From Nonlabens antarcticus (GTDB lineage: Bacteria; Bacteroidota; Bacteroidia; Flavobacteriales; Flavobacteriaceae), in the NCBI RefSeq assembly GCF_015356755.1, contig NZ_JADFCO010000064.1, positions 124,001 through 188,000 of the forward strand: a DNA stretch of 64,000 bases, in the 5' to 3' direction. The position numbers were made by a program, and so were the translations under genes. The notes beneath the pieces were generated by a model. It was not told where the DNA came from. It did no database searches and worked only from the letters and a program-made list of their open reading frames with translations. Positions 1 to 64,000 of the stretch are shown in pieces (position 1 is the stretch's first letter; each line of letters starts with the position of its first letter).

Positions 1-781
1 ATGGGGTGATATCAAGTGATCTACTTTCTAAAGCTTGCTCTAGAGCTGGCTGGAAGGAGTTGTGTACATAATTACCTGCTGCTGCGCCCAGTCTGTTATG
101 CTGTGTAAATAAATGCGTTAGTGTGTATTGATAATCTGCACCGTTACTGACGTGATTATCAATAAAAATGTCGGGTTTGATTTTATGATATACCTGTGCA
201 AAAGCTCTGGCATTGCGAGAGTCGGCTTTTATAAAATCTCTGTTTAAATCATAATTTCTGGCATTTCCTCGAAAACCATAAGATTCTGGGCCGTTTTGAT
301 TTGTTCTGGTACTGGAGTTTCTGTTAAAAGAGCCACCTACATTATATATGGCAATGGAACTAAATATTACATTTTTGTCCACTTTTAAAACTCCCGTGGC
401 AAGATCGCGCATTAACATCATTGTGGCATCGATACCATCGCTTTCTCCTGGATGGATACCATTATTAATTAAGATCTTTACTTTATTCTCATTAGGTGAT
501 TTCCAGTCTATGGCAGAGTTTGAAAAATGAATCACATGTAATGGTTTTCCGAAATCAGTCAAACCTATTTCTTCAATAGTTACTGACCCAAAATCTGCTG
601 CCAGAGATTTATAAAAGTCTATACACTCTTCATAGGTTGCGGTCTGATTGCCATTTCCCTTTTCGAATGGGGTTTTATATTCTTTTCTTGCCGTTGCGAT
701 TTCTTTGGCATTCTTTTGATCGCTTGTACAAGAAACGTTTATCAGTAAAACGGGAATAAGTAAGTATATTAATTTCTTCAT
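1..781 (-). CDS. M14-family zinc carboxypeptidase lipoprotein (3' end beyond window)
   Basis: Read from an ATG at 781 leftwards, 260 codons are open to the window edge, so the C-terminus is missing. The N-terminus is a lipoprotein signal with a lipobox ending at Cys18 (INVSC), so the protein should be anchored in a membrane and face the periplasm or surface. Zinc-site motifs of M14 metallopeptidases are visible: His110 and Glu113 in IHPGESDG, the NRDF motif at 180-183, and the third ligand His210 in DNHVSNG. The general-base Glu would lie in the missing part. Its start overlaps the coaD stop by an ATGA, so it is the third gene of a ddl-coaD-peptidase transcript. The substrate is unknown; peptidoglycan peptides or dietary peptides are both possible for this family. 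Confidence 0.85.
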   Translation of the reverse strand, partial: MKKLIYLLIPVLLINVSCTSDQKNAKEIATARKEYKTPFEKGNGNQTATYEECIDFYKSLAADFGSVTIEEIGLTDFGKPLHVIHFSNSAIDWKSPNENKVKILINNGIHPGESDGIDATMMLMRDLATGVLKVDKNVIFSSIAIYNVGGSFNRNSSTRTNQNGPESYGFRGNARNYDLNRDFIKADSRNARAFAQVYHKIKPDIFIDNHVSNGADYQYTLTHLFTQHNRLGAAAGNYVHNSFQPALEQALESRSLDITP

Positions 782-1230
782 TTTTGAACGGTTTTAGGTA
801 CCAGCAAACTATAATCTCCATCATTGCGCATGACGTCGCGTACTATGGAAGAGGAAATATAACTGGTTTTTGTACTGGTCAAGAGGAATACGGTTTCTAT
901 ATCACTTAACAATCTATTCGTATGTGCGATGGCTTTTTCAAATTCAAAATCGGCGGGATTCCTAAGACCTCTCAGTATAAAATGGGCGTCATTTTGCTGA
1001 CAGAAATTGACGGTCAAGCCTTTATAGGTCATAACCTTCACTTTTGGCTCGTCTTTATATAGCTCTTCAATAAAAGAAACCCGTCGTTCCAGCTCAAACA
1101 TATATTTCTTGTCAGCATTGATTCCTATGGCAAGGATAATCTCATCAAAAAGATGGAGTCCGCGATTGATAATGTCGCTATGACCCAAAGTTATCGGGTC
1201 AAAACTTCCTGGAAATACAGCTCTTCTCAT
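778..1230 (-). CDS. coaD: Phosphopantetheine adenylyltransferase
   Basis: Catalyses the fourth step of coenzyme A synthesis, transferring AMP from ATP to 4'-phosphopantetheine to give dephospho-CoA. The 150-residue length is normal for the family. The nucleotidyltransferase signature FPGSFDPITLGH lies at residues 6-17, with the TxGH box at 14-17. RGLRNPADFEFE (88-99) and ISSSIVRDV (125-133) are the other conserved blocks. The start codon overlaps the ddl stop by ATGA (1227-1230) and its own stop overlaps the next gene's ATG, which suggests translational coupling along the operon. The enzyme is cytoplasmic and expected to be essential. Confidence 0.97.
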   Translation of the reverse strand: MRRAVFPGSFDPITLGHSDIINRGLHLFDEIILAIGINADKKYMFELERRVSFIEELYKDEPKVKVMTYKGLTVNFCQQNDAHFILRGLRNPADFEFEKAIAHTNRLLSDIETVFLLTSTKTSYISSSIVRDVMRNDGDYSLLVPKTVQK

Positions 1231-2207
1231 GGTTGGTGGTTTTTGATGGTATCTTCAATAATGTCAGTAAGAACGTTTTGCAACTCAAGTCCCGCGACTT
1301 TTATCTGTTGGGGGATAATACTCTCACGGCTCATTCCTGGATTAGTATTGATTTCAATAAAATGCGGAGTTCCATTATGGAAAATGAAATCTGCTCTAGC
1401 AATTCCTTTTAATTTCAAAATGGAATAGATGCGCTTGCTCAATTCTTGTACGGCAAGTGTTCCAGATTCTGTCAACCTGGCTGGCGTTATTTCTTCGGCT
1501 TTACCCAGGTATTTTGCCTCGTAGTCAAAGAAATCGTTTTCACTGACAATTTCGGTAGGTGGTAACGCTGTAATGGTCTTGCCTATTTTATAAATCCCTA
1601 CAGATACTTCCATTCCATCGAGAAAGGACTCAATGATGATCTCATCGTCCACTGCAAATGCGGTTTGTAACGCTTTCGCGAAAGCGGACTCTTCATAAAC
1701 TTTAGAAACACCAAAGCTACTGCCACTGCGATTTGCCTTCACAAAGCAAGGTAAACCTACTTCATCAATAATGTTTTGAAAAGAAACTTCCTCGCCTTCA
1801 TTCATGTATAAATGCCTGCCCGTGTGGATGCTCCACGGCTTCAATACCGCAATACAATCACGCTTGTTGAAGGTGATGGCAGACTGATAGGAGTCACAAG
1901 AAGTATGTGGAATCTTTAATAATTCCAGATAGGCTTGAAAAATTCCATCCTCACCGGGAGTACCATGAATGGTATTATAAACGCATTCAAAAAGAATCTT
2001 TTCACCTGCAACGTTGATGGAGAAATCATTTTTATCAACGATATAAGTTCCAGAGTCATTTGTAAAAGACCACTGTTCTTCTGTCACAATAATAGGATAG
2101 CCAGAATAACGTGAGACATCCAGATTTTCTATAATCACCTGACCGCTTTTAATGGAGATTTCCTTCTCGCTAGAATAGCCACCCATAATGACCGCAATGT
2201 TTCTCAT
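1227..2207 (-). CDS. ddl: D-alanine--D-alanine ligase
   Basis: ATP-grasp ligase that makes the D-Ala-D-Ala dipeptide for peptidoglycan precursors. At 326 residues it has the usual length. The N-terminal GGYSSEKEIS block (about 9-18) and the C-terminal metal/ATP site EINTNPGMS are typical. First gene of the leftward ddl-coaD-M14 operon; a TAACTTTG element 30 nt upstream is a possible promoter. The gene contains a perfect copy of the dispersed palindrome (1671-1686), which encodes A-F-A-K-A in this frame between otherwise conserved blocks. Confidence 0.96.
   Translation of the reverse strand: MRNIAVIMGGYSSEKEISIKSGQVIIENLDVSRYSGYPIIVTEEQWSFTNDSGTYIVDKNDFSINVAGEKILFECVYNTIHGTPGEDGIFQAYLELLKIPHTSCDSYQSAITFNKRDCIAVLKPWSIHTGRHLYMNEGEEVSFQNIIDEVGLPCFVKANRSGSSFGVSKVYEESAFAKALQTAFAVDDEIIIESFLDGMEVSVGIYKIGKTITALPPTEIVSENDFFDYEAKYLGKAEEITPARLTESGTLAVQELSKRIYSILKLKGIARADFIFHNGTPHFIEINTNPGMSRESIIPQQIKVAGLELQNVLTDIIEDTIKNHQP
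1671..1686. repeat. Dispersed palindrome copy 1, inside ddl
   Basis: Perfect 16-bp palindrome CGCTTTCGCGAAAGCG, followed on the plus strand by GGAC. It is read by ddl on the minus strand as A-F-A-K-A. Confidence 0.95.
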
Positions 2208-2237
2208 GTAGTTCTATTAATGCATAATCGTTAACAA

Positions 2238-2245
2238 CAAAGTTA
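2238..2245 (-). promoter_or_regulatory. Possible -7 element for ddl operon
   Basis: TAACTTTG on the minus strand fits the Bacteroidota TANNTTTG -7 consensus and lies 30 nt before the ddl ATG. No good TTTG at -33 is visible, so this is a weak call. Confidence 0.35.
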
Positions 2246-2279
2246 CAAAAGCAGTCGTTCTAAGTTGGGGCTACAATCG

Positions 2280-2287
2280 TATCTTTG
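2280..2287 (+). promoter_or_regulatory. Possible -7 element for PASTA-rluD operon
   Basis: TATCTTTG matches TANNTTTG and lies 59 nt before the chosen ATG at 2347, back to back with the ddl element. No clear -33 TTTG is seen. Confidence 0.4.
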
Positions 2288-2346
2288 ATTTTTATTTTTA
2301 ACCCCTTATTTGAGGCGATTATGTCTCGTGAAGAAATTGATTGCTT

Positions 2347-3000
2347 ATGAATTTTATCCAATTCATGTTTACTAAAACCTTCTGGATTCAGGTGGTTCTG
2401 GCTATTCTTTTGGTAGTGGTGCTGTGTTTCGGTTATCTGTACTGGCTCGACTGGCATACCAACCACGGTCAGAAAATTGAAGTACCAGACCTGAAAAGGA
2501 AATCCCTTTCAGAAGCAGATTTCATGCTGGAAGAATTGGATCTACGCAGAAGAATTATAGATAGCGCCAGTTTCAACCCAGAATATCCACCACGATCTGT
2601 GATTGAACAAAACCCGAAAGCAGGACGTTATGTGAAGGAGAACCGTCAGATTTATATCAAATTGAACCCTTCAGGATATGGAAAAGTTTTAGTCCCAAAT
2701 ATTGTTTTCAAAACGAAAAGGCAAGCAGTGCCAACGCTAGAGGCTCTAGGATTTAAAATAGGAGATGTCACATTCCGCCCCAATATTGCCCGTGATATGG
2801 TGCTGGAAATGCGTCACAATGGTAGCGTTTTAGAACCAGGAAGCCAGCTGCGCAAAGCATCTGTAGTTGATCTTGTTCTGGGGGATGGCAACAGGCCTGG
2901 AGCTACTTATGAAGAAGAAACAATTGATCCCTTAGAAGGGGAACTTGAAGAAGAAGAACCGATTGAATACGATCAAGAAAATGAAGATGATGGACAGTGA
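2347..3000 (+). CDS. Membrane-anchored PASTA-domain protein
   Basis: A 217-residue protein with a short cytoplasmic N-terminus, one membrane helix (about residues 9-33), then two PASTA-like repeats (roughly 42-110 and 115-182) and a very acidic tail. PASTA domains bind peptidoglycan or muropeptides, usually in penicillin-binding proteins or Ser/Thr kinases; here they are on a stand-alone anchor with no kinase or PBP domain. I chose the ATG at 2347 over the in-frame TTG two codons upstream. Its neighbour ddl, transcribed divergently, makes cell-wall precursors, which fits a wall-related role. The stop lies inside the start region of rluD, so the two are probably coupled. Confidence 0.85.
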   Translation: MNFIQFMFTKTFWIQVVLAILLVVVLCFGYLYWLDWHTNHGQKIEVPDLKRKSLSEADFMLEELDLRRRIIDSASFNPEYPPRSVIEQNPKAGRYVKENRQIYIKLNPSGYGKVLVPNIVFKTKRQAVPTLEALGFKIGDVTFRPNIARDMVLEMRHNGSVLEPGSQLRKASVVDLVLGDGNRPGATYEEETIDPLEGELEEEEPIEYDQENEDDGQ

Positions 3001-4030
3001 GAACGATAGCGACCTAGATCAAGATGACTTGCACGAGCATCATCATTTTACGGCAGGACCCAGTCAAAAACCACTGAGAGTCGATAAGTATTTGATGAAT
3101 TTTATCGAGAATTCCACACGTAGTAAAATACAATCTGCTATTAAAGATGGCTCAGTAAGAGCGAACGAGGAAATTGTAAAAGCAAATTACAAGGTAAAGC
3201 CGGGCGACGACATCCGCGTGATGTTAGATCACCCTAAACCGGAGCATTTGCTGGTGGCAGAAAATATTCCATTAGATATTATCTATGAGGATGACACGGT
3301 CGTTGTGGTAAATAAACCAGCAGGAATGGTGGTACACCCAGGACATGGTAATTATTCTGGAACTTTAATTAATGCCCTTATCTATCATTTTGAAAACCTA
3401 CCTAACAACTCTAGTGAGCGACCGGGATTGGTACATCGCATAGATAAAGATACCAGTGGGCTGTTAGTAGTTGCCAAAACGGAGCATGCAATGTCTTATT
3501 TGTCAGCACAATTTGCAGCCAAAACCAGTGAGCGTGAATATATCGCCATTGCCTGGGGAAATTTTGATGAACCTAAAGGAACTGTAGAAGGAAACATAGG
3601 ACGCCATCCTAAAAATAGATTGCAAAATATGGTCTGGGAAGGTGATGAAAGTGATAACGGGAAACCAGCGGTCACTCACTATGAGGTACTTGAAAACTTA
3701 GGTTATGTTACGGTCATAAAATGTAAACTGGAAACAGGGCGCACACATCAGATAAGAGTTCACATGAGATACATAGGTCACACTTTATTTAATGATGAAC
3801 GTTATGGCGGTGATAGAATTTTAAAGGGAACAAATTTTACTAAGTATAAGCAATTTGTAGATAACTGTTTTAAAATCCTGCCTAGACAAGCATTACACGC
3901 TAGAACACTGGGTTTTGAACATCCTGTAACTAAAGAGTGGATGACCTTTTCCTGCGACATTCCTGAAGACATGCAGGCATGTATGGATAAGTGGCGTTCC
4001 TATGCTAATAACTCCATGCAGGAATTATAA
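2981..4030 (+). CDS. rluD: Pseudouridine synthase, RluA/RluD family
   Basis: Converts specific uridines in large-subunit rRNA to pseudouridine; RluD of this family acts on helix 69. An acidic, His-rich N-terminal tail is followed by an S4 RNA-binding domain (KPLRVDKYL onward) and the catalytic domain. The catalytic Asp is D155 in the HRIDKDTSGLL motif. The length, about 349 residues, is typical. Starts at 2981, 2987 and 2990 are all ATG and overlap the end of the PASTA gene in another frame; the TTG further upstream at 2945 is unlikely. The precise rRNA target (RluD versus RluC-type) cannot be settled from sequence alone. Confidence 0.9.
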   Translation: MKMMDSENDSDLDQDDLHEHHHFTAGPSQKPLRVDKYLMNFIENSTRSKIQSAIKDGSVRANEEIVKANYKVKPGDDIRVMLDHPKPEHLLVAENIPLDIIYEDDTVVVVNKPAGMVVHPGHGNYSGTLINALIYHFENLPNNSSERPGLVHRIDKDTSGLLVVAKTEHAMSYLSAQFAAKTSEREYIAIAWGNFDEPKGTVEGNIGRHPKNRLQNMVWEGDESDNGKPAVTHYEVLENLGYVTVIKCKLETGRTHQIRVHMRYIGHTLFNDERYGGDRILKGTNFTKYKQFVDNCFKILPRQALHARTLGFEHPVTKEWMTFSCDIPEDMQACMDKWRSYANNSMQEL

Positions 4031-4101
4031 CTAATACTTTAAGCACATCCTGCGATATTGAGCGGTTCAAGTAGTATTTTTAGGGTTCAAACTTTATAAA
4101 A

Positions 4102-4863
4102 ATGAAAATATTGCTATCTCCGGCAAAAACGCTGGACTACGATACAAAGCTGCCCACGTCGCGTGCCACCCAGCCCATTTTTGCAGCGGAAGCCATTCAG
4201 GTAAATGCTAAGCTCGAACGCTTTTCTAAAGCAGAAATAAGCGATATGATGAGCATTTCAGATAAGCTTGCTGACTTGAATTACCAGCGCTATAAAGATT
4301 TTCAAGATACCTTTACTAAAAGTAATGCAAGGCCATCCATATATGCTTTCGCAGGTGATGTATACACTGGCTTTGATGCTTATACCTTAAATGAAAATTT
4401 ACTGGATTATGCTCAAAACTCCATCCGCATTCTTTCTGGAATGTATGGCTTTTTGAGACCATTGGATTTATTGCAGCCTTATCGACTGGAAATGGGAACA
4501 AAACTTCCTATAGAGCGTACTGAAAACCTATACGAATTCTGGAAAGACAAAATCACGCCAGAACTGAACAATCAAATGAAAAAAGATGAATTGCTCGTGA
4601 ATCTCGCTAGCAATGAATATTTCAAGGCAATTGATAAAAAGAATCAAAAGGGAACTTTAATTTCTCCAATCTTCAAGGATTATAAAAATGGGGACCTTAA
4701 GATTATTGCTTTTTACGCAAAAAAAGCACGAGGGACCATGGCGCGATATCTGGTAGAAAATAAAGCAGACTCCTTTCAAGACGTGCTGGCATTTGCAGGT
4801 GACGATTACAAATACTCAGAAAAGGATACAGAGAAGGAGAACGAACCCGTATTTACTAGATAA
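4102..4863 (+). CDS. yaaA: Peroxide stress protein YaaA (DUF328/UPF0246)
   Basis: 253 residues, starting [12 protein letters not shown], the typical opening of the YaaA family. In E. coli YaaA lowers free iron during hydrogen peroxide stress and binds DNA. The middle blocks [11 protein letters not shown] and [22 protein letters not shown] are diagnostic of the family. The gene is 71 nt after rluD and 6 nt before radC, so it probably heads or belongs to the yaaA-radC-deacetylase-HAD transcript. No convincing promoter was identified in the short gap. It joins a DNA repair-associated gene, which fits a stress function. Confidence 0.93.
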
Positions 4864-4869
4864 ATCAGA

Positions 4870-5571
4870 ATGGCTGAAAACCCTGCATATGTTTCCATAA
4901 AAGACTGGTCAGAGGATGACCAGCCACGAGAAAAGCTACTTTTTAAAGGAAGTAGTAATCTGAGTGATGCAGAGTTGATAGCTATTTTGTTAGGTACCGG
5001 TAGCGTCGCCATTAGCGCAGTTCAATTAAGCAGGAATGTTATGCAAGATGCAAATCAATCATTGCAACAATTGGGAAAAAAGACGTTGAAAGAGTTGATG
5101 AAACATAAGGGTATAGGTCAGGCAAAGGCTGTTACTATTGTCGCTGCCATGGAACTGGGAAGACGTCGTGCCATGGAAATGCCAGAACGCATTGTAAAGA
5201 TCACTTGCAGTCACGACGTGTTCAAAATACTGCAACCTATAATGGGGGAGTTGATGCACGAAGAATTCTGGATTTTACTGATGGACAATAATCACAAGGT
5301 GCTCGAGAAACACCAGATCAGTAAAGGCGGGATCACAGCAACTCATGTAGATTCCAGATTAATTTTTAAAAAAGCAATTGAAGCTGGAGCTGTGGCTATC
5401 ATAATGGCACACAATCATCCTAGCGGTACTTTAAAACCCAGCACTGCAGATCGAGATATCACTTCTAGAATTATCACAGCGGGAGTAACGCTGGATATTA
5501 AAGTACTGGATCACATCATCATCACCCAGCAGGATTATTACAGTTTTGCAGATAACGACATCCTATCATGA
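4870..5571 (+). CDS. radC: RadC-family protein (JAB/MPN domain)
   Basis: 233 residues: an N-terminal helix-hairpin-helix region (KGIGQAKAVTIVAAMELGRR, about 80-99) followed by a JAB/MPN metalloprotease-like domain. The metal ligands His181, His183 and Asp194 form the H-x-H-x10-D signature in the HNHPSGTLKPSTADRD block. RadC was first linked to DNA repair, but its biochemical role remains unclear. The stop TGA overlaps the next gene's ATG (ATGA at 5568-5571), implying coupled translation. Confidence 0.93.
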   Translation: MAENPAYVSIKDWSEDDQPREKLLFKGSSNLSDAELIAILLGTGSVAISAVQLSRNVMQDANQSLQQLGKKTLKELMKHKGIGQAKAVTIVAAMELGRRRAMEMPERIVKITCSHDVFKILQPIMGELMHEEFWILLMDNNHKVLEKHQISKGGITATHVDSRLIFKKAIEAGAVAIIMAHNHPSGTLKPSTADRDITSRIITAGVTLDIKVLDHIIITQQDYYSFADNDILS

Positions 5572-6875
5572 TTCTGATTTACTGTCCCGACTTGACACCG
5601 CGCAAACAATATATTTTCAAGCACATCTTCCGCAGGTTGATGAAGGCAGAATATGATATCACCTCAGAACTTAATGTATTTGTAGCACATGAAGGTATCA
5701 AATTTTCTTACGGCTCAAAACCACTGGGAGAAGAGATGTTCATATGGTCTTATGGCTTGCTGGATGAACATGGGATAGACGATCATGATATTGAGGTAAT
5801 ACAATGGGACAATTTACCAGCTTTCTTTTCGGCACCAGAAAGGAGCGATGTACCTTTTGATATTTTTTCTGCAGCCTTTTATTTAATCACGCGATATGAA
5901 GAATATTTGCCGCAGGTTAAGGACGATTATGGGCGATACAGCCCTTATGAAAGCACTGCTTTTAAGAATGGATTTTTAAAGTTACCCATGATTGATTTAT
6001 GGGTTCAGAAACTTTCGAGACAGTTGCACGATGATGAATTGAGCACCTTAACCCGCAAACAAGATATTAATAAACTTATCGCTATAGAAGTAGCTACATT
6101 CAGTAAATATAAAAAGCGTGGAGTCGTGATTAATGCCTCAGCATTTGTGCGTCACATACGTAAGTTGCAATTAGATCGAGCCTGGAGTCAATTGAAAACA
6201 TTGTTTAATGTAGAAGATGATCCTTACGATAATAGTGATTTAATACTCAGCTTATTTAGAAATTACAGAAAGACAAAAAACAAGCTTGTAAAACAAAAGC
6301 TGGACATGTTATTTTTCTTTCATTTGGGAGACTACAACGACCAGAATACAGGGGTTACCTATAAAAGTAAAAGCTACTTAGAAGCAATCAAGCATATTGC
6401 AGATTATGTAAGAATAGGTTTGCGATTTTCTGCAAATACGTCTCAGAAGGATGTTTACAAAGAAGAAAAGCGCTTTGATGAACTACTTAAGCGACCACTG
6501 CAATATACAATGGCTGCTCACTCAAAAATAGCAATGCCTGGTCACTACAAGCTTTTAGTGGATACTAAAACGATGGAAGATTACAGCATGGGATATGTAA
6601 ATGAACCAGGAATGAGAGCAAGCACCTGTTTTCCATTTTACTTTTATGATCTTGATTATGAGGTTCAAACGCCATTATTAATCCATCCCTATGCTATTCA
6701 TTATAACAGTATATCCCTTAACATGTTGAACGGTCAACAACAAGTATTACACGAGATCATGGAGAATGTGAGATCTGTAGGGGGAAATTTTGTAGCTCAA
6801 TATTATTATGAACATTTTGACCGTGACATTAAAAGTCACGCACTAGGAGTATTAGAATCTATCATCCATGAGTAA
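5568..6875 (+). CDS. Polysaccharide deacetylase-like protein, probably degenerate active site
   Basis: 435 residues resembling the Bacteroidota deacetylase family with an N-terminal DUF7033-like region (about 1-120) and a C-terminal NodB-like domain. The late block MEDYSMGYVNEPGMRA followed by PFYFYDL is typical of this family. At the position where the family normally has an Asp-x-Asp metal motif I see E174-V-A176, and where a HPSY-type motif follows a GL/GI I see R286-F-S288. If this alignment by eye is right, the metal-binding Asp and His are gone, and the protein would be inactive or have another role. It overlaps radC by 4 nt and the HAD gene by 8 nt. No signal peptide is apparent, so it is likely cytoplasmic. 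Confidence 0.7.
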   Translation: MILIYCPDLTPRKQYIFKHIFRRLMKAEYDITSELNVFVAHEGIKFSYGSKPLGEEMFIWSYGLLDEHGIDDHDIEVIQWDNLPAFFSAPERSDVPFDIFSAAFYLITRYEEYLPQVKDDYGRYSPYESTAFKNGFLKLPMIDLWVQKLSRQLHDDELSTLTRKQDINKLIAIEVATFSKYKKRGVVINASAFVRHIRKLQLDRAWSQLKTLFNVEDDPYDNSDLILSLFRNYRKTKNKLVKQKLDMLFFFHLGDYNDQNTGVTYKSKSYLEAIKHIADYVRIGLRFSANTSQKDVYKEEKRFDELLKRPLQYTMAAHSKIAMPGHYKLLVDTKTMEDYSMGYVNEPGMRASTCFPFYFYDLDYEVQTPLLIHPYAIHYNSISLNMLNGQQQVLHEIMENVRSVGGNFVAQYYYEHFDRDIKSHALGVLESIIHE

Positions 6876-7566
6876 ATACCACGACGTAAAACACCTATTT
6901 TTTGATCTAGACCACACACTTTGGGATTTCGATCGCAATAGTAAATTAGCATACGGGCAAATATTTGAAAATGAGGGCATTGATCTTTCTCTAGATGTAT
7001 TCATTGAGCAATATGAACCCTTGAACTTAGAATTTTGGAGACGCTTTCGCGAAAGCGAAATAACCAAAGAGGAATTGCGCTATCAACGTTTGAAATCCAC
7101 GTTTGATGCGTGCAACTTTCCTGTAGAGGATGAGGCGATTCATAAAATGGCAGATTTATATCTAGAATATTTGCCACAGCACAACCACTTATTTCCTAAT
7201 TGTATTGAAATGCTGGATACATTAAAGGGAAAATATCAACTGCATCTAATTACTAACGGTTTTGACGTGGTTCAGGGACATAAAATTAATAATTCTGGGT
7301 TGCGGGAGTACTTTCCATATATGTTGACTGCAGAAAGCGCTGGAATCAAAAAGCCTGATTTAAGAATATTTGAACGCGCATTAAGTGATACAGGAGCTAA
7401 CGCAGCAAACAGCATAATGATAGGGGATAGTTATGAGGCCGATATTTTGGGAGCTAGAAATGCTGGATGGCGGACTATCTGGTTCCATACCACTGGTCAG
7501 GATATTCCAGAAGGAGAGGTAGTCGCTCATGACCTGGCTGATATTTACTCTATATTATCTCGATAA
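6868..7566 (+). CDS. HAD-family noncanonical pyrimidine nucleotidase, YjjG type
   Basis: 232 residues with the four HAD motifs: DLDHTLWDF (nucleophile Asp13, acid/base Asp15), LITNG, the KKPDLRIF lysine, and GDSYEADILGARNAG. The family dephosphorylates nucleoside monophosphates, and YjjG homologues clear non-canonical pyrimidine nucleotides. It overlaps the preceding gene by 8 nt and is the last of that operon. Its 3' end overlaps the convergent rarA gene by 22 bp. A perfect copy of the dispersed palindrome (7042-7057) is read here as R-F-R-E-S-E. Confidence 0.9.
   Translation: MSKYHDVKHLFFDLDHTLWDFDRNSKLAYGQIFENEGIDLSLDVFIEQYEPLNLEFWRRFRESEITKEELRYQRLKSTFDACNFPVEDEAIHKMADLYLEYLPQHNHLFPNCIEMLDTLKGKYQLHLITNGFDVVQGHKINNSGLREYFPYMLTAESAGIKKPDLRIFERALSDTGANAANSIMIGDSYEADILGARNAGWRTIWFHTTGQDIPEGEVVAHDLADIYSILSR
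7042..7057. repeat. Dispersed palindrome copy 2, inside HAD gene
   Basis: Perfect CGCTTTCGCGAAAGCG. The reading frame here gives R-F-R-E-S, a different frame from the ddl copy. Confidence 0.95.
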
Positions 7567-8840
7567 TCATAATGATCCTTCCAGCGTTTTTGTAGAAACT
7601 CTTTTTGGACTTTTTCTCTGGGGTTATTTCCAGGTTGAAATAAGGTCGTGCCGCTCACTTGTTCAGGCATAAAATCAAAATGCGCAAAATTTCCTGGGTG
7701 ATCATGGGCATACTTATAAGTGTTGCCATAACCTAGATCTTTCATAAGTTTAGTAGGTGCATTGCGCAGGCCTAATGGTACTGATAGGTCTCCGGTTTGC
7801 TTCACCATTTGCTGCGCTTTATTAATCGCCATATAACTCGCGTTGCTTTTGATGCTCGTGGCTAGATAAATCGCACATTGACTCAAAACAATTCGAGATT
7901 CTGGATACCCTATGGTACTGACAGCTTGAAATGTGTTATTTGCCATTATTAAAGCGGTAGGGTTTGCGTTTCCTATGTCTTCACTCGCCATAATTAGCAT
8001 GCGTCTTGCGATGAATTTTAAGTCCTCACCACCTTCAATCATGCGCGCGAGCCAGTAAACTGTTGCATTAGGATCACTGCCACGCATGGATTTGATAAAA
8101 GCGCTTATTATATCATAGTGTTGCTCACCAGTTTTGTCATACCGTGCGGGATTTGACTGCACTTGTTCTAGAACCATTTTATCATCGATACTGATCGCAT
8201 CTCCTTCCTGAGAATTGATAATGAGCTCAAAGACATTGAGTAGTTTGCGTGCATCGCCACCACTGATGCGTAACAGCGCATTAGTCTCTTTTAAAGTAAT
8301 CTGCTTTTTAGAAAGAATGGAATCGACCTTCATTGCACGAGCAAGAAGTGCGATAAGATCTTCCTTAGAAAATGCGTCTAGTACATATACCTGGCAGCGC
8401 GAAAGGAGTGCTGGTATAACCTCAAAACTTGGGTTTTCTGTGGTAGCACCTATCAGCGTGACCCAACCTTTTTCAACTGCGGCTAATAGAGAATCTTGTT
8501 GGGATTTACTAAATCTATGAATCTCATCAATAAAAAGGATCGGATTGCTTGCGGTGAATAGGCCACCTGCACTTTTTGCTTTTTCAATGACCTCACGTAT
8601 GTCTTTCACACCGCTATTGATAGCACTTAAAGTGTAAAATGGCCGCTTTGATTCTTGAGCAATAATGTTTGCTAAGGTTGTTTTACCAGTACCTGGAGGT
8701 CCCCAGAGAATCAAAGAAGGAATGGTTCCTGTAATTATATGACGGCGTAATGTTCCTTTTTCACCTACTAGGTGAGACTGGCTCAAGTAACCATCTAAAT
8801 CATTAGGACGAATGCGTTCTGCTAGTGGAGTATTGGACAT
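7545..8840 (-). CDS. rarA: Replication-associated recombination AAA+ ATPase RarA (MgsA)
   Basis: 431 residues from the ATG at 8840. A longer reading frame extends 20 codons upstream, but the family normally begins near 'PLAERIRP', and a -7-like element sits just before this ATG. Walker A GPPGTGKT (47-54), Walker B FIDEIH (about 103-108), sensor-1 [10 protein letters not shown] (131-140) and an Arg finger in LLSRCQ are all present, followed by the C-terminal tetramerisation domain with [15 protein letters not shown]. RarA acts at stalled replication forks. The stop region overlaps the convergent HAD gene by 22 bp, so no separate terminator fits between them. Confidence 0.95.
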
Positions 8841-8844
8841 TCCA

Positions 8845-8852
8845 CGAAGATA
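8845..8852 (-). promoter_or_regulatory. Near-consensus -7 element 4 nt before rarA ATG
   Basis: TATCTTCG (one base off TANNTTTG) ends exactly 4 nt before the ATG at 8840. It shares its spacing with the stronger examples at rlmB, rlmF, carA and 44141. It supports this start but is weak alone. Confidence 0.35.
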
Positions 8853-8926
8853 CCATTCCAGGAGCGCAGGGACAATTGCTTTAAGATTTCTATCTGACAA
8901 TTTAACCTAGATATAGAAGTGGGCTG

Positions 8927-8934
8927 TATTTTTG
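8927..8934 (+). promoter_or_regulatory. Possible -7 element for rhomboid gene
   Basis: TATTTTTG lies 13 nt before the ATG at 8948. No TTTG is visible at the -33 position. Confidence 0.4.
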
Positions 8935-8947
8935 ATTTAACTATAGT

Positions 8948-9625
8948 ATGAAGTCAAACACATACATCTTTGATGCAAAAACGATAGGTGTACCGCTATT
9001 GATCGTTTTCTTGATGTGGTTTGTATTCTGGGTTGAGATGCGTTTTCATACGGATTTCACCAAATATGGGTTGGAACCACAAACTGTATCAGGTCTTTTA
9101 GGAATTTTAACCAGTCCCTTCATTCATTCAGGATTTTCACATTTGTGGAGCAATACGATCCCTATGCTGATTTTATCCGTCAGCCTAATGTATTTCTACC
9201 GCTTCATTAGCATCAAGGTTTTGATTTATGGAATATTACTTACTGGAGTACTTACGTGGGGGATAGGAAGAAATTCTTTTCACATAGGAGCCAGTGGACT
9301 TGTATATATGCTTGCTAGTTTTTTATTCTTCAAAGGTATTTTTACTAAATACTACAAGCTAATCGCATTAAGCTTTACCGTCGTGTTTTTATACGGGAGT
9401 CTCGTCTGGTACTTATTTCCAGTGGATCCCAACATCTCTTGGGAAGGGCATTCCAGTGGTGCTATGGCTGGATTGATACTAGCTATTTTGATGAAATCGA
9501 AAGTAGTTCCAGAAAAAAAATACAACTGGCAGCAGCCAGAATACAATGCTACAGAAGATTTATTCATGCAACAATTTGATGAGGAGGGAAATTTCTCACC
9601 ACTCAAACCGGATGAAGAGGAATAG
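8948..9625 (+). CDS. Rhomboid-family intramembrane serine protease
   Basis: 225 residues with about six membrane segments. The catalytic Ser116 lies in GASG and the partner His168 in WEGHSSGAMAG. The earlier His/Asn block HSGFSHLWSNTIPML (about 60-74) is also typical. Rhomboids cleave membrane proteins within or next to the bilayer; the natural substrate is unknown. The tail after residue 185 is hydrophilic and acidic. The gene is a single unit between divergent rarA and convergent rlmB, with only 8 bp separating its stop from the end of rlmB. Confidence 0.93.
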   Translation: MKSNTYIFDAKTIGVPLLIVFLMWFVFWVEMRFHTDFTKYGLEPQTVSGLLGILTSPFIHSGFSHLWSNTIPMLILSVSLMYFYRFISIKVLIYGILLTGVLTWGIGRNSFHIGASGLVYMLASFLFFKGIFTKYYKLIALSFTVVFLYGSLVWYLFPVDPNISWEGHSSGAMAGLILAILMKSKVVPEKKYNWQQPEYNATEDLFMQQFDEEGNFSPLKPDEEE

Positions 9626-9633
9626 AGAAAGTC

Positions 9634-10368
9634 TTAGCCTTGTCTTTGTCTTACGGCTTCATATAACATTGCACCACAAGCAACAGATACATTCAGAGAA
9701 GCTATCTTTCCTAACATAGGAAGTTGAAAAGTCTTATCTAATGTTTTAAGGGTCGATGGATTGATACCGCGATCTTCACTTCCCATAACAAGAGCCAATG
9801 GAGTATTTAAGTCGGTTTGATAAATAGAATGATCTGCTTTTTCAGATGCGCCCACGGTTTGAATACCATAAGCCTGCATTAGAAAGATCGCATCTTTCAA
9901 ATGATTTACTTTACAGATAGGAATATTAAAAACGGCACCTGCGCTTGTTTTTACGACAACTGCATTAATAGGAGCAGAGCCTTTTTCTGAGACAATGACA
10001 GCTGTAACACCAGTACATTCTGCCGTTCTGATAATAGCACCATAATTACCTACGTCTGTAACTCCATCGAGTAGTAAGAACATAGGATTTGTAGTTAGGT
10101 CTGTAGATTCCAATATTTCTTCTAAGTTAGAATATCCAACGGGAGAAAGAACGGCAACAGCACCTTGATGATTTTCTTTAGTGAGCTTATAGAGTTTTTC
10201 CTCAGGAACAAAAGAAGTTCCAACACCTGCCTTTTTCGCAGCAAATTTCAACTGATTAAATAATACACCATTACCTTCCTTTAGAAAGTAAATCTTTGAA
10301 ATATCTCTTTGGTTTTCAATAGCCTCGAGAATAGGGCGTAGCCCATAAATCATATCATCTTTGTCCAT
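9634..10368 (-). CDS. rlmB: 23S rRNA (guanosine-2'-O-)-methyltransferase RlmB, SpoU/TrmH family
   Basis: 244 residues. An N-terminal RNA-binding region (YGLRPILEAI, then IYFLKEGN) is followed by the knotted SPOUT domain. Motifs LLLDGVTDVGNYGAIIRTA, LVMGSEDRGI and LPMLGKIASLNVSVACGAM are the three SpoU signatures; the Asn, Arg, Glu and Ser residues that hold S-adenosylmethionine and RNA are present. In E. coli RlmB methylates G2251 in the peptidyl-transferase P loop. It stands alone on the minus strand. A TATCTTTG element ends 4 nt before the ATG, suggesting a leaderless message. Confidence 0.92.
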   Translation of the reverse strand: MDKDDMIYGLRPILEAIENQRDISKIYFLKEGNGVLFNQLKFAAKKAGVGTSFVPEEKLYKLTKENHQGAVAVLSPVGYSNLEEILESTDLTTNPMFLLLDGVTDVGNYGAIIRTAECTGVTAVIVSEKGSAPINAVVVKTSAGAVFNIPICKVNHLKDAIFLMQAYGIQTVGASEKADHSIYQTDLNTPLALVMGSEDRGINPSTLKTLDKTFQLPMLGKIASLNVSVACGAMLYEAVRQRQG

Positions 10369-10372
10369 GCTG

Positions 10373-10380
10373 CAAAGATA
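10373..10380 (-). promoter_or_regulatory. -7 element placed 4 nt before rlmB ATG
   Basis: TATCTTTG-CAGC-ATG on the minus strand: a full match to TANNTTTG. If the -7 naming holds, transcription starts within a base or two of the ATG. The same 12 nt (TATCTTTGCAGC) precede the GTG of rlmF. No clear -33 TTTG is seen. Confidence 0.6.
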
Positions 10381-10420
10381 CTTTCATTTAAGTAGAAGCG
10401 GTGGTAGTTATTATAAATAA

Positions 10421-10450
10421 AAAACCCGTCTAGTTTCCTAGACGGGTTTT
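10421..10450 (-). terminator. Intrinsic terminator of the first Sus locus (distal)
   Basis: Hairpin with 13-bp arms (AAAACCCGTCTAG and its complement) and a TTTC loop on the plus strand. On the minus strand it is followed by a T-rich run. It lies downstream of the lipoprotein gene ending at 10568. Confidence 0.85.
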
Positions 10451-10476
10451 ACAGAATGTTAAGATGTTAACTAATA

Positions 10477-10508
10477 AAAAATGGCTATTCTTTGGAATAG
10501 CCATTTTA
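10477..10508 (-). terminator. Intrinsic terminator of the first Sus locus (proximal)
   Basis: Stem ATGGCTATTC/GAATAGCCAT with a 4-nt loop and flanking A and T runs. It forms a tandem pair with the hairpin at 10421-10450, both downstream of the minus-strand sus operon. Confidence 0.75.
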
Positions 10509-10567
10509 GTTTATTCTGAATCAAATTTCATTTTTTTTTGAAAAAATGAAATCATCAATTGTCAGAG

Positions 10568-11413
10568 TTAGTTTTTAATTAGTACAAACTGAGATTCTTG
10601 TGCTGCTAGACCATTAGTACTACGAGAATTCTCAATATAATTAACAATGATTTCAGAATCATCAGTTAGATCATACGTGGTATTCATAGTAGAAGGTATA
10701 TGTCTAATACCACTATTTGCCACGTAAAATAAAGTATTACCTAAAGCAATTGTTCCACAATTCAAGTTAAGAATAACATCTTGAGTAATCCCACCGTTTA
10801 CAGGTAGAAAAGAAGTTCTAAATACTCGTTGAGTAGGAGATGGTCCTTCACTCAATGTCACATTCCCTTCGCCTAAATTAAAGTCTCCAAATGCTGGGCC
10901 AATCGTCGATATCGTATTAACCAAAAGATAGGATCCTACCAAATAATCTTCTGGAATAGGACAAATTTGAAATACATTAACTGTTGTTCTCTGATTTGTA
11001 TAAACAACTCCAGCTGGAGCAGTTAACTCAAGAACAAGTGGTAATGGATCAACATCAACACCAGCAACATCAGTCCCTGTTATTGTTATAGTACCTTCAT
11101 ATGCTCCCGCAGGGATAGTTACGTTTGCTGGAACAGCATAAGAACCATTAATTGCTTGAGTTTCTTCTGCTACAACACTAACGTTAAACGTACGGTCAAC
11201 GCTTGAAATTGTTGAAACCTCAACTACAACCTGTCCTGAACCTACAGCATCAATTTCAATAGGTAAATCAGAGGAAGTACTTTCAAAACTTAGTACTTGC
11301 TGACTATTTTGATTGTCAATTATTTCGCCTATAACCTCTCTTTCACAGGAGCCTAGGATCAGTGTCAAAGCTATTAAGACACTATAAATTTTATAATTTT
11401 TCATGTTTTTCAT
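10568..11413 (-). CDS. Secreted lipoprotein, third gene of the Sus locus
   Basis: About 281 residues from the ATG at 11413 (another ATG at 11404 is equally possible). A lipoprotein signal ends in ILGSC, so the mature protein is probably surface exposed. It has no recognised catalytic motif. After the anchor come beta-rich stretches: a Calx-beta/BACON-like segment with VPANVTIPAGAYEGTITITG, then a C-terminal domain with two Cys residues. Proteins in this position (SusE/SusF-like) commonly bind the ligand of the adjacent SusC/SusD transporter; that role is inferred from position. The gene starts 7 nt after the susD stop and ends before two terminators. Confidence 0.7.
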   Translation of the reverse strand: MKNMKNYKIYSVLIALTLILGSCEREVIGEIIDNQNSQQVLSFESTSSDLPIEIDAVGSGQVVVEVSTISSVDRTFNVSVVAEETQAINGSYAVPANVTIPAGAYEGTITITGTDVAGVDVDPLPLVLELTAPAGVVYTNQRTTVNVFQICPIPEDYLVGSYLLVNTISTIGPAFGDFNLGEGNVTLSEGPSPTQRVFRTSFLPVNGGITQDVILNLNCGTIALGNTLFYVANSGIRHIPSTMNTTYDLTDDSEIIVNYIENSRSTNGLAAQESQFVLIKN

Positions 11414-11420
11414 AATTAAA

Positions 11421-12935
11421 TTAATATCCAGGGTTTTGTTGTCCTGCAATAGCAGGATTTCCAGTGAATTCTAACAATGGTACCGGTAGGTATTTTGTCT
11501 CCGTATCAGTCGCTGGACGATCACATAATGGTGATTGATAAAGAGTACAGTCTACAGGATCTCTATCGTAACCAGTACCTGCTAATTCACCCAATCTCTT
11601 TACATCAATGTAGCGATGACCTTCAATAAATAACTCAACTCTACGCTCCAGTAATATATCTGCATATGCTGCAGTAGGGTTAGCATAGGTAGCTGTAGTA
11701 GTAGACGTCGTGTAACGAGCATTTCTTACTAGATCTACTTGTCTTGCAGCTTCTGCAAAATTTCCAGCACGGGCTGCAACTTCGGCTAATATAAAGTGCA
11801 TCTCTACAGTTCTCATGATCTTATTATCATTACGTAAACCACCTTGTAAACCTCCTAAACTAGGATCTCCAGGATACTTATCGATAACTAATTCATCAGA
11901 ATCACGTGGGTTGACGTCAGTAGCATAACTAGGCGAAACTTCTGCAGTAGCATCTATAAAGACTGGGCGTCTAACGTCACCGTTATTGGCAAAAGTATTT
12001 TGCAATCTATTGAACACAACTCTACTCATGTCAAAAATGGGTCCTCCATTTAAATCACTGGCGTTTGTATTAAACAAGCTTACTAATGCAGGCCCGCTGT
12101 TTAAAGTTACATCTAATGTAAGTATTGATTCATTAGCACCTGCGCCTGAAACATCAGCCCAAAAATCTCTATAGTCAGCTTCATTACCTACAACCGGTAA
12201 TGTAAAGTTAGCGATAACAGCATTTGCATTAGCTGCTGCAACTGCAGCTCCCGCCGCACCGCGGTAGTTAGCTACTCTAGCTCTCAAACCTCTTACGAAA
12301 TCTTGTGACACATAAAATTTGTCATAGGTAGTACCAGCGCTATCGAATAGATCTTCTGCTCTTTGTAAATCATCAAAGATAAATTGATATGTTTCACCAA
12401 CTGTGCTTCTAGGTAATTGAGTAGAAGCATTTGCTGGAAAATCAATTAAAATCACACCTAGTGAAGAATCATCCTCAAGATCTTCACCATAATAGGCTAA
12501 AAGTTGACTGAAAGCATAAGCTCTTAATGTAAGTGCTTCTGCAATTGACGAATTATAAAGATCCTGTTCATCAGCTTCTGGTGTGATGTTTTCAGAAGCA
12601 GCAAGCAACGTGTTGACTCTAAATACCGTAAGGTAGCTATTCGCCCATAATGCTTGTGCATAACCTGAATTCTCATTCAGTATGCCTTGGAGTATCTCTG
12701 TGTCTTGTCCACCATGGGATGAGCCTATGGCGACCTCATCTGTAAATCGAGAGGTAAATGCTATAGGGTTTCCTGTGTTCACTACTGAATAAATACCAGC
12801 CAAACCTACTGAAAGATCATTTACTGAAACAAAGGCGGCACTAGCACCCAATTCCCCTGGTTGTGTTATATCTGTTGCATCATCGCAGGAGGCTATAGCC
12901 GCTACCATACATAATGCTATTATTATTTTTTTCAT
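11421..12935 (-). CDS. SusD/RagB-family nutrient-binding lipoprotein
   Basis: 504 residues with lipoprotein signal (MVAAIASC, lipid on the Cys) and the SusD fold of tetratricopeptide-like helices: YAFSQLLAYYGED, the RVANYRGA block, and the C-terminal block LLERRVELFIEGHRYIDVKRLGEL, which is nearly diagnostic. It ends in 'NPGY', as in many family members. SusD forms the lid over SusC and captures ligand at the cell surface. It begins 12 nt after the susC stop. Its ligand cannot be predicted, because no glycosidase or peptidase is encoded alongside. Confidence 0.95.
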   Translation of the reverse strand: MKKIIIALCMVAAIASCDDATDITQPGELGASAAFVSVNDLSVGLAGIYSVVNTGNPIAFTSRFTDEVAIGSSHGGQDTEILQGILNENSGYAQALWANSYLTVFRVNTLLAASENITPEADEQDLYNSSIAEALTLRAYAFSQLLAYYGEDLEDDSSLGVILIDFPANASTQLPRSTVGETYQFIFDDLQRAEDLFDSAGTTYDKFYVSQDFVRGLRARVANYRGAAGAAVAAANANAVIANFTLPVVGNEADYRDFWADVSGAGANESILTLDVTLNSGPALVSLFNTNASDLNGGPIFDMSRVVFNRLQNTFANNGDVRRPVFIDATAEVSPSYATDVNPRDSDELVIDKYPGDPSLGGLQGGLRNDNKIMRTVEMHFILAEVAARAGNFAEAARQVDLVRNARYTTSTTTATYANPTAAYADILLERRVELFIEGHRYIDVKRLGELAGTGYDRDPVDCTLYQSPLCDRPATDTETKYLPVPLLEFTGNPAIAGQQNPGY

Positions 12936-12946
12936 TTTATTTTTTT

Positions 12947-15900
12947 TTAAAAGTTAAGATCAACACCAAAACCTACTAGTCTTCCTTGTGGGAAATCAAA
13001 AGCAGTCTGAACTTGTCTTTGTTCAGGATCACTACCTCTAAAGTCAGAGAAAGTTAATAAATTCTCACCCGTTACATAGAGTCTTCCGCTTGATAGGAAT
13101 GAATTGTCTAATAATGATTGTGGTAAGTTATACCCTATTTGCGCAAATCTCAGTCTTAAGAAGTTTGAGTCTACAAAGAATCGATCGCTATTTGCTGCTG
13201 GATTTAAATTAGTAGCATTTAAAGCAGGAATATCGGTAACACGATTAGCAGGTGTCCAAGATCTTTCAAGATCTGCAGATAACGTACCATTACCAGCAAA
13301 GTTAACATCTAGTAAGTTTTCGTAATCACCATCCAAGAAGCCTGTTCCTGTTACGTAGCTAAATTGCGTTTCAATAAAGAAATTTTTATAAGCTGCTCTA
13401 AATCCAAATCCTCCAAAAAATTCAGGATTTAAACTTTTACCATTGAATCTACGGTCTTCATTATCGATAGTTTCTGTTAGATTGTCGTCAATATCTCTGA
13501 ATAGTAGGTTACCATTCGCAGGATTTATTCCTACGTAAGGAACTAAGAAGAATTCATTGATACGCTGGCCTTCTTGAAGAATTGTCAAACCTCCATTGTC
13601 AATTCTACCATCTTCTGGAGATAATTCTAATATTTCGTCTTCATTATAAGTTCCATTTGCAAAAACAGTGAACTCAAAATCACCTTTACTTTGAGCTCTT
13701 ATTACGTCATAGTTTACAACTAAAGTTGCACCATTATTTCTTAAGCTACCTACGTTCTTATTAACATTACTACTAGGGTTTACTAGTGATATGTTTTGTG
13801 GAGCAAATAAATCATCGGTAACTCTGTTATATAATTCCATGTTACCATAAATTCGATTGTTTAAGAAAGCATAATCGATACCTACGTTAATTGTAGATAC
13901 TGTTTCCCATCTTAAGTCAGCTACTGGTACTGTATTACTAGGAACAAAAGTTTGTTCATCTCTGTAACCTACTCCAGTTGCAAATAATTGTCTGGTATTG
14001 TTAAGCGCACCGTAATATCCTCCAGTAATTCTATCATTACCTGCCTCACCATAAGATACTCTCAATTTTAATAAGTCAATTGTCTCACTATCTTTCAAGA
14101 AATCTTCTTCGCTTATATTCCATCTCACTACACCGGAAAAGAAAGTTCCCCAACCATCATTTTCAATAAATCGGAAAGACTTATCTCTTCTTACAGTTGC
14201 CTCAAATCCATATTTCTGATCATAATCATAAGAAACGTTACCGAAATAAGAAAATAATCCGGTTTCAATCTTATTTGCAAAAGCATTAGCACCTACTTCA
14301 TCACTATTACCATTGTCATCTATGAAGGATGTTCCATCACCAGGAGCAAATGTTCTAGGGTCTAAACCTGTTTGATCAAATCCGAAGCTTTCGAAATGTC
14401 CTTTCACATATTCTAAATAAGCATTAGCAGTTACACTGTGCTTCTTTTCTGCTTCCGTACCTTCTCCAAATCTCTTCGCCCATCCTAAGTTCAGGTTTGA
14501 GTTAAAACGTATATCTCTACTAGTTGATTGGTCTGTGGTACCTTCAAAAGGTTCAAAATCATTGCTGCCTGCACGTACTCTGGCCAACGCAGATAATGGA
14601 CTTGTAGTAGCAAGGTTGTTACCTTGAGTATAATCTAAACCTATTCTATATCTTAAGGTGAAATCATCATTCAAATCGTAAGCAGCGTCACCACCTAGGA
14701 TAATCTTAATTTCATCAGTTTCTTCTCTGTCAAATTCTTGACTGTTTAAATTTACATAAGGAGCATTAGCAAAAGCAAATGCTGCAGCACCAGTTAAGAA
14801 TTCTGAGGTATTGATATTAGGATCTTTGTAAGGTAATCCGTTATTAGCCGCCCAGATAGGGTTGAAAAATACAGATCCACTTCCATCAGCTCCAGCAGTT
14901 CTAGAATCGGAAAAACCCATGTAAGTTGTAGTTCCAAATCTGAATCTTTCGTTGTCTGATTTTCCGTTTACATTAGTTCTAAAGGACATTCTCTGTAAAG
15001 TTCTTCCTGCAAGTGAAGACTCCTGCTCTGTGTAGTTAACAGATGTAAATTGTGTAAGGTTGCTACCACCTGATCTCAAACTTAAATTGTGAGATTGATT
15101 CGTTCCTGTTTGAAAAAAGATCTTTTCCCAATCAGTGTTTATTGCAAAGGCATCAATTTCAGCATCAGTAAGTGTCTGACCTAAACCAGCACCACGTCGC
15201 TTCTCTAAACGTAATAAGCCTCTAGAGTCATAACGGTTGTAATCAGTATCAATAAATTCTGTAAAACCAGTTGAAGCACTATAGGAAATAGCTAATGGAG
15301 AATCATACTTACCACCCTTAGTAGTAATTAAGATAACACCATTCGCACCACGATTACCATAAATCGCCGTTGCCGCACCATCTACTAGAGTTACAATGTT
15401 TTCAACGTCGTTAGGATTAAAAGTAGCAAAGGCATCTTCATCCACTGGTACACCATCTACAATGATTAACGGTTCTGTATTACCATTTAAAGAGGATGCT
15501 CCTCTTAATTGGATAAAAGCATTTCCCCCTGGCTGACCAGAACTAGTCTGTACGGAAAGACCTGGTACTTGACCCTGTAATCTTTGGATTACAGATGCAT
15601 TTGGGCGGTCGACAATATCCTCAGCACTTAGTTGGGAAGCGGCAATGTTAGCTTCTTTTAAAGTAGTGGTACGATACGCTTGTACTACTACCGCATCTAA
15701 TGATGTTGATAATGTAACATTTATTGTGCTTTTATTACCAACGTTAACTGTTTTAGGGTCATAACCAGAATATTGAAATACTAAGGCGTCAGTAGTTGCA
15801 GCAGTGATGCTGAAGTTTCCATCAAAATCTGTTGTAGTAGCATTTTGACTACCCTTTACTAGAACTGTAGCCCCTAATATGGGCAGTCCCTGCGAGTCAG

Positions 15901-15991
15901 TTACCTTACCGGTAACTGTTTGTTGAGCAAAAGCTACTTGCACAACTAACGCTAACAATAGCGTTAAAATTCCATTTAATTTTGTTTTCAT
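12947..15991 (-). CDS. SusC/RagA-family TonB-dependent outer-membrane transporter
   Basis: 1014 residues. Signal peptide about 1-22, a carboxypeptidase-regulatory-like beta-sandwich (VTGKVTDSQGLPILGATV, about 25-105), a plug with LQGQVPGLSVQ and DGAATAIYGNRGANGVILITTKGG, then a 22-strand barrel ending in an aromatic residue (VDLNF). It imports oligomers or peptides too large for porins, powered by TonB, with the adjacent SusD as lid. The first ~60 residues and the upstream leader are nearly identical to the second SusC at 18211-21168, while the rest is far more diverged. The TonB-box region reads VVVQAYRTTT. Confidence 0.96.
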   Translation of the reverse strand: MKTKLNGILTLLLALVVQVAFAQQTVTGKVTDSQGLPILGATVLVKGSQNATTTDFDGNFSITAATTDALVFQYSGYDPKTVNVGNKSTINVTLSTSLDAVVVQAYRTTTLKEANIAASQLSAEDIVDRPNASVIQRLQGQVPGLSVQTSSGQPGGNAFIQLRGASSLNGNTEPLIIVDGVPVDEDAFATFNPNDVENIVTLVDGAATAIYGNRGANGVILITTKGGKYDSPLAISYSASTGFTEFIDTDYNRYDSRGLLRLEKRRGAGLGQTLTDAEIDAFAINTDWEKIFFQTGTNQSHNLSLRSGGSNLTQFTSVNYTEQESSLAGRTLQRMSFRTNVNGKSDNERFRFGTTTYMGFSDSRTAGADGSGSVFFNPIWAANNGLPYKDPNINTSEFLTGAAAFAFANAPYVNLNSQEFDREETDEIKIILGGDAAYDLNDDFTLRYRIGLDYTQGNNLATTSPLSALARVRAGSNDFEPFEGTTDQSTSRDIRFNSNLNLGWAKRFGEGTEAEKKHSVTANAYLEYVKGHFESFGFDQTGLDPRTFAPGDGTSFIDDNGNSDEVGANAFANKIETGLFSYFGNVSYDYDQKYGFEATVRRDKSFRFIENDGWGTFFSGVVRWNISEEDFLKDSETIDLLKLRVSYGEAGNDRITGGYYGALNNTRQLFATGVGYRDEQTFVPSNTVPVADLRWETVSTINVGIDYAFLNNRIYGNMELYNRVTDDLFAPQNISLVNPSSNVNKNVGSLRNNGATLVVNYDVIRAQSKGDFEFTVFANGTYNEDEILELSPEDGRIDNGGLTILQEGQRINEFFLVPYVGINPANGNLLFRDIDDNLTETIDNEDRRFNGKSLNPEFFGGFGFRAAYKNFFIETQFSYVTGTGFLDGDYENLLDVNFAGNGTLSADLERSWTPANRVTDIPALNATNLNPAANSDRFFVDSNFLRLRFAQIGYNLPQSLLDNSFLSSGRLYVTGENLLTFSDFRGSDPEQRQVQTAFDFPQGRLVGFGVDLNF

Positions 15992-16042
15992 GTTTAGATT
16001 TATTTGAATTAGCCAGTGCCAAAAATGCCAAAAACAAGTTAA
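15850..16042 (-). repeat. Duplicated SusC 5' module, copy A
   Basis: The first ~140 coding bases plus about 50 bases of leader are nearly identical to 21028-21220. Shared leader elements include ATTCAAATAA-type sequence and TTTTTGGCATTTTTGGC versus TTTTCAGCATTTTTGAC on the minus strand. Confidence 0.8.
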
Positions 16043-16819
16043 TAATACAAACGTTTCAAGGAATATTTTAAGTTAGACTTAACCTTAGCATAACAATAGT
16101 AATGATTATTTGTCATATTAAATAGCTAGAGTGTTTAAAATGAATGCTATCAGAATACTTTTAAAGAGCCTAAGTATTTTTGTTTTTAATTGAATACCTA
16201 TCATTAAAAGATTAAAATTTAACCAATTACGGTTGAATCATAAATGTATATGGGTAGAAATCCTGTTTAAATGTGACTTTTAGTTAGGTTGCATTTTGTA
16301 AATTCATCTTAGGTCTCAGTTTGCAACTTCATGATCGAATATGTTAATAAGGTAAAACAGCACGCTTCTTTTTTAAGTTACTCATACTCAAAGTCTCCTT
16401 TTAAGTTTTTATCTATAGGGTATTTATGTCAGATGCTTTAGCATTGTGATATGCTTAATTTTTATCTAACTCGATTGATTTAGTAAAGAATAGTTTAAAA
16501 GATCAATCTTTATAGATGTTGATCTTTGTTAATTTTCACTTCAGTAATGTTTTACCTATGCATTGCTTCTTGCCTTGTCTAGCTTCATTATAATTAATTC
16601 GAGATTTTGCAATTTCTTCAAACTTATTTCAAAGCCGTCGTTACATCTTTTTCAATTACCCAGTTTTAAAATTATCTATTAATACCTTAAACCTAAATTG
16701 ATGTTTTAAGGGAAACGATACCCGTTCGATGCGATTCATTATGATTAATGGACATAAAAAAACCCAGAGAAGATATTTCTCTGGGTTTAATAATTGAAAG
16801 CTTTTTAATCTTTTACTTA
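15992..16819. other. Long AT-rich intergenic region between the two Sus loci
   Basis: 828 bp without a credible gene on either strand. Its right part next to the first susC carries the conserved leader; its left part holds the terminator at 16761-16787. In between I see only AT-rich DNA with no clear TANNTTTG promoter, palindrome or RNA gene. Confidence 0.6.
16761..16787 (-). terminator. Intrinsic terminator of the second Sus locus
   Basis: Stem AACCCAGAGA/TCTCTGGGTT with a 7-nt loop. On the minus strand a run of T follows. It lies 33 bp beyond the susD stop. Confidence 0.85.
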
Positions 16820-18199
16820 TTAGTATCCGGTGTTTTGAGTAAGTTGAGAAAGTTCTACTTCTCTTGCAGGAATAGGCAAGATAGTTAGTGGGCTTCCTGC
16901 TGCAGACTCAGATACTTTAGCCATACCTGCTCTTCTTAAGGACAAGCCATTTCTAAGTAAGTCCATTCTACGTTGCCCTTCAAATGCGAGTTCCTTTCTG
17001 CGCTCAATCAAGATCTGTGATAATGTTACAGCTATAGGACCTAACCCTGCTCTTGTTCTTAAACGTGTAATGTCAGCTAAAGGTGTCGCACCGACAGAAG
17101 ATCCTGCTCTGAAATTAGCTTCTGCACGTGTAAGAAGTGCTTCAGTATATCTTAATACTGTAGCGTTATCTCCATTACTAGTTCCATCAGGAAATTTAGA
17201 ACTAAAAGTTCTTATTGCATTTGCAGCTGCTGAAGGTCCCGTTTGATTCAAATTAGCAAAACGTAAATCTCCAGGCTCAGAATTGTAAGCATCAATTAGG
17301 TTCTGCGAAAATGGAGCATCACCTCTACCTCCAGCTGGAATAGGATTCAACAAACTATTGTATCCCTGAGCTGGTTGAGGATTAACAGAAGAGTTCACTA
17401 ATGTAAAAAAGTGTTCTCCAGATAACGTATTATAGAACAAATAATTAGGAGCTAAGGAAAATTCAGCATTAGAAAGAGCGTTGTTAGCCATTGTAGCTGC
17501 TTCAGGGAAACGTTCTTGATATAGATATAACCTAGCAAGTAGCGCTTGTGCTGCTCCTTTAGTTGCTCTACTATTATCGGAGTTAGAAAGAACCGGAATA
17601 GCTTCCATTAAGTCGGTCTCAACTTGATCATGGATCTCGCCTAATGTTGCTCTTTGTGGAGCTGGATCACCATTTATTACAGTTACTAATTGAACTGAAA
17701 GGTTTGCTCGTCCACCTTGTTGAAAAGGTTGACCGAAAAAATCAGCCAATTCAAAATACATCAGTGCTCTCATAAACTTAGCTTCACCAACTAACTGGTC
17801 TTTTCTAGCTTGAGTAAATGTAGGGTCTGGTACTCCTGGTATGTTTTCAATAACCAAGTTTGCCGTTCCTATAACATTATAATGTTGATCATAGAAAGGA
17901 AAGATTGAAGTATTATCAGCCTTAGTTTCATAGATGTTTATTTCTTGTAAGGTTGGAAAAGATCCTACGAAATCAACATTGTCAGCTTGCCATTCTTGAG
18001 CAAGTTGAAATGTTCCATTCAGAGCATCTGCGCTTTGAGCAAATGAATACAATCCATTTACAGCAGCTTCCGCTCCTGGTGCGTCGCTGAATACAGCTGC
18101 CGGAGAAAGTGAATCTTCGGGTAAAATGTCTAGGCGGTCTGAACAACTGTAAAGCGATGCGACAGCCAGAGATAAAATTAAATATTTTTTCATTTTCAT
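16820..18199 (-). CDS. SusD/RagB-family nutrient-binding lipoprotein
   Basis: 459 residues (ATG at 18199, or two codons later at 18193). Lipoprotein signal ending ASLYSC, then the SusD motifs LPEDSLSP, FMRALMYFELADFFGQPF, AQALLARLYLYQERF and the C-terminal ILIERRKELAFEGQRRMDLLRNG. These identify the RagB/SusD family. Shorter than the first SusD. It follows its SusC by 12 nt and is followed by a terminator, so this locus has only two genes. The ligand is unknown. Confidence 0.95.
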   Translation of the reverse strand: MKMKKYLILSLAVASLYSCSDRLDILPEDSLSPAAVFSDAPGAEAAVNGLYSFAQSADALNGTFQLAQEWQADNVDFVGSFPTLQEINIYETKADNTSIFPFYDQHYNVIGTANLVIENIPGVPDPTFTQARKDQLVGEAKFMRALMYFELADFFGQPFQQGGRANLSVQLVTVINGDPAPQRATLGEIHDQVETDLMEAIPVLSNSDNSRATKGAAQALLARLYLYQERFPEAATMANNALSNAEFSLAPNYLFYNTLSGEHFFTLVNSSVNPQPAQGYNSLLNPIPAGGRGDAPFSQNLIDAYNSEPGDLRFANLNQTGPSAAANAIRTFSSKFPDGTSNGDNATVLRYTEALLTRAEANFRAGSSVGATPLADITRLRTRAGLGPIAVTLSQILIERRKELAFEGQRRMDLLRNGLSLRRAGMAKVSESAAGSPLTILPIPAREVELSQLTQNTGY

Positions 18200-18210
18200 T
18201 TTATTTATAA

Positions 18211-21168
18211 TTAAAAAGTGAATGTTGCCCCAAAAACGTAGGACTTAGACTGTGGTGGTGTAAAGAACGTAGAACCTTGTCCTAGTGCTCCTCCTACATC
18301 CGTAACTTCTGGATCAATTCCATCTAAGTTATCAGCTTTCAGTGTTACTAAATTTGTTGCAGTTGCATAAAGTCTTACGGACTTGAAAACATTGAGTTTT
18401 TCCATCAATGTTTGTGGTAGGGTATAACCCAACGTCACATTCTTAAGTCTCAAATAACTTCCATCTCTCAATTGAGCAGTGGATCTTTGAGCATATCTGC
18501 CAAAAGTAGCACTAGTAAACGCTGGTACAAAAGCATTGTCTCCTGGCGCTTGCCATACATCAAGTGTAGCTGCTCTGTTATTAAATGAGCCACTACCTAC
18601 GTTATCTGTAAATCTAAAACCATCTACGAAGATATCATTTCCATAACTAAAATTAGCTAGCACATTTAGATCGAAACCTTTGTATCTAAAGGTATTTGTT
18701 AAGCCACCTACAAATTCAGGATTTGCATTTCCTAATAATACACGATCGCTAGCTGATGGGTTGTTCGTTATGTCTCCATTAACGTCTAACCATTCCGCAT
18801 CACCTGTTTGAGGATTTACTCCTACATACCGTACTAAGAAATAGGTGTTAATTGATTCACCTACTACAGCGCGTTGATTTGATCCTCCAGAAATGAACTG
18901 TCTGCCTTGTGCATCAACCGCAGCACCTGGTAATGATAAAACTTCATTTTCATTGAAACCAATGTTGAAAGATGTTGTCCATTTGAAGTCTTCAGTTCTG
19001 AAGTTATCCGTTGAGATACTTATATCAAAACCTCTGTTCTGAACTTCACCTACGTTTGCTTGTCTCGTGTTAGGACCTGCTGCTGTTGCTACTGCAAATG
19101 GTACTGCTAAGATTAAGTCATCTGTATTTTTCTTATAGTACTCAATCGCAAATCGAACTCTGTTGTTGAACAAATCTCCAGAAAGGCCTAAATCAAAAGA
19201 TTTGCTGCGTTCCCATCTCAAATCTGGGTTTCCAGCAGAACTTAATGTAAGCGCTGGATTTTGATTGTAGTTACTAGAATCAAATAGAGCTAGATAATTG
19301 AAATTTCCAATTCTATCATTACCTGTAATACCATAGCTACCACGTATTTTTAAATTGTCAACCCACGATACTTCTTCCATAAAGGATTCTTCAGAAATAT
19401 TCCAACCAGCAGCACCAGCATAAAAGGTACCAAACTTGTTGTTTTCTCCGAAACGGGAAGAACCATCACGTCTTACGGAACCTTCAACAACATATTTACT
19501 ATCATAAGCATACGTTGCTCTACCGAAATAACCTTGTAATTGTGAGGTTACTCCTGAAGAAAATGTAGTCACTGGAGTTGAACCAGACTGTACGTTTACT
19601 AATGCATCACTTGCAAAACCAGTCGCTGACGCAAATACTTGTCTTTGATCATTTTGTTCGTAAGATGTACCTATGATCGCAGACACGTCATGAACTTCGC
19701 CAAATGTCTTGGCATAATTCAAGGTGTTTGTAAAAATAAATCTATCATCGGTAAGGAAAGTGTCACTTGCATCACCACCTGGAGTGTTAAGTTCACGTCC
19801 ACGATTCTGCTCTTCCACTAATACTCTATCAACTCCAAAAGTGGTTCTGAAGTTAAGTCCTTCCATTAACTTGAAGTCTCCAAATACATTACCATTCAAT
19901 CTTCCTTGTGTGGAACGACTAATGTCTTGTGCTTCTACAGCTATTACGTTTCTAACAAAACCAGTAGCCACAAATGCACCATCTGCATCTCTAGGTTCTA
20001 GGAATGGAAGGATTAAGTAAGCAGAAGTAAGCGGAGCAAATACGTTGTTCTCTGATCCTACACGATCATTGTCGGTAAATGAATATGACAAGTTTGCACC
20101 TATACTTAACCAGTCTGTAGCATCATGATTTAAGTTAATTCTAGCGGCTCTGCGCTCAAGTCCATTTCCTATGATAAATCCTTGCTCATTTTTTACGTTA
20201 GCACTTACGAAAAAGGAAGTTTTTTCACCACCACCTTGTACGGAAACATCGATATTTTCATAGGTACCTGTTTGAGTAACTCCATCTACCCAGTCAAATC
20301 CACCTGTTGGCACATTTGTTAAATTTGGAAAATAACCTGCATCAAGTCCGAACTGTCTGAATTGATCTGCGTTTAGCATTTCAATAGTATCCGTAGACTC
20401 ACTAAAACCTGTGCTAACATCAACCGTTACAATCGTGTCTTGATTCTTTTTACCTCCTTTAGTAGTTATTAATACAACACCATTGGAACCACGTGAACCA
20501 TAGATAGCAGTAGCTGCTGCATCTTTAAGAACAGTTAAGGAAGCAATGTCATTTGGATTGATATTCGCTAATGGATTCAGCCCTTGTCCACCTTGACCTC
20601 CAGTAAGAACAGCATCATTCAATGGCACCCCATCAACCACAAATAAAGGTCTGATACCTGAATTGATGGTAGATGTTCCACGTATTTTAATTACGGGAGC
20701 AGCTCCTAAAAGACCTGATGACTGTACAACCTGTACACCTGCAGCCTGTCCTTGAAGCAATTCTTGTGGGGAGTTAGCAGGAATGTCTCTAATAGCTTCC
20801 TCATCAACTACTGCAATGGAAGAAACATTCTTTTTAGTAGTCTGAGTACCATAGGCAACAACTACCACGGCATCTAGTGAAGTTGATAAGGTAACGTTGA
20901 TTACCGTTTGATTTCCTACGACTATTGTTTTAGGATCATAACCTGAATAAGAAAAAGTTAAGGAACTAGTTGCATCTGCACTAATGCTGTAATTCCCATC
21001 AAAATCTGTTGTAGTAGCATTTTGACTACCTTTTACAAGAACTGTAGCCCCTAATACTGGGAGTCCTTCTGAGTCAGTTACCTTACCGGTAACCGTTTGT
21101 TGTGCAAATGCTACTTGCACAACTAACGCTAATAAAAGCGTTAAAATCCCATTTAATTTTGTTTTCAT
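18211..21168 (-). CDS. SusC/RagA-family TonB-dependent outer-membrane transporter
   Basis: 985 residues with the same signal peptide and carboxypeptidase-regulatory-like domain as the other SusC, a plug with LLQGQAAGVQVVQ and LKDAAATAIYGSRGSNGVVLITTKGG, and a beta-barrel ending VFGATFTF. After about residue 110 the sequence differs strongly from the first SusC, and the barrel is about 30 residues shorter, so different substrates are likely. The TonB-box region reads VVVVAYGTQ, the more usual form. It heads a susC-susD operon. Confidence 0.96.
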   Translation of the reverse strand: MKTKLNGILTLLLALVVQVAFAQQTVTGKVTDSEGLPVLGATVLVKGSQNATTTDFDGNYSISADATSSLTFSYSGYDPKTIVVGNQTVINVTLSTSLDAVVVVAYGTQTTKKNVSSIAVVDEEAIRDIPANSPQELLQGQAAGVQVVQSSGLLGAAPVIKIRGTSTINSGIRPLFVVDGVPLNDAVLTGGQGGQGLNPLANINPNDIASLTVLKDAAATAIYGSRGSNGVVLITTKGGKKNQDTIVTVDVSTGFSESTDTIEMLNADQFRQFGLDAGYFPNLTNVPTGGFDWVDGVTQTGTYENIDVSVQGGGEKTSFFVSANVKNEQGFIIGNGLERRAARINLNHDATDWLSIGANLSYSFTDNDRVGSENNVFAPLTSAYLILPFLEPRDADGAFVATGFVRNVIAVEAQDISRSTQGRLNGNVFGDFKLMEGLNFRTTFGVDRVLVEEQNRGRELNTPGGDASDTFLTDDRFIFTNTLNYAKTFGEVHDVSAIIGTSYEQNDQRQVFASATGFASDALVNVQSGSTPVTTFSSGVTSQLQGYFGRATYAYDSKYVVEGSVRRDGSSRFGENNKFGTFYAGAAGWNISEESFMEEVSWVDNLKIRGSYGITGNDRIGNFNYLALFDSSNYNQNPALTLSSAGNPDLRWERSKSFDLGLSGDLFNNRVRFAIEYYKKNTDDLILAVPFAVATAAGPNTRQANVGEVQNRGFDISISTDNFRTEDFKWTTSFNIGFNENEVLSLPGAAVDAQGRQFISGGSNQRAVVGESINTYFLVRYVGVNPQTGDAEWLDVNGDITNNPSASDRVLLGNANPEFVGGLTNTFRYKGFDLNVLANFSYGNDIFVDGFRFTDNVGSGSFNNRAATLDVWQAPGDNAFVPAFTSATFGRYAQRSTAQLRDGSYLRLKNVTLGYTLPQTLMEKLNVFKSVRLYATATNLVTLKADNLDGIDPEVTDVGGALGQGSTFFTPPQSKSYVFGATFTF

Positions 21169-21220
21169 GTTTAGATTTTATTTGAATTTGCTAACGTCAA
21201 AAATGCTGAAAACAAGTTGA
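21028..21220 (-). repeat. Duplicated SusC 5' module, copy B
   Basis: Matches 15850-16042 nearly base for base through the signal peptide and start of the regulatory domain, and remains recognisable about 50 bp into the leader. Confidence 0.8.
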
Positions 21221-21286
21221 TTAAACTATAAAGGGAGGAGTTATTTTAATAAATCATTAAGATTCCTTTAACGATACTCTAACACT

Positions 21287-22951
21287 TTAAAAAGACAACA
21301 CAAAGTTTAAATGTGCTATAGTGCTAGTCTTTAGGTCTGTACGATCTAAAAAATAACCATTTGCGACTTGGAATTTTAGAATTCCGGCACCTGTTAGGAT
21401 ACCAAATCCGCCACCAAATGCATACATATATTGAGGATTACGATCCGTAAAACGCTCAAATACACCTGCATCTGATAAAATATTAACATAAATCTGACTA
21501 TTTAATGCGTATCTCAACTCAGTTTGCAAGAAAGTGTATGCTGCTGTATCGATATTATTCTGATTAAAACCCCTAATGGTATTAATTCCTCCTACCTGTT
21601 TGAGTTCATTAAATTGCAAATTATTGGTTTTCAATAAATAACTATTGACATTAGTTTCTAGATTAAAGTTATAGGGAAGTTTCCATAATTTGCCTAAACT
21701 CGCTCCCACCTGGTATTGAAAGTCGCTAGATTCATTTAGTGCTCTCTCTTGCACTCCAGCCTCTAGAGTAAGACTGAAGTCTTCTGGTTGTAATCGATCT
21801 CCACTATTTTTTAATACAGAATAGGATACAAGAATGCCATTTGTATTGTAATCTGGATTGTTAGAGTCGTTAAATTCGTTGCTTGTACCTGTTGAGGAGC
21901 TATTTTCATAGGTAATTTTGAGTAATGAATTTCTGGGAAGGAGATAATTCAGTCCTATGCTTAGGGATGTATTTTGATACAGGCTATCTCTTCTTAATAT
22001 CTCCAAGCCGCCACTGACTCCTATTTTTTTTCTAATTAAGCCGGGAAAACTAGCGTTGATATTTAAACGCGATTGATCATCAGTATCGTTTCTATATTCT
22101 AGATTGATTTGTTCTCCATAATTAAAATTGTTCAAAAAGCTGGCTTCTAAATAACCATTAATTTCAAGATCTCCATTTTTATCAGTATTGAATCCTATCA
22201 AGCCATCAGCAGCATTTGCAGATTTCTTTTTGATATAAATATAGAGGAGTGTGCTATCATTTTTAAAAAGCGTTTCTGGTTCTTTAAGAACCTCTATATA
22301 ATTTACACTGCTTAATTGAGATTGTATGTTATTTAAATTCCGACTATTATAAGTGGGTCTTCCCTTTACTAAGTTGTTAATTAGGTTCTTTGGATATTTA
22401 GGATATCCCTTGACAACGATTCTATCGACCTTTCGAGATTTTTCAGAAAAGACTTCTAAAAATATCTTAGCTGTATCTGCCGACGAGAAATCCCAGCGTG
22501 CCGGAATGATTTTTGCAAATGGTTGACCGCTATCATTTAATTGTTTCTGCAATCTTGATAGCTCTTCCTGTAAAGATGCTGGAGCGATGAATCGATTCCG
22601 CTTTCGCGAAAGCGAACTTTTCCCATTTGTTTTATAATCATCAAGTCTCGCGATTATAATCTCAATAGTGGAATATTGCCTTCCTAAATAAATCGTTTGA
22701 CGCCACGTAGAATTGAATGTAACAGAATCTGTCTTTGAAGTCAAATTCAAATATCCTGCGTTCAGATATTTATTACGGATACTATCAGAAGCGGTTTCAA
22801 CATCTTTTCTGGTTCCTAAATTTAGGATGGTATCAACAGCAACTCGAGAATCCTTCTCCTTATATATTGTACTTTCTAGTTTCCATTGCTGTGCAAAGAC
22901 AGATGTGAAGCATAAGGTATATATAATAAGGACAAGGGAAAATTTCAACAT
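21287..22951 (-). CDS. Omp85/TamA-like outer-membrane protein with POTRA-like region
   Basis: 554 residues with a cleavable signal peptide ending FAQQ. An N-terminal half with POTRA-like segments (DRIVVKGYPKYPKNLINNLVKG, VNYIEVLKEPETLF) precedes a 16-strand-type barrel. GGINTIRGFNQN (about residue 460) is the IRGF/VRGY signature of the Omp85/FhaC superfamily barrel, and the protein ends LNFVLSF with a terminal Phe. Candidates are a TamA-like assembly factor or a FhaC-like secretor; no secreted partner is adjacent. It stands alone between susC and the rpsL promoter. A copy of the dispersed palindrome encodes L-S-R-K-R. Confidence 0.8.
   Translation of the reverse strand: MLKFSLVLIIYTLCFTSVFAQQWKLESTIYKEKDSRVAVDTILNLGTRKDVETASDSIRNKYLNAGYLNLTSKTDSVTFNSTWRQTIYLGRQYSTIEIIIARLDDYKTNGKSSLSRKRNRFIAPASLQEELSRLQKQLNDSGQPFAKIIPARWDFSSADTAKIFLEVFSEKSRKVDRIVVKGYPKYPKNLINNLVKGRPTYNSRNLNNIQSQLSSVNYIEVLKEPETLFKNDSTLLYIYIKKKSANAADGLIGFNTDKNGDLEINGYLEASFLNNFNYGEQINLEYRNDTDDQSRLNINASFPGLIRKKIGVSGGLEILRRDSLYQNTSLSIGLNYLLPRNSLLKITYENSSSTGTSNEFNDSNNPDYNTNGILVSYSVLKNSGDRLQPEDFSLTLEAGVQERALNESSDFQYQVGASLGKLWKLPYNFNLETNVNSYLLKTNNLQFNELKQVGGINTIRGFNQNNIDTAAYTFLQTELRYALNSQIYVNILSDAGVFERFTDRNPQYMYAFGGGFGILTGAGILKFQVANGYFLDRTDLKTSTIAHLNFVLSF
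22599..22614. repeat. Dispersed palindrome copy 3, inside Omp85-like gene
   Basis: Perfect CGCTTTCGCGAAAGCG, read on the minus strand as L-S-R-K-R. On the minus strand it is followed by GGAA. Confidence 0.95.
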
Positions 22952-23040
22952 TTAAGAAATGAAGGTAATTGTAAGGTAACGCCACGAGGAAGGTTTTCTT
23001 GCCGGTGCATAAAAGATATTGTAAAAACTTGAAGATGAGA

Positions 23041-23071
23041 TTTGAATAAGCAATTATTATTCATACCTTTG
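23041..23071 (+). promoter_or_regulatory. Promoter of the str-S10-spc-alpha superoperon
   Basis: TTTG at 23041-23044, exactly 19 nt, then TACCTTTG at 23064-23071: a perfect Bacteroidota -33/-7 promoter. A short hairpin CCCTA-AAA-TAGGG (23076-23088) would be at the very 5' end of the transcript, giving a leader of about 40 nt before rpsL. Confidence 0.88.
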
Positions 23072-23113
23072 CCGACCCTAAAATAGGGAAATAATTTATT
23101 AGCGTAAAACAAT

Positions 23114-23488
23114 ATGCCAACGATTTCACAATTAGTACGTAAAGGAAGATCCAAAATAACCAAGAAGAGCAAATCTGCTGCTCTAGATTCTTGTCCTCAA
23201 CGTCGTGGAGTTTGTACTCGTGTTTACACCACAACGCCTAAGAAGCCTAACTCAGCAATGAGAAAGGTAGCGCGTGTGAGACTTACCAATGGTAAGGAAG
23301 TAAATGCATACATTCCAGGAGAGGGACACAATCTACAAGAGCACTCGATAGTATTGGTTAGAGGAGGAAGGGTTAAAGATTTACCAGGAGTTAGATACCA
23401 CATTGTACGTGGTGCTTTGGACACAGCAGGTGTTGCAGGCCGCACGCAACGTAGATCTAAGTATGGTGCAAAACGCCCTAAGAAGTAA
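23114..23488 (+). CDS. rpsL: 30S ribosomal protein S12
   Basis: 124 residues; sits at the decoding centre on the subunit interface. The [13 protein letters not shown] loop and [10 protein letters not shown] block are conserved. The lysines in TPKKPNSA and RVKDLPG, whose replacement gives streptomycin resistance in other bacteria, are wild type. First gene of the superoperon; the 67-nt gap to rpsG is the widest in the front part and holds a terminator-like hairpin. Confidence 0.99.
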
Positions 23489-23504
23489 ACAAATTTTTAA
23501 AAAA

Positions 23505-23530
23505 CCTGACATCACCATGTCGGGACTTTT
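23505..23530 (+). terminator. Terminator-like hairpin between rpsL and rpsG
   Basis: CCTGACAT-CACC-ATGTCGGG: an 8-bp stem with one wobble pair, preceded by a run of A and followed by ACTTTTT. It looks like an intrinsic terminator or attenuator inside the operon. In E. coli ribosomal protein S7 represses through the S12-S7 intercistronic region, so an S7 site is another reading. Confidence 0.6.
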
Positions 23531-23555
23531 TAATTAACAATTTCAACAAGAAGAA

Positions 23556-24032
23556 ATGAGAAAAAGACAGGCAAAAAAACGGCCGATCCTTCCAGATCCA
23601 CGTTTCAACGACCAGCTAGTGACACGCTTTGTTAACATGATGATGATGCATGGTAAGAAGTCAGTAGCGTTTAAGTGTTTTTATGATGCAATGGATATCG
23701 TAGAAGAAAAAAATCAAGACGAAGAAAAAACTTCCCTAGAAGTGTGGAAAGATGCTCTTTCAAATGTGATGCCTCACGTAGAAGTACGTAGCCGTCGTGT
23801 AGGTGGTGCAACGTTCCAGATTCCTATGCAGATTCGTCCGGATAGGAAAATATCTACTGCAATGAAGTGGTTGATAAGCTATTCTAGAAAGCGCAATGAG
23901 AAATCGTTCTCTCAAAAGCTTGCCTCAGAAATTTTAGCTGCGGCTAAAGAAGAAGGAGCGGCTGTTAAGAAAAAGACGGATACTCATAAAATGGCAGAAG
24001 CCAATAAGGCATTCTCACACTTCAGATTCTAA
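23556..24032 (+). CDS. rpsG: 30S ribosomal protein S7
   Basis: 158 residues; nucleates assembly of the 3' major domain of 16S rRNA and lines the E site. [15 protein letters not shown] at the start and [16 protein letters not shown] in the middle are characteristic. 6 nt before fusA. The upstream hairpin (23505-23530) could tune its expression relative to rpsL. Confidence 0.99.
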
Positions 24033-24038
24033 GAACTA

Positions 24039-26177
24039 ATGGCAAGAGATTTAAGATTAACAAGAAACATTGGGATTGCGGCTCACATTGACGCTGGTAA
24101 AACAACGACTACAGAACGCATCCTTTTTTATACAGGAGTTTCCCATAAAATGGGTGAGGTTCATGATGGTGCATCAACGATGGACTGGATGGAGCAAGAA
24201 GCTGAAAGAGGTATTACTATTACCTCCGCAGCTACTACTTGTGAGTGGGTTTTTCCAAAAGAAAATGCAGAGCCTACTCCAGAAGCACAAGAATATCATT
24301 TCAATATTATTGACACACCAGGTCACGTAGACTTTACGGTGGAAGTAAATCGTTCTTTACGTGTTCTTGATGGTCTTGTATTTCTTTTTAGTGCAGTGGA
24401 TGGTGTTGAGCCACAATCTGAAACTAACTGGAGACTTGCAGATAACTATAAAGTACCACGTATAGGTTTTGTTAATAAGATGGACCGCCAGGGAGCTAAT
24501 TTCCTTGAAGTATGTTCACAAGTGAAAACGATGTTGAAGTCTAACGCTGTACCTATCGTTTTGAACATAGGTGAAGAGGAAAACTTCAGAGGGATCGTAG
24601 ATCTTGTTAAGAACAGAGCTGTTGTATGGCATGATGAGAACTTTGGTTCTACGTTTGATGTGGTGCCTATTCCTGAAGATATGAAAGATGAAGTACGTGA
24701 GTTGCGTGCTAATCTTATTGAAGAGGTTGCTAGTTATGACGAGAGTCTTCTTGAAAAATTCATGGAGGATGAAAATTCAATAACTGAAGATGAGGTGCAT
24801 GCTGCATTGAGAGCTGCTGTTATGGATATGGCGATCATACCTATGGTATGTGGTTCTTCTTTCAAGAATAAAGGTGTTCAGTTTCTTCTAGATGCTGTAT
24901 GTCGTTATTTGCCATCTCCTATGGACCGAGAAAGTGTTATAGGTACAAATCCTGATACTGGAAAAGAAGAAAGACGCAAGCCAGATGTTAATGAGCCTTT
25001 TGCTGCTCTTGCATTTAAAATTGCTACAGATCCTTTTGTGGGTCGTTTAGCATTCTTCCGCGCTTATTCAGGACACTTAGACGCAGGTTCTTATATTTTG
25101 AACAATCGTTCAGGTAAAAAAGAGCGTATCTCTCGTATCTATCAAATGCACTCTAATAAACAAAAAGCTATCGATTTTATCGAGGCTGGAGATATAGGTG
25201 CTGCAGTAGGATTTAAAGATATTAAGACTGGAGATACCATGTCTGATGAGAAACACCCAATTGTTTTAGAATCAATGGATTTCCCTGATCCCGTAATCGG
25301 TATCGCAGTGGAGCCTAAAACTAAGGCAGATGTGGATAAAATGGGTATGGCTCTAGCAAAACTTGCTGAGGAAGATCCAACGTTCCAAGTAAGAACTGAT
25401 GAGGCTTCTGGCCAGACCATTATTTCTGGAATGGGAGAGCTTCACTTAGACATTATTGTTGACCGTATGCGTCGTGAATTTAATGTTGAATTAAATCAAG
25501 GAGCTCCACAGGTTGAGTATAAAGAAGCTATTACTCGTGCTGCAGAGCACCGTGAAACTTACAAGAAGCAGTCCGGTGGACGTGGTAAGTTTGGTGATAT
25601 CGTATTTACAATGGAGCCTGCTCATGAGAATGAGGATGGTAAGATTGAAGAAGGTTTGCAGTTTATAAATAAAATCAAAGGTGGTAACGTTCCTAAGGAA
25701 TTTATTCCCGCGATCGAGAAGGGATTCAAGGACGCGATGAGTAATGGACCACTAGCCGGTTTTGATATGGATAGCATGCGAGTAACATTGACTGATGGAT
25801 CTTTCCACCCTGTGGATTCTGATGCACTTTCCTTTGAACTTGCAGCAAGAATGGGTTACAGAGCAGCTTCTAAAGCAGCCGGTGCCGTAATTCTTGAGCC
25901 TATCATGAAAGTAGAAGTAATCACCCCAGAGGAAAATATGGGTGATATTGTAGGTGACTTGAACCGCCGTCGTGGTCAGGTTAATGACATGGGCGATAGA
26001 GCAGGAGCTAAAGTTGTAAAAGCAGAGGTTCCACTTTCTGAAATGTTCGGTTACGTAACAACGTTGAGAACACTTTCATCTGGTCGTGCAACTTCTACAA
26101 TGGAATTCTCTCATTATGCAGAGACTCCTAAAAACATCAGCGAGGAAGTGATCGCTGCAACTAAGGGTAATAACTAA
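24039..26177 (+). CDS. fusA: Elongation factor G
   Basis: 712 residues; the GTPase that drives translocation. GTP-binding motifs are intact: [19 protein letters not shown] (P loop), [11 protein letters not shown] (switch I), [22 protein letters not shown] and GSSFKNKG. Domains II-V follow with [12 protein letters not shown] and the C-terminal [13 protein letters not shown]. Located between rpsG and rpsJ with short spacers. No tuf gene follows, unlike the E. coli str operon, so str runs straight into S10. Confidence 0.99.
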
Positions 26178-26187
26178 TTTTCAAGAG

Positions 26188-26493
26188 ATGAGTCAAAAAA
26201 TCAGAATCAAGTTAAAGTCTTACGATTACATGCTGGTAGATAAATCTGCTGAGAAAATTGTAAAGACCGTTAAAAGTACAGGTGCGGTAGTAACAGGGCC
26301 TATTCCATTACCTACACACAAAAAGATCTTCACAGTTTTGAGATCTCCTCACGTTAACAAAAAGTCACGTGAGCAGTTTGAGCTAAATTCTTACAAGAGA
26401 TTGTTAGATATCTATAGTTCTTCCTCAAAAACTATTGATGCTCTTATGAAGCTTGAGCTTCCTAGTGGAGTTGAAGTAGAGATTAAAGTGTGA
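26188..26493 (+). CDS. rpsJ: 30S ribosomal protein S10 (NusE)
   Basis: 101 residues. [20 protein letters not shown] and [29 protein letters not shown] are the standard signatures. Works in the 30S head and with NusG/NusB in transcription antitermination. The 79-nt gap to rplC holds a copy of the dispersed palindrome. Confidence 0.99.
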
Positions 26494-26518
26494 TAGAAAT
26501 AGGAGGTTAGTGCTATTT

Positions 26519-26534
26519 CGCTTTCGCGAAAGCG
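26519..26534. repeat. Dispersed palindrome copy 4, between rpsJ and rplC
   Basis: Perfect CGCTTTCGCGAAAGCG followed by GGAAC, in the intergenic space inside the ribosomal superoperon. As RNA it could form an 8-bp self-complementary arm pair, but with no loop it would be a poor hairpin. Confidence 0.95.
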
Positions 26535-26572
26535 GAACAACAAGAATAAATAATAACAATTAATTAAATATT

Positions 26573-27190
26573 ATGTCTGGGTTAATAGGAAAAAAAATCG
26601 GGATGACCAGCATCTATGATGAGAATGGTAAGAATATGCCATGTACCATCATTCAAGCAGGTCCTTGCGTAGTTACCCAAGTCAGAACTGAAGAGATAGA
26701 CGGTTATGCCGCTCTGCAACTAGGTTTCGATGACAAATCAGACAAGAATGCTTCTAAAGCTGCTCAAGGGCACTTCAAGAAGGCTGGTACTGCTGTCAAA
26801 AGAAAAGTTGCTGAATTCAAAAGTTTTGCTAAGGAGTACAAATTAGGAGATGCTGTTACAGTTGACATGTTCACAGAAGGTGAGTTTGTTGATGTTTCAG
26901 GAACTTCAAAAGGTAAAGGTTTTCAGGGTGTTGTAAAACGTCACGGGTTTGCCGGTGTAGGTCAAGCGACCCACGGTCAACACAATCGTTTAAGAGCACC
27001 AGGTTCCATTGGAGCTGCATCTTATCCCGCTAGAGTATTCAAAGGAATGCGCATGGGTGGACAGATGGGAAATGAAAAGGTAAAAGTTGAAAATTTAAGA
27101 GTTCTTAAAGTGGTTCCTGAGAAAAATATCCTTGTAGTAAAGGGTGCAATTCCAGGTCACAATAATTCTTACGTAATCGTTCAGAAATAA
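26573..27190 (+). CDS. rplC: 50S ribosomal protein L3
   Basis: 205 residues; binds near the peptidyl-transferase centre. [17 protein letters not shown] opens the protein and the long loop [26 protein letters not shown] carries the glutamine region normally N5-methylated by PrmB. Overlaps rplD by one base (stop TAA, start ATG). Confidence 0.99.
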
Positions 27191-27819
27191 TGAAAGTAGC
27201 TGTAATAGATATTAAAGGAAAAGAAATAGGTCGTCAGGTAGAATTATCTGATGAAATTTTCGGAATTGAACCTAACGAGCACGCTATTTATCTGGATGTG
27301 AAACAGTACCACGCTAACCAGCGTCAGGGAACTCACAAAGCGAAACAACGCGCAGAGATTGTAGGTAGTACTCGAAAGATTAAAAAACAAAAAGGAACGG
27401 GTACAGCACGTGCTGGTTCTATAAAATCAGGTGTCTTTAGAGGTGGTGGACGTATTTTCGGCCCTGTACCTAGAGATTATTCTTTCAAATTGAACAAAGG
27501 TCAAAAGAGACTGGCACGTAAAAGTGCATTGAGCCTTAAAGCTTCAGAAGGTAATCTTCACGTAGTAGAAGACTTCAATTTTGATGCTCCTAAAACAAAG
27601 ACATTTATGGATGTTTTAGCGGGATTAGGACTTGATAATAAAAAATCTCTCTTTGTGTTGGGTGGATCAAATAATAATGTATATTTGTCTTCGCGAAATT
27701 TGAGGGGTACTGAAGTTATAACTTACTCTGAATTAAGCACTTATAAAATAATGAACGCTAATAACGTTGTTGTTTTGGAAGGTTCGCTAGAAGGAATTGA
27801 GCAAAATCTAAGCAAATAA
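27190..27819 (+). CDS. rplD: 50S ribosomal protein L4
   Basis: 209 residues; lines the nascent-peptide tunnel. The extended loop reads [19 protein letters not shown], then [17 protein letters not shown]4 also represses the S10 operon in E. coli, but no E. coli-like leader is visible here because rpsJ is mid-operon. Starts on the last base of rplC. Confidence 0.99.
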
Positions 27820-27822
27820 GCC

Positions 27823-28113
27823 ATGAGCATTTTAATAAAACCCATTATTACAGAAAAAGCAACTAGCGATAGTGAGCTATTAAATCGATACGGTTTTGAG
27901 GTGTCTCCTAAGGCTAACAAGGTGCAGATCAAAAAAGAAGTTGAAGCAACTTATGGCGTCACGGTTCTTAAAGTAAGAACTATGAACACTAGAATAGGTC
28001 GCAAAACAAAACACACTAAAACAGGGATCCAAGTTGGTAAAACAAGTGCTCGTAAGAAAGCTTTTGTACAACTTAAGGATGGTGATACCATCGATCTTTA
28101 TAGTAATCTATAA
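27823..28113 (+). CDS. rplW: 50S ribosomal protein L23
   Basis: 96 residues; sits at the tunnel exit and docks trigger factor and SRP. ILIKPIITEKATSDSE and the VRTMNTRIGRKTKHTKTG loop are typical. 3 nt after rplD. Confidence 0.99.
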   Translation: MSILIKPIITEKATSDSELLNRYGFEVSPKANKVQIKKEVEATYGVTVLKVRTMNTRIGRKTKHTKTGIQVGKTSARKKAFVQLKDGDTIDLYSNL

Positions 28114-28125
28114 ACTAAATACTGA

Positions 28126-28950
28126 ATGTCAGTAAGAAAATTAAAACCTGTAACCCCTGGGCAGCGATTTAGAGTTGTAAATGGCTTTGATGCCATTACG
28201 ACTGATAAGCCGGAGAAGAGCTTGCTCGTACCGAACAAACGCTCAGGAGGTCGTAATGCAAAAGGTCGTATGACCATGCGTTACATAGGTGGTGGACACA
28301 AACGTCGCTATCGTATTATCGATTTCAAACGAAATCGCTTTGGCATTCCAGCCACTGTAGCATCCATAGAGTATGACCCTAACAGGACTGCTTTTATTGC
28401 CTTGGTAAATTATCAAGATGGTGAAAAAACTTATGTGATTGCACAGAATGGTTTGCAAGTTGGTCAGAACATTGTTTCTGGTGACCAAGTTGCTCCTGAA
28501 GTTGGAAATGCAATGAAGATTTCTGGAATACCATTAGGTTCTATAATTAGTTGTATTGAATTAAGACCAGGTCAAGGTGCTATAATAGCTCGCAGTGCTG
28601 GATCTTTTGCTCAATTATTGTCGAGAGATGGTAAGTATGCAAATATCAAAATGCCTTCTGGAGAAGTAAGACGTATTCTTCAAGAATGTATGGCAACTAT
28701 AGGGGCTGTGTCAAATAGTGATCATCAACTTGTTGTTAGTGGTAAGGCTGGTAGAAGTAGATGGTTAGGAAGAAGACCTAGAACTAGACCGGTTGCGATG
28801 AACCCAGTAGATCACCCAATGGGTGGTGGTGAAGGCCGCGCTTCTGGTGGACATCCAAGATCACGTAATGGTATACCTGCTAAAGGTTTCCGTACTCGTG
28901 ACTTGAACAAAGCAAGTACTCAATATATCTTAGAACGTAGAAAGAAATAA
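28126..28950 (+). CDS. rplB: 50S ribosomal protein L2
   Basis: 274 residues; needed for subunit joining and peptidyl transfer. The most conserved stretch, [20 protein letters not shown], contains the His near the catalytic centre. [12 protein letters not shown] is the RNA-binding block. Spacer of 12 nt after rplW and 3 nt before rpsS. Confidence 0.99.
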
Positions 28951-28953
28951 ATT

Positions 28954-29232
28954 ATGGCTCGTTCATTAAAAAAAGGACCTTACGTATTCTATAAGTTGGA
29001 ATCAAAGGTGGCTCAGAATATTGAGTCCGGAAAAAAGACCGTTATTAAGACATGGTCACGTGCATCAATGATAACTCCTGATTTTGTAGGTCAGACAATA
29101 GCAGTACATAACGGACGTCAGTTTGTTCCTGTGTTTGTTACTGAGAACATGGTAGGTCATAAGCTGGGTGAATTTTCACCTACGAGATCTTATCGTGGTC
29201 ACACGGCTTCAAAGAATAAAGGAAAAAAATAA
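28954..29232 (+). CDS. rpsS: 30S ribosomal protein S19
   Basis: 92 residues; forms part of the head and bridges to the 50S subunit. [17 protein letters not shown] and [29 protein letters not shown] are characteristic. Confidence 0.99.
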
Positions 29233-29240
29233 GATAGGCT

Positions 29241-29648
29241 ATGGGAGTTCGTAAAAGACAGACAGCCGAAAGGTTGAAAGAAGAGAAGAAGAGCATATCA
29301 TTTGCCAAGTTGAACAATTGTCCAACTTCGCCTCGTAAGATGCGTCTTGTTGCAGATATTATTCGTGGAAAGAAAGTAGAGGATGCATTAAACATTCTTA
29401 AGTTTTCTTCCAAAGAGGCTGCTGGGAGATTAGATAAATTAGTTCTTTCTGCAGTAGCTAACTGGCAGGCAAAGAATGAGGAAGGTGATGTCGCTGATGC
29501 TGGATTATTTATTAAGGAAATCCGCGTGGATGGCGGTACTATGTTGAAGAGACTAAGACCAGCCCCACAGGGTAGAGCGCATAGAATTAGAAAAAGATCA
29601 AACCATGTCACTCTAGTGTTGGGTGAATCCAATACCGTGAACAACTAG
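29241..29648 (+). CDS. rplV: 50S ribosomal protein L22
   Basis: 135 residues; its beta-hairpin reaches into the exit tunnel. [20 protein letters not shown] and [19 protein letters not shown] are the signature blocks. The Met-Leu-Lys-Arg loop tip, where deletions confer macrolide resistance elsewhere, looks wild type. 4 nt before rpsC. Confidence 0.99.
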
Positions 29649-29652
29649 TAAT

Positions 29653-30372
29653 ATGGGACAAAAAACAAATCCAATAGGAAATAGATTAGGAATCATCTTC
29701 GGATGGGAATCTATGTGGTACGGAGGAAACGATTATGGAGATAGACTTGCTGAAGATGATAAGCTTCGTAAGTACATCCATGCTCGTCTTGCTAAAGCTA
29801 GTGTTTCAAGAATTATTATTGAGCGCACGCTTAAACTTGTAACGATTACTATTACTACGGCTCGTCCTGGTATTATTATCGGGAAAGGTGGTCAGGAAGT
29901 TGATCGTTTAAAGGAGGAATTGAAAAAAATATCCGGTAAGGACGTTCAAATCAATATCCACGAGATCAAGAGACCAGAGTTAGATGCTCATTTAGTAGGA
30001 GCTAGTGTTGCTCGTCAGATTGAGAATAGAATTTCATACCGTCGTGCCATTAAGATGGCTATTGCAGCTGCCATGAGAATGAATGCTGAAGGTATCAAGA
30101 TTCAAATTTCAGGAAGATTGAATGGAGCAGAGATGGCTCGTTCAGAATCTTACAAAGACGGACGTATTCCATTATCTACTTTTAGAGCAGACATTGACTA
30201 TGCTCTAGTAGAATCACATACTACTTACGGTAGAATAGGTGTGAAGGTATGGATCATGAAAGGAGATGTATATGGTAAGCGTGAGCTTTCCCCTCTAGCA
30301 GGTCTGTCAAAAAAACAAGGTAAACCAAGTGGCGGAGATCGTGGTGGCAACACTCGTCGACGTAGAAAATAA
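29653..30372 (+). CDS. rpsC: 30S ribosomal protein S3
   Basis: 239 residues with an N-terminal KH-type RNA-binding domain ([20 protein letters not shown]) and the C-terminal S3 domain ([28 protein letters not shown]). Guards the mRNA entry channel. A basic tail rich in Gly, Arg and Lys ends the protein. Confidence 0.99.
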
Positions 30373-30383
30373 TATAGCTAGAA

Positions 30384-30803
30384 ATGTTACAACCTAAAAA
30401 GACAAAATTTAGAAAACAACAGAAGGGCCGCATGAAAGGTAATTCTGGTCGTGGTAATCAGCTAGCGTATGGTACCTTTGGAATCAAATCATTAGATTCT
30501 GAGTTTATCAACTCAAGACAGATTGAAGCAGCTCGTATTGCAGCAACGCGTTTTATGAAAAGAGAGGGATCTCTTTGGATTAAAATATTTCCGGACAAAC
30601 CTATCACTAAGAAGCCTCTTGAGGTTCGTATGGGTAAAGGAAAAGGAGCTGTCGAGTATTGGGCAGCAGTAGTAACTCCAGGTAGAATTCTTTTTGAAAT
30701 CTCTGGTGTTCCGTTAGCGACAGCCCAGGAAGCGTTAAGATTGGCGGCACAAAAGCTACCAGTTAAGACTAAGTTTATTGTAGCCCGTGATTATCAAGAA
30801 TAG
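30384..30803 (+). CDS. rplP: 50S ribosomal protein L16
   Basis: 139 residues; organises the A-site tRNA region. [19 protein letters not shown] at the start and [20 protein letters not shown] are diagnostic. The arginine hydroxylated by YcfD in enterics lies in the equivalent loop. Confidence 0.99.
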
Positions 30804-30812
30804 ATTCAGACC

Positions 30813-30995
30813 ATGAAACAATCAGAAGTAAAAGGATATTCTCAGGAAGAATTGAAAGATAGATTAGCAGAGTCGCAAAAGACTTATGCAGATTTGAAAA
30901 GAACTCACGTAGTTTCTCCATTGGAGAATCCTTCAGAGATCACAAAGCTTAGAAAGACAATTGCAAGGTTAAAGACTGCAGTTAATAATTCATAA
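30813..30995 (+). CDS. rpmC: 50S ribosomal protein L29
   Basis: 60 residues forming two helices, with the conserved C-terminal [13 protein letters not shown]. Sits beside L23 at the tunnel exit. Short but clearly in register within the operon (9 nt after rplP, 11 nt before rpsQ). Confidence 0.97.
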
Positions 30996-31006
30996 TACGA
31001 ATTGTA

Positions 31007-31264
31007 ATGGAAGAAAGAAACTTAAGAAAAGAGCGTATCGGTGTGGTTCGCAGCAACAAAATGGACAAAAGCATTGTCGTTGCAGAAGTCAAAAGACAGA
31101 AGCACCCTATGTATGGTAAGTTCGTATTGAATACCAAAAAGTATGTAGCTCATGATGAAAAGAATGACTGCAGAGAAGGCGATACCGTTAGAATAATGGA
31201 AACTCGTCCATTGAGTAAGACTAAGACATGGAGATTAGTCGAAATTTTAGAAAGAGCTAAATAA
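31007..31264 (+). CDS. rpsQ: 30S ribosomal protein S17
   Basis: 85 residues, OB fold. [19 protein letters not shown] and [17 protein letters not shown] are the signatures. A primary 16S binding protein. The stop overlaps the rplN start by one base. Confidence 0.98.
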
Positions 31265-31632
31265 TGTTACAACAGGAATCAAGATTAAAAGTTGCGGACA
31301 ATACTGGAGCCAAAGAAGTTCTTTGTATTCGTGTGTTGGGTGGTACTAAAAGACGTTATGCGTCTGTAGGAGACAAAATTGTTGTTTCTGTTAAAGAATC
31401 TACTCCTAATGGAAACATTAAAAAAGGAGCTGTTTCTACGGCTGTTGTCGTAAGAACGAAAAAGGAAGTACGTCGTGCTGATGGATCTTATATTCGTTTT
31501 GATGATAACGCTTGTGTATTGTTGAATCCTAATTCTGAGATGCGTGGTACTCGTGTTTTCGGACCGGTAGCGAGAGAATTGCGTGACAAGCAGTTTATGA
31601 AGATCGTTTCTCTAGCTCCAGAAGTATTATAA
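31264..31632 (+). CDS. rplN: 50S ribosomal protein L14
   Basis: 122 residues; forms an intersubunit bridge and is the docking site of Rsf[28 protein letters not shown] and [23 protein letters not shown] are family signatures. Confidence 0.99.
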
Positions 31633-31639
31633 TCAAGTC

Positions 31640-31951
31640 ATGGGAAAATTAAAAATAAAATCAGGAGATAACGTTCGAGTCATCGCTGGAGCACATAAGG
31701 GTGCAGAAGGTAAGGTTACACGTGTCTTTATTGATAAAAACAAAGCCATAGTGGAAGGTGTTAACATGGTCTCTAAACATGAGAAGCCAAGTGCGACAAA
31801 CCCCCAAGGTGGAATTAAGGAAAAAGAAGCGGCTATTCAGGTTTCTAACCTTTCTTTAATCGACGGTAACGGTAAGTCTACTAAGGTAGGTTACAAGCTG
31901 GAAGATGGAAAGAAGATTCGTATAGCTAAATCAACTAAAGAAGAAATTTAG
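31640..31951 (+). CDS. rplX: 50S ribosomal protein L24
   Basis: 103 residues with the KOW motif [22 protein letters not shown] at the N-terminus. One of the assembly initiators of the large subunit. 2 nt before rplE. Confidence 0.98.
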
Positions 31952-31953
31952 TC

Positions 31954-32505
31954 ATGTCATATATTCCAAGACTTAAGGAAGAATATAAAGAACGCATTAC
32001 AGGTTCTTTGAAGGAAGAGTTCGGTTACTCTAACGTAATGGAAATACCTAAACTTGAAAAAATAGTTTTGAGTAGAGGTGTGGGCGCTGCTGTTGCAGAT
32101 AAGAAGCTCATCGATTATGCTATGGAGGAGTTGACAGCAATTACTGGTCAAAAGGCGGTTGCTACTTTATCTAAAAAGGATATCGCTGCCTTCAAACTTC
32201 GTAAAGGGATGCCTATAGGTGTCAAAGTAACTTTACGTGGTGAGCGCATGTATGAGTTCTTAGATCGTTTGATCACAGTTGCACTTCCTCGTGTTAGAGA
32301 TTTCCAAGGAATTAAATCTGGTGGATTCGATGGACGTGGTAACTATAACTTAGGTATTACAGAACAAATCATTTTCCCTGAAATCAATATTGATAAAGTG
32401 AATAAAATATCTGGAATGGACATCACATTCGTTACCAGTGCAAAAACAGATAAAGAGGCTAAATCACTTCTTACGGAGCTAGGTTTACCTTTTAAAAAGG
32501 ACTAA
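31954..32505 (+). CDS. rplE: 50S ribosomal protein L5
   Basis: 183 residues; binds 5S rRNA and contacts P-site t[20 protein letters not shown] and [23 protein letters not shown] are conserved, as are [17 protein letters not shown] and [14 protein letters not shown]. Confidence 0.99.
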
Positions 32506-32508
32506 GCA

Positions 32509-32778
32509 ATGGCAAAAGAATCAATGAAAGCGCGTGAGCGCAAGAGACAAGCGTTAGTAGAGAAATACGCTGAAAAACGTAAAGCACTCAAGGAAGCTGG
32601 TGATTATGAAGAGCTTCAGAAATTGCCTAAGAACGCTTCTCCAGTTCGTTTGCACAATCGTTGTAAGTTGACGGGTCGTCCTAAAGGATATATGAGACAG
32701 TTTGGACTTTCTAGAGTAACTTTTAGAGAGATGGCTAATAAGGGTTTAATACCAGGTGTTAAAAAAGCTAGTTGGTAA
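32509..32778 (+). CDS. rpsN: 30S ribosomal protein S14, zinc-independent form
   Basis: 89 residues. The long form, lacking the CxxC...CxxC zinc ribbon of the short (~61-residue) S14; only one Cys is present in [20 protein letters not shown]. So head assembly should not depend on zinc for this protein. 3 nt after rplE. Confidence 0.98.
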
Positions 32779-32797
32779 CTAGTCTAAAGATAAGATT

Positions 32798-33196
32798 ATG
32801 AATACAGATCCAATAGCAGATTATTTAACTAGACTTCGTAACGCAGTGCGTGCGAATCACAGAGTAGTTGAAATCCCAGCATCTAAAGTAAAAAAAGAAA
32901 TAACAAAGATTCTTTTTGATCAAGGTTTCGTTCTTAGCTATAAATTTGTTGAGCATCCCGCACAGGATATCATCAAAATAGCTCTTAAGTATGATCGTGA
33001 AACTAAAGAATCCGTAATCAAGGATATTCAGCGTATGTCTAAGCCAGGACTTAGAAAGTATGCTGGTTCTAAGGAATTGCCAAGAATTTTGAATGGTTTG
33101 GGTATTGCAATCATCTCTACTTCTAGAGGAGTGATGACAGATAAGCAAGCTAGATCAGAAAACGTTGGTGGTGAAGTTCTTTGTTACGTTTACTAA
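32798..33196 (+). CDS. rpsH: 30S ribosomal protein S8
   Basis: 132 residues; early 16S binder in the central domain and, in E. coli, the repressor of the spc operon. TDPIADYLTRLRNAVRANH and ISTSRGVMTDKQARSENVGGEVLCYV are typical. Confidence 0.99.
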   Translation: MNTDPIADYLTRLRNAVRANHRVVEIPASKVKKEITKILFDQGFVLSYKFVEHPAQDIIKIALKYDRETKESVIKDIQRMSKPGLRKYAGSKELPRILNGLGIAIISTSRGVMTDKQARSENVGGEVLCYVY

Positions 33197-33206
33197 AAAC
33201 TGAATT

Positions 33207-33749
33207 ATGTCAAGAATAGGAAATAATCCCGTAGCAATACCATCAGGTGTTAAGGTTACAGTAACCGACGGAAATATACATGTGGAAGGTAAGTTAGGTA
33301 AACTAGTACAGCCGTTTGCAGATGTTGAAATTAAGGTTGAAGATAACGAGGTTATTGTAACCCGTCCTTCTGATTCCAAAGACCATAAAGCAAAACACGG
33401 TTTATATCGTTCTTTAGTGAATAATATGATTGCTGGTGTTTCTGAAGGATGGACAAAGAATTTGGAATTGGTAGGTGTAGGTTATAGAGCCTCAAATCAA
33501 GGCCAGAAATTAGAACTTGCACTTGGTTTTTCACACAATATCGTTTTGGACATAGCTCCAGAAGTTAAAGTTGAGACTGTTTCTGAAAAGGGAAAGAATC
33601 CTGTGATTAAGCTAATGTCTTTAGATAAGCAACTTGTAGGACAAGTAGCCGCAAAAATTAGAGCCTTCCGCAAGCCGGAACCTTATAAAGGAAAAGGTGT
33701 TAAATTTGTCGGAGAAATTTTAAGAAGAAAAGCTGGTAAATCAGCATAA
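33207..33749 (+). CDS. rplF: 50S ribosomal protein L6
   Basis: 180 residues with two related RNA-binding domains. SRIGNNPVAIPSGVKVTV opens the protein, and KPEPYKGKGVKFVGEILRRKAGKSA closes it. Sits near the sarcin-ricin loop. Confidence 0.99.
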   Translation: MSRIGNNPVAIPSGVKVTVTDGNIHVEGKLGKLVQPFADVEIKVEDNEVIVTRPSDSKDHKAKHGLYRSLVNNMIAGVSEGWTKNLELVGVGYRASNQGQKLELALGFSHNIVLDIAPEVKVETVSEKGKNPVIKLMSLDKQLVGQVAAKIRAFRKPEPYKGKGVKFVGEILRRKAGKSA

Positions 33750-33761
33750 CAATATAGTATT

Positions 33762-34109
33762 ATGGCATTTTCAAAGTCAGCTAGAAGAGAAAAAATACGT
33801 GGTAGAATCAGAAAGACTATTTCTGGAACTGCAGAACGTCCTCGCTTATCTGTTTATCGCAGTAATAAGGAAATCTACGCTCAGGTTATTAATGATGTAA
33901 ATGGATTGACCATTGCATCAGCAAGCTCCAGAGAGTTGAAATCTGACGCTCCCAAAAAGGATGCGGCTAAGGAAGTAGGTATGAAAATTGCCGAAAAAGC
34001 TAAAGCAGCAGGAGTGGAATCGGTATCTTTCGATCGTGGTGGTTATTTATATCATGGTAGAGTGTTATCATTAGCAGAAGGCGCTCGTGAAGGCGGCTTG
34101 AAATTTTAA
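33762..34109 (+). CDS. rplR: 50S ribosomal protein L18
   Basis: 115 residues; a 5S rRNA binder with L5. [18 protein letters not shown] and [24 protein letters not shown] are standard. Confidence 0.99.
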
Positions 34110-34127
34110 TCAGAAACATTTAGGATA

Positions 34128-34652
34128 ATGTATCAAAAGTATAAAAACATAGAGCAGGTTAAGCCTGGTGGTTTAGATCTTAAAGATCGTTTAGTTGGCG
34201 TTCAGCGTGTAACTAAAGTAACTAAAGGTGGTAGAGCTTTCGGATTTTCTGCAATTGTTGTTGTAGGGGATGAGAATGGAGTGGTAGGACACGGTTTAGG
34301 TAAATCTAAAGAAGTTTCTGAAGCTATCTCAAAAGCTGTTGAGGATGCTAAAAAGAATTTAGTTCGTATTCCATTGCAGAAAGGGTCTATACCTCATGAG
34401 CAAAAAGGAAAATATGGTGGAGCTAGAGTGTTACTTCTTCCTGCTTCTGCGGGTACCGGAGTAATTGCTGGTGGTGCTATACGTGCGGTTCTTGAAGCCG
34501 TAGGAGTTCACGATGTTCTTTCCAAGAACCAGGGTTCTTCAAATCCTCATAATGTTGTTAAGGCAGTATTTGATGCTTTGTTACAATTACGTAACGTTGC
34601 TACTGTTGCAAAACAAAGAGGTATTTCAATCGATAAAGTATTTAACGGATAA
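34128..34652 (+). CDS. rpsE: 30S ribosomal protein S5
   Basis: 174 residues with a double-stranded-RNA-binding-like N-domain ([24 protein letters not shown]) and C-domain ([20 protein letters not shown]). Involved in decoding fidelity and mRNA unwinding at entry. Confidence 0.99.
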
Positions 34653-34661
34653 AAGTTTACC

Positions 34662-34841
34662 ATGGCAAAGCTGCATGTAAAAAAAGTACGTAGTGCGATC
34701 AATAGGACTGCACGTCAAAAGAAAACTTTGGAGGCTTTAGGTCTGCGCAAGATGAACCAAGTTGTAGAGCACGATGATAGCAAAGCAGTTTTAGGTATGA
34801 TTGCCAAAGTATCACACTTAGTTTCCGTAGAAAAAGCATAA
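34662..34841 (+). CDS. rpmD: 50S ribosomal protein L30
   Basis: A small gene of 59 residues, starting MAKLHVKKVRSAINRTARQK and ending SHLVSVEKA. The GLRKMNQVVEH block is the family signature. It fills the gap between rpsE and rplO (9 and 12 nt spacers), its normal place in the spc operon. Confidence 0.97.
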   Translation: MAKLHVKKVRSAINRTARQKKTLEALGLRKMNQVVEHDDSKAVLGMIAKVSHLVSVEKA

Positions 34842-34853
34842 TAACATTAAGAG

Positions 34854-35306
34854 ATGAATTTACATAATTTAAAACCAGCAGAAGGTTCAGTAAAAAAATC
34901 TGCCAAGATTATAGGCCGTGGTCAAGGATCTGGTAAGGGTGGTACTGCAACTCGTGGTCACAAAGGAGCTAAATCAAGATCGGGTTATTCTAAGAAAATA
35001 GGTTTCGAGGGTGGTCAAATGCCATTACAGAGACGTGTTCCTAAGTTTGGTTTCACAAACATCAACCGTAAGGATTATAAAGGGGTCAATATTGACACTT
35101 TAGAAGCTTATCATGCGGAGGGACGTTTTTCAGAAACAGTTACTGTGGAAGATCTTATAAATCAAGGATTAGTTTACAAGAACGATCTAGTTAAGATATT
35201 AGGGCGTGGAGATATTTCTTCTTCCTTGAATATCACAGCCCATAAATTTACCGCTTCTGCGAAAGCCGCTATCGAGAAAGCTGGTGGTAAAGCAGAAATC
35301 GCATAA
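34854..35306 (+). CDS. rplO: 50S ribosomal protein L15
   Basis: 150 residues. The Gly/Lys-rich N-terminal extension (RGQGSGKGGTATRGHKGAKSRSG) threads into 23S rRNA, followed by GFEGGQMPLQRRVPKFGF. Late-assembly protein. Confidence 0.99.
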   Translation: MNLHNLKPAEGSVKKSAKIIGRGQGSGKGGTATRGHKGAKSRSGYSKKIGFEGGQMPLQRRVPKFGFTNINRKDYKGVNIDTLEAYHAEGRFSETVTVEDLINQGLVYKNDLVKILGRGDISSSLNITAHKFTASAKAAIEKAGGKAEIA

Positions 35307-35315
35307 CAGCATTCC

Positions 35316-36650
35316 ATGAAGGTAATTGAGACATTAAAGAACATCTGGAAAATAGAGGAGCTAAAGGATCGTATTATTATGACCCTTAGCTTGCTTTTAG
35401 TTTATAGATTTGGTGCACAAGTTGTGCTACCATTTATAGACTCAACTCAATTAGCCGGTTTTGCAGCAAATTTTGAAGGTGGTGGAATAGGTACTATTCT
35501 TAATGCGTTTACAGGTGGAGCATTTGCTAACGCATCTGTTTTTGCTTTAGGAATCATGCCATATATTTCTGCTAGTATTGTTGTTCAACTCATGGGTATT
35601 GCAGTTCCTTATTTGCAGAAACTGCAAAAGGAAGGTGAGTCTGGTCGTAGAAAAATCAATCAAATCACACGTTGGTTAACGATTGGTATTTGTTTAGTTC
35701 AAGCTCCTAGTTATTTATTGAGTTTAGGATCCTTAGGTGTTCCTCCGGAAGCTTATCTAATCGATAATCAAACTTTAATTCTAGTCGTTGGTACAATAAT
35801 TTTGGTAACGGGTTGTGTATTTGCAATGTGGTTAGGTGAGAAGATTACCGATAAAGGTATAGGGAATGGTATCTCTTTACTGATTATGGTAGGTATCATA
35901 GCTACTCTTCCACAGGCATTTGCTCAAGAGCTCGTTTCAAGATGGAATGGTACTGGTGGTTTGTTTGTGATAATTATAGAAGTTGTTATTTGGTTATTAG
36001 TTATTATGGCATGTATTATGCTAGTAATGGCTGTGAGAAAGATACCAGTACAATATGCTAGGAGAACTGCTTCAGGAGGATATGAGAAAAATGTTTTCGG
36101 ATCCCGTCAGTTCTTACCTTTGAAGTTAAATGCATCGGGTGTAATGCCTATTATTTTCGCGCAAGCATTAATGTTTGTACCACAGGCAATCGGGACATTA
36201 GATTCTGATTGGGCAGTATCAATAGCAACAGCGTTCAGTGACATATTTGGTTTTTGGTACAACTTAGTGTTTGCACTACTGATCATAGTCTTTACTTATT
36301 TTTATACGGCTATAACCGTTCCTACGAATAAAATGGCAGATGATCTCAAGCGTAATGGTGGTTTTATCCCTGGAATAAGACCAGGAACTGAAACATCAGA
36401 GTATCTTGATCGTGTAATGTCTCAAATCACATTGCCTGGTTCTATTTTCCTCGCATTGATAGCAATTGTTCCAGCGTTTGTTTCATTGATGGGTGTTACC
36501 CAATCATGGGCGTTATTTTACGGTGGTACTTCTATGTTGATCATGGTAGGAGTTGCGATAGATACCATGCAACAAATTAATTCATACTTGTTGAACCGTC
36601 ATTATGACGGGTTGATCAAAACAGGTAAAAATAGAAAAGCAGTAGCATAA
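35316..36650 (+). CDS. secY: Preprotein translocase subunit SecY
   Basis: 444 residues with ten membrane helices; the protein-conducting channel of the Sec system. [15 protein letters not shown] (TM2 region), [17 protein letters not shown] and the C-terminal [30 protein letters not shown] are signatures. The plug and the cytoplasmic loops that contact SecA and ribosomes are of normal size. Confidence 0.99.
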
Positions 36651-36651
36651 T

Positions 36652-36867
36652 ATGGCTAAACAATCCGCTATAGAACAAGATGGTTCCATTATCGAGGCTC
36701 TCTCAAACGCAATGTTTAGAGTGGAATTGGAAAATGGTCATGTTGTAACAGCACACATATCTGGTAAGATGCGTATGCATTACATTAAATTGTTACCAGG
36801 AGATAAAGTTAAATTAGAAATGAGTCCTTACGATTTAACGAAAGCAAGGATTACTTATAGATACTAA
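36652..36867 (+). CDS. infA: Translation initiation factor IF-1
   Basis: 71 residues, a single S1/OB fold. [26 protein letters not shown] and [24 protein letters not shown] are diagnostic. 1 nt after secY and 1 nt before rpmJ. Confidence 0.99.
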
Positions 36868-36868
36868 T

Positions 36869-36985
36869 ATGAAAGTTAGAGCATCAATTAAAAAGAGAAG
36901 TGCAGATTGTAAGATCGTACGTCGTAAAGGACGACTTTACGTAATCAACAAGAAGAACCCAAAATTTAAACAAAGACAAGGTTAA
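36869..36985 (+). CDS. rpmJ: 50S ribosomal protein L36, zinc-free form
   Basis: 38 residues, [20 protein letters not shown] followed by a basic tail ending KFKQRQG. The E. coli zinc ligands at 11, 14, 27 and 33 (Cys, Cys, Cys, His) are here Ser, Cys, Asn and Phe, so only Cys14 remains and no zinc site can form. The gene fills the gap between infA and rpsM, its usual location. Confidence 0.96.
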
Positions 36986-36988
36986 GCT

Positions 36989-37363
36989 ATGGCTAGAATC
37001 GCAGGGGTAGATATACCTAAAAACAAAAGAGGTGAGATAGCACTTACTTACATTTACGGGATTGGAAAAAGTAGAGCTCAAGAAGTACTGGGCTCAACTG
37101 GTGTTGACGTAAACAAGAAAGTAAGCGAATGGGACGATGACGAAATCGGTAAAATCCGTAATGCTATTGGTGAGTTCACTATTGAAGGTGAATTACGTTC
37201 TGAAACTTCCGTAAACATCAAACGTTTGATGGACATAGGATGTTACAGAGGTATTCGTCATAGATCTGGTCTTCCACTTAGAGGTCAGAGAACTAAGAAC
37301 AACTCTCGTACTCGAAAAGGAAAACGTAAGACTGTTGCTAACAAGAAGAAAGCAACTAAATAA
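36989..37363 (+). CDS. rpsM: 30S ribosomal protein S13
   Basis: 124 residues. [25 protein letters not shown] and [22 protein letters not shown] are the signature blocks. The C-terminal tail contacts P-site tRNA. Confidence 0.99.
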
Positions 37364-37375
37364 TAACGAACTGAT

Positions 37376-37765
37376 ATGGCAAAGTCTAAAACAGTAGCAA
37401 AAAAGCGTAAGGTTATCGTTGAATCAGTAGGAGAAGCTCATATTTCTTCCTCTTTCAATAACATCCTTGTATCGCTTACAAATAAAAAAGGAGAAGTCAT
37501 TTCATGGTCTTCTGCAGGTAAGATGGGCTTTAGAGGTTCTAAGAAGAACACTCCATATGCAGCACAACTTGCGGCTGAAGATTGTTCCAAGGTAGCTCAT
37601 GAGGCTGGTCTTAGAAAAGTGAAAGCTTATGTGAAAGGTCCTGGTAACGGTCGTGAAAGCGCTATACGTACCATTCACAACGCAGGAATTGAAGTTACAG
37701 AAATTATCGATGTAACTCCATTACCTCACAATGGATGTCGTCCTCCTAAAAGACGTAGAGTATAA
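37376..37765 (+). CDS. rpsK: 30S ribosomal protein S11
   Basis: 129 residues; forms part of the platform beside S7. [19 protein letters not shown] and [17 protein letters not shown] (C-terminus) are typical. An 89-nt gap follows, the widest inside the back half of the operon. Confidence 0.99.
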
Positions 37766-37854
37766 TTTTATTTATTAATAATATCTAGTGATTATTAGAC
37801 CGCTGAAGGATACAGACCTGAATTCTCGGTACATCGCTTAAAAACAACAACAAA

Positions 37855-38460
37855 ATGGCAAGATATACAGGTCCTAAGGCAAAAATTGCTCGTAGATTCA
37901 GAGAACCAATTTTTGGCCCTAGTAAAGCATTGGAGAAAAAGAATTATCCTCCAGGAATGCACGGAAACGGCAGACGTCGTGGTAAGGAATCGGAGTATGC
38001 GATTCAGCTTAAAGAAAAGCAAAAAGCTAAATACACTTATGGAATTCTAGAAAAGCAATTCCGTTTGATGTTCGAAAAAGCAACACGCGCTTCTGGTATA
38101 ACAGGAGAGATTTTACTACAACTAGCAGAATCAAGATTAGACAACGTTGTCTATCGTATGGGTATCGCTCGTACACGTCGTGGTGCAAGACAAATCGTTT
38201 CTCATAGACATATAACTGTTAATGGTCAACTCGTAAATATTCCATCCTACCAATTGCAGGCTGGTGATGTAGTTGCTGTTCGTGAAAAATCTAAGTCATT
38301 ATCTGCTATAGATGATGCTTTATCATCTAACGAGCATGTGTACGATTTCATTACATTCAACAAGGCCAGCATGTCTGGTACTTTTGTAGCTGTTCCTGAG
38401 AGAATTCAGATTCCTGAAAATATCAAAGAACAGTTGATAGTTGAATTGTTCTCTAAATAA
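37855..38460 (+). CDS. rpsD: 30S ribosomal protein S4
   Basis: 201 residues with the S4 RNA-binding domain ([31 protein letters not shown]). No zinc ribbon: the N-terminus [20 protein letters not shown] lacks the cysteine knuckle of some S4 proteins. In other bacteria S4 represses its own operon, and the long upstream gap is a candidate site, but no recognised S4 leader fold was identified. Confidence 0.99.
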
Positions 38461-38481
38461 TATTTAACCCACAAAATTCTT

Positions 38482-39474
38482 ATGGCAATATTAAATTTCC
38501 AAAAGCCGGATAAAGTAATCATGATCGATTCAACCGATTTTGAAGGTAAGTTTGAGTTCAGACCTTTGGAACCTGGTTATGGGTTGACAGTGGGGAATGC
38601 TCTGAGAAGAGTATTACTTTCCTCTCTAGAAGGATTTGCAATCACATCTATCAGAATTGAAGGTGTTGACCACGAATTTTCAACTATAGAAGGAGTTGTT
38701 GAAGACGTTACTGAAATCATTTTGAATTTCAAACAAGTTCGTTTCCGTCGACAAATAGACGAAGTTGACAGTGAGGTTGTAAATATTTCCTTTTCTGGAA
38801 ATAATCAATTTACAGCTGGTGACATGCAAAAATATATTTCAGGTTTTCAAATCTTAAATCCTGAAATGGTTATCTGTAACACAGAATCTTCTATTAGTCT
38901 TAACCTTGAGTTGACTATTGAAAAAGGAAGAGGTTATGTACCTGCAGAAGAAAACAAGAACACAAATGCTGCTCTTGGTACCATTGCAATCGACAGTATC
39001 TTCACACCTATCAAAAATGTTAAGTACAGTATTGAAAACTACCGTGTAGAGCAAAAAACCGATTATGAAAAATTGGTTTTTGAAATTATCACAGATGGTA
39101 GCATTCATCCTAAGCATGCGTTAACTGAAGCAGCGAAGACATTGATTCACCACTTTATGTTGTTCTCTGATGAGAGAATTACATTAGAGGCTGATGAGAT
39201 AGCTCAGACAGAAACATATGATGAGGAAAGCTTACACATGCGTCAGTTATTAAAGACCAAACTAGTTGACATGGAACTTTCTGTTCGTGCACTTAATTGT
39301 CTTAAAGCTGCTGAAGTTGAAACTTTAGGTGATTTAGTTTCTTACAATAAGAATGATCTGATGAAATTCAGAAACTTCGGTAAGAAGTCCTTAACTGAGC
39401 TTGAAGAACTCGTAAATGTGAAAGGTCTAAACTTCGGTATGGATCTATCCAAATATAAATTAGACCGTGACTAG
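38482..39474 (+). CDS. rpoA: DNA-directed RNA polymerase subunit alpha
   Basis: 330 residues. The N-terminal dimerisation domain ([26 protein letters not shown]) and the C-terminal DNA/activator-binding domain ([34 protein letters not shown]) are complete. The Arg in RNFGKKS corresponds to the UP-element-contacting residue of E. coli. Confidence 0.99.
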
Positions 39475-39504
39475 GTTTTCACCTAGTTGTAGAAATAGAA
39501 AACA

Positions 39505-39981
39505 ATGAGACACGGAAAAAAAGTAAATCATTTAAGTAGAAAAACCGCTCACCGTAAGGCGATGTTATCTAATATGGCTTGTTCTCTTATTGAGCACAAG
39601 CGCATTAATACCACAGTTGCAAAAGCTAAGGCGCTTAAACAATTTGTAGAGCCATTGATCACTAAAGCTAAATCTGACACGACGCACAACCGTCGTTTGA
39701 CCTTTGCTCAATTAAGAAGTAAAGAATCAGTTACAGAGTTATTTAGAGAAGTAGCTTCTAAAGTAGGTGATCGTCCTGGTGGATACACAAGAATCATTAA
39801 GTTAGGTAACAGATTGGGTGACAATGCTGACATGGCAATGATCGAGTTGGTAGATTACAACGAAATCTATGCAACTGGAACTGATGCTAAGAAAACTACT
39901 ACAAGACGTAGCCGTCGCGGAAAGTCGAAAGACACTGAGCCTGCTAAAGAAGAAGTAAAAGCAACTAATGAAGAAGAGTAA
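39505..39981 (+). CDS. rplQ: 50S ribosomal protein L17 with charged C-terminal extension
   Basis: 158 residues. The core ([20 protein letters not shown] ... [21 protein letters not shown]) is about 120 residues; a hydrophilic Lys/Arg then Glu-rich tail of roughly 35 residues follows, as often in Bacteroidota L17. Last gene of the superoperon, with a strong terminator 20 nt later. Confidence 0.98.
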
Positions 39982-40000
39982 ACCTTCATAACAATTATTT

Positions 40001-40036
40001 AAAGGATCAATGTTTTTGCATTGATCCTTTTTTTTT
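40001..40036 (+). terminator. Terminator of the ribosomal superoperon
   Basis: 12-bp stem AAAGGATCAATG/CATTGATCCTTT with a 6-nt loop, then a run of T. Confidence 0.93.
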
Positions 40037-40041
40037 ATCAT

Positions 40042-40049
40042 TATTTTTG
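40042..40049 (+). promoter_or_regulatory. -7 element placed 4 nt before carA ATG
   Basis: TATTTTTG-AATT-ATG: a full TANNTTTG match just after the rplQ terminator. A TTTG lies upstream at 40015-40018 but at 23 nt spacing rather than 19. T-richness after the terminator lowers the weight of this match. Confidence 0.5.
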
Positions 40050-40053
40050 AATT

Positions 40054-42458
<2,405 letters not shown>

Positions 42459-42483
42459 TCATTTATGGAGACGAAGTTTCAAC

Positions 42484-42512
42484 AACGGCATCCATTTTCG
42501 GTGCCGTTTTTT
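42484..42512 (+). terminator. Terminator after eno
   Basis: Stem AACGGCA/TGCCGTT (extendable by CC/GG) and a following T run, 25 nt after the eno stop. Confidence 0.85.
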
Positions 42513-42528
42513 GATGGAATAGATGTAG

Positions 42529-42552
42529 ATTCCTCTTTCGCGAAAGCGGAAT
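42529..42552. repeat. Dispersed palindrome copy 5, extended, between eno and gltA
   Basis: The core CTTTCGCGAAAG (42535-42546) is perfect; one mismatched pair follows, then ATTCC/GGAAT arms pair again, giving a 24-bp inverted repeat with one mismatch. It lies beyond the eno terminator and upstream of the gltA promoter. Confidence 0.9.
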
Positions 42553-42681
42553 TACATTCAATTTCACAACAAAATATGGTTTGCCGGACCTTATGGCACA
42601 ATATGAGTGCTTAAAAACCAAATTTTATACTAAATACCAAAACATCAATCACTAAAATTTCACTTTGAGTGGTTCCCGTTG

Positions 42682-42689
42682 TATTTTTG
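42682..42689 (+). promoter_or_regulatory. Possible -7 element for gltA
   Basis: TATTTTTG 31 nt before the ATG. A TTTG sits at 42664-42667, but 14 nt away instead of 19. Confidence 0.45.
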
Positions 42690-42720
42690 GAAATAGAAAA
42701 ATAAGAAAGACAGAAAGACA

Positions 42721-44007
42721 ATGACAGATAAAGCGATATTAGAGATTGACGGGAAAAAATTCGAATTCCCAATAGTTACTGGAACGGAAAATGAAAGAGC
42801 GATCAACATCAAAACCCTAAGGGGTGTGACTGGCGGTGTGACGACAATTGATCCAGGTTTTAAAAATACAGGAAGTTGCGAGAGTGCCATTACATTTCTA
42901 AATGGTGAGGAGGGCATCCTGAGGTATCGTGGCTATTCCATTGAAGAACTGGCAGAAAAAGCTAGTTTTTTAGAGGTTTCTTATTTATTGATTTTTGGTG
43001 AATTACCTACCTCTACGCAATTAGAGAAATTCCATAATGATATCAAGGCAAATTCTCATGTAGATGAGGATATGAAGAGAGTTTTAGATGGTTTTCCTAA
43101 AACAGCCCATCCTATGGGCGTGCTATCGTCGCTTACCAGCGCGTTAATTGCTTTTAATCCATCTTCAGTAAATGTAGAAAGTGAACAGGATATGTATAAT
43201 GCTATCGTTAAGATACTTGGGAAATTCCCAGTGTTGGTAGCATGGACGTTGCGTAAAAGAACTGGGCAGCCTCTAGACTACGGCGATGAGAATCTAGGTT
43301 ATATTGAAAACATTCTTAAGATGATGTTTAAAAAACCTAATTCAGAATATAAGATGAATCAGACACTGGTCGATGCACTAGATAAATTACTGATTCTGCA
43401 TGCAGATCATGAACAAAATTGTTCTACCAGTACGGTGAGAATGGTAGGATCTGCGCACACTGGTCTTTTTGCTAGTTTGAGTGCTGGTATTAACGCATTA
43501 TGGGGCCCGCTTCATGGTGGTGCAAACCAGGCTGTTCTTGAAATGCTAGAAGGTATTAAAGAAGACGGTGGTGATACTAAAAAATACATGGCTAAAGCTA
43601 AGGATAAGGAAGATTCCTTCCGTTTGATGGGCTTTGGACACAGAGTTTATAAAAACTTTGATCCACGTGCTAAAATCATTAAAAAATCTGCAGACGAGGT
43701 TTTAAGTGACTTAGGTGTTGACGATCCGATTTTAGATATTGCAAAAGGACTGGAAAAAGAAGCTTTGGAAGATCCTTATTTTGTAGATCGTAAATTGTAT
43801 CCTAATGTTGATTTTTATTCAGGAATCATTTACAGAGCGATGAACATCCCTACGGAAATGTTTACCGTAATGTTCGCACTGGGAAGATTACCAGGATGGA
43901 TTGCTCAATGGAAAGAAATGCGTGAGAATAAAGAGCCCATAGGACGTCCACGTCAAGTGTATACTGGAGAAAACCTCAGAACTTTTACAGAGATTTCTGA
44001 GAGATAA
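42721..44007 (+). CDS. gltA: Citrate synthase
   Basis: 428 residues, hexameric type II length. Condenses acetyl-CoA and oxaloacetate at the entry of the TCA cycle. Catalytic His residues lie in LHADHEQNCSTSTVR and the block LMGFGHRVYKNFDPRAKI; the catalytic Asp is in the region LYPNVDFYSG. Single gene with its own terminator. Confidence 0.98.
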   Translation: MTDKAILEIDGKKFEFPIVTGTENERAINIKTLRGVTGGVTTIDPGFKNTGSCESAITFLNGEEGILRYRGYSIEELAEKASFLEVSYLLIFGELPTSTQLEKFHNDIKANSHVDEDMKRVLDGFPKTAHPMGVLSSLTSALIAFNPSSVNVESEQDMYNAIVKILGKFPVLVAWTLRKRTGQPLDYGDENLGYIENILKMMFKKPNSEYKMNQTLVDALDKLLILHADHEQNCSTSTVRMVGSAHTGLFASLSAGINALWGPLHGGANQAVLEMLEGIKEDGGDTKKYMAKAKDKEDSFRLMGFGHRVYKNFDPRAKIIKKSADEVLSDLGVDDPILDIAKGLEKEALEDPYFVDRKLYPNVDFYSGIIYRAMNIPTEMFTVMFALGRLPGWIAQWKEMRENKEPIGRPRQVYTGENLRTFTEISER

Positions 44008-44027
44008 TATTTTTCAAACATCAATCA

Positions 44028-44055
44028 AAAACCCAAACTTTAAAGTTTGGGTTTT
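44028..44055 (+). terminator. Terminator after gltA
   Basis: Perfect 22-bp inverted repeat ACCCAAACTTT/AAAGTTTGGGT with A and T runs on either side, 24 nt after the gltA stop region. Confidence 0.9.
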
Positions 44056-44128
44056 TTTGTGCAAAATGCATTTGATAAGATTCGGGAAAACCATTGGCTT
44101 TTATGATTAGAATGCCCGTTTAAGAAAG

Positions 44129-44136
44129 TATTTTTG
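44129..44136 (+). promoter_or_regulatory. -7 element placed 4 nt before the DDAH-like gene
   Basis: TATTTTTG-GCTT-ATG: full TANNTTTG match with the same 4-nt spacing as rlmB, rlmF and carA. No TTTG at the -33 position was found. Confidence 0.5.
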
Positions 44137-44140
44137 GCTT

Positions 44141-45061
44141 ATGGAGAGATTGAATTTAAATGTACAGAATGAGACCTCGCGATTGCGTGCGGTTGTTCTA
44201 GGAACCGCACGTAGCAACGGCCCAGTTCCTAATGTTAAGGATGCTTATGATCCTAAATCGCGAGAGCATATCCTCGCAGGAACCTATCCTAGTAATGCAG
44301 ATATGATTATAGAAATGAAAGCAGTTGCAGCCATTTTTGATAAATACGACGTAAAAGTTTTTAGACCAGAACAAATTGAAGATTGCAACCAGATTTTTAC
44401 TCGGGATATAGGATTTGTTATAGATGATGTTTTTGTAAAAGCAAACATATTACCAGACCGGGAGGAAGAATTAGTGGCTATACAATACGTACTCGATAAA
44501 ATTGACTCAGATAAAGTTATACGCCCGCCAGAGGAAGTTCATGTAGAGGGAGGTGATGTCATGCTTCATGGAAATTATATTTTTGTCGGCACCTATCGAG
44601 GAGCAGATTATGCTGACTTTATCATAGCCAGAACTAATGTTGAAGGAGTGCAGTGGCTTCAGGAAACTTTTCCCAATAAAAAAGTTATTTCTTTTAATCT
44701 GCGAAAAGATAATCTGAACCCGTACAACAATGCGCTACATCTAGACTGCTGCTTCCAGCCTGTAGGAACAGATAAGTGTATTATCTATAAAGGTGGTTTT
44801 CTGCAAGAAGAAGAGTATCAGTATTTAGTCGATTTATTCGGAAAGGAAAACTGCTTTGAAATCACCAACGAAGAAATGTATCAGATGAATTCAAATGTAT
44901 TTTCCATCGCTCCAGATGTTGTGATATCAGAACGTAATTTCACAAGATTAAACACCTGGTTGCGCGGGCATGGTATAACTGTTGAAGAAGTACCGTATGC
45001 TGAAATTTCAAAACAAGAAGGCCTTTTGCGCTGTTCTACTTTACCCCTAATACGAGACTAA
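44141..45061 (+). CDS. Dimethylarginine dimethylaminohydrolase-like guanidino hydrolase
   Basis: 306 residues of the pentein (guanidino-group-modifying) superfamily. Visible landmarks: FTRD (86-89), EGGD (136-139), catalytic His200 in ALHLDC and the nucleophile Cys298 near the C-terminus (LLRCSTLPL). Family members hydrolyse arginine, methylated arginine or citrulline-related compounds; the exact substrate is not fixed by these motifs. It overlaps the next gene by one base (TAATG), and the neighbour is another pentein, CtlX, so the pair probably acts in arginine/citrulline breakdown. Confidence 0.85.
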   Translation: MERLNLNVQNETSRLRAVVLGTARSNGPVPNVKDAYDPKSREHILAGTYPSNADMIIEMKAVAAIFDKYDVKVFRPEQIEDCNQIFTRDIGFVIDDVFVKANILPDREEELVAIQYVLDKIDSDKVIRPPEEVHVEGGDVMLHGNYIFVGTYRGADYADFIIARTNVEGVQWLQETFPNKKVISFNLRKDNLNPYNNALHLDCCFQPVGTDKCIIYKGGFLQEEEYQYLVDLFGKENCFEITNEEMYQMNSNVFSIAPDVVISERNFTRLNTWLRGHGITVEEVPYAEISKQEGLLRCSTLPLIRD

Positions 45062-46026
45062 TGAAACAAATTACCGACACCGTTCTAATGGTACGTCCTG
45101 TGCAATTCCGCTTGAATGAGGAAACTGCTGTAAATAATTTTTATCAAGACCAGAAAGCCCAGCAGAATAATGATAAAGCTGCGGCTAATCTAAAAGCACA
45201 GTCAGAGTTTGACGCTTTCGCGAAAACGTTACAAGCTCAAGGCATCGAGGTGATTGTTGTAAATGATGATGCAAAACATGATACCCCAGACTCTATATTT
45301 CCTAATAACTGGCTTTCTACTCATGAGAATGGAACTGCAGTTTTATATCCCATGTTTGCTGAAAACCGTCGATTAGAACGACGTCCAGATATTTTAGATA
45401 CGATTGAAGAAAAAGGCTTCCGCATCAAAAATGTAATGGATTACACCAGTGCAGAAGAGGAAGGTTTCTTTCTAGAGGGAACAGGAAGCATCATACTTGA
45501 TCGAACTAATGAGAAAGCCTATTGCAGCATTTCGGCAAGAGCAGACGAGGAATTACTAATTGAATTTTGTGAAGACTTTGAATACACACCAGTCATCTTT
45601 ACAGCCTACCAAACCGTAGAAGACAAACGCTTACCCATCTACCATACTAATGTAATGATGGCTCTAGGCGAGGAATATGTAGTAATCTGCCTAGACTGCA
45701 TTGACGATGCTAAGGAACGTAAAAGCATTCTGAAATCATTTAAACAAGACAATAAACAGGTCATAGCTATTTCAGAAACTCAGGTCAATTCTTTTGCAGG
45801 AAATATGATGCAGGTCAAAAATAGAGATGGAAAGAAGATTCTAGTCATGAGTGACCAAGCTTATAAATCACTTGATAAAGACCAGATTCAGAAACTGGAA
45901 AAGTATAATGAAATCATTCATCCAGATATCTCCACGATAGAAGCTTTAGGCGGTGGAAGCGTACGCTGCATGATGGCAGAGATTTTCTTGCCTAAGGTTG
46001 TGATGGAGGTGGTTCATAGCTCTTAA
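45061..46026 (+). CDS. ctlX: Arginine deiminase-related protein, CtlX family
   Basis: 321 residues of the pentein superfamily, CtlX subgroup (linked to citrulline use). Motifs: DSIFPNNWLSTH (77-88), FLEGTGS (Glu139, replacing EGGD), YHTNV (His195) and GGGSVRCM with the probable nucleophile Cys303. Starts on the last base of the preceding gene. A one-mismatch copy of the dispersed palindrome (45213-45228) is read as D-A-F-A-K-T. Probably the product is ornithine or another amino acid released from the ureido group, but this is an inference. Confidence 0.85.
   Translation: MKQITDTVLMVRPVQFRLNEETAVNNFYQDQKAQQNNDKAAANLKAQSEFDAFAKTLQAQGIEVIVVNDDAKHDTPDSIFPNNWLSTHENGTAVLYPMFAENRRLERRPDILDTIEEKGFRIKNVMDYTSAEEEGFFLEGTGSIILDRTNEKAYCSISARADEELLIEFCEDFEYTPVIFTAYQTVEDKRLPIYHTNVMMALGEEYVVICLDCIDDAKERKSILKSFKQDNKQVIAISETQVNSFAGNMMQVKNRDGKKILVMSDQAYKSLDKDQIQKLEKYNEIIHPDISTIEALGGGSVRCMMAEIFLPKVVMEVVHSS
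45213..45228. repeat. Dispersed palindrome, one-mismatch copy inside ctlX
   Basis: CGCTTTCGCGAAAACG: one base differs from the consensus, breaking symmetry. Read as A-F-A-K-T. Confidence 0.85.
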
Positions 46027-46199
46027 AAATATTCTTAAATAGCGGGAGGATCCACAACCCAATTGTACCTGATAATATATTCAATTATTCAATACGTTTA
46101 TTCCCTATCCCGGTTGATATTTTCCCGCGCTCACTATATCTCGCTTGTTGGATTTCATAGATGTCTCTATTATTGTCTCACATATATAAAACTGAAACA

Positions 46200-46949
46200 A
46201 TGGAGACTACTAAAAAACTTAATCGAGAATTAATTATTCTCAGAACATTTACAGTCGCTACCGTGGCTATAATAACTGCATTACTTCTATTTGCTTTTAA
46301 AACGAATATCAATCAAAAGTTCAAAACTATCGATGTGGAACGCATCAATATAGTAGAGTCAGACGGTACCGTCAAAATGATAATTACTAATGTGGAACAA
46401 TTCCCAAATGGCACAACTACTATTAATGATAGGCCGGTAACTAAGGACAGAAAAAAACGTTCAGGGATGTTATTCTTTAATGAAGATGGTATTGAAAGTG
46501 GCGGTTTTATTTATGATGGTGCTAAAGATGAAAACGGACATAGTTCTGGATTGTCCCTAACATACGATCAATATGACGGTGACCAGGTGATGCAACTTCT
46601 GACTACAGACCAGGGAAAAGGCGACCAAAGAATGGTTACGAGTGCATTGACTTTTAAAGACCGAGGTGCTTATGAAACCCAGCAAGGTGTAACAGATATA
46701 ATGGAGGAGCTGGATACTATCGAAGATAGAAAAATAAGAAGAGAAAAATATCTACAGTACGTTGATCAAGGTCGCATTGGCGGGACCAACAGAATTATGC
46801 TAGGTAAAACGAGAAGTGAAAATAATGGATTATTTCTGTTTGGAGATAATGGAAAACCTAGAGCTATGTTCTATATTGATAAAGAAAACAATGTGAAATT
46901 GGAAATATATGATGCTCAAGGTGTGGTAACTAACTCCTGGCCAGAATAA
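46200..46949 (+). CDS. Membrane-anchored protein of unknown function
   Basis: 249 residues from the ATG at 46200; an ATG 13 codons upstream is possible but less likely. One N-terminal membrane helix (about 11-33), then a hydrophilic domain with NIVESDGTVKMIITN, GMLFFNEDGIESGGFIYDG and a later RIMLGKTRSENNGLFLFGDNGKPRAMFYID repeat-like block. The N- and C-terminal segments share the pattern 'hydrophobic strand, Asn/Asp-Gly-x-turn', suggesting a repeated beta fold. I do not recognise a function. It precedes a sensor kinase and response regulator by 31 nt and may be connected with them. Confidence 0.7.
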   Translation: METTKKLNRELIILRTFTVATVAIITALLLFAFKTNINQKFKTIDVERINIVESDGTVKMIITNVEQFPNGTTTINDRPVTKDRKKRSGMLFFNEDGIESGGFIYDGAKDENGHSSGLSLTYDQYDGDQVMQLLTTDQGKGDQRMVTSALTFKDRGAYETQQGVTDIMEELDTIEDRKIRREKYLQYVDQGRIGGTNRIMLGKTRSENNGLFLFGDNGKPRAMFYIDKENNVKLEIYDAQGVVTNSWPE

Positions 46950-46980
46950 CTTGACACTAATTTTTCTAATTTGATTAACG

Positions 46981-48027
46981 ATGAAAAAGTTATTCAATTA
47001 TTTACAGATTGACACATACTTTGTGCTGTTTATTTTTCTGTTGAGCTATGTACTCGTGGTAAATAACAGGATTAGAGCAGGTCAAAGCTTTGATGTCATT
47101 TTTTTGCCTGATGGACCTATAGGACAATTTTTAGCCGCTTTGGTTATATTTATTTTAATCAAAGGGGTCACAAATTATATAGGCAACAACGATTTTCAGA
47201 AACCTAAAGCGCTCAAATCCTACTTGAGTTTCTTTGGAATCGCGTTCATAGGCTACATTTTTGCTGCAAATGTCTTTGGGCTAATCGTTGCTACTATATT
47301 TGATACGGTAATCAGAAACTTTAATTTTCAAACTTTGATAACCGTGAATATTTATAGAGTTGTTGAGTTCATTTTATTTGGCAGCTTATATCTAGCTTAT
47401 TTATATTCAAAGGAGAACATCAATTATAGAACTGAGATTAATGAATATGACAAAGCGCTGGCATCAAGTAAAATACAACAACTAAAGGCACAGTTGAATC
47501 CACATTTTTTATTCAATAACCTGAACACGCTAGATCAACTTATAGAAGAAGATAAGGATAAGGCGAGTAACTTTTTGCATCATTTTTCAAAGCTATACCG
47601 GTATTCTTTGATAACATCAGAAAAAAAAATAGTGTCGTTGCGCGACGAGATTAAATTTGCTAAAGGTTATTTTAAACTCATGGAAGAAAAATATTTGGGT
47701 TATTATTCCTTAGAAATCAACCATTATAAAAGGGTTGAAGAGGTTTTTGTCCCCCCTTTTTGTTTACAGGTTCTAATAGAAAATGCTATAGAACACAATC
47801 TAGGCTCGATAGATGATCCTGTACGCATTCATATTTCTATTAGTGCCAATATCTGGGTAACTAATAATAAGGTAGCAAAGAAGTATAAAAAAAAAGCTGG
47901 CGGAAGAGCGCTTAAAAACCTGTCTACTCAATTTGAGTTATTAGGAAGTACTGACATTATAATTGAAGAAAATGAAACTCATTTTACAGTGATCTTGCCA
48001 TTCTTAAATAGGAATGCAGATGTATAA
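46981..48027 (+). CDS. LytS-type sensor histidine kinase
   Basis: 348 residues with about four membrane helices (about 12-28, 50-66, 82-110, 123-142), a short coil and the His_kinase domain. The phospho-accepting His175 is in QLNPHFLFNNLNTLDQL. The N box reads ENAIEHN (267-273). The ATP lid is short: where many kinases have DNGxG this one has WVTNN, then GGRALKNL, a variant seen in this group. Its stop overlaps the response regulator start by 14 nt. No extracellular sensor domain is apparent, so the signal is probably sensed in the membrane. Confidence 0.9.
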   Translation: MKKLFNYLQIDTYFVLFIFLLSYVLVVNNRIRAGQSFDVIFLPDGPIGQFLAALVIFILIKGVTNYIGNNDFQKPKALKSYLSFFGIAFIGYIFAANVFGLIVATIFDTVIRNFNFQTLITVNIYRVVEFILFGSLYLAYLYSKENINYRTEINEYDKALASSKIQQLKAQLNPHFLFNNLNTLDQLIEEDKDKASNFLHHFSKLYRYSLITSEKKIVSLRDEIKFAKGYFKLMEEKYLGYYSLEINHYKRVEEVFVPPFCLQVLIENAIEHNLGSIDDPVRIHISISANIWVTNNKVAKKYKKKAGGRALKNLSTQFELLGSTDIIIEENETHFTVILPFLNRNADV

Positions 48028-48796
48028 AATACTTATAATCGAAGATGAGATTCCTGCCAGAAAAAAACTTAAAAGATATTTAGCACAAGTATGTAGTTCC
48101 TATGAGGTTATTGCAGAGTTAGAAACTGTCGAGGATGCTAGGCTTCTATTATCAAAAAAACATGATGTTGATCTTATTTTTTCAGATATAGAATTAAGAG
48201 ACGGTAATGTTTTCGAAATTTACAATGATATAGTTATAAATTGCCCAATTATTTTTGCAACTGCCTACAACGAGTTCTTAATGAATGCTTTTGAAGCTAA
48301 TGGAATAGAGTACCTTTTAAAACCCTATTCATATGAACGGTTTTCAAATGCTTGGGATAAATTTTTGAGATTAAAAGGAGGCCTACCTAAAAATTATATT
48401 GAATTGATAGGTTCTTTAAATAATTTAATCGAGGTCAGTCAGGAAAGTAGTGTTGATTATAAGAATCAATTTGCAATAAAATCCAATACCGGAATTTACT
48501 TTTTGAAGGTGGTGGATATCGTCTGCTTTCAGGCAGATAATGGAGTTATTTTTGCGATCGATCAATGGAACAATAGGCATGTAATGCCTCAAACAGTTTT
48601 TGTTGAAATAGAGCAGTTTTTAGATCCCAAAGAATTTTTCAGAATTAATCGTAGTGAAAATGTTCACCGTAAATTTATTGATAAATTGGAGCGATATAAT
48701 AAAAATACGGTATTAGTATTTTTAAATTCTAAGAGCAAAATACTTAAAGTAAGTCAAACTAAAACACGTGATTTTAACTCATGGGTAGGTGTTTAG
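48014..48796 (+). CDS. LytTR-family response regulator
   Basis: 260 residues (ATG at 48014 or 48020). An N-terminal receiver domain (IIEDEIPARKKLK, phospho-acceptor Asp58 in IFSDIE, and the Lys in YLLKPYS) is joined to a C-terminal LytTR DNA-binding domain (about 150-255; EFFRINRSENVHRKFI). Controlled by the adjacent kinase; overlaps it, so they are co-expressed. Target genes are unknown; LytTR sites are direct repeats and none was recognised near this operon. Confidence 0.93.
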   Translation: MQMYKILIIEDEIPARKKLKRYLAQVCSSYEVIAELETVEDARLLLSKKHDVDLIFSDIELRDGNVFEIYNDIVINCPIIFATAYNEFLMNAFEANGIEYLLKPYSYERFSNAWDKFLRLKGGLPKNYIELIGSLNNLIEVSQESSVDYKNQFAIKSNTGIYFLKVVDIVCFQADNGVIFAIDQWNNRHVMPQTVFVEIEQFLDPKEFFRINRSENVHRKFIDKLERYNKNTVLVFLNSKSKILKVSQTKTRDFNSWVGV

Positions 48797-48813
48797 GCTA
48801 ACAGCTAACACCT
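48786..48813. terminator. Possible shared hairpin between convergent genes
   Basis: TAGGTGTT and AACACCTA form an 8-bp stem spanning the stop codons of the response regulator and the convergent SDR gene, which are 15 bp apart. No strong T run, so a weak call. Confidence 0.35.
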
Positions 48814-50239
48814 ATTTACCTACCGCAATCCGCTTGATCATTCCTGCAAAGATAAAGTAGTGAAACGGCAACATACTGTACCAGTATAACCTGCCCCAAA
48901 GCCCACGCGGTCTGAAAGTTGCCGTTTGGTGAACGACATTATTCTTGTCAATTTCAAACTCTAACCAGGCTTCTCCTGGAACGCGCATTTCGGCAAAGAG
49001 AAGAAGGCGTTTTTCTTTCCGGTCTGCGACCAGCACACGCCAGAAGTCCAATGAGTCTCCCGAGTAAATTTTATCCTGATTAGTTCTTCCTCGTCTTAAA
49101 CCCACACCACCAAAAAGCTTATCTGTGTAACCACGAATCTTCCAGAGGAAATCTGCATAGTAATAACCATTTTTTCCACCTATGGACCAGATTCGGTTTA
49201 GGGCTTCTTCTGGGTTGTCTGTTTTGTAAGTTTGGGCATCTTGTAGACAACCAAATTTCGGTACTTGTTTGAATTGGTTGATATTTTTCTTGAATCTCCC
49301 ACTTACCATACTGTCTTTCCAGCTGCTGGCAACGTTATTTTGTTCGATTTTGGCGAAAGCCATATCCAGCGCTTCTTGATAACTATAAATAGGAATTCCC
49401 AATTCATGCGCTAGCGGATTCTCTCTTGGGATAACTTCCACGGACATGCTGTTTACCAAATTCCGGGCGAGTTTGTAAGAGGTACTTGTCACTAAAAACA
49501 GCCAGTAGGAACTGAATTTAGGGGTCATGATGGGAACCGTCCATATGGAAAGGTGCAAATTTCTATTGACAGCATACTGCTGCATCATTTCCTTATAGGT
49601 GAGTACATTCTTTCCTCCTATATCATAGGATTCATGATAGGACTCCTCGCGCCCTAAAATTCCTATGAGATAGCTCATGACGTTGCGAATGGCAATAGGA
49701 TGTGTTTTAGTATTGACCCATTTAGGCGTAATCATAATGGGCAATTTCTCACACAAATCACGGATGATCTCAAAAGAAGAACTACCGCTACCAACTATGA
49801 TCCCTGCTCTCAATACTGTTGTAGGTATGTGACTTGCACTAAGTATGTCTTCAACATGCTTTCGCGAAAGCAAATGCTTACTCAGCACTTCCTGATTTAC
49901 AATTCCAGATAAGTAGATGATTTGTTTGCAATAGGTATGTGACAGCTGGTGTAAAAAGCTATGGGCACTTTCGGCTTCCATCTTATCAAAGCTATCTGTA
50001 CTACTGCTCATGGAGTGAATCAGATAATAAGCAGCATCAATGTCTGCCGGGATAGGATTGACTTCTGGAAGATCTAAAAAGTCAATCTCAATGATTTCTA
50101 CTTGTGCTCTAATATCGTCTGGAACTGATAAACGGCTTGCGCTGCGCACTGCACAAACCACCTCATGATCTTGCTTGAGTAATTCGTAAAGCAATCGTAC
50201 GCCTATGTAGCCATTTGCACCTGTGAGTAATACTTTCAT
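48812..50239 (-). CDS. SDR-family oxidoreductase with C-terminal DUF2867 domain
   Basis: 475 residues. The N-terminal atypical short-chain dehydrogenase domain has the TGANGYIG nucleotide loop (6-13) and AVRSASRL. The C-terminal ~160 residues are DUF2867-like (FWRVLVADRKEKRLLLFAEMRVPGEAWLEFEID). Members resemble nucleoside-diphosphate-sugar epimerases; the substrate is unknown. Ends convergently with the response regulator. A palindrome copy is read as L-S-R-K. TATCTTTA-GATA-ATG lies at the start. Confidence 0.85.
   Translation of the reverse strand: MKVLLTGANGYIGVRLLYELLKQDHEVVCAVRSASRLSVPDDIRAQVEIIEIDFLDLPEVNPIPADIDAAYYLIHSMSSSTDSFDKMEAESAHSFLHQLSHTYCKQIIYLSGIVNQEVLSKHLLSRKHVEDILSASHIPTTVLRAGIIVGSGSSSFEIIRDLCEKLPIMITPKWVNTKTHPIAIRNVMSYLIGILGREESYHESYDIGGKNVLTYKEMMQQYAVNRNLHLSIWTVPIMTPKFSSYWLFLVTSTSYKLARNLVNSMSVEVIPRENPLAHELGIPIYSYQEALDMAFAKIEQNNVASSWKDSMVSGRFKKNINQFKQVPKFGCLQDAQTYKTDNPEEALNRIWSIGGKNGYYYADFLWKIRGYTDKLFGGVGLRRGRTNQDKIYSGDSLDFWRVLVADRKEKRLLLFAEMRVPGEAWLEFEIDKNNVVHQTATFRPRGLWGRLYWYSMLPFHYFIFAGMIKRIAVGK
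49857..49872. repeat. Dispersed palindrome copy 6, inside SDR gene
   Basis: TGCTTTCGCGAAAGCA, perfect palindrome with the outer pair T/A instead of C/G. Read on the minus strand as L-S-R-K-H. Confidence 0.95.
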
Positions 50240-50243
50240 TATC

Positions 50244-50251
50244 TAAAGATA
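50244..50251 (-). promoter_or_regulatory. Near-consensus -7 element 4 nt before SDR ATG
   Basis: TATCTTTA-GATA-ATG: one base short of TANNTTTG, with the same 4-nt spacing as the other examples. Confidence 0.35.
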
Positions 50252-50510
50252 AGTTGCACAAGCATTCCAGAACGATAGGATGTTGTTAAAACAAAAGCGA
50301 AATCACATCAAATATTTGTTTGGTTAAGGAATTTCAGTTTTATGTTTTCAGGCAGCCATTTTATTCTCTTCCACTGTGAATATTATTTAAAATCCCTCTA
50401 CACTTAATTTAAACCTCTTTCCATAAAGAAGTCCTGCAGATCTTACAAGAAAAATCTTCTTAGGCTTGTAAAAGTAAGGATGGAGGATGATCGAAAACTT
50501 TCAGAAAATA

Positions 50511-50540
50511 AAAGTGCCTTTCTCTTGAGAAAGGCGCTTT
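50511..50540 (-). terminator. Terminator of the ABC transporter/M1 operon
   Basis: 14-bp stem AAAGTGCCTTTCTC/GAGAAAGGCGCTTT with one wobble pair and a 2-nt gap at the centre (loop forms by opening the inner pairs). Located 27 bp beyond the M1 gene stop. Confidence 0.8.
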
Positions 50541-50566
50541 ATAAATTTAGGATATTTGAAGCTTGT

Positions 50567-53500
50567 TTATTTTTCGCTTTTCTCGCTTACACTACTTCGG
50601 TTATCATCTGAATTGCGATCGATCAGTTTATTGAAAGGATCGATTCCCACTTCTACCGGCTTTTCTTTTACAATGATTTTGAAGTCGTTGTTGATACCCG
50701 TGACTTTACGTTTTTCAATGTAAAGAACTTTAGGCATGCCGGTATCACCTTCTTCAGCACCAAAGATTCCAACCTCAATATAATCTGCTAATGGCAAGGA
50801 TTTTAGTGCTTTCTTCTTTCCTTTAGGGGTGAAACTAATGCTATCACCTGGAATATCGTGGTAAGATAATTTCCCTTTTGGATTGCTGCGGGCTTTGGAA
50901 ACGAGCGCATTGATGTCGACTTCATAGCTACCATCTGCCAACTTTTTATAGCTCGCTTTTTTAACTTTGTTATCGTATAAGGTGATGGTTTCAAACATAT
51001 CTTTTATTAAATATTGCAGACTGTCTGGCGTCACTGCACGTATATCGTCCACAAATTCTGTCGCCACTGGATATGGAGCACCTTTGAATTGGTGTTTTTC
51101 TAAGAACGCTTTTGCAACATTGTTGAATTTCTTTTCACCTATGTAATCACTGATCGCATAAAGTACAAGCGAGCCTTTCTGATAATGGATATACTGTTGG
51201 TTCTCATTATACATCAACGGATTCTCACCTATGGATTCTACGGTTCTTCCTATTAAATAACCATCCATCGCATCTTTCAAGAAGTTACGCATCTGATATT
51301 TACCATAGGTTTTTTCCAAAACTTTCAATGAGCTGTATTCTGACATGCTTTCTGATAATAAGGTAGCACCTTTTGCATTTGCACCTATAACCTGATGTGC
51401 CCACCACTGGTGTGCCAGTTCATGAGCTGTAACGCTAAATGGGTAATCCACGTTATCATTATCCTCATCATCCACGTCTGCAATAAACCCTATAGCCTCA
51501 CTAAAGGGAATGGTGTTAGGGAATGCTTGTGCAAAACCACCACCAGATTTAGGAAACTCAATAATTCGTGCCTGTCTGTGCTGGTAAGGCGTGTAATTAG
51601 CATTGTAATAATCCAGTCCTTTTTTAAGACCTTTCATCATTCGATCCACATTGTACTCATGTTCTGGATGATAATAAATCTCCAATGCTACACCTTCATG
51701 TTGATCCTTCAAAACTTTGTATCTACCGCTAAGGAATGCATAAAAGTTGATCATCTTAGAATCCATCTTATAGTGGTAGTACTTACGACCATCTTCCTCC
51801 CATTCCTTGATAAGGTATCCTGGAGCAATAGCAATTTGATCCAACGATGTACTTACTGTAGCTTCAAAATCAATCCAGTGCGCGTTAGGGCCTAAGTAAT
51901 TGCGATCCTGGGCGCCAGGAGTTTCTGGGGAAGGTAATCTGTCTTTAGGAGCAAGATCATAGCGTTTACGTGTTTGAGTGTCTCGCAACTCTGCACCATC
52001 GTTATAACCTATGGAAGGGAAAATACCATTATTTATAAACGTTCCATTATCAAGTACAGGGGAATTGTTTTCTAAAAACGTATTGGGAGCATTTGCCGTG
52101 GTAAATGAAAACTGCAAGGTGTCTCCTGGCATTAAAGGCTTTGCAAATTGATACATGCGATACCCGTAATCTTCATTATCATAGACAATTTCTGACTTGC
52201 GATCCAGATTGATGGAGGTAGGTTGTGATTTTTCATCCGGCACATTTACGTGAAGGGTGTCAATTGCAACATCTGTTCTATTCACCATCGTGTAGGTTGC
52301 TCCAGCCTTGAAATCTCTAGAATCTGGAAAGATGTCCATAAAGGTATTTATTGCCACCGTTTCCGGTTGTGGGACGCCAGAAAATTTGCCTAATTCCTTT
52401 TCATAATTGACGACTAATTGTTCACGCTCCTTACCGCTCAGCTGTTCCTCGCCTACGTTGTTGAGATACCATAAATAGCCTCCTATTCCAAAGAATACGA
52501 TTAAAGAACCCACAATAGTTACGGTGGAGGTTATGGTAGTTCTCGCTTTCGCGAAAGCGAACCTCTCCTTCATACTGCTGCCCATCCCACGTCTGTAGAA
52601 CAACACCGCAACCACGAACAATACCATTCCTAAAGCAATCCAATACAAGCGATAGGTGTAGAAAATAGGCAGGGCAAAACCGTAGCCATTCATATCACTA
52701 GGTGATGGAGAACCGCCACCCTGATTGAAAATAAATTGAGATTGATCAACGCCCAGTGCTCCTAATAATGGAGGAAGACCGATCGCCAAAACAAGTAAAG
52801 TCAGCAAGCCTAACCATTTATTTTTGATCAGTGTATGAACCAGTATAGTCATCATGATCCATGGTATAAAATTCCAAGAATTGATGATATACAAATCAAA
52901 TAAATACAACGGAACCTCAAAATCAAAGTAACCGTTATAGCCTTGAATGATTATCCCGCTTATCATTACTATGAGCAGTAACGTCAGCGTCATTAAGAAT
53001 AAAGCGATGAATTTTGAAAGTAATATGGTCCAGTTTTTAGTAGGAGTTGCATCGATCATTTGTTTTAAATGAGCTGTATTTGCACGATCCATAATCAACC
53101 CACCGTACAGGTAAATCAATAAATAAATAAATAGCGTGAACAAACCAGAAACGATGCTCAACATAAGCCAGGTTTTAGGTAAGATCCCAGTCCCATAGAT
53201 CTCTCCAGAAACCAGCATCGTCACTAATGAAAAAGCAAATGCCGTAACGACAATAATAATAAATGGCCAGCCCGTAACGATAAATTTCAAGTCTGATTTT
53301 GCCAAAACCCATGAGGTTTTGAGTTGGCCTAACAAAGAGAAATCTGAAGTGACCTTAGGCATAATGATCGACTGGATCGTCCCAAAATTGCGCTTTGTAG
53401 CTCGCTGAGGTTTACTGCGTTTTAGTTTGAAGCTCACAGGACTTTGTGCAAACTTAAAGCTGATCAATACAATGAGGAATACTAGAACAGAAATTCCCAA

Positions 53501-54250
53501 CCAGATCAAGCGGTTATAAAGCAAGGTGCCTTCCACAGGAATAAGTTGATTGCTTTGTTCCTCAGGCGTCCAGTATTCAACGATGGCACCTGTGGCGGCT
53601 TGTCCTGTAGGTTCAAATAACTCTAACCAATATGTGTCGTCCACAGAATCACTACTGGCACTCACTGTAGTTTGTACGATGATCAAACACAGCACCACCA
53701 TAAATCCGATGTTGATGTTGCGAACAAAAGCAGTGATGGAGAATACGATGATCCCGTAAAAAAATACATTGGGAATTATATACAGCAGGAATGGCTGCAG
53801 ATAATTCATGATTTCAAACGGTCCTACCAAGAAATCATTAGCTCCAGGCAAATAAAATCCTATCGTTAGACCTATCATGCTGGCAATGATTACCAGCAGG
53901 GTAATGCTCATTCCAGCGCAGAACTTGGCCAGTAAATAGCTAACCTTAGTCAACGGGTAGGAGTAAAGAACGTTGTGCATGTTATTTTCAAAATCACGCT
54001 GGATAGTTCCACCCATTATGGAGGGAATCAATAAATAGGTAATCAATGCAAAAACAGAGGTCATGCTGTAGATTCCTATGGCACTATTCAATTCAATCGC
54101 AGAAGTTACCGTGACATTATCGCTGTCAAAAACACCTACTGCAATCGCAGATAGGAGCATGGCAAAAACGAAAAGTGCACCAGCATAGATGTAGAACAAG
54201 GGTTTCTTAAACCAGGTCTTGATCTCGTGTGTGTAAATGGTAAGGAACAT
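50567..54250 (-). CDS. ABC-2 permease fused to M1-family aminopeptidase
   Basis: 1227 residues. The N-terminal ~600 residues are ABC-2-type permease with about twelve membrane helices in two halves (each starting with a cytoplasmic helix then six hydrophobic segments). The C-terminal half is an M1 gluzincin peptidase: HELAHQWWAHQ at 943-953 gives zinc ligands His943 and His947 with catalytic Glu944, and the third ligand Glu is about residue 967 in SESMSEY. The combined protein, with the adjacent ATPase, is expected to couple transport and peptide trimming at the membrane. Which side the peptidase faces is unclear; periplasmic is likely. The gene ends 2 bp after the ATPase start region. A palindrome copy gives A-F-A-K-A. 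Confidence 0.9.
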   Translation of the reverse strand: MFLTIYTHEIKTWFKKPLFYIYAGALFVFAMLLSAIAVGVFDSDNVTVTSAIELNSAIGIYSMTSVFALITYLLIPSIMGGTIQRDFENNMHNVLYSYPLTKVSYLLAKFCAGMSITLLVIIASMIGLTIGFYLPGANDFLVGPFEIMNYLQPFLLYIIPNVFFYGIIVFSITAFVRNINIGFMVVLCLIIVQTTVSASSDSVDDTYWLELFEPTGQAATGAIVEYWTPEEQSNQLIPVEGTLLYNRLIWLGISVLVFLIVLISFKFAQSPVSFKLKRSKPQRATKRNFGTIQSIIMPKVTSDFSLLGQLKTSWVLAKSDLKFIVTGWPFIIIVVTAFAFSLVTMLVSGEIYGTGILPKTWLMLSIVSGLFTLFIYLLIYLYGGLIMDRANTAHLKQMIDATPTKNWTILLSKFIALFLMTLTLLLIVMISGIIIQGYNGYFDFEVPLYLFDLYIINSWNFIPWIMMTILVHTLIKNKWLGLLTLLVLAIGLPPLLGALGVDQSQFIFNQGGGSPSPSDMNGYGFALPIFYTYRLYWIALGMVLFVVAVLFYRRGMGSSMKERFAFAKARTTITSTVTIVGSLIVFFGIGGYLWYLNNVGEEQLSGKEREQLVVNYEKELGKFSGVPQPETVAINTFMDIFPDSRDFKAGATYTMVNRTDVAIDTLHVNVPDEKSQPTSINLDRKSEIVYDNEDYGYRMYQFAKPLMPGDTLQFSFTTANAPNTFLENNSPVLDNGTFINNGIFPSIGYNDGAELRDTQTRKRYDLAPKDRLPSPETPGAQDRNYLGPNAHWIDFEATVSTSLDQIAIAPGYLIKEWEEDGRKYYHYKMDSKMINFYAFLSGRYKVLKDQHEGVALEIYYHPEHEYNVDRMMKGLKKGLDYYNANYTPYQHRQARIIEFPKSGGGFAQAFPNTIPFSEAIGFIADVDDEDNDNVDYPFSVTAHELAHQWWAHQVIGANAKGATLLSESMSEYSSLKVLEKTYGKYQMRNFLKDAMDGYLIGRTVESIGENPLMYNENQQYIHYQKGSLVLYAISDYIGEKKFNNVAKAFLEKHQFKGAPYPVATEFVDDIRAVTPDSLQYLIKDMFETITLYDNKVKKASYKKLADGSYEVDINALVSKARSNPKGKLSYHDIPGDSISFTPKGKKKALKSLPLADYIEVGIFGAEEGDTGMPKVLYIEKRKVTGINNDFKIIVKEKPVEVGIDPFNKLIDRNSDDNRSSVSEKSEK
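52543..52560. repeat. Dispersed palindrome copy 7, inside permease-peptidase gene
   Basis: TCGCTTTCGCGAAAGCGA, an 18-bp perfect palindrome. Read on the minus strand as F-A-F-A-K-A. Confidence 0.95.
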
Positions 54251-54252
54251 AT

Positions 54253-55152
54253 CTAGACAGTTTCAGGTTGCGCGACCAACTCATCGTGGCTTAGCGTTGT
54301 GAAATAAACATCTTCTAAAGAGGGCGTTCCTGCTACAAATTCAGCACCAGGAGATGTTGCTGATAGAACACGTACTTTTAGATTATTGTCATCATCAAAA
54401 CTGGAGGAGATAACGTTGAATCTTGTTTGAATATCCTCAATATTTTCACGGGCGACGATAGTCGTCCATATCCTTCCGTGTAAACTCGCAACCAGTTCTT
54501 TAGGGGTGGCGTGAGCGAGTATTTTTCCTCCGTTAAGAATAGCCATATCTGTACACAATTCCTTTACGTCATCAACGATGTGGGTAGAAAAGATTACGAT
54601 GTGGTTTGTTCCTATTTCTCGCAGTACGTTAAGAAAACGGTGGCGCTCTGCGGGATCTAGTCCTGCTGTAGGTTCATCTACAATAATGAGTTTAGGGTCG
54701 TTGAGCAACAATTGTGCAATACCAAAACGTTGTTTCATACCGCCGGAATATCCAGCAACGTGTTTATGTTTTACTTCTGTTAGGTTTGTAACTTCAAGAG
54801 CTTTAGCAACTATCGCGTTGCGTTCTGCTTTATTGGTAATGCCTTTAAGACTGGCAAAATAATGTAATAAATCCTCTGCACTCATTTTAGGATAAACACC
54901 AAATTCCTGTGGTAAGTAACCCAACGTTTTGCGGAATTCAATTTTCTCTTCCAGAACATTCATTTCCTCAAGATGAATCTCTCCACTATCTGGCGTTTGC
55001 AATGTTGCGATAGTACGCATCAAGGACGATTTACCAGCACCGTTAGGTCCTAGCAGTCCGAACATTCCATTATTTATATTTATGGTCACGCCGTCCAGCG
55101 CTTTCACTCCGTTACTATAAGTCTTAGAGACATTTTTTAAACTCAGTATCAT
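54253..55152 (-). CDS. ABC transporter ATP-binding protein
   Basis: 299 residues. Walker A GPNGAGKSS, Q loop FGVYPKM, signature SGGMKQR, Walker B LIIVDEPTAGLDP and the switch His in STHIVDD are all present. A C-terminal regulatory segment follows residue 210. It precedes the fused permease-peptidase by 2 bp, so the two proteins form one transporter. What it carries is unknown. Confidence 0.95.
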   Translation of the reverse strand: MILSLKNVSKTYSNGVKALDGVTININNGMFGLLGPNGAGKSSLMRTIATLQTPDSGEIHLEEMNVLEEKIEFRKTLGYLPQEFGVYPKMSAEDLLHYFASLKGITNKAERNAIVAKALEVTNLTEVKHKHVAGYSGGMKQRFGIAQLLLNDPKLIIVDEPTAGLDPAERHRFLNVLREIGTNHIVIFSTHIVDDVKELCTDMAILNGGKILAHATPKELVASLHGRIWTTIVARENIEDIQTRFNVISSSFDDDNNLKVRVLSATSPGAEFVAGTPSLEDVYFTTLSHDELVAQPETV

Positions 55153-55212
55153 TTGATCGGATTTACTATTTGAACAATTAGTAAACCTTAAATCAAAAAT
55201 GTTACAAAAATC

Positions 55213-55845
55213 TTAAGACAATAATGACCCCATAATAGAGATCACACTACTGCTTATATACTCTATTCCTATGGCGATAACTATAAATCCTACAATACGA
55301 GAAACTGCATTAATTCCAGATGCGCCTAAAAACTTTACGATATGTGAACTGCTGCTCAGAACCAGGAAGATACTGATGGCAACCGCTATAACTGCAATAA
55401 TGATCATACTGCGATCCACCCATAATGGGAACTCTTGATAATATCCTATCAATAAAGAAATAGTCCCAGGTCCCGCAAGCATGGGCATCGCGAGGGGTGT
55501 AAGTGATATAGAATCTCGAGTATAAGCATCATCTTTTACCCGTTTATCCATTCCCTTGTGATTAGAAAAAGTTCCTGTCAATAGCGCAAATCCAGAGGAA
55601 ACGATGATGAGTCCGCCAGCAATCCGCAAGGAATGAATGGAAATGCCAAAAAATGAGAGTACATATTTCCCCACAAAAAATGAGATCAATAAGATCACTC
55701 CTGTATTGATGGCAGTGAGCAGTGCGGCTTTTCTCTTTTCGGTAGGAGTATAGTCTGTAGTTAATCCTACAAATATGGGAACAGTTCCCAGAGGGTTTAC
55801 CACGGACAAGATGGCGGTAAAAGCCATTAATATTGTTGTAATCAT
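55213..55845 (-). CDS. MarC-family integral membrane protein
   Basis: 210 residues with six predicted membrane helices. The opening FTAILSVVNPLGTVPIFVGLT and the block LAMPMLAGPGTISLLIGY match the MarC family. Members have no firmly established substrate. Stands alone on the minus strand between the ABC operon and a 394-bp gap. Confidence 0.93.
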   Translation of the reverse strand: MITTILMAFTAILSVVNPLGTVPIFVGLTTDYTPTEKRKAALLTAINTGVILLISFFVGKYVLSFFGISIHSLRIAGGLIIVSSGFALLTGTFSNHKGMDKRVKDDAYTRDSISLTPLAMPMLAGPGTISLLIGYYQEFPLWVDRSMIIIAVIAVAISIFLVLSSSSHIVKFLGASGINAVSRIVGFIVIAIGIEYISSSVISIMGSLLS

Positions 55846-56239
55846 TGCTTTTTATGCAAAGATCCAGCTGGATAGAGCTTGAATAGGTAAGGAAATCCTT
55901 ATCAAAAAAAGCTGATGTGTTAACTGTAAAACATCAAATCTCGCCTTTTGGGTTATGTCTGTATTAATTGAGTTGAGACAACTTCATCTTACTAAGAAAA
56001 GTTGACACTGTATTTTCTAAAAATCGACACTTATTGGTGCTTTTAAATAAAATCGCTTTCGCGAAAGCGGAAGTCACCACCACATAATAACACGTTAGAA
56101 TATGCTTTTTACTCAATGGAAATCACTTTAAACCCTCTAAAAGATTTGTAAAAGAATTGGTATGAAAGTAAAAGCTGACGTCACTTTATTAATCTTACGG
56201 TGATTATCAACTCATGGAATAATTGAGTAAATCCTAAGA
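55846..56239. other. Intergenic region with palindrome
   Basis: 394 bp between two leftward genes. Holds a palindrome copy (56054-56069). Its left end would carry the marC promoter, but only GATCTTTG, a poor TANNTTTG match, is visible there. No coding frame or RNA was recognised. Confidence 0.6.
56054..56069. repeat. Dispersed palindrome copy 8, intergenic
   Basis: Perfect CGCTTTCGCGAAAGCG followed by GGAAG, in the marC upstream gap. Confidence 0.95.
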
Positions 56240-56665
56240 TTAAAGATCATCCACGTAGGTAAAGCCTTGATCGCTTTTCAACTGGGAGATCTTTTCTATA
56301 AATTTATGGATACCTTTTTTATCGGCTCGTATCTTGAAGAAATAGTTATCGCGGTACAGACTGTATTCTTCCGCGCGGCCTTTGTATAGTGTCAATTTAT
56401 AATAGGGAATAGGCAATGCATAGGTTTCTAACAAGGAACGAAAGCGTATAATTATTCCCTTTTCCCGCAGTTCAATGTTACAGGTATTTGCATTAATGTC
56501 CAGCACCATCAGATTGTATATGTGTATGCTGCAATCTGTCACGTATAGCCTGGGCGAGCCTGACCCCTTAAGTTTCCAACGCTCTTTTAGGGTCAACATA
56601 GGGCCGACTTCCAGAGCGATTTTCCGTTCAATTTCACGATTGTTATAAGAGACGTTGTGTAGCAT
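56240..56665 (-). CDS. Conserved hypothetical protein, divergent from argS
   Basis: 141 residues, no signal peptide or membrane segment. Alternating hydrophobic/charged stretches (RLYVTDCSIHIYNLMVLDI, IIIRFRSLLETYALPIPYYKLTLYKG) and a terminal helix suggest a small beta-barrel or PH-like fold, but I do not recognise the family. Transcribed away from argS, with a TAAGTTTG element 13 nt before its ATG. The two start codons are 81 bp apart. Confidence 0.65.
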   Translation of the reverse strand: MLHNVSYNNREIERKIALEVGPMLTLKERWKLKGSGSPRLYVTDCSIHIYNLMVLDINANTCNIELREKGIIIRFRSLLETYALPIPYYKLTLYKGRAEEYSLYRDNYFFKIRADKKGIHKFIEKISQLKSDQGFTYVDDL

Positions 56666-56678
56666 AATCTAACAGTTA

Positions 56679-56686
56679 CAAACTTA
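56679..56686 (-). promoter_or_regulatory. Possible -7 element for the 56665 gene
   Basis: TAAGTTTG on the minus strand, 13 nt before the ATG. No matched -33 TTTG. Confidence 0.35.
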
Positions 56687-56719
56687 GTCTACGTACCGGC
56701 TCAAGCCTTTCAATATCCT

Positions 56720-56727
56720 TATATTTG
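56720..56727 (+). promoter_or_regulatory. Possible -7 element for argS
   Basis: TATATTTG 18 nt before the argS ATG. No clear -33 TTTG; the divergent gene's element lies just upstream. Confidence 0.45.
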
Positions 56728-56745
56728 TGCGCTCAAAATTGAGCT

Positions 56746-58530
56746 ATGCGATTACTAGAAAACCTGGAAAAAAAGACGATAGAAATCGTGAAATCTATCT
56801 TTCACGTCGATTTACAATCGGTGGATATATCGCTCACAAGAAAAGATCAAACCGGCGATTATACCATCATGGTTTTTCCCATGCTGCGTCACATCAAAGG
56901 AAACCCAGCGGTCATAGGCCAGCAGATAGGAGATGAGTTGCTAAAACAGAGCGATTTAGTTGCCGGTGTTGAGGTAATTAAAGGGTTTTTGAATTTAAAA
57001 CTTTCTAGCAACGCATTCTTAACGGAATTCAATTCTATTCTATCAAAGGAAAATTTTGGCAAGACATCTGTAAATACAGATCTTCCCGGCGCTATGGTAG
57101 AGTTTAGTTCACCTAACACAAATAAGCCACTACATTTAGGTCACATTCGTAATATAGTTCTGGGATACTCTACGGCCTTGATTTTAGAAGCTACTGGAAA
57201 GGAAGTGACAAAGACCCAGATTATTAATGATCGAGGTATTCATATTTGTAAATCCATGCTTGCCTGGATCAAGTATGGAGAGGGAGCGACGCCAGAATCT
57301 ACAGGTTTAAAAGGCGACAAGTTGGTTGGGAATTATTATGTAAAATTTGACCAAGAGTACAAGAAAGAAATTATTGCTTTAATACAAGAGGGCATCCCTG
57401 AGGAAGATGCAAAAAAGAAAGCTCCTTCCATTATTGAGGCGCAAGAAATGTTGCGCAAATGGGAGCAGGGCGATGAAGAAACTGTGCGACTGTGGAAGAT
57501 GATGAATGGCTGGGTATATGCAGGTTTTGATACTACATATAGAGATCTGGGAGTGCATTTTGATAGTTTGTACTATGAGAGTGATACCTACCTTTTAGGT
57601 AAAGATGTCATTGCTCATGGTTTAAATACCGGTGTGTTCTTTAAAAAAGATGACGGATCTGTCTGGATTGATCTGACAGATGATGGTCTGGATGAAAAAA
57701 TTGTTTTGCGAGCTGACGGTACTGCCGTATACATGACTCAAGATATAGGAACTGCGGTTCAAAGAGTGAGAGATCATGATATTGATAGTATGGTTTATAC
57801 CGTAGGAAATGAGCAAGATTATCACTTTAAAGTACTTTTCCTGATCCTACAAAAGCTAGGTTATGAATGGGCGGAAAATCTGTATCATTTAAGTTATGGA
57901 ATGATTGACTTACCGTCTGGTAAAATGAAGTCGCGTGAAGGAACTGTCGTTGATGCAGATGATATAATCCAAGAAATGACTGATACTGCACGTGACATTG
58001 CGCAAGAGCAGGGAAAGCTGGAAGGATTAAATATGGAGCAGAAAGAGGAATTGTATCAAATGATTGGGTTAGGAGCATTAAAGTATTTCATGCTCAAAAT
58101 TGACCCTAAGAAAAGTATGGTTTTTGACCCTAAGGAATCTGTGGATTTTCAGGGGAATACGGGACCTTTCATACAATATGCTCATGCAAGAATACAATCC
58201 ATACTAACTAAGGCTGGTTTTGATAAAACCCAATTAGAAGCTCAGGAAGATTTACCATTAATAGATAAGGATATTGCCGTTATAAAATTATTGCAGCAAT
58301 ATCCAGAGACGATTGCTTCTGCAGCTCGCAATTATAGTCCAGCTCTAGTGGCTAACTATTTATTTGAACTCGTCAAAGAATTCAATAGTTTCTATCAAAA
58401 TGTACCGAAAATAGTAGAAGAATCAAATGCCGACTTAAAACACTTCAGACTGTTGTTGTGTTTCAAAACAGCAAAAGTGATTAAGAGTGGTTGTGACCTA
58501 TTGGGGATACAGGTTCCAGATCAAATGTAA
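56746..58530 (+). CDS. argS: Arginyl-tRNA synthetase
   Basis: 594 residues, class I synthetase. An N-terminal Add-1 domain (about 1-110), the HIGH-type motif HLGHIRN (130-136), the KMSKS-type signature KMKSREGTV, and the all-alpha anticodon-binding C-domain are present. Charges tRNA-Arg. The length is normal. Followed by a bidirectional terminator, so it is monocistronic. Confidence 0.99.
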   Translation: MRLLENLEKKTIEIVKSIFHVDLQSVDISLTRKDQTGDYTIMVFPMLRHIKGNPAVIGQQIGDELLKQSDLVAGVEVIKGFLNLKLSSNAFLTEFNSILSKENFGKTSVNTDLPGAMVEFSSPNTNKPLHLGHIRNIVLGYSTALILEATGKEVTKTQIINDRGIHICKSMLAWIKYGEGATPESTGLKGDKLVGNYYVKFDQEYKKEIIALIQEGIPEEDAKKKAPSIIEAQEMLRKWEQGDEETVRLWKMMNGWVYAGFDTTYRDLGVHFDSLYYESDTYLLGKDVIAHGLNTGVFFKKDDGSVWIDLTDDGLDEKIVLRADGTAVYMTQDIGTAVQRVRDHDIDSMVYTVGNEQDYHFKVLFLILQKLGYEWAENLYHLSYGMIDLPSGKMKSREGTVVDADDIIQEMTDTARDIAQEQGKLEGLNMEQKEELYQMIGLGALKYFMLKIDPKKSMVFDPKESVDFQGNTGPFIQYAHARIQSILTKAGFDKTQLEAQEDLPLIDKDIAVIKLLQQYPETIASAARNYSPALVANYLFELVKEFNSFYQNVPKIVEESNADLKHFRLLLCFKTAKVIKSGCDLLGIQVPDQM

Positions 58531-58646
58531 AAGAGGCGATGCTTAAATAATGAAACTCACCACAATACAAATTGTCATCTGATCTTTCAAGCTTGTTGGA
58601 GTGAAAATAGCAAAATTTAATGCACCATTAATTTTCAGCTTCATGT

Positions 58647-58676
58647 CAAAAGGGTAGACTTAAGTCTACCCTTTTG
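58647..58676. terminator. Bidirectional terminator between argS and the small 58714 gene
   Basis: A 30-bp perfect palindrome, CAAAAGGGTAGACTT and its exact complement, with A and T runs in the arms so that either transcript ends in U. Confidence 0.88.
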
Positions 58677-58713
58677 AAAAGTATGTATGATACAACACTA
58701 GAATTTAAACTAC

Positions 58714-58881
58714 TTACTTATTCAAAGCATCCATTTTCTTGGCGACTTTATCAGCTTCCGCATAGGCGGCGTCGCTGGCAGTGCGATCTGTAGTGGACAG
58801 ACGGTGGGAATCTGCCATTAATTTTTTGTATTCTTCTTGTAATTTTTCTGCTTCTGACTTCTTCTTGAATAATCCGAACAT
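58714..58881 (-). CDS. Small DUF6435-like (Lacal_2735-type) protein
   Basis: 55 residues: MFGLFKKKSEAEKLQEEYKK, then LMADSHRLSTTDRTASD and a Lys-rich end with DALNK. It resembles the short Flavobacteriia proteins named after Lacal_2735. Probably a cytoplasmic helix-rich protein; function unknown. It begins 18 bp beyond rlmF, in the same direction, so it likely shares rlmF's transcript. The terminator at 58647-58676 lies beyond it. Confidence 0.8.
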   Translation of the reverse strand: MFGLFKKKSEAEKLQEEYKKLMADSHRLSTTDRTASDAAYAEADKVAKKMDALNK

Positions 58882-58899
58882 CTTTTTAAGGTAGGTCGG

Positions 58900-59745
58900 T
58901 TATGCGGTGGTTTCTTTACTAAATCTCCAGGCGAGTATGCGGCTCTCCTTATTTCCCGTTTGCATGGGAATAATCTGAACCTCGGCATTTAGTTTTTTGG
59001 CTTGTTTCTCTAATTTGGCAACGTGTTGCTTTTTAGAAATTAAGCTGGTAAACCATTCTACTTGATCTTTAAAGTTTACGGATTCTTTAATCATCCTTTT
59101 TACAAATAAAGCTTCGCCGCCGTTGCACCATAATTCATGGGACATTCCAGAGAAATTACGGCGTTCCTCATAGGTGGCAAGTTTGCGTTGTTTTTTCTGA
59201 TTGACCTTATCGGTTTCTTCCTGGCTGGAAAAGAACGGAGGATTACACATCGTGAAATCATATTTCTCGCCTTCTAGAATGATCCCTTCCAGAATGTTAG
59301 AGCGGTCCTTTTGGAGCCTGATTTCTATAGCGGGATTTTTGAGCGTATTGTCTTTCGCGGAAGCGATACTGTCTGCATCCACATCACTGCCTACCATCTT
59401 ATAATCATAGATCGCGTTGCCCAGAATAGGATAAATCGCACTCGCACCGCATCCTATATCCAGGCCGGTTTTAATTCCTTTTCCTACTAGGTCAGATATA
59501 TGGTGGATATAATCAGCACGCCCGGGAATGGGTGGGTACAATGTGTTTGCCGGTAATTTCCAATAGCGAACATCATAGTGATGTTTCAATAAGGCAGTAT
59601 TGAACTCCAAAATGGATTCTGCCCTGCTAAAATCAATGCTAATGGAGCCTGTGGGCGTATTCACTAAATGATCTGCCAGCGCGGGATGGGCGGTGACCAA
59701 TTTAGGAAAATCGTAGCCGTATCTATGTATGTTTCTTATATGCAC
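58900..59745 (-). CDS. rlmF: 23S rRNA (adenine(1618)-N6)-methyltransferase
   Basis: 281 residues, starting with GTG at 59745 (MHIRNIHRYGYDFPKL, the family's usual opening). SAM-binding motif I reads GLDIGCGASAIYP (about 93-105) and the catalytic NPPF motif lies near residue 168. Modifies A1618 in 23S rRNA. A TATCTTTG element ends 4 nt before the GTG, supporting this start. A one-mismatch palindrome copy (59352-59363) lies inside, read as A-S-A-K. Confidence 0.93.
   Translation of the reverse strand: MHIRNIHRYGYDFPKLVTAHPALADHLVNTPTGSISIDFSRAESILEFNTALLKHHYDVRYWKLPANTLYPPIPGRADYIHHISDLVGKGIKTGLDIGCGASAIYPILGNAIYDYKMVGSDVDADSIASAKDNTLKNPAIEIRLQKDRSNILEGIILEGEKYDFTMCNPPFFSSQEETDKVNQKKQRKLATYEERRNFSGMSHELWCNGGEALFVKRMIKESVNFKDQVEWFTSLISKKQHVAKLEKQAKKLNAEVQIIPMQTGNKESRILAWRFSKETTA
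59352..59363. repeat. Dispersed palindrome, one-mismatch copy inside rlmF
   Basis: CTTTCGCGGAAG versus CTTTCGCGAAAG. Read on the minus strand as A-S-A-K. Confidence 0.75.
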
Positions 59746-59749
59746 GCTG

Positions 59750-59757
59750 CAAAGATA
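59750..59757 (-). promoter_or_regulatory. -7 element placed 4 nt before rlmF GTG
   Basis: TATCTTTG-CAGC-GTG on the minus strand; the same 12 nt precede rlmB. The transcript would begin about at the GTG. Confidence 0.6.
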
Positions 59758-59888
59758 GGGGATCTAGAATTTGAAGCTGATCTCGACCTCGACCTTGAAC
59801 TTTAAAAATTAAAATTAAATAGAGAATAAATAGTAAAAGGGTCGTGACGACGATTTGAACGGGAAAAATCAGGATTTTCAAAAGAACT

Positions 59889-59896
59889 ACCTTTGC
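59889..59896 (+). promoter_or_regulatory. Probable -7 element for DEAD-box helicase
   Basis: TACCTTTG, identical to the rpsL -7 element, 20 nt before the ATG at 59917. It overlaps an upstream in-frame TTG (59893), which rules that codon out as the start if the promoter is used. Confidence 0.5.
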
Positions 59897-59916
59897 AAAA
59901 AATTAAATTACGCTTC

Positions 59917-61266
59917 ATGAAAACCTTTGAAGAGCTTCAATTAAAGACTCCGCTTAATAATGGACTTAGTGATCTGGGTTTCCAGACGATGACTCCCATT
60001 CAGGAAGCGGCATTTCCTGCTATTCTTTCTGGTCGCGATATGATAGGTATTGCGCAAACAGGTACTGGAAAAACCCTGGGTTATATGCTGCCGTTGCTGC
60101 ATGAATTGAAGTACAGTCAGGATCTAGACCCGCGCATTTTAGTGCTTGTTCCTACTCGGGAACTGGTGGTTCAAGTGGTGGAGCAGATTGACGCTTACGC
60201 GAAATATCTTAATGTTCGAGTCATCGGTATTTATGGAGGTATGAACATCAACACGCAGAAGAAAGCGCTGGGTGAAGGCTGTGATATTGTTGTGGCGACA
60301 CCGGGAAGGCTGTATGATCTGATTATAGCACAATCGGTTAAGTTGAAGTTCTGTAAAAAGATCGTGATTGATGAGGTGGATGTAATGCTAGATCTAGGAT
60401 TCAGGTTCCAGCTCAATAATATTTTTGATCACTTACCTACAAAACGTCAGAATGTGATGTTTTCTGCAACGATGACTGATGATATTGAGGAGTTCATCGT
60501 GGCCTACTTTTTCAACCCATTAAAGGTAAGTATCGCCGTTTCTGGAACACCATTGGAAAACATTGAACAAACCAGTTATCCAGTCGCTAATTTTTACACT
60601 AAGGCAAATTTGTTAATGCACCTGGTTTCAGATAAGGAGGAGTTTTCTAAGGTTCTCGTATTTGTACCCAACAAGAAAAGTGCAGATCGTTTGCAAGAAG
60701 TAATGTCACCGCAATATGGTCAAGAGATTGCTGTTATACATTCTAATAAAACTCAAAATTACCGTCTGCGCAGTATTGAATTATTCGACAGCGGTCAATC
60801 CCGTATTTTAATTGCCACAGATGTAATGGCCCGTGGACTCGATCTTTCTAAGGTTTCTCATGTTATTAATATGGATGTACCGCGTTATGCAGAGAATTAC
60901 ATGCACCGTATAGGACGAACTGGTAGAGCTGAACAAAAGGGTAAATCCATCTTATTCTTCACAGAGCAGGAAATCGATCAAAAGAATAGGATTGAGGAAT
61001 TGATGGATCGCAAGATTGCGGTGACAGAATTTCCCGAAAAAGTCGAAATTTCCTCTCAGAAAACTCCAGAAGAAACTCCTATTAAACGGGAAACTCACAA
61101 TCCACATGCGGTTATTGAGGATGAACGTGGAGATTCCTTTCATGAAAAAAAGGATAAGAATAAAAAGCAAAATGAAGGTGGAAGCTACCGACGTGAAATT
61201 GCCAAAAAGTATAAGAAACCCAAGACTAGAGGCGATAAAAATTATAACAAGCGCAATAAAAAATAG
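59917..61266 (+). CDS. DEAD-box ATP-dependent RNA helicase
   Basis: 449 residues from the ATG at 59917. Motifs: Q motif TPIQEAAFP, Walker A AQTGTGKT, PTREL, TPGRL, DEVD in place of DEAD, SAT, and HRIGRTGRAEQKG. A basic, Lys/Arg/Glu-rich tail of about 80 residues follows the helicase core, as in RhlE-type helicases. Likely to help ribosome assembly or RNA decay; the subfamily is not certain. The DEVD substitution is unusual but conserves the catalytic Asp-Glu pair. Confidence 0.92.
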   Translation: MKTFEELQLKTPLNNGLSDLGFQTMTPIQEAAFPAILSGRDMIGIAQTGTGKTLGYMLPLLHELKYSQDLDPRILVLVPTRELVVQVVEQIDAYAKYLNVRVIGIYGGMNINTQKKALGEGCDIVVATPGRLYDLIIAQSVKLKFCKKIVIDEVDVMLDLGFRFQLNNIFDHLPTKRQNVMFSATMTDDIEEFIVAYFFNPLKVSIAVSGTPLENIEQTSYPVANFYTKANLLMHLVSDKEEFSKVLVFVPNKKSADRLQEVMSPQYGQEIAVIHSNKTQNYRLRSIELFDSGQSRILIATDVMARGLDLSKVSHVINMDVPRYAENYMHRIGRTGRAEQKGKSILFFTEQEIDQKNRIEELMDRKIAVTEFPEKVEISSQKTPEETPIKRETHNPHAVIEDERGDSFHEKKDKNKKQNEGGSYRREIAKKYKKPKTRGDKNYNKRNKK

Positions 61267-61373
61267 CCGATTAAACCATCACTTTAAAAAATGGTCTAGT
61301 ATTTGAATTAACCTTCAAAATTTTTAACTACAATGGCTGACTTGCTTATCTTGCGGCCTTTAAAATCCTTAAA

Positions 61374-61892
61374 ATGAAAAAAGTACTTTTATTATTATTT
61401 TTAGCAGCAGGAACAGCAATGGCTCAAACTGGATTTGTTCAGTATGAAGCGATTCTTGCAAGTATGCCAGATGTTGAACCTATCCGTAAGGAGTTAGGTG
61501 ATCTTTCTGAAAAATTACGTGGTGAGCTAGACAAAGCGGAAGCTAACTCTACTCAAAAACTGCAGGATCTTCAGTATCAAGCATCAAAACCGGGAACTAC
61601 TGATGCTCAAAAACAACAATTAGGTCAACAAGCCGCAGCACTTCAAAGCGAATATCAAAATGCAGCGAAAGCAGCAGAACTTCAATTAGGTGCAAAAGAA
61701 AATGACTTAATGAAGCCTATCCTTACTAAATTGAATGAAGCCATTCAAGCAATTGCAAAGGAAAAAGGAATGAAACTGGTTGTAAACGCAACTCAAGTAG
61801 TATATTCTGAACCAGGAGCAAATATTTCTATAGACGTAGCACAACGTTTAGGTATCAAGATTGATGCTGACGGAAAACCTACTGGTAAGTAA
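61374..61892 (+). CDS. OmpH/Skp-family periplasmic chaperone
   Basis: 172 residues with a signal peptide ending TAMAQ. A short beta region (QYEAILASMPDVEPIRKEL) flanks a long coiled-coil arm (about 40-115, Gln- and Ala-rich), then beta strands MKLVVNATQVVYS. This is the Skp architecture: a trimeric holdase that carries outer-membrane proteins through the periplasm. A terminator follows. The Omp85-like protein at 21287-22951 is a possible partner system but is not linked. Confidence 0.9.
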   Translation: MKKVLLLLFLAAGTAMAQTGFVQYEAILASMPDVEPIRKELGDLSEKLRGELDKAEANSTQKLQDLQYQASKPGTTDAQKQQLGQQAAALQSEYQNAAKAAELQLGAKENDLMKPILTKLNEAIQAIAKEKGMKLVVNATQVVYSEPGANISIDVAQRLGIKIDADGKPTGK

Positions 61893-61911
61893 GAATCCGT
61901 ACGACTTATAA

Positions 61912-61943
61912 AAAAAAACCCAGCTCATTGAGCTGGGTTTTTT
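61912..61943 (+). terminator. Terminator after the OmpH/Skp gene
   Basis: Stem AAAAAACCCAGCT/AGCTGGGTTTTTT with a CATTG loop and a T run, about 20 nt after the stop. Confidence 0.92.
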
Positions 61944-62009
61944 GCGTTATAGAAAACCAACTAAACAGGGAACAGTTCGTAAATTAGTCGAACCTTAGAA
62001 ATTAATTAA

Positions 62010-63290
62010 ATGGCAAAGGACAACATTAGTTTAAGAGGTGCGATCGCGATAGGAATAGGTGGAATGGTAGGTGGAGGGATTTTCGCTGTTTTAGGACTTG
62101 CGATTTCCTTAGCTCGTGGTGCTACTCCAGTTGCATTCCTTGTTGCTGGATTTATAGCTTTGGTAACCGCCTATAGTTATTCAAAATTATCCATCGCTTT
62201 CCCAGATAGCGGTGGTACGGTTCGGTTTATCAATGAAGGTTTCGGTAGAAATATCTTCAGTGGAGGTTTAAATAATTTGTTGTGGATCAGCTATATTATT
62301 ATGCTGGCCTTGTATGCCAGTGCATTTGGATCCTACGCTCCTAATCTTTATTCTATCACAGGTGATCCTAAAACCGACTCACATATTTACATTACTGCGG
62401 TAATCCTCATAGGTACGCTCATTAATTACTTTAGTGCTGCACTGGTCAGTCGTATTGAGAGTTATGCGGTTATAGTCAAGCTGGTAATATTGATAGGTTT
62501 CATAGGAGTTGGAATTTATGGATTGACTTCCAGTGAACAATTTTCCCAGCTTAATCCGCAAAATTGGGAGGGTACTTTTCAGATAATTACAGGGGGAATG
62601 GTAATTTTTGTGGCTTATGAAGGTTTTGAACTTATTGCAAATGCTGTTTCTGGACTCAAGGATCCTGAGAAAAATATTCCACGAGCTTATTTTATTTCAG
62701 TGGGATTTGTAGTGTTTTTATACATTGTAATTGCAATTATTGCTGTAGGATCGCTATCCTTTGACGCGATACAAGAGGCTAAGGATTACGTGCTTTCTGA
62801 GGTCGCAAAACCTAGCTTAGGTCAGACAGGTTTTACTATTATGACTATTGCTGCGCTTATCTCTACGTTTTCTGCGATTAACGCCACACTTTATGGAGGA
62901 ACAAGAGTGAATTACACCGTCGCTGAAGACGACGAGTTGCCTAAAGAGTTTACCGCACAGTTATGGAACCATCCTGTAGGACTAGCCATTATATCCGTTG
63001 CTACTTTATTACTTGCAAACCTTGCTCAGTTAGAAAGTATTTCTACCTCTGGAAGTGCGGGTTTTTTGCTCTTGTTTGCAGTGGTGAATTATTCAGCATA
63101 CAAGAATAGGGAAAGAATTAAGGCCCGCAGTTGGTTCCCGCTTTTTGGAACGTTTTTATGTTCCACTGCCTTTGTGGTGCTTATTGTACAACAGACCAGC
63201 AGTAATCTTACTGGAGTTATTATCATAGGTAGCGTGATAATTGCTTGCTTCTTGATGGAGTATGTTTACAAAACAGTCCGTAAAAATTAA
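62010..63290 (+). CDS. APC-family amino acid permease
   Basis: 426 residues with about twelve membrane helices. The N-terminal SLRGAIAIGIGGMVGGGIFAVLG is the APC substrate-site helix with the GxG break. GMVIFVAYEGFELIANAV and ALISTFSAINATLYGG are also typical. The transported substrate is not clear. It starts 67 nt after a terminator and has no obvious TANNTTTG element. Confidence 0.9.
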   Translation: MAKDNISLRGAIAIGIGGMVGGGIFAVLGLAISLARGATPVAFLVAGFIALVTAYSYSKLSIAFPDSGGTVRFINEGFGRNIFSGGLNNLLWISYIIMLALYASAFGSYAPNLYSITGDPKTDSHIYITAVILIGTLINYFSAALVSRIESYAVIVKLVILIGFIGVGIYGLTSSEQFSQLNPQNWEGTFQIITGGMVIFVAYEGFELIANAVSGLKDPEKNIPRAYFISVGFVVFLYIVIAIIAVGSLSFDAIQEAKDYVLSEVAKPSLGQTGFTIMTIAALISTFSAINATLYGGTRVNYTVAEDDELPKEFTAQLWNHPVGLAIISVATLLLANLAQLESISTSGSAGFLLLFAVVNYSAYKNRERIKARSWFPLFGTFLCSTAFVVLIVQQTSSNLTGVIIIGSVIIACFLMEYVYKTVRKN

Positions 63291-63597
63291 ATCTATTGAG
63301 TCATCTGCTTTAAAAAAAAATGGACACAAGAGCCTGCAAAGCTGATTTTTTAATTACAGGTGATTCAAGGTTGTAAACCCACATAATCTTCTTGTGATTT
63401 GGCTTCAAAGGTTGGCGTTATAACTTCACATTCCATGAAGTCCATTATTTAATATTTCTGGTGTCTTTCAATTTATATTCAATACGGTATTGGCTTCGAA
63501 GACTATTTTAAAGTTTGCCATCGAGAGTCCTAATATTTCCAGTATGCTAAAAATGATTCTTCAATGAATCTTTATATTTGAAACTCACACCTTTCTT
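63291..63597. other. Intergenic region before the last gene
   Basis: 307 bp. It contains a possible promoter (63573-63580) at its right end. No terminator or RNA was recognised in the remainder. Confidence 0.55.
63573..63580 (+). promoter_or_regulatory. Possible -7 element for the last gene
   Basis: TATATTTG 17 nt before the ATG at 63598. No -33 TTTG at the usual distance. Confidence 0.45.
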
Positions 63598-64000
63598 ATG
63601 TTTAAAAACTATATCGTTCTACTTGTTTTTTTGGGGCTTTACTTTCCATCGTTTGCCCAAGAACCAGCTGATAGTTTAAAGAACAAAGCAAATGATCCTC
63701 CTTCTGAGGAATCCGTAGTGGAAGATGATGCTACTTATGGTAGCAATCCTATTCTCGAGTACAACGAGTCTTATTATATACTTTCTAAAATAAATGAAAA
63801 TTTAGGACTCCCGCCTAATAGGTTCAATCTGCGAACGCCACAAGCAGCTCTTGAAGAGTTTATCTACTCCAGCCGTGATGGTAATTTTGAAGACGCCAGC
63901 TATGCGCTTAACCTTAATAGAATGCCTAGCAACCTAACAAGGGAAGAAGCCACGATCCTTGCGGAAAAGCTGTTTTTTGTTATCAATCAGCGTGTCACGA
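63598..64000 (+). CDS. Start of a probable MscS-type mechanosensitive channel (3' end missing)
   Basis: 134 codons are open to the window edge. A signal peptide (about 1-20, ending PSFA) precedes a Glu/Asp-rich stretch and the block RTPQAALEEFIYSSRDGNFEDASYALNLN, which I recognise from the periplasmic N-terminal region of large Bacteroidota MscS proteins. No membrane helices or pore domain are in view, so the assignment rests on this one block. It stands apart from the APC permease, 307 bp downstream. Confidence 0.55.
   Translation, partial: MFKNYIVLLVFLGLYFPSFAQEPADSLKNKANDPPSEESVVEDDATYGSNPILEYNESYYILSKINENLGLPPNRFNLRTPQAALEEFIYSSRDGNFEDASYALNLNRMPSNLTREEATILAEKLFFVINQRVT

Follow-up and report, generated by a model that had tools for sequence, protein, structure and literature searches.

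A stem–loop in the rpsL–rpsG spacer

In the window (the whole 64,000-nt stretch of the Nonlabens antarcticus genome, G000, analysed here), rpsL, encoding uS12, occupies 23114..23488 (+) and rpsG, encoding uS7, occupies 23556..24032 (+). The 67-nt spacer between them (23489..23555, +) contains the stem–loop CCTGACAT-CACC-ATGTCGGG at 23505..23524 (+), which has eight pairs (seven Watson–Crick, including four G-C, and one G-U) and a 4-nt loop. The nucleotides AC follow the stem, and then TTTTT at 23527..23531 (+), a run of five that is not conserved in the genus. An earlier note on this DNA had described an 8-bp stem with a T run 3′ of rpsL, which is present as claimed, and had placed rpsG 26 nt downstream, which is correct when counted from 23530; from the end of the stem the distance is 31 nt. 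In the minimum-energy fold of the spacer, an A tract is predicted to pair with the T tract, extending the hairpin to 15 pairs (23497..23533, +), and the centroid fold of the 131-nt region contains the core alone. By computation, the hairpin lies between the rpsL stop codon and an unpaired, A-rich rpsG start region (23534..23555, +), which is near-identical in its letters throughout the genus and usually falls outside the stem.

Between rpsL and position 36651, only two spacers called by the gene caller exceed 19 nt, those of rpsL–rpsG (67 nt) and rpsJ–rplC (79 nt), and each contains a hairpin. Further downstream, an apparent 121-nt spacer at 36868–36988 seems to contain a very small gene below the length limit of the gene caller, presumably rpmJ. 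Upstream of rpsL, the sequence TACCTTTG at 23064..23071 (+), with TTG at 23042–23044, 19 nt apart, is a candidate rpsL promoter of the flavobacterial type; as a −7 element it matches the consensus TAnnTTTG given in the part of PMC9723704 available to us. A small hairpin, CCCTA-AAA-TAGGG (23076..23088, +), lies close to where the str mRNA is expected to begin, and similar short stems with altered letters were seen by eye, and not counted, upstream of rpsL in many members of the family, including most of the named loci inspected.

Pattern scans and the folding of a single genome were rejected as deciding evidence, being too weak. Terminator-like sites in 19 kb numbered 11 by pattern count, against 12.5 expected, and are thus not above chance. 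The 131 nt around the hairpin folded with a z score of −1.72 (13 of 200 shuffles were equally good), and the energy of the 67-nt spacer folded alone was matched by 8 of 1,000 shuffles. The hairpin in the rpsL–rpsG spacer is nevertheless real, and the strong evidence for it is comparative and comes from within Nonlabens.

Pairing is conserved in Nonlabens and sequence is not

We located rpsG in all 23 Nonlabens genomes. In 22 of them the spacer (48–68 nt) carries a hairpin, with changing letters; the exception, G018, has a 27-nt spacer without one. Tested one spacer at a time, only 8 of the 22 hairpins were matched by 50 or fewer of 1,000 shuffles, and those of L101, L102 and L104 were each matched by more than 200. 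Counted outwards from the loop, pairs 1–6 are nonetheless formed in 22, 22, 21, 21, 20 and 21 of the 22 genomes, by 5, 4, 5, 5, 5 and 6 standard pair types, in a register chosen by folding, with the loop of L101, whose best fold differs, assigned by analogy and the register of L103 shifted by one pair for the inner-pair count. Because the register had been picked by folding, we ran a chimera test with a fixed split, in which 17 spacers of 59–68 nt were all cut equally far from rpsG and their halves exchanged between genomes (L083, L084, L085, L087 and L098 were too short for this split and were left out). Halves from the same genome folded at a mean of −10.5 kcal/mol, compared with −6.0 kcal/mol for 272 chimeras, and none of 10,000 permutations gave a value as low. 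These chimeras supersede an arm-pairing test with a genome-specific choice of loop (0 of 2,000), which we discarded as biased, the loop itself having been picked by folding.

Along the spacer, variability is highest in the stem and among the lowest in the last 22 nt or so before rpsG. Loops are 3–9 nt long and differ in their letters, although the loop U(A/G)CUC is common to 11 of the 22 genomes, all from a single subclade. Taken together, these data demonstrate that the complementarity of the arms is kept in Nonlabens and that their sequence is not. The compensatory changes that the earlier note had proposed to look for among Flavobacteriaceae are therefore borne out within the genus Nonlabens and do not extend to the whole family. 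Substitutions between close relatives were dropped as a signal of selection: 12 of 15 changed pairs remain paired and 13 of the 15 changes are transitions only, so that a P of 2.5e-5 under uniform mutation becomes 0.46 with a transition-only model.

In a tree of rpsL, rpsG and fusA, the deepest Nonlabens are G011, which has the hairpin, and G018, which has none. The sister lineages Dokdonia, Cochleicola and Leeuwenhoekiella aequorea have spacers of 23–26 nt without a hairpin. This distribution at the base of the tree suggests that the hairpin probably dates back to the origin of the genus, with a single loss since then.

Long spacers in the wider family are usually folded

Outside Nonlabens, the spacer is usually short. 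Among 75 loci in a first set, 69 spacers are at most 26 nt and 6 are at least 38 nt. A second set, the best-ranked 107 of 280 matches and hence biased to close S7 relatives, gave 105 loci that could be read (L197 and L222 could not), with 93 spacers of at most 31 nt and 12 of at least 39 nt, two of which repeat loci of the first set; the two sets also overlap in species. Together, the 162 sampled spacers of at most 31 nt have a median of 22 nt. Of the 16 distinct spacers of at least 38 nt, which are not independent (three are from Arenibacter and two from genus g27), 14 fold at P values of 0.036 or lower against shuffles (6 of 6 and 8 of 10 in the two sets), and those of L180 and L251 do not fold significantly. 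As controls, with gene borders taken from a simple in-house gene caller, 15 of 67 same-strand spacers of 36–110 nt fold in seven long-spacer genomes, as do 12 of 49 in G000, rpsL–rpsG and rpsJ–rplC included. The excess among long rpsL–rpsG spacers has a Fisher P of 2e-6 against the former set and 7e-6 against the latter.

The stems usually begin 0–11 nt past the stop codon and end 10–29 nt short of the start codon, apart from exceptions at 1 and 3 nt. In the long non-Nonlabens spacers, a median of 25 nt lies outside the stems, near the 22 nt of the short spacers. The mean length outside stems is no shorter than in shuffled spacers (23.9 versus 21.4 nt; in Nonlabens, 29.7 versus 18.5 nt), whereas its spread is narrower than in shuffled ones (matched by 1 and 6 of 300 shuffle sets, respectively).

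A candidate attenuator upstream of rplC

Of 20 loci fetched from the family (L275–L294), 18 carry upstream of rplC the element ACATGTCC..AGC..GGAAAAACGG, after which come a strong hairpin and a T run; of the other two, L284 is a variant and the stretch fetched for L280 ended short of the match to our model of the element (R1) in that genome (G113). RNAalifold gives the element 16 pairs, 9 of them with two-sided changes, and another possible pairing, which involves the terminator loop, has weak support (109 of 5,000 permutations). R1 has matches in 100 of 120 family genomes. Across the class it matches 5 of 149 genomes, with one strong match, from the same family, and four weak ones. The distance from R1 match to rpsG is 2,929–3,169 bases in the 11 matches compared, as expected for a position between rpsJ and rplC. 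Against Rfam, 14 of the 20 loci gave no match above E 0.06 and all matches were below gathering, and we found no description of the element in the portions of the literature searched. We regard it as a candidate ribosomal attenuator of Flavobacteriaceae, which may prove new for a large bacterial family.

R1 matched none of the 23 Nonlabens genomes, the window included. Their rpsJ–rplC spacers are 70–94 nt long, with another hairpin inside; in the window (26494..26572, +), a highly iterated palindrome at 26520–26533 stands in place of the family's rplC leader. We considered whether the rpsL–rpsG hairpin compensates for the lost leader and set this aside, seeing no sign of a link, as the leader is kept in the six non-Nonlabens genomes with a hairpin that were checked (G039, G048, G057, G101, G183 and G246).

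The palindrome itself, CGCTTTCGCGAAAGCG, occurs in 480 exact copies in G000 (reversed control, 0), nine of them in the window, at 1672, 7043, 22600, 26520, 42534, 45214, 49858, 52545 and 56055. Among 249 genomes of the family, five (G000, G016, G022, G211 and G227) have 153–630 copies and the others at most 12. In kind it resembles the cyanobacterial HIP1, and no description of it was found in the literature searched.

Alternative explanations for the hairpin

The hairpin could be a partial intrinsic terminator, or a processing or stabilizing hairpin, that yields additional rpsL-only transcripts. In support of this idea, the window has the stem, the T5 (2 nt after the stem) and the upstream A tract, runs of at least five T (5–7) follow the hairpin in 10 of the 22 Nonlabens, and the excerpt of PMC10687069 available to us reports a 3′ end at rpsL, from termination or processing, in enteropathogenic Escherichia coli in stationary phase. 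However, the run is only 1–3 T in the other 12, and the stems of the long spacers of Arenibacter (L015, L036 and L048) and L207 have none after them. A terminator score of the d'Aubenton-Carafa form, which rates unbroken stems only (so that another hairpin was rated in L083, L091, L092 and L096), exceeds zero in 1 of 22 Nonlabens (G017); within G000 it does so for 6 of 13 convergent spacers and for 1 of 49 on the same strand. The window hairpin scores −46.5, whereas 300 random coding windows reach up to −44.0. Because the T run is not kept and the score is poor, termination fails as a genus-wide explanation, and we consider this reading rather unlikely, with weak or conditional termination possible in some species. 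The earlier note's suggestion that transcription into the long downstream operon is reduced may thus apply to the genome of the window and does not carry over to the genus. A neutral origin, in which a palindrome arose by insertion or template switching and its arms were kept complementary by copying, without function, also seems unlikely. Template switching does repair imperfect palindromes, another palindrome is abundant in Nonlabens genomes (480 copies in G000, as above), one member of the genus lacks the hairpin, and the pairing retained between close relatives is what transitions alone would give, so that the comparison shows no selection. On the other side, the stem is single-copy in its genome at up to three mismatches and is not a dispersed genomic palindrome, significant folding is limited to 12 of the 49 same-strand spacers of comparable length in G000, and, of the 15 changes seen in five pairs of close relatives, 14 are one-sided, whereas copying would make them two-sided.

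A third explanation, also raised by the earlier note, is that the hairpin is a binding site for S7 (or S12) in autogenous control, as in E. coli. The location between rpsL and rpsG is that of the E. coli S7 target, and half of the 22 Nonlabens with a hairpin share the loop described above. In the other 11, however, loop and stem letters differ freely while S7 remains 93–98% identical across the genus, and this variation speaks against an S7 site; autogenous control by S7 is not supported. Moreover, the spacer of most family members is too short to hold such a site, and Rfam gave no match in the window at the gathering score (four sub-gathering matches lie in 22950–23700). Likeness to the 3′ domain of 16S rRNA is no guide, as 445 of 500 shuffles were as good as the window and the E. 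coli control fails likewise (355 of 500), which leaves the comparison without power. We consider control of this kind very unlikely.

A proposed folded spacer that would keep the genes coupled

The reading that we prefer, tentatively and with somewhat less than even confidence, is that the hairpin is a folded spacer, which would keep the S12 stop codon near the S7 start codon and leave the S7 start region open. On this model, an enlarged spacer folds up, so that stop and start would stay close enough for coupled translation; the hairpin would take up the rest of the spacer, freeing the start region and screening it from pairing, and may keep ribosomes that finish S12 close to the start of S7. 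Any effects on transcript ends would be secondary and species-specific. Translational coupling between these two genes has a precedent, because repression by S7 in E. coli requires coupled rpsL–rpsG translation, according to the part of PMC10931766 available to us. In Flavobacterium johnsoniae, sequences between −20 and +20 of the start codon have little tendency to pair, and more markedly so in highly translated genes (PMC6847099, from the text we could access). Against the folded-spacer reading stand the 27-nt spacer of G018, without a hairpin, and the non-significant folding of L180 and L251. We hold it no more firmly because shuffled spacers leave the same or a lower mean length outside stems.

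A broader and more doubtful proposal is that Flavobacteriaceae, with starts that lack Shine–Dalgarno pairing, would tolerate a long S12–S7 spacer mainly if it is folded, and that many unrelated hairpins were gained independently, keeping the genes coupled. The same branch, Nonlabens, would have lost the candidate rplC attenuator, so control of its entire ribosomal-protein operon may have been rewired. If the folded-spacer reading is true, it would show how a phylum without Shine–Dalgarno starts maintains translational coupling, and would offer an example of an RNA shape selected almost independently of its sequence. The five natural lengths and forms of the spacer make the reading easy to test.

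Comparison with known RNA elements

With intrinsic (Rho-independent) terminators the hairpin shares, in the window, a stem and a T run; it differs in the 12 of 22 relatives without the run, in its low score and in the essential genes downstream. The flavobacterial leaders of L13, S4, S15, S16 and L19 (PMC7247131) are likewise mRNA structures that belong to ribosomal-protein operons in Bacteroidetes, but their letters are conserved, unlike those of the Nonlabens hairpin, and Table 1 in the accessible part of that paper has no S7 or S12 leader. The SAR11 rpsL motif is also a structured RNA in a str operon; as presented in the sections of PMC2704228 available to us, it lies upstream of rpsL and forms a three-stem junction, unlike the spacer hairpin. 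The likeness to the E. coli S7 target is one of place and of a structured spacer, which in E. coli is 96 nt long with a predicted −18.0 kcal/mol. In the accessible text of PMC10931766, the E. coli structure is not obviously conserved elsewhere, although long S12–S7 spacers are common, and it is a multi-helix fold with letters read by S7, whereas that of Nonlabens is one simple hairpin with free letters.
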